15,798 bases of DNA from Oscillospiraceae bacterium (GTDB taxonomy: Bacteria > Bacillota_A > Clostridia > Oscillospirales > Ruminococcaceae). Below, piece after piece: positions 1-15,798 of this stretch. The position numbers and the translations under genes are program-made. Each line of letters begins with the position of its first letter. The stretch's first letter is position 1. Below the pieces are notes generated by a model that made no database searches, was not told the DNA's origin, and saw only the letters and a list, made by a program, of their open reading frames with translations. The stretch spans positions 1-15,798 of the forward strand of contig JAGAJA010000102.1 of NCBI GenBank assembly GCA_017829075.1. Direction: 5' to 3'.

Positions 1-2
1 AA

Positions 3-21
3 GTGCGACACGATGTCGCAC
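3..21. repeat. Perfect short stem-loop
   Basis: GTGCGACA (3-10) and TGTCGCAC (14-21) form a perfect 8-bp stem around a 3-nt CGA loop. No T-run follows on either strand, so it is not a clear terminator. It could be the end of an element that begins left of the window. Confidence 0.6.
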
Positions 22-45
22 AACTATGGGCAACATGGGAGAGGA

Positions 46-138
46 GTCTGAGGAGAAAACCGTAGGGGAAAGGGGGGAACGTCCGGTTTTTGTCGGATTT
101 TCTAAGTTCCCCCCTTTCCCCGAAGGGTTTCTCCTCAG
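46..138. repeat. Long imperfect inverted repeat
   Basis: The left arm (about 46-80) and right arm (106-138) are complementary over about 30 bases. The inner 16 bp (65-80 with 106-121) are perfect and purine/pyrimidine-asymmetric (GGGGAAAGGGGGGAAC). The outer 11-12 bp (CTGAGGAGAAA side) are near perfect, with a small internal mismatch between the two blocks. The 25-nt loop holds a small TCCG/CGGA stem (82-85, 94-97). A transcript from either strand would fold into one long hairpin. No ORF overlaps it. It resembles a MITE-like or folded intergenic element; no family is recognised. Confidence 0.65.
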
Positions 139-223
139 TCCCGTGCGAAAACAATTTATTCTTAATAGCTCCAAACAACAACTGTCTATATGATAAATCT
201 ATCATGTGAATTACATTTGAGTT

Positions 224-276
224 TGTCAATGCCTGCTCCGCAGTCATTGACAGGGGGAAAACTCTTGTTTTCCCCC
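224..276. repeat. Two adjoining perfect stem-loops
   Basis: The first stem is TGTCAATG (224-231) with CATTGACA (245-252), enclosing CTGC/GCAG. It is followed immediately by GGGGGAAAAC (253-262) with GTTTTCCCCC (267-276) around a 4-nt TCTT loop. The second hairpin could act as a terminator or 3' stabiliser, but no gene in the window ends next to it. Confidence 0.6.
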
Positions 277-324
277 GCGCCCCTTTAGCACTTCTGACGC
301 GTTTATGCGCTGCCGCGCTGAGTG

Positions 325-400
325 GTGGGGCGCTGCCCCACGCCCCGCTTCCTTTTGGAAGCCAAAAGGAAGCGAAAAGCATTTTCCGCGCTTCGCGCGG
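325..400. repeat. Cluster of three perfect stem-loops
   Basis: Three hairpins with 3-nt loops lie in 76 bases: GTGGGGC/GCCCCAC (325-341), a 13-bp stem CGCTTCCTTTTGG/CCAAAAGGAAGCG (346-374), and CCGCGC/GCGCGG (386-400). The last is part of a repeat that recurs at 11298-11351. Dense small palindromes of this kind are typical of REP-like intergenic elements. No protein-coding potential is evident here. Confidence 0.6.
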
Positions 401-439
401 AGCTGCAAACGGAAACCCGCTCGACAAATTCCAATTTAT
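384..439 (+). repeat. Interspersed repeat, copy A
   Basis: A 19-nt palindromic block (384-402) is followed by a 17-nt variable spacer and the 20-nt block CTCGACAAATTCCAATTTAT (420-439). The 20-nt block occurs exactly, in reverse complement, at 11298-11317. The palindromic block recurs there too, differing only by inversion of its 3-nt loop. Conserved blocks around a variable spacer indicate an intergenic repeat family rather than chance. Copy B has the opposite orientation. Confidence 0.7.
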
Positions 440-484
440 CAAATACCTAATCAAAACAGCGCTATTTTTTCCGGACAAAGAAAG

Positions 485-1056
485 GAGGCCGTATTGCGAT
501 TACCATGAATCTGAATTCAAGGTGTTCGTAATACGACCCCTCTCAATGAGTGAGTCAAAATATAAACCTTCTCTATAAGCCCGGAGTGAATAACGCTTTA
601 AATCAGCGGCTTTACCTGACCGAAACGGTGAACCGGAACGGATTTACCCGCAGAGCTTACCACCTCGTGCCACGCTAGAAACCGATTTCTGTGCGTTGCT
701 TCGGACTGTATTCTTCCGGAATACAACGGCTTTGCCAGCGCAAAGGAACCTTTTGCTTTCACCGGGTAAGTCCTCTGATCACCGCCGCATTTCGCTCATA
801 ACCGCACCTGCCCCGCGCTTTTACCCGTCTGCCGGACTTTGCAGAAAGGCTGTGATAGCTGAAATCCGCGTGTACCCGGAAATCAAAAGCGCATAATAAT
901 GCAATAATTGCTCATGCGTCAGTCGTCATGGACTGAAACCGCCGCACCGCCCCCCGCGAAAGCTCGCCGGGCAATACGCCGGAACATCGCTGTCCTTGTG
1001 CTCTTCCGTCAACGCTCCCGATAGCGATCTGGAAAGTACCAGTCCAACTTTATTCA
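485..1056 (-). ncRNA. Candidate stand-alone structured RNA (~570 nt)
   Basis: No reading frame here encodes a recognisable protein, yet the stretch behaves like a transcription unit on the minus strand. A TTGACA-17-TAAAAT promoter (1062-1090) predicts a start near 1055, and a long hairpin followed by a pyrimidine-rich tract (487-538, then CCTCCTTTCTTTG) could end it. Stems between include 1029-1042, 1013-1026, 920-935, a nested pair 890-918 (CGCAT/ATGCG around GCAA/TTGC), 707-725 (7 bp), 677-690 and 619-629. The predicted 5' end (TGAATAA on the minus strand, 1050-1056) complements TTATTCA at 587-593, which could close the molecule before the terminator. I could not match it to RNase P RNA, tmRNA, SRP RNA, 6S RNA or a riboswitch. 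Its size is in the range of OLE, ROOL or GOLLD RNAs, but I cannot test that from memory. Transcription is inferred. Confidence 0.5.
487..538 (-). terminator. Terminator-like hairpin ending the candidate RNA
   Basis: CGTATTGCGA (490-499) pairs with TCGTAATACG (526-535), including one G-U pair. The stem continues inward through ACC/GGT (502-504, 521-523) and TGAAT/ATTCA (506-510, 515-519) to a 4-nt loop, with GG/CC (487-488, 537-538) outside. On the minus strand the stem is followed by CCTCCTTTCTTTG, a pyrimidine tract weaker than a classic U-run. Confidence 0.5.
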
Positions 1057-1061
1057 TCTTT

Positions 1062-1090
1062 ATTTTATCGCATTTTATCCAAATTGTCAA
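1062..1090 (-). promoter_or_regulatory. Promoter for the candidate RNA
   Basis: On the minus strand TTGACA (1090-1085) lies 17 bp from TAAAAT (1067-1062), one mismatch from the sigma-70/SigA consensus, with a predicted start near 1055. A second TTGACA (1103-1098) and a TTGACG (1116-1111) lie just upstream at 13-nt steps. The promoter sits about 45 bp after the carboxypeptidase stop codon, where no further protein gene follows. Confidence 0.6.
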
Positions 1091-1133
1091 TACCTTTTGT
1101 CAAAATTCCGCGTCAAATCATGCATTTTTTCGC

Positions 1134-2306
1134 TCAGAAAGCTATTATTTCACTCAACACACGCAAAAGATACATTCCAAAGCTCATTTTTCGTACCTCC
1201 TCCTTTGCGACGATATCCGACCGGAACACCTCCATTCCGTCAAGCGTCACAAGATATTCGCCAAGAAACTGCCCCTTTTCCACCGGGGCTTCCGCCTTTT
1301 CCACAAAGGTGTACTCATACTTTACGCTGCCGGAGCGACCTTTCTTTATTATGCAGTCTTCTCCCTTGTGCTCCACTGTCGGCTGAACCGTGGAGTATTC
1401 TCCGCGATCAACCGGGATAGGTTTAAGCTCCCGGCTGTCTATCTCCGGGGTGAACCTCTCAAAGCCGGAAAATCCGTAATCCAGCAGTTCCTCCGCCCGG
1501 TCAAATCGCTCCGGGTCTTCGCCGCAGCCCAGAACCACCGCCACCAACCTCATATTCCCGCGTTCCGCGCAGGCGGCAAGGCAGCAGCCTGCTCCGTCGG
1601 TAGTTCCGGTTTTGCCACCGAGTATTCCGTCGTAATATCTTACCAACTTATTTGTATTGAGGAGCTGTGTTTCTCCTCCGCGGAGGTAATCAAGCCACGT
1701 CAGAAGCCAGCCCCGGTAATATTCCTTTTCCATAAGCTCCGCTGTCATTATGGCGATATCCTCCGCCGAGGAATAATGCCCCTCGTTGTCAAAGCCTACG
1801 CAGCCGGTGAATTTCGTGTTTTTCAGCCCCATTGTCCTTGCGCGCTTGTTCATCAGCTTCACGAACTGCGCCTCGCTGCCGGCGGTGTGCTCCGCAAGAG
1901 CAATGCAGGCGTCATTCGCCGAGCTTACGATGACCGCTTCCAGCAGCTCCGCCGCCGTCATTTCCTCCCCGGCTTCAAGCCAGATCACCGACCCCTCCGC
2001 CGAGGAAGCGTAGGAGGAGGCTTTCACCGTATCGGTGAGCTGCAATTCCCCGGAGTCAATGAAATCCGACAGCAACAGAAGCGTCATGACTTTGGTTATA
2101 CTAGCCATAGGCAGTTTATCCTGTGCGTTGACGGAATACAGTATCTGCCCGGTGCCTGCTTCCATGAGAACTGCCGCTTTTGGCGCGGTGGATACGCTGT
2201 TCTCTGCATCGTCTGCATTTCCGACGGTTTCGGCGCAGACGGTAAGCGGCAGCAGAAATACCGCCGCGCATACTATTATACAGATGATTTTCCGCAGTAT
2301 TTTCAT
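1134..2306 (-). CDS. D-alanyl-D-alanine carboxypeptidase (DacF/PBP5 type)
   Basis: This 390-residue serine peptidase of family S11 removes the terminal D-Ala from peptidoglycan pentapeptides outside the membrane. A signal peptide covers residues 1-25 (basic MKILRK, hydrophobic core, then VCA). The three active-site motifs are in order and properly spaced: S69-I-T-K72, S129-A-N131 and K232-T-G234. A PBP5-like C-terminal beta domain follows (about 275-370), and the protein ends in an amphipathic stretch (SFGMYLLRVLSEIIAF) like the membrane anchor of this family. ATG at 2306 is preceded by AAGGAG at 7-nt spacing. It is transcribed divergently from the metal operon, and no terminator is obvious before the downstream RNA promoter. 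Length and motifs fit dacA/dacB/dacF; which paralogue, and whether it is sporulation-specific, cannot be told here. Confidence 0.93.
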   Translation of the reverse strand: MKILRKIICIIVCAAVFLLPLTVCAETVGNADDAENSVSTAPKAAVLMEAGTGQILYSVNAQDKLPMASITKVMTLLLLSDFIDSGELQLTDTVKASSYASSAEGSVIWLEAGEEMTAAELLEAVIVSSANDACIALAEHTAGSEAQFVKLMNKRARTMGLKNTKFTGCVGFDNEGHYSSAEDIAIMTAELMEKEYYRGWLLTWLDYLRGGETQLLNTNKLVRYYDGILGGKTGTTDGAGCCLAACAERGNMRLVAVVLGCGEDPERFDRAEELLDYGFSGFERFTPEIDSRELKPIPVDRGEYSTVQPTVEHKGEDCIIKKGRSGSVKYEYTFVEKAEAPVEKGQFLGEYLVTLDGMEVFRSDIVAKEEVRKMSFGMYLLRVLSEIIAF

Positions 2307-2418
2307 AATTTTTCTCCTTGACTATTTCAGTTTAGGACAATCCTGTTTTACTTCTATGCTTCGTCGCCGCAAATTATGAAAAAACCGCAGTATTCTGCAA
2401 AAAAATCTTTTTACCCCC

Positions 2419-2447
2419 TTGACAAATTTATTTTTACGGTGTATAAT
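2419..2447 (+). promoter_or_regulatory. Consensus promoter of the metal-resistance operon
   Basis: TTGACA (2419-2424) and TATAAT (2442-2447) are both perfect and separated by 17 bp. The predicted start is near 2454. Such a strong core promoter suits a gene set normally held off by a repressor. Confidence 0.85.
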
Positions 2448-2459
2448 ACAATCAAACAG

Positions 2460-2475
2460 TTGAACAGTTGTTCAA
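2460..2475. promoter_or_regulatory. Probable ArsR/SmtB-family operator
   Basis: TTGAACA-GT-TGTTCAA is a perfect 7-2-7 inverted repeat lying just after the predicted transcription start and before the repressor gene. TGAACA-N2-TGTTCA-like palindromes are typical binding sites of SmtB/CadC-type repressors. The likely regulator is the product of the first gene, giving autorepression relieved by metal. Confidence 0.75.
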
Positions 2476-2503
2476 ACGATAAATTACAAAAGGGGGTCAT
2501 TCA

Positions 2504-2860
2504 ATGGAAAACGACGCGCCTCACTGCGATTTCATGCACGTCCACGCGGAAGCCGTTGCCCGGATAAATCAGCGTATGCCGGACGAGGATCTGCTGATAG
2601 ATCTGGCGGAGCTTTTCAAGGTTTTCGGCGACTCCACACGGATAAAGATACTGACTGCGCTCAGCACCGGAGAGCTTTGCGTATGCGATCTGTCGAAGCT
2701 GGTCGGAATGACGGTTTCCGCTGTATCTCATCAATTAAAGATCCTCCGGAATGCGAAGCTCGTGAGCTGCCGCCGGGACGGAAAGACAGTGTTCTATTCC
2801 CTTGCGGACAGCCACGTTACAACGATCATAATGCAGGGGCTTGAGCACGTCAACGAGTGA
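2504..2860 (+). CDS. CadC/SmtB-type metal-sensing repressor (ArsR family)
   Basis: A 118-residue winged-helix repressor, expected to leave its operator when it binds a soft or divalent metal. The fold is the ArsR type: DLAELFKVFGDSTRIKIL, the recognition-helix region VSAVSHQLKIL and the wing RRDGKTVFYSL. Two metal-site signatures are visible. ELCVCDL supplies C59 and C61 of the alpha-3 site, with C8 in the N-terminal arm as in CadC. D102, H104, H115 and E118 reproduce the spacing of the SmtB/CzrA alpha-5 zinc site (2, 11 and 3 residues apart). This points to cadmium/lead/zinc rather than arsenite, an assignment helped by the ATPase downstream. ATG at 2504 follows AAGGGGG at about 7 nt. It is the first gene of a four-gene operon, and its stop is closely followed by the next ribosome binding site. 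Confidence 0.9.
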   Translation: MENDAPHCDFMHVHAEAVARINQRMPDEDLLIDLAELFKVFGDSTRIKILTALSTGELCVCDLSKLVGMTVSAVSHQLKILRNAKLVSCRRDGKTVFYSLADSHVTTIIMQGLEHVNE

Positions 2861-2874
2861 AAGGAGCATAAATC

Positions 2875-3471
2875 ATGGACTTCTGGGACAAAATAGCCGG
2901 AGTTTACGACATTGCGGAAAGCATAAACGGCAGAGTTTACCGGGAAATGTGCGCGGTAACAAGCCGGCTCGTTGCGCATGGCGCAAAGGTTCTGGACTGC
3001 GCCGCGGGTACGGGGGAATTGTCAATAGCTGCCTGCTCAAAGGCTAAAGAGGTAATTTGCACCGATCTTTCGGAGAATATGCTGAAAACCGCCCGGAAAA
3101 AGGCTGACGCCCTCGGCGCGGACAACATCTCCTTCGACACACGAAATATATTCGACCTGAAAGATCCGGATAATACCTATGACGTAGTGATAGCCGGGAA
3201 TGTGCTGCACCTGCTGAAAAATCCCCAGGGAGCGGTGAAGGAGCTTATGCGGGTGCTGAAGCCCGGAGGAAAGCTGCTGCTTCCGACGTTCACCACAAAG
3301 GGTCACGGAGAAATGCTGATAAAGCTGTATACGCTTATTGGCTTCGATCCCTCTGAAAACTACACTCCTGCTGAATACAAAAGAATGCTGGAAGGCTGCA
3401 ACTGCGGAAGAGTAAGGACAAAGCTCATCAAGGGGCTTTTACCCTGCTGCTATGCGGTTATTGTTAAATAA
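2875..3471 (+). CDS. Class I SAM-dependent methyltransferase, substrate unknown
   Basis: A 198-residue methyltransferase of the Methyltransf_11/25 type. SAM-binding motif I is VLDCAAGTGE (39-48), followed by the acidic CTDLSENML (62-70), the YDVVIAGNVLHLL strand (102-114) and MRVLKPGGKLLLP (125-137). The N-terminus FWDKIAGVYDIAE resembles UbiE-like relatives. Eight cysteines are present, including C175, C177, C191 and C192 near the C-terminus, which might touch a metal or metalloid; that is speculation. It starts 14 bp after the repressor stop, with AAAGGAG overlapping that stop, and lies upstream of the HMA protein and the pump, so it is almost certainly co-transcribed and metal-induced. It is shorter than ArsM arsenite methyltransferases and lacks their recognisable layout. 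The substrate cannot be deduced. Confidence 0.85.
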   Translation: MDFWDKIAGVYDIAESINGRVYREMCAVTSRLVAHGAKVLDCAAGTGELSIAACSKAKEVICTDLSENMLKTARKKADALGADNISFDTRNIFDLKDPDNTYDVVIAGNVLHLLKNPQGAVKELMRVLKPGGKLLLPTFTTKGHGEMLIKLYTLIGFDPSENYTPAEYKRMLEGCNCGRVRTKLIKGLLPCCYAVIVK

Positions 3472-3488
3472 AGAAAGGAACTGCCGTT

Positions 3489-3707
3489 ATGAAAAAATCA
3501 TTCAAGCTTGTTGACCTCGACTGCGCACACTGCGCCGCGAAAATGGAGGACGCTATTAAAAAGCTCCCCGGTGTTACCTCTGCGTCCGTTAATTTCCTCA
3601 GCCAGAAGCTGACCATTGAAGCGCCGGACGAGGAATTTGACGGAGTATTGAAGCAGGCGGTGGACTGCATTAAGAAGGTCGAGCCGGACTGCACAGTTAA
3701 GCTGTAA
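3489..3707 (+). CDS. Free-standing heavy-metal-associated (HMA) domain protein
   Basis: A 72-residue single-domain HMA protein with the ferredoxin-like pattern of CopZ and of the N-terminal domains of P1B ATPases. The metal-binding loop is LDCAHCAAK, with C12 and C15 forming CxxC; the preceding aspartate (D11) is the form typical of zinc/cadmium ATPases such as ZntA. Two further cysteines occur at C55 and C64. The pump immediately downstream lacks an N-terminal HMA domain, so this protein probably acts as the detached metal-loading or regulatory domain, or as a soluble chaperone. ATG at 3489 is preceded by AAAGGAA at about 10 nt, 17 bp after the methyltransferase stop. Confidence 0.88.
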   Translation: MKKSFKLVDLDCAHCAAKMEDAIKKLPGVTSASVNFLSQKLTIEAPDEEFDGVLKQAVDCIKKVEPDCTVKL

Positions 3708-3730
3708 ATTGAAAGAATGAGGTTGGCAGC

Positions 3731-5632
3731 ATGAGCAAAAAACAGAAGAAAATGCTGGTGCGGATCATTGCTTCGGCGGTGATCTGGGGCGCTGGACTGG
3801 TGATATCGAATTTATTTCCTGCGGAGGAGCGGTTCTCAGTCTGGGGAATTATCCACCTTGTGATATTTGCTGCGGCTTATCTCACTATCGGCTGGGATAT
3901 CCTCTGGAAAGCCGTCCGCAATATCGCCAACGGGCAGGTTTTTGACGAAAACTTCCTCATGGCGATAGCTTCTATCGGCGCAATGGTGATCGGGGAATAT
4001 TCCGAGGGCGTTGCAGTTATCATCTTCTATCAGGTCGGAGAGCTTTTCCAGAGCATTGCGGTGGGGAAGTCCCGGCGGTCTATCGCTGAGATGATCGACA
4101 TAAATCCGGAATACGCCAATGTTGAGCGGCTCGGCGAGGTATCGGAGGTATCTCCGGAGGAGGTTGCCGCCGGCGAGATTATAGTGATCCGCCCCGGTGA
4201 AAGAATTCCGCTGGACGGAACGGTTATTTCCGGCTCGTCTGAACTCAACACCGCCGCCCTCACCGGAGAGAGCGCACTGCGCGCCGTTTCCGAGGGGGAC
4301 GAGGTAATAAGCGGCTGTATCAATACTAACGGACTGCTCAGGGTGGAGGTGTCCCGCCCCTACTCCGATTCCACTGTGGCGCGTATTCTGGAGCTGGTGG
4401 AGAATTCTTCAGAGAACAAGGCGAAAACCGAGAATTTCATCACGAAATTTGCCCGTATCTATACTCCTATCGTGGTTTTCAGCGCGTTAGCCCTTGCGAT
4501 TATTCCCGGTCTGATCGGAGCGGCGCTTTCCGGGTGGACGGATTATTCCGGCTGGTCGGAATGGATATATCGTGCGCTGACGTTCCTTGTGGTTTCCTGT
4601 CCGTGCGCGTTGGTCATTTCAGTTCCGCTGTCCTATTTCGGAGGAATTGGCGGTGCCTCCCGGCATGGTATCATGATAAAGGGCGCGAATTATCTTGAGC
4701 AGCTTGCAAAGGCGCAGACCTTTGTTTTCGACAAGACCGGAACTCTTACAAAGGGAAGCTTTGCGGTGACTGAGATAGTTCCAAGCAATATGACCGAAGA
4801 GGAACTGCTGTCGGTGTGCGCTGCTGCGGAAAGCTATTCCACCCACCCGATAGCCCAGTCGATAGTTGCCGAGGCGAAGAAACGTTCGCTTGATACCGCC
4901 GCCGAGAATGCGCAGGAGATCGCCGGATTCGGGGTCAAGGCTTATGTGAACGGCAGGGTGGTTCTTGCCGGAAACAGCCGGCTTATGGAGCGGGATAATA
5001 TCTCCGCGCCGGAGGTAAGTTCCCCCGGAACTGTTGTTCACTGCGCGGTTGACGGGAAATACGCGGGATATATCGTGATATCTGACGAGATCAAGTCAAA
5101 CACCCCCGCTGCGGTAGCCGCGCTGAAAAACCTTTGCGGCGCAAGGACTGTAATGCTAACCGGCGACAGAAAGACCGCCGCCGAAGCGATAGCCAAAACC
5201 GCAGGAATAGACGAATTCCGCGCGGAGCTGCTGCCGGACGGCAAGGTTGCTCAGGTGGAAACGCTCTATAATTCAAAGCCTCCCAAGACGACTCTGGTGT
5301 TTGTCGGCGACGGAATGAACGACGCACCCGCCCTCGCCCGCGCTGATGTGGGCATCGCAATGGGGGCAATGGGAAGCGACGCGGCGATAGAAGCTGCGGA
5401 TATCGTGCTCATGAACGACAATATCGAAAGCCTGCCGCTGGCGGTGCGTATCGCCCGCAAGACTCATTCCATTGTTATGCAGAATATTATTCTGGCGATC
5501 GGGGTAAAGGTTCTGATCATGATTCTTACCGCGTTTGGTATAGGAAATATGTGGCTGGCGGTTTTCGGCGACGTTGGAGTTGCAATAATCGCTATCCTCA
5601 ATGCAATGAGAGCAATGCGTATAAAAAAGTAA
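3731..5632 (+). CDS. cadA: Cd2+/Zn2+-exporting P1B-type ATPase (ZntA/CadA family)
   Basis: A 633-residue heavy-metal efflux pump of the plasma membrane. Family landmarks in order are four hydrophobic helices before residue 110, the actuator motif TGES (178-181), the ion-path motif C290-P-C292, the phosphorylation site D334-KTGT, an HP motif in STHPIA (H372-P373), TGDR (477-480) and the hinge GDGMND (526-531). The last two helices carry K593 and D614 (GVKVLIM, FGDVGVA), matching the Lys/Asp pair that defines the zinc/cadmium/lead subgroup P1B-2. No CxxC HMA domain precedes the first helix: the protein begins MSKKQKKMLVRII, and the HMA domain is a separate gene 23 bp upstream. The ribosome binding site (GAGG, 8 nt from ATG) is weaker than its neighbours'. 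It is the last gene of the operon. The symbol could equally be zntA. Confidence 0.95.
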   Translation: MSKKQKKMLVRIIASAVIWGAGLVISNLFPAEERFSVWGIIHLVIFAAAYLTIGWDILWKAVRNIANGQVFDENFLMAIASIGAMVIGEYSEGVAVIIFYQVGELFQSIAVGKSRRSIAEMIDINPEYANVERLGEVSEVSPEEVAAGEIIVIRPGERIPLDGTVISGSSELNTAALTGESALRAVSEGDEVISGCINTNGLLRVEVSRPYSDSTVARILELVENSSENKAKTENFITKFARIYTPIVVFSALALAIIPGLIGAALSGWTDYSGWSEWIYRALTFLVVSCPCALVISVPLSYFGGIGGASRHGIMIKGANYLEQLAKAQTFVFDKTGTLTKGSFAVTEIVPSNMTEEELLSVCAAAESYSTHPIAQSIVAEAKKRSLDTAAENAQEIAGFGVKAYVNGRVVLAGNSRLMERDNISAPEVSSPGTVVHCAVDGKYAGYIVISDEIKSNTPAAVAALKNLCGARTVMLTGDRKTAAEAIAKTAGIDEFRAELLPDGKVAQVETLYNSKPPKTTLVFVGDGMNDAPALARADVGIAMGAMGSDAAIEAADIVLMNDNIESLPLAVRIARKTHSIVMQNIILAIGVKVLIMILTAFGIGNMWLAVFGDVGVAIIAILNAMRAMRIKK

Positions 5633-5648
5633 ACAGCTTTACAAAAAA

Positions 5649-5679
5649 AATACCCGCAGCGTTTATGGCTGCGGGTATT
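5649..5679. terminator. Bidirectional intrinsic terminator
   Basis: AATACCCGCAGC (5649-5660) pairs perfectly with GCTGCGGGTATT (5668-5679) around a 7-nt loop. An A-run precedes the stem and a short T-run follows it, so it can terminate the pump operon on the plus strand and the convergent TM2 gene on the minus strand. Confidence 0.9.
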
Positions 5680-5686
5680 TTGTGTG

Positions 5687-6391
5687 TTAAACGTAATAGG
5701 GATTGGGCTTGCAAAGAAGAATAATAAAGTCGATCAGCGTGCCGATACCGCAAAGTCCTAACGTAAACATCCAGATAAGACCCGTGCCGATCTTTCCCTC
5801 ATAGAAGCGGTGAATACCCAACGAACCGAGGAAAAAGCACAGCAGGACTGCTACCCACTTGTTCTTAGGTCTGCCCATAGGAACTCCGGCAGCAACAACA
5901 TTATTATTGTTGTTATTGTTGTTGATGATAATCGGCTGTCCTGCATTAGATGCGCCCTGGAGATTTTCCACCTGACAGCCGCAGTGTGTGCAGATAACCG
6001 CGTCCTGAGGAATTACCTGTCCGCAGTGCTTGCAGAACTTTGTCGCGCCGCCGTATACCGGCTGCTGATACTGGGGCTGGGGGGGCTGCTGCTGATACTG
6101 CTGTGGCATTGCGTCCTGCTGCTGGTAGGGCTGCTGATAGGGGACGTTCTGCGGCTGAGAATAGCCCTGCTGTACATTCATAGCCTGAGGCTGTGAAAAG
6201 CCCGGCTGCTGCCAGCCGTTATTCATCGGCTGGGGAATGCTCTGGGGCTGCTGAGTCTGCTGAACCTGCTGAACTCCGGGCTGTGAGGGATATACCTCTC
6301 CTGTCGCCGGATCACGCCAGCCCTGTGTGTTTTCAGCCGGAGCTGCGCCCTCTGAGGGCTTTGTAAGACTGATTCTTGAGTTATCGTCCAT
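5687..6391 (-). CDS. Zinc-ribbon TM2-domain membrane protein with Q/P-rich N-terminus
   Basis: A 234-residue protein in four parts. Residues 25-114 are low-complexity, rich in Gln, Pro and Tyr. A zinc ribbon follows with C120-x2-C123 and C134-x2-C137. Residues 157-164 are eight consecutive Asn. The end (about 175-230) is a TM2 domain: two hydrophobic helices with the family words [19 protein letters not shown] and [14 protein letters not shown]2 proteins are small membrane proteins of unsettled function. The Q/P-rich arm is presumably cytoplasmic and disordered. ATG at 6391 follows GGAGG at about 6 nt. The gene is monocistronic, facing the pump operon across a shared terminator. The Asn tract is coded by an AAT/AAC microsatellite that could change length. 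Confidence 0.88.
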
Positions 6392-6549
6392 TTTTTACCT
6401 CCATAAACCTGTATTCTACCGGACTCTGCTGCCGCACCGTTCCGGTTTTATTCTATACACTGATATTTTACCACAAATTCATTCCAATGTTAATAGTATT
6501 TTTTCAGTTTTTCACGCTTTTCGAGATTTTTGGGAAGTATAGCTAAAAT

Positions 6550-6578
6550 ATTATACTAATTTTCTGCAATTATGCCCA
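6550..6578 (-). promoter_or_regulatory. Probable promoter of the TM2 gene
   Basis: On the minus strand TATAAT (6555-6550) is perfect and TGGGCA (6578-6573), 17 bp upstream, matches TTGACA at 4 of 6 positions. This would give a 5' untranslated region of about 150 nt before the ATG at 6391. That region (6392-6545) is AT-rich with nothing else recognisable. Confidence 0.5.
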
Positions 6579-6638
6579 GCGGCAATGTGTATTAATTACT
6601 CATGTGTACAAGAAGTCAATCGCTGTGATACAATAACT

Positions 6639-6770
6639 GCGCCCCCTGCTGGAAAGCAGAGGGCGCGTTTTAGCTGGCTGCCGTTAGAGCAGTTTTCGTT
6701 CCGCCGAGCAAAGCATCTGTTGCAAAGAGGAGGTGTTGGCTCGGCGAAACTGCCAAAGGCGGCACGCCTT
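6639..6770. other. Three stem-loops between the TM2 and YcdB genes
   Basis: This gap of about 400 bp has no gene. It holds GCGCCCCCTGC/GCAGAGGGCGC (6639-6666, one mismatch, followed on the plus strand by GTTTTAG), then a large stem GCAGTTT..CGCCGAGC (6689-6709) with GCTCGGCGAAACTGC (6739-6753) around a 29-nt loop, then AAGGCG/CGCCTT (6756-6770). The last one lies 30 bp beyond the YcdB stop and may be its terminator, though its T-run is only TTT. The rest may be the 3' untranslated region of that transcript or a small RNA. Confidence 0.45.
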
Positions 6771-6799
6771 ATATAAACCCCGTATTTAAGCCCGGTCTA

Positions 6800-8914
6800 T
6801 TACATTGAATACAATGTATAAACCATATTTATAAGATCGCCCATGGTGAAATATTTGTCCGGATCGAGCTTATCCCCGCTCACTGCTCCCAGACCGTATG
6901 CAATGGCATAATAGCCTACATTTTCATCATCATCGGAAACATCGCTGAACGGCGACTTATAGATACCCTTGAGGGACGGGAGCGTATCTCCGCAGACAGA
7001 ACGTGTGAATAATACCAGAGCTTCGCCGCGGGTCAGATTTTTGCTGCTTGCGCTTTCAACGTCCTCTTCATCGTAGTCGCGACCGATCAGATTTCCAAAA
7101 GCCTCTGCCGTTGCCGGGTCGTTCTCGCTGAATTTCGTCGTTGAGATGATAAACCCGTGGTCGTCCAGCTTCTTTGCCATATTGAGAAGCTTTGTGTCCT
7201 TGATTCCGCTCAGGTCGTTTTCCTGCTTCTGATAATAGCCGTAAATCGACTCGCCGGTGAATGCGTCTGCATAGAGGTTGTAATCAGTTCCATAGACCAG
7301 AACCGTCTTTGTGACCTTATTGTTGAGCCTTGCGAGGTAATACAGATTAAGGTCGCTTCTCTCCCAGAATTTGTTCATCATCTGCTTTGCGGTGAGCATT
7401 CCCGCCGGGTCTACGAGAGGGATATCGGTATAATTGATTTGGTAGCTGGTCAGCTTCATTTCCGAGTTAAAGCTTACGCTTATGCTGTCGCCGGCTACCT
7501 TGATGCCATTCGCGTATCTTGTCCAACTGTGGTCGCTGCCCCAGTAGTAGGTCTTTTTATCCACATCGTTAGTCCAGCTTCCTACATAGGAAGAATAATC
7601 GCTGAATTCGCTGTACTTGTCGCCGGCGTACTTCTTGGCGATCTTCTGCGCAAGCTGATCCGCCTTAGCTGAATCGTAGCTGTTGCTCTGCTGGTACGCG
7701 CTGTCGGAGTAGTTATAGCTGAGTATCTGACCGCTTTCAGCGTCAACGCAGATGGTTACCTGCTGATATTCCTTGGGTTCCTCAACATAGTCTACCTCAA
7801 CGTCTACCTCATCTTCCCACTCGTCATAGACGGGCACAGGCTCTTCCCACTCGTTGCCCCAGTCCGCGTTGGTGAAGCTGGCGCGGTAATAGTATTTTAC
7901 ATCATCGCCGACAGTTACTTTATAAAGGTCGGAATAGCTAAGCTCCATATCTGTCTTATAGGTTAGATAGGAGTCGCTCTGGAGCAGCTTCTTTATTGCT
8001 GCTTCGCTTGCATAGGGAAGCTTCTTGTCAAGCTCCGCTTTTTCCTGCTCGGTGAACTCGTAGCCGCCGCTGCCCTTGTCCGCAGCGCCCTCTTCCTCCA
8101 CAGCGTCGTCGGTAGCTATGCCGTCGTTCATGTCATAATATCCGTCCGCAGTGAAATCGCTCTTGTTTCCGGTGAATGCGTTGATCTCGCCGTAATCAGT
8201 CTGAACATATACCAGACGCGACTTCAGCTCCTTGCTTTCCCAGTCATAGTAGAACTCATACTGCGGCTGAATATTTATCATTTCGGCGTATTTTTCTTTT
8301 GCCTCGTCGAGGGATATCGCGTTCGCGGAGTCCTTGAACATCGCGTTCTGATGCCAGTTAAGATTAAACGAGATAAGCTCTCCGGTGTTCTTATTCAGCA
8401 CGATAGAGCCTGCGTCGTTCTTCACAGGGACATCGCCTCTCACTCTTACAAAGGACAGCTGCGCCCGGTCGTTGTAGGTGCTGATATACAGGCTGTCACG
8501 GTCAAGCCGGATAACCCCGGCGATGGTGGGGTCTATCTTCTTTATAAGCTGCTTTGCCTTTTCGTAAAGCTGGTCGCCGGACAGCTTAGCCAGTTTTCCG
8601 TCACTGTTTGAATATCCGTAATCGCTGGAATAATAGGACGTGATAATGCTGCCGGAAACATATACGGTCACGCTTTTGTATTCCTCGGCGTTTCCCGGAG
8701 TGCTCCATGTAAGCTGATAGGTGTTGTTCAGATTTCTGTTTATGACGTTATAGCTGAATTCCGAAAGCTCTTCTGGGATATCAAGCCTTGTCTTTGCAAC
8801 AGTTATTGCAGAAGCCAGCGCTTTGCTGTCCTGACCCTCTGCAAATGCGCAGATACTCGTTGAAGTAAGCGCCGTTACCGCCGCCATAGCCGCCGCCAAT
8901 GCTCTTCTTTTCAT
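6800..8914 (-). CDS. Secreted YcdB/YcdC-repeat protein with SLH-like C-terminus
   Basis: A 704-residue exported protein. A signal peptide (1-25, MKRRALAAAMAAVTALTSTSICAFA) is followed by two related regions (about 30-260 and 315-560) of the YcdB/YcdC (PepSY-like) type, each with SLDEAKEKYAEM- or LTAKQMMNKFW-like helices and strands ending in phrases such as NKNTGELISFN, DAESGQILSYN and DAFTGESIYGY. Acidic inserts lie between and within the repeats (267-280 and 357-381, rich in Glu/Asp/Trp). The end (about 570-704) resembles S-layer homology domains (LTRGEALVLFTR; FSDVSDDDENVGYYAIAYGLGAVSGD), suggesting wall attachment. ATG at 8914 follows GAGGAGGT at 7-8 nt, a strong site. Its role is unknown; relatives are annotated only as YcdB/YcdC domain proteins. 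It may be read through from the Nudix gene, 113 bp upstream on the same strand. Confidence 0.88.
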   Translation of the reverse strand: MKRRALAAAMAAVTALTSTSICAFAEGQDSKALASAITVAKTRLDIPEELSEFSYNVINRNLNNTYQLTWSTPGNAEEYKSVTVYVSGSIITSYYSSDYGYSNSDGKLAKLSGDQLYEKAKQLIKKIDPTIAGVIRLDRDSLYISTYNDRAQLSFVRVRGDVPVKNDAGSIVLNKNTGELISFNLNWHQNAMFKDSANAISLDEAKEKYAEMINIQPQYEFYYDWESKELKSRLVYVQTDYGEINAFTGNKSDFTADGYYDMNDGIATDDAVEEEGAADKGSGGYEFTEQEKAELDKKLPYASEAAIKKLLQSDSYLTYKTDMELSYSDLYKVTVGDDVKYYYRASFTNADWGNEWEEPVPVYDEWEDEVDVEVDYVEEPKEYQQVTICVDAESGQILSYNYSDSAYQQSNSYDSAKADQLAQKIAKKYAGDKYSEFSDYSSYVGSWTNDVDKKTYYWGSDHSWTRYANGIKVAGDSISVSFNSEMKLTSYQINYTDIPLVDPAGMLTAKQMMNKFWERSDLNLYYLARLNNKVTKTVLVYGTDYNLYADAFTGESIYGYYQKQENDLSGIKDTKLLNMAKKLDDHGFIISTTKFSENDPATAEAFGNLIGRDYDEEDVESASSKNLTRGEALVLFTRSVCGDTLPSLKGIYKSPFSDVSDDDENVGYYAIAYGLGAVSGDKLDPDKYFTMGDLINMVYTLYSM

Positions 8915-9027
8915 TGCGAAAACCTCCTCGATTTATTTGTCGTTCGGGCTTTTTCCGCCCGTCTGCAAATAATACCCGGCAGAACAGGAAAAGGTTGCAG
9001 AATTTTATAAAAATTTTTCCAGATAAT

Positions 9028-9447
9028 TCAGATCTTTGTCATTGCAAGAAAAGATTTTGCTTTATTGACCAGCAGACGGTCGTTGTCGTAGGACAGCAGC
9101 GCAGCCGCCTGACCTATCTCTACCCAGCGAACCTCCGCGATCTCCTCCTCCTGACGAATGCAGTCGAAGCTCACCGCCCGCGCAAGAAAATATACCACTT
9201 CCTTTGTGATATCCCGCCGCGGATTGAAGATCACGACCTCCCGGAACGCCGCGTCATCAATGGAAACGTCGATGTTGGTTTCCTCTTTGATCTCCCGTAC
9301 TGCGGTCTGAAGCTCGTTCTCGCCCTGCTCCATATGTCCCTTAGGAAACGACCAGCACCCGGAACGAACGTGCTTTATCAGCAGGATCTCCGTGTTCCCG
9401 TGGTGCTTTCGGTAAACGACTGCTCCGCAGGATTTCTCATAACTCAT
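9028..9447 (-). CDS. Nudix hydrolase (MutT/Ap4A-hydrolase-like)
   Basis: A 139-residue enzyme hydrolysing a nucleoside diphosphate linked to another moiety. The Nudix box runs from G37 to I59: G37-x5-E43-x7-R51-E52-I-x-E55-E56-x2-I, with N58 where Gly is usual. The opening SCGAVVYR and CWSFPKGHMEQGE resemble the bis(5'-nucleosyl)-tetraphosphatase subgroup, but the substrate is not proven. I start it at ATG 9447, preceded by AAAGGAAAT. A longer frame opens at 9549, but those 34 residues are unlike the family and contain the probable promoter -10 box. Divergent from the 3D gene; same strand as the YcdB gene downstream. Confidence 0.9.
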   Translation of the reverse strand: MSYEKSCGAVVYRKHHGNTEILLIKHVRSGCWSFPKGHMEQGENELQTAVREIKEETNIDVSIDDAAFREVVIFNPRRDITKEVVYFLARAVSFDCIRQEEEIAEVRWVEIGQAAALLSYDNDRLLVNKAKSFLAMTKI

Positions 9448-9537
9448 TCCCCGATTTCCTTTCTCTGTACTATATAAAATAAATATATATGCAGTTGACT
9501 CAGACTGCTGTAAATGCTCTGCATTTGCTCTGCGTTT

Positions 9538-9566
9538 ATTATACCACACATCATCGGATTTGTCAC
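9538..9566 (-). promoter_or_regulatory. Promoter of the Nudix gene
   Basis: On the minus strand TATAAT (9543-9538) is perfect and GTGACA (9566-9561), 17 bp away, is one base from TTGACA. The predicted start near 9531 leaves about 85 nt of leader, with a partial tandem repeat (GCAGAGCAAAT / GCAGAGCATTT) before the ATG at 9447. Confidence 0.7.
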
Positions 9567-9736
9567 CCCCTTTATTAAATAACCCGCATTCTTATGTGAA
9601 ATCCACTGTGAAATCCAGATATCTTAATGTAACTGTTTTAGCTTTTCATGGTGATTATACACTAACTGTTCGTTGCGTTTACGGTTGATTTTTGTTGAAA
9701 TCGACGGCGGTTTTTGAGGCTTGAATTTTAGTAATT

Positions 9737-9814
9737 ATTACAAAAAGATTTCGTTTAAATTACAAATATTTACATTTTACCGACTTATAATCGAAAGATT
9801 ACAAAACGGTTACA
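9737..9814. promoter_or_regulatory. Cluster of TTACA half-sites, one a WalR-type box
   Basis: TTACA occurs five times in 77 bp (starting 9738, 9760, 9770, 9799, 9810). ATTACA-N5-GTTACA (9798-9814) reads on the minus strand as TGTAAC-N5-TGTAAT, a full match to the B. subtilis WalR consensus TGTWAH-N5-TGTWAH. ATTACA-N4-TTTACA (9759-9774) is one base short. The perfect box lies about 45 bp upstream of the -35 of a 3D-domain wall gene, a class WalR controls in Bacillus (yocH). Its orientation is opposite to the gene, so the effect is uncertain. Confidence 0.45.
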
Positions 9815-9859
9815 AATATGCTTTGTGCAACTTCTACAAAAATGTGAACTTCCTTTCGT

Positions 9860-9888
9860 TTGACATTAACGAAGAAAAAGGCTATAAT
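9860..9888 (+). promoter_or_regulatory. Consensus promoter of the 3D-domain gene
   Basis: TTGACA (9860-9865) and TATAAT (9883-9888) are perfect, separated by 17 bp. The predicted start is near 9895, about 270 nt before the ATG at 10167. Confidence 0.85.
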
Positions 9889-9893
9889 ACAAC

Positions 9894-10158
9894 CGTCAGA
9901 GCGAAACGCTCCGACGCAGCATTTTTTTGCTGCTTATATACAGATAACATTCCATGAAGCCTGTTCTCCGCCCTAGCGGAGGAAAAGATATAGAAATGGC
10001 TTCACAACTGCAATGCTCTGTTGGGGACAGTGCGTTTGCTTTTCAGCGGGGAGCTTACCCCAAAGCTTTACCGCTGTACGGAAGTTACACCCGGATTCCG
10101 GCGGCTCTTAGTGCCGGATACGGGGAGATTGCCGGGACGGCATGGGTAACTGCTTAGG
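9894..10158 (+). ncRNA. Long structured 5' leader (candidate riboswitch or attenuator)
   Basis: The leader folds into successive helices: CGTC-GAGCG/CGCTC-GACG (9894-9916), soon followed by T7 (9922-9928); GCAGCA/TGCTGC (9916-9933); TGAAGCC/GGCTTCA (9955-9961, 9998-10004) enclosing CTCCGC/GCGGAG; CTGT/ACAG (10018-10030); CAGCGG/CCGCTG (10044-10049, 10071-10076), which competes with GGGG/CCCC (10048-10051, 10058-10061); and AGTTAC/GTAACT (10083-10088, 10146-10151) closing a three-way junction with arms TCCGGC/GCCGGA and TGCCG/CGGCA. The last helix ends 4 nt before AGGAGG, so it could affect translation. It lacks the GGGGUGAAUC and CAGCUAACCUCG words of the ydaO c-di-AMP riboswitch, which often precedes wall hydrolases. 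A 67-codon frame inside has no ribosome binding site. Confidence 0.5.
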
Positions 10159-10166
10159 AGGCAAAT

Positions 10167-11246
10167 ATGAAACCGCAGATAATCAACGCTAAAATGAACC
10201 GCCTTATTTTTAAAGGCAAGCTCATCAAGGCTGCAATCTTCGCCGCCACGATCTTTATGGTGGCACTTATGACCGGTTCTATCTACTTCAAGGATAAGGT
10301 CTACATCACAGACAACGGCGTTACGAGAGAGATCATGACCTCGGAAACCGATGTTTACGCAATTCTCAAGCTGGGCAATTACAGCCTCAGCGCAAACGAC
10401 AAGGTGTCCTACGAGGAAACCAGCAGCAACACTGCTTACATCACCATTTACCGCGCGTTTGACGTAACCGTTGCCGCCGACGGGAATACCACTACGGTTT
10501 CTCTGATCGACGGAACAGTCGGTGACGTTCTAGAAAAGGCAGGGATTAAGCTCGGAGAGTTTGACGAGGTATCCTGCGGTCTTTCCGACAAGGCTTACGA
10601 GGGCATGGAGATCACCGTGACCCGCGTTGAGTATGTCACACGGGAAAGTACCTCGGAGGTAGACTTCGACACTGAGTACACTGACAACACAAACCTTGTT
10701 ATCGGGACTGAAAACGTGATAACGGCAGGCGTTCCCGGCGAGCGGAAATATACTGTCAAGGAGAAATACGTTGACGGGAAGCTCACCGAAAAGGAGCTTC
10801 TGAATGACAGGATCACCCGGCAGCCGGTGACTGAGATTATTGAGCGCGGTACCGCTCTTGCGACTCCCTATTCTAAGATGGAGGATCCGGACGCGATCAC
10901 GCTGGTGAATGGAATTCCCGAAAGCTACACACGGATCGTTTCCGGCAAAGCTACTGCATATACCGCAGGCTACGGCGCAAGAACTGCCAGCGGCAGACTT
11001 GCTGAGATAGGCACCTGCGCGGTTAATCCGAACGTTATTCCCTACGGCAGCAAGCTTTACATCGTTGCGCAGGATGGAAGCAGAGTTTACGGCTATGCGG
11101 TCGCTGCGGACACAGGTCTTGGTCTTATGGACGGCACAGTTGCGGTCGATCTTTATTTCGGCAGCATGGCTGAGCATTACTATGATAGCTGCGCATGGGG
11201 CGCGGTTCAGGTGGATATTTACGTCCTTGAAGAGGGCAATGGCTGA
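10167..11246 (+). CDS. DUF348-G5-3D domain cell-wall protein (YabE/YocH-like)
   Basis: A 359-residue membrane-anchored wall protein. One helix (19-41) follows a basic N-terminus. Two DUF348 modules come next (about 44-95 and 98-152: KVYITDNGVTREIMTSETDVYAIL; VTVAADGNTTTVSLIDGTVGDVL), then a G5 domain (about 155-230, ending VTEIIERGT), then a C-terminal 3D domain (258-355) with TAYTAGYGARTASGR, VNPNVIPYGSKLYI, AADTG and VDLYF. The 3D domain resembles the lytic transglycosylase fold of MltA. Its three namesake aspartates are here N287, D315 and D328, so the first appears as Asn. ATG at 10167 follows AGGAGG at 6 nt. A perfect promoter, a long folded leader and WalR-like sites upstream suggest tight control. 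Likely role: peptidoglycan turnover. Confidence 0.9.
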   Translation: MKPQIINAKMNRLIFKGKLIKAAIFAATIFMVALMTGSIYFKDKVYITDNGVTREIMTSETDVYAILKLGNYSLSANDKVSYEETSSNTAYITIYRAFDVTVAADGNTTTVSLIDGTVGDVLEKAGIKLGEFDEVSCGLSDKAYEGMEITVTRVEYVTRESTSEVDFDTEYTDNTNLVIGTENVITAGVPGERKYTVKEKYVDGKLTEKELLNDRITRQPVTEIIERGTALATPYSKMEDPDAITLVNGIPESYTRIVSGKATAYTAGYGARTASGRLAEIGTCAVNPNVIPYGSKLYIVAQDGSRVYGYAVAADTGLGLMDGTVAVDLYFGSMAEHYYDSCAWGAVQVDIYVLEEGNG

Positions 11247-11266
11247 TCGGATCATATTAATATATT

Positions 11267-11297
11267 AAGGTGCTGCTTTGAGGCAGCACCTTGTTTT
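11267..11297 (+). terminator. Intrinsic terminator after the 3D gene
   Basis: AAGGTGCTGC (11267-11276) pairs perfectly with GCAGCACCTT (11283-11292) around a 6-nt loop, followed by GTTTT. It lies 20 bp after the stop codon. Confidence 0.88.
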
Positions 11298-11351
11298 ATA
11301 AATTGGAATTTGTCGAGTGCCTCGACACGCAACTCCGCGCTTCGCGCGGAA
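11298..11351 (-). repeat. Interspersed repeat, copy B
   Basis: The reverse complement of this segment repeats copy A: the 20-nt block at 11298-11317 is an exact inverse of 420-439, and the palindromic block 11333-11351 matches 384-402 except for the loop. The spacer here can itself form TGTCGAG/CTCGACA (11311-11317 with 11321-11327). It begins directly after the terminator of the 3D gene, in a gap without genes. Confidence 0.7.
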
Positions 11352-11386
11352 GTCGCCAGCGGGCGTACCTGTCAATATGAAAGTCA

Positions 11387-11413
11387 TGGGCTGCCGCTTG
11401 ATGCGGCAGCCCA
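11387..11413 (-). terminator. Probable terminator of the adaptor-permease operon
   Basis: TGGGCTGCCGC (11387-11397) pairs perfectly with GCGGCAGCCCA (11403-11413) around a 5-nt loop, 12 bp after the permease stop. The T-run on the minus strand is poor (TGACTTTC), but position and an 11-bp GC-rich stem support termination. Confidence 0.7.
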
Positions 11414-11424
11414 CTGTTATGAGA

Positions 11425-14214
11425 TCAATCTTCGCCAAGCTTCAATGCCTTGTTGATGTTTATGCGTCTGATAATGCCGCCGAGGACTGCAAAGCCTCCA
11501 ACAAGCATTATCGCGATTATTACATACATCTTGATGTAATCACCCGGATCGCCGTGGACAATAAACGGAGGTATCTGGTCGGCTGCGTCATACATGGTGC
11601 GGAACATCGGTACGAACAGGTCGCTCGTTATTCCGCCAATCACAAAACCGCTGGCTATCGATACAAGGCTTACCAGAAGCTGCTCCCAGCCGAGGGTCGC
11701 AATTATCTCCCGGAAGGTTACACCCATCGCGCGAAGTACGCCGAATTGCAGCGTTCTGGAGCGTATCGAGATGATCCAGTAGATAAGAAATCCTATTACC
11801 GTCATCAGCATGATCACCACAAATCCGAGGGTAAGCGCGCCGTTCATGCCCTGAAGAGCCGGGTCGGTCTTTTCTTCGATCAGAAGCTGGCTGCTGTCGA
11901 TTACCCGCTGGAGCTTGAGATTTTTCGCTTCGATATCCGCGTACAGTTCTTCGCTGGTCGCGCCGTCCGCAAGCTTTAGCCAGATCTGATAGGGCTGTAA
12001 TTCCGTTACCTTGCGCAGATAGTTGTAATTGCAGACAAGGAAGTCTTTTATCGGAGCCTGTTCATCGGGGCGCTCGGTTTCCACTTTTTCGGAGGGATCA
12101 ATTCCCGGCCAGTAATCAATAAACGCAAGCACTGTGAGGTCTACGCTGTCGTTTCCGGATATTTTTACGGAGATAGTGTCGCCAAGCTGCACGCCCTTTT
12201 CTTCCCAGCTTCGGGAGGCTAACACGCCTGCCTTGTAATCCACCAGAGCGGAGCAGTAATTCCACCAATGTACCGGAAGCAGGTCGTCCCGGAACCATGC
12301 GGTCTGGGAGAATTTGCCCGGCTCTATCGCCATGAGAGTGGAGCTGTTCTCCGAGCGGATACCGCTCCATGAGGTCTGAGCGTCGGTGCGGAGCACTCGG
12401 GTGGCGGTTTCTACTCCGGCGAGGGTTTCGTAATCCTCCATGTCGATCTCGACATAGCTGGTTTCGTCCTCAACGCTTTCCAGCCGCCAGTATGCGTCTA
12501 TCACAACGTCTGCTCCGGTGGAATAATATATGCGGTCGGATTTGCTGTTATTTATGGCGCGGGCGGTGTTCGCTGAGAATATTCCCAGCGCGAAGGTCAC
12601 TGAAAGAAACAGCATGAGGAAACGCTCTCTGCCGCCCTGCGAGCGTGCCACCGAGGTTATCGCAACATACTGCGGCACTGACCAGAAGCGCTTTCCGAGG
12701 AAGTAGATAAGCCGGAGCAGGTAGGGATATACTCTTATAAAGAGAAGTCCCGCGCCCATGATGAACATTGTCGAGAAAACGAAATACAGCGGATTTATCG
12801 TGCCGTCGGAAACATAGCTTCCGTCCGCGAAAAGCTTTTTGATACTGCGGGCGGTGAAGTAGTACCATACGAGAGAGCCGGCAATGAGTATTACATCAAC
12901 GCACAGCTTTTCCCAGAGGGACATTTTTACTACCTTTGCCTTGCTCTGCTTGTATTTAACAATAGAAAGCTTGGAGGCGGGAATTATCGGAACCATTGTT
13001 GTCACGAAGAATATTACTACCGCAATGAGCGCATATATAAACGCGTCAAGGCTGAGCTTTGCCGCAAGCCCGGTGCGGTTGACGAATTCAAGGAAGCCGT
13101 TGGACACTCCGAGAAAATTGCACAGGAGAAGTCCGATGAACGGCGCGATGATAAAGGTCGCAAGTCCCAGAACTCCTGCTTCCATTGCATATATTGCGAA
13201 GATCTGCTTTGAGGAGGCTCCTCTGGATTTGAATACGGCGATCTCGTTCTTTTCCTGCTCAACGTTGAGCTGGGATACCATAAAGAGATAGAACGCGAGC
13301 ATTACAATAGTAGGGATTTGTAAGATCCATAGCATGGATTTCAGGTTCGCGGCGCGGACGGCGTATTCCGACAGGATATCCTTTATTCCCATGGAGAAGT
13401 GCAGGTCGTTCTCCGGGTAGATGGTGAAGTCCTGTTCAATGGATCGGGTCACGGCGTCGAGATCGTTCAGATCCATTTTCTGATAATCGAAGGAATAGCG
13501 GCTTTCGGCGGAGGCGAGGGTGGTCACTCCGGTGTCGAGATAGTCGCCGAGGAAGGTGTCGTAGTCGATGAACATTGCGTTCAGATAGTCTTCCATTGTT
13601 TCCGACCAGTAGCTGTCGGTTTCGCTGGACTGCTGGAATACTCCCACAACGGTTACATACAGCGGCTCGGCGGAGGAATAGAAACTGTTCTGTATCTGGT
13701 AGGTTCCGCCGTAGGACATATCGAGAATCTTTAGGCATTCCTCATTGCAGATAACCTCAAAGCTTCCGTCCTCGGTCTGACCGGGGTTGAACATTCTGCC
13801 CTGAAGCAGGGTGACGTGATCCTCCATTCCGGTCATTCCAATTATCTTCACCCGCGCGGTCTTTCCGCTGGTTATATACATATAACTGTCCGTGAGAATG
13901 GTCTTGCTGTTCGCCTGCGGCATATTTATCCTTGAGGTACGGCTGCTGACAAGCTCGGTCATGGAGCTTACCGCCTCGCGGCGTTCTTCATTGCCGGCTT
14001 TTATCGGGACAGATCTTGTGACCACATATTCGCCGGGGTATAATCCGGTTTCCTGCTGGTACGCCTGCATATCCTTTATTAGAATACGCTGGAGCGAGGC
14101 GTCCATGTATATCGGCACGGTACTCATCATTCCTGCGGCAAGCAAGAAGCCGATAAACAGGCAGAGCACCATCCAGCGGGTGCTGCGCATTTTTCTGAAT
14201 AATAATGTAAGCAC
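11425..14214 (-). CDS. Large FtsX/MacB-type ABC transporter permease
   Basis: A 929-residue membrane protein with about ten helices (near 14-34, 294-316, 345-368, 391-412, 436-454, 475-505, 532-550, 794-816, 846-864 and 895-915). There are two FtsX modules, at 294-420 (EQEKNEIAVFKSRGASSKQIFAIYAMEAG) and 794-925 (RSRTLQFGVLRAMGVTFREIIATLGWEQ). Two large extracytoplasmic regions (35-290 and 551-790) separate them, as in MacB/LolE-like mechanotransmission exporters. The start is GTG at 14214, with AAGGGGG 7 nt upstream; the ATG eight codons later has no ribosome binding site. The adaptor gene ends 15 bp upstream, so the two form an operon. No nucleotide-binding subunit is encoded on either side, so the ATPase must come from elsewhere. 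Substrate unknown; lipid, peptide or drug export is possible. Confidence 0.9.
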   Translation of the reverse strand: MLTLLFRKMRSTRWMVLCLFIGFLLAAGMMSTVPIYMDASLQRILIKDMQAYQQETGLYPGEYVVTRSVPIKAGNEERREAVSSMTELVSSRTSRINMPQANSKTILTDSYMYITSGKTARVKIIGMTGMEDHVTLLQGRMFNPGQTEDGSFEVICNEECLKILDMSYGGTYQIQNSFYSSAEPLYVTVVGVFQQSSETDSYWSETMEDYLNAMFIDYDTFLGDYLDTGVTTLASAESRYSFDYQKMDLNDLDAVTRSIEQDFTIYPENDLHFSMGIKDILSEYAVRAANLKSMLWILQIPTIVMLAFYLFMVSQLNVEQEKNEIAVFKSRGASSKQIFAIYAMEAGVLGLATFIIAPFIGLLLCNFLGVSNGFLEFVNRTGLAAKLSLDAFIYALIAVVIFFVTTMVPIIPASKLSIVKYKQSKAKVVKMSLWEKLCVDVILIAGSLVWYYFTARSIKKLFADGSYVSDGTINPLYFVFSTMFIMGAGLLFIRVYPYLLRLIYFLGKRFWSVPQYVAITSVARSQGGRERFLMLFLSVTFALGIFSANTARAINNSKSDRIYYSTGADVVIDAYWRLESVEDETSYVEIDMEDYETLAGVETATRVLRTDAQTSWSGIRSENSSTLMAIEPGKFSQTAWFRDDLLPVHWWNYCSALVDYKAGVLASRSWEEKGVQLGDTISVKISGNDSVDLTVLAFIDYWPGIDPSEKVETERPDEQAPIKDFLVCNYNYLRKVTELQPYQIWLKLADGATSEELYADIEAKNLKLQRVIDSSQLLIEEKTDPALQGMNGALTLGFVVIMLMTVIGFLIYWIISIRSRTLQFGVLRAMGVTFREIIATLGWEQLLVSLVSIASGFVIGGITSDLFVPMFRTMYDAADQIPPFIVHGDPGDYIKMYVIIAIMLVGGFAVLGGIIRRININKALKLGED

Positions 14215-14229
14215 TGCTTATCCCCCTTG

Positions 14230-15225
14230 TCAGCGTACCACTACCCGGTCGCCCGCGTTAAGTCCAGTGAGTATCTCGGCTTCGGTGGCGTTTTGTATTC
14301 CTACGGTGACATCTACCTCGGTCTTGTTGTCGTTTTCGTCGAGGATTGTTACATAGGTGCGGTCGCCGTCGGTCTTGACGAGGGTCTTGGATATTACCAC
14401 GGCGTTTTCATGGGAAGCGAAAACGGCGGTGATGTCCGCAGTCTGTCCGACGGTCAGGAAGCTGGGGAGCTCGTCCGTGAACTCGCAGTAAATTGACTCG
14501 GTGTCCGACAGTATCGAGGGGAACTCGTCATATACTCCCTCGGTGACTTCGGTGGGAGTCTTGGATACATAGCCGGGAAGATCCTCTCCGTCAACGGTGA
14601 TCGTTACCTTCTGACCGAGCGGAAAGCTCTTCATGTTGGAGGCGGTGTACTGTATGCAGATCTGGGTCGGATCTACTATTTTTACAATGGTTTTATAGGC
14701 GGTGACGGTATCGCCGGGGTTAAGGCTCTGGACGTAGCACACCTGTCCGGTCATTCCGGCGTAGATGCGGGAATTTCCGAGCTGGCGCTCGTACTCCACG
14801 AGGGTGTTCTGCTCCATTTCATAGGTGAGGCGGTCATCGGCGCTTCCGGTGGAATTGTATCTGAGCAGAGCTTTTTCGACAATAAGCTTCTGCTGTTCAT
14901 ATAAATAGGAGAGATTTCCGGTGTCAAGCTCCGCAAGGAGATCGCCCTTTTCCACATACTGACCGGCGGTGACGTAGATCGTTTTGATAGTGCCGCCGCT
15001 TTCCGGGAAGCCTGCGTTGAACTGGGATTTACAGACAACATAGCCGGTAGCCACGGTCTTGTCCTCAATCGTCTTTTGCTTTGCGGTGTAGGTGGAGTAG
15101 GCTATGTCCTCCACGGCAACTGTGGGCGGGTCGAGAAGTTCTTCTTCGGCAGGGAAGAAGTAGCAGCCGGTAAGGGACAGCGCTGACAGAACAGCCGCGG
15201 CGGACAGAAGAATTTTATGTTTCAT
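14230..15225 (-). CDS. HlyD/MacA-family adaptor lipoprotein
   Basis: A 331-residue exported lipoprotein with a signal peptide and lipobox LTGC (C21). Two lipoyl half-motifs (about 72-102, GFPESGGTIKTIYVTAGQYVEKGDLLAELD, and about 153-184, IYAGMTGQVCYVQSLNPGDTV) flank a short coiled-coil hairpin (103-150). A beta-barrel (185-270) and a membrane-proximal domain follow. This is the layout of efflux adaptors such as MacA. In a Gram-positive cell it would sit on the outer membrane face and work with the permease encoded 15 bp downstream. ATG at 15225 follows GAGGT at about 6 nt. The promoter is unclear; AT-rich sequence at 15240-15275 contains weak -10-like words on the minus strand. The gene diverges from the rRNA promoters. 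Confidence 0.9.
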   Translation of the reverse strand: MKHKILLSAAAVLSALSLTGCYFFPAEEELLDPPTVAVEDIAYSTYTAKQKTIEDKTVATGYVVCKSQFNAGFPESGGTIKTIYVTAGQYVEKGDLLAELDTGNLSYLYEQQKLIVEKALLRYNSTGSADDRLTYEMEQNTLVEYERQLGNSRIYAGMTGQVCYVQSLNPGDTVTAYKTIVKIVDPTQICIQYTASNMKSFPLGQKVTITVDGEDLPGYVSKTPTEVTEGVYDEFPSILSDTESIYCEFTDELPSFLTVGQTADITAVFASHENAVVISKTLVKTDGDRTYVTILDENDNKTEVDVTVGIQNATEAEILTGLNAGDRVVVR

Positions 15226-15393
15226 AAGATACCTCGATAAGTATACATAGTTATATATAATACTATACCATAAAAATCTATAAAACTCTAGTGGGCGAGA
15301 ATGAAATATGTCACATTGTCTAAAAAAGATTTGGTTATTTGTGAAAAAATAACATAACGCCGCAATTGGAAAAATATTTTTTTGAAAAAGGGG
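15226..15393. other. AT-rich divergent intergenic region
   Basis: This lies between the adaptor gene and the first rRNA promoter and holds no credible gene. A GTTATT/AATAAC stem lies near 15333-15353. The A/T tracts just before 15394 could serve as an UP element for rRNA promoter P1. Confidence 0.4.
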
Positions 15394-15422
15394 TTGACAA
15401 ATGAATAATTCGGTGATATAAT
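15394..15422 (+). promoter_or_regulatory. rRNA operon promoter P1
   Basis: TTGACA (15394-15399), 17 bp, TATAAT (15417-15422): perfect consensus. It is preceded by an A/T-rich tract (15370-15390). The bases around the -10 (GGTGATATAAT..ATAAGC) recur in P2 and P3. Confidence 0.88.
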
Positions 15423-15496
15423 ATATAAGCTGTCACAAAGGCGGCGGACGAAAGCAAAAGTATAAAACAGATTTTCAAAAAATTTTGAAATACCCC

Positions 15497-15525
15497 TTGA
15501 CAAACCGAGGAGATTGTGATATACT
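15497..15525 (+). promoter_or_regulatory. rRNA operon promoter P2
   Basis: TTGACA (15497-15502), 17 bp, TATACT (15520-15525), with the same GTGATAT..AAATAAGC context as P1. It is followed by a perfect AGCTTTC/GAAAGCT hairpin starting at 15531. Confidence 0.85.
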
Positions 15526-15609
15526 AAATAAGCTTTCGAAAAGAAAGCTGCTTCTTGAGAGATTTGAAAAGAATTTCTGAAAATATTCAAAAAATATTTG
15601 AGAAAGTAC

Positions 15610-15638
15610 TTGACAAACTCAAAAAGATGTGATATAAT
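15610..15638 (+). promoter_or_regulatory. rRNA operon promoter P3
   Basis: TTGACA (15610-15615), 17 bp, TATAAT (15633-15638): perfect consensus with the TGTGATATAAT context of P1. The -35 boxes of the three promoters are 103 and 113 bp apart. Confidence 0.88.
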
Positions 15639-15644
15639 AAACAA

Positions 15645-15798
15645 GTCGTCTGGAAGACGGCGAAAAGCTCCTTGAAAATTGAACAATACAGAACGAATTA
15701 ACATTACCTTGTCGATTCTTTGCAGAAATGCGAAGTTGAGAAACAAGAAAATTCTGGATAAACACAGATTGCGTTAATTAAATTAACGTTAGCGTTTA
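15645..15798 (+). other. Pre-16S rRNA leader (16S gene just beyond the window)
   Basis: After P3 the leader has AGCTCCTTGAAAATTGAACA (15666-15685), the typical Firmicute boxA-like antitermination sequence. Hairpins follow: CTTTGCA-GAAA-TGCGAAG (15718-15735, one G-U pair) and CGTTAAT-TAA-ATTAACG (15772-15788). Such leaders precede 16S rRNA, whose start is not reached, so that identity is inferred. Confidence 0.8.

Follow-up and report, generated by a model that had tools for sequence, protein, structure and literature searches.

Positions 476-1090 of the minus strand of the window (the whole 15,798-nt stretch of DNA that was analysed) almost certainly hold an RNA gene. The best explanation, which we consider probable, is a free-standing, promoter-bearing gene of a genus-level RNA family outside Rfam 15, with a product that would act in trans as the core of a ribonucleoprotein or as a regulator recognised by protein. 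By the searches made, the predicted RNA is a new family within a known kind, the large free-standing bacterial RNAs, and comparison of 38 copies shows the conserved fold of the putative promoter-bearing unit to be under selection. A new large noncoding RNA had been proposed here by the sequence-only reading, and the proposal is strongly supported by compensatory changes, the promoter, the end hairpin, the lack of a conserved frame and the lack of an Rfam match. To our knowledge, few large free-standing bacterial RNAs have conserved complex folds, and several of these have no known job. The new RNA occurs once in each of 37 of the 43 sampled genomes of its genus, with a conserved strong promoter and two compact domains, and its apparent restriction to that genus would open the emergence of a new structured RNA to testing. 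Coordinates of all features are given in Table 1.

Table 1. Predicted features of the RNA gene and its upstream neighbour, in window coordinates.
Feature	Position	Strand	Remarks
Structured RNA gene (predicted)	476..1055	-	about 575-580 nt; from fold z and core model R1
-35 hexamer TTGACA	1085..1090	-	11/12 to consensus jointly with -10
-10 hexamer TAAAAT	1062..1067	-	17-nt spacer from -35
5' hairpin CGCU-AUCGGG-AGCG	1013..1026	-	alignment columns 152-165
Domain A, junction	808..893	-	from motif and covariation
Strand CAGCURUCACA	861-851	-	conserved, nearly invariant; unpaired in domain A model
Domain A hairpin, loop AAAGUCC	850-823	-	loop pairs outside with GGGC
Pseudoknot GUCC/GGGC	837-834 / 813-810	-	within 810..837, domain A
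Domain B, long interrupted hairpin	589..698	-	in all 38 copies
Domain B closing helix 1	AACGC 697-693 / GCGUU 596-592	-	
Domain B closing helix 2	AAAUCGGU 688-681 / GCUGAUUU 607-600	-	
Terminator-like hairpin	476..544	-	conserved apical half; tail CUUUCUUUG
dacA (D-alanyl-D-alanine carboxypeptidase)	1134..2306	-	PF00768; same-strand upstream neighbour, outside the RNA

Searches and distribution

Related contigs were gathered by way of the neighbouring DacA protein, and the RNA was compared by BLAST with 80 of these loci. Five of the 80 DacA-linked loci carry the RNA, two of them at about 4.5 and 9 kb from dacA. The closest relative (L001) has a DacA 94% identical and an RNA 92% identical to those of the window, and its genus was therefore taken as that of the window; the named relatives of this genus belong to the Oscillospiraceae/Clostridia. 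A covariance model of the 3' core built from seven sequences (R1) found one copy in each of the 37 genus genomes mentioned above. The surroundings of these copies were retrieved and, with the window added, they form the set of 38 copies; a 38-sequence model was designated R2. The copies were gathered by a model of domain B, so the presence of that domain is preselected among them, and some are near-duplicates. The other six genus genomes gave no match with R1, nor with R2 under laxer filters, and the RNA is not universal in the genus unless missing assembly explains these six.

Searches of the order and the family were run with strict filters, under which distant relatives may be missed: R1 matched 2 of 394 genomes of the order and R2 matched 5 of 396 of the family, and these matches come from five distinct genomes, all within the 43 of the genus. 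BLAST of the RNA against 247 family genomes gave six with matches at E ≤0.001, four of which are chance-like stretches of 22-29 bases in genomes where R1 and R2 found nothing. A further model, R3, was run with laxer filters on 40 genomes (G001, the six unmatched genus members and 33 of the family) and matched 12 at E ≤1, convincingly only G001; of its 14 weaker matches five were inspected and look by eye like coding DNA. In 38 further loci, whose DacA is less identical, R3 had no match. On these searches the family is apparently restricted to one genus, and the correlation between RNA and DacA distances in 17 genomes (Mantel r 0.40, 14/2000 permutations) fits vertical descent. A GC-rich spacer at window positions 253-402 also matched loci of three other genomes (68.6% over 172 bases with L125/L094; 29-41 bases at 85-97% with L156/L002, L009 and L017) and is possibly a dispersed repeat.

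The comparison with Rfam 15 that the sequence-only reading had suggested brought no family up to gathering score, either in the window or among 20 homologue loci. A permissive scan of window positions 1-1250 (E ≤10) gave 24 matches, all far below cut-off: the best were microRNA models on a hairpin at 44-142, outside the RNA (E 0.0005), and two microRNA models fell on the end hairpin (E 0.65 and 3.8). Permissive scanning of four homologue loci gave seven matches. The best of them, to SQ2397, lies immediately past domain B of L112 and scores 35 bits where the cut-off is 100 (E 0.0043); Srn266, rox1 and microRNA models come next. All permissive matches were judged to be chance. The hairpin at 44-142 is a long inverted repeat with arms of about 31 bases, a few mismatches and a loop of about 27 bases, which the scan rates as microRNA-hairpin-like; BLAST found no copy of it in the other retrieved loci.

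Membership of OLE, ROOL or GOLLD, which had been considered earlier, was not borne out, as all three were absent at gathering score from the window and 20 loci and also from the permissive scans of positions 1-1250 and four loci, and the RNA sits among chromosomal housekeeping genes. SRP RNA models had no match in the window, the 20 homologue loci or the permissive scans, and a tRNA scan of the window found none. RNase P is present in 17 of 19 genomes, tmRNA scores over cut-off in 30 of the 43 genus genomes, and 36 of the 43 have a match to the 6S model (8 over cut-off), each sited elsewhere than this RNA; these separate copies speak against identity with RNase P, tmRNA or 6S. In 28 of the 36 genomes with a 6S match the score lies below the Rfam cut-off, perhaps reflecting a diverged 6S hardly covered by the model. 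The raiA/ModT model (RF03072) matched neither window positions 1-1250 at E ≤10 nor, at gathering score, the window and the 20 loci. Over the genus it matched 0 of 40 genomes, with a weak control (1 of 14 matched, below cut-off), and over the family 0 of 247, where no control matched either. A literature search, with subscription journals and supplements outside its scope, found no description of this RNA.

Promoter, extent and fold of the predicted transcript

The near-consensus promoter that had been read on the minus strand at 1062-1090 stands, and similar sites are found in the homologues. Sites were scored against TTGACA plus either TATAAT or TAAAAT as the second hexamer. In each of the 38 copies (window included) a promoter-like site reaches 10 of 12 or better; the score is 11-12 in 36 copies, and the spacer is 17 nt long in 37. 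Among 553 random 800-nt stretches drawn from these loci, 54 reach 11 and 159 reach 10. In window positions 1-2500 the same scan gave six promoter-like sites, compared with 2.1 in shuffles. The RNA is presumably transcribed, with a start predicted from the promoter spacing at about 1055. Elsewhere in the window, a perfect TTGACA-17-TATAAT lies ahead of genes for an ArsR-family regulator, a methyltransferase, an HMA-domain protein and a P-type ATPase (2419-5632), a probable metal-efflux operon.

The structured minus-strand unit of about 570 nt that had been described was recovered by folding: 572 nt of this strand fold at -208.6 kcal/mol (z -3.26), which none of 100 shuffles equals. Automatic end-calling, possible in 36 of the 38 copies, gave RNA lengths of 288-786 nt; a later hairpin was chosen at some loci, so individual lengths are rough. 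The terminal hairpin with pyrimidine tail was likewise present, spanning 544-480 with the tail reaching to about 476 (from sequence and fold), although the tail CUUUCUUUG is imperfect. It is absent from the output of the terminator scan because that scan accepts loops of 3-8 only. By pattern search, an end hairpin of the GUAU-ACGA type occurs in 30 of the 38 copies. A shared AAATTATCG-TAATTTT-like stretch behind domain B replaces the usual end hairpin in L141, L146, L148, L150 and L154, and the same stretch stands behind domain B in L145, which is partly masked.

Conserved domains and covariation

Domain B was evaluated over 34 pairs in 36 distinct sequences. Of its cells 89.3% are paired, compared with 30-37% when partners are slid. 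Its 15 double-changed pairs were reached by 1 of 500 shuffles and its pair types were matched by 2 of 500, and the covariation score of 0.256 (0.194 in shuffles) was attained by none of the 500. The end hairpin, evaluated in 30 of the 38 copies (28 distinct sequences, 15 pairs), has 93.1% of cells paired as opposed to 28-46% when slid, and 47 double-changed cells against 10 in shuffles, with 0 of 500 shuffles as high; on weaker measures, its double-changed pairs were reached by 44 of 500 shuffles and its pair types by 172 of 500. Because the sequences are related, shuffle counts in these and the following tests are not to be read as probabilities.

Domain A is composed of an outer helix, an inner hairpin, the strand CAGCURUCACA and the hairpin with loop AAAGUCC. 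It was found by motif in 33 of the 38 copies, and L147 was added by R3, making 34; neither the motif search nor R3 found it in L126, L127, L132 or L133. The shortest stretch ahead of domain B, 108 nt, is that of L126 and L127. For the statistics on 33 of the 38 copies the dacA clade, misaligned at the outer helix, was left out. Over 24 pairs in 33 sequences, 89.2% of cells are paired (35-48% with slid partners), 14 pairs have changes on both sides, the covariation score is 0.351 compared with 0.183 in shuffles and is attained by 0 of 500, and the pair types were matched by 3 of 500. The pseudoknot has 92.4% of its cells paired; its first pair, in 33 copies, is G-C in 28, A-U in 4 and G-U in 1, and its second pair is broken in four copies that have GACC instead of GUCC. 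A pairing of UCAGC in domain A with GCUGA in domain B was considered and rejected, because several copies carry GCCGA, a variant that keeps the local helix while UCAGC is invariant. Further towards the 5' end, UAUCGGGA of the 5' hairpin occurs in 21 of the 38 copies, at most 520 nt ahead of domain B, and the stem enclosing the loop AUCGGG covaries among seven sequences.

A covariation scan made without reference to structure placed model pairs at ranks 1, 3, 5, 8, 12 and 16, among others, rank 16 being the first pair of the pseudoknot. Many of the top 45 pairs lie outside the model, and their mean paired fraction is 0.50, compared with 0.38 in the lower half. Compensatory changes among homologues, named by the sequence-only reading as the check to be made, are thus seen beyond the controls in domain A, domain B and the end hairpin, and by this measure the copies appear as a new family of structured RNA. 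The helix proposed to close the 5' and 3' ends (1050-1056 with 587-593) was not confirmed: in that form it is confined to the window and a 92%-identical relative (L155), 27 of 200 shuffles equal the seven-pair run of the window, and in every copy at least 10 of 200 shuffles do as well. The ends of 17 of the 38 copies can pair over at least seven bases, which is no better than shuffles.

Alternative readings and comparison with known RNAs

That there is no RNA gene here, but a fold arisen by chance, a mobile repeat or a protein-coding gene on one or other strand, is hardly credible. A frame is open from the predicted start through the end of domain B in four of the 38 copies, and between some pairs of copies the longest frames have 13-58 aa in common; the open frames, however, differ in strand and frame, the sharing is nowhere family-wide, each genome has one match, and the covariation in domains A and B and the end hairpin contradicts this explanation. 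The longest ATG frame is 36 aa on either strand of the 616-nt stretch of the window and ranges from 9 to 108 aa among the copies, and in domain B any single frame is open in at most 15 of 38. The earlier observation that no frame resembles a protein extends to the homologues: no intact conserved frame was found among the 38 copies. As to mobility, BLAST with the RNA of the window matched no phage record and only one plasmid sequence, weakly, over 51 bases (E 0.7); a pattern scan of viral sequences gave three matches, in surroundings that by eye are coding phage DNA, and R2 found nothing on them. A cis-acting element, whether a leader or attenuator for some gene downstream or a structured 3' UTR belonging to dacA, is also very improbable. 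It would accord with a predicted start 82-123 nt behind same-strand dacA in five copies, with a mechanical sense frame beginning about 13 nt past the called end in L123, and with holB lying in sense 1.2-4.7 kb behind the RNA in 15 copies. Against this, the RNA has its own promoter, 28 of the 33 copies with an identified upstream gene have it in divergent orientation, and in the overall comparison no single sense gene lies directly behind the RNA in all clades. Within 1 kb upstream stand thrS (18 of 38 copies, divergent), dacA (6, same strand), dcd (5, divergent, one copy shared with dacA) and, all divergent, purD (2), GH130 (2) and secA (1); five copies have none of these six genes there, and some of their contigs end within this distance. 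The upstream neighbour varies by clade, so the RNA is not the leader of one gene. The location downstream of a dac gene, expected from the window, holds for the six copies just mentioned and is a minority arrangement, not the general context. A T-box of thrS was ruled out because the RNA is divergent from that gene.

Strong divergence from a known family (raiA/ModT, OLE, 6S, tmRNA or RNase P) is another reading, which we regard as improbable. In its favour, raiA/ModT RNA also has a sigA promoter, a terminator and pseudoknots (PMC11706538), and the raiA search, with its weak control, gave no match in the 40 genus genomes covered, of 43. The evidence to the contrary is that no family reached gathering score in the window and 20 loci, that none of these families appeared in the permissive scans, and that RNase P, tmRNA and 6S are accounted for elsewhere in the proportions given above. 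A trans-acting regulator working without a stable protein partner, either as a small-molecule sensor or by pairing with mRNA through its conserved unpaired strands, is the main rival, though unlikely. Nearly invariant unpaired strands and pseudoknots are both usual in aptamers. Domain A is aptamer-like in this respect: its almost invariant CAGCURUCACA is left unpaired by the model, and its pseudoknot covaries. The RNA gene is also a free-standing unit. The permissive scan of window positions 1-1250 (E ≤10), on the other hand, showed no riboswitch family, and a base-pairing RNA would presumably need less than two large domains.

Under the preferred explanation, the RNA very probably acts in trans, as it has no constantly linked gene. 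The conservation of two internal-loop domains and a pseudoknot, rather than of one pairing seed, suggests a shaped RNA bound by protein, and we slightly favour a ribonucleoprotein core over an RNA that works by base-pairing or by sensing a ligand. A sigma-A-type promoter and the terminator-like hairpin would delimit a free-standing transcript, and the folded RNA may then act in trans as the architectural core of a ribonucleoprotein or as a regulator that a protein recognises. The essential core would be domain B; domain A, present in 34 of 38 copies, would serve as an accessory module stiffened by its own pseudoknot, and the linkers would be tolerated insertions. A bolder version, which we put forward tentatively and hold to be rather doubtful, is that of a genus-specific housekeeping-type RNA at the centre of a ribonucleoprotein or of an assembly of RNA alone. 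Its function would be one not known from other organisms, and the RNA would have arisen and then spread through most of the species in the genus.

Several known RNAs offer points of comparison. Like 6S RNA, the new RNA is a single structured RNA per genome; unlike it, it coexists with a 6S match elsewhere in 36 of the 43 genomes. ROOL and GOLLD are described (PMC12286853) as large, multi-domain RNAs of unknown function, ROOL being pseudoknotted, which occur in phages and prophages, often near tRNA islands. The new RNA differs from both in lying among housekeeping genes and in having no phage-record match. The raiA/ModT RNA of Bacillota is similar in architecture, with its own sigA promoter, terminator and pseudoknots (PMC11706538), as the new RNA has a sigA-type promoter (recognised from sequence), a terminator-like hairpin and a pseudoknot; the two differ in that model RF03072 has 209 positions, whereas the new RNA is about 290-790 nt long with other conserved sequence. 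OLE RNA is an elaborately folded component of a ribonucleoprotein, about 600 nt long, in Gram-positive anaerobes. The new RNA lacks an Rfam match to OLE, but it resembles OLE in length, in the elaborateness of its fold and in its type of host, and the OLE ribonucleoprotein serves as the template for the mechanism proposed here.
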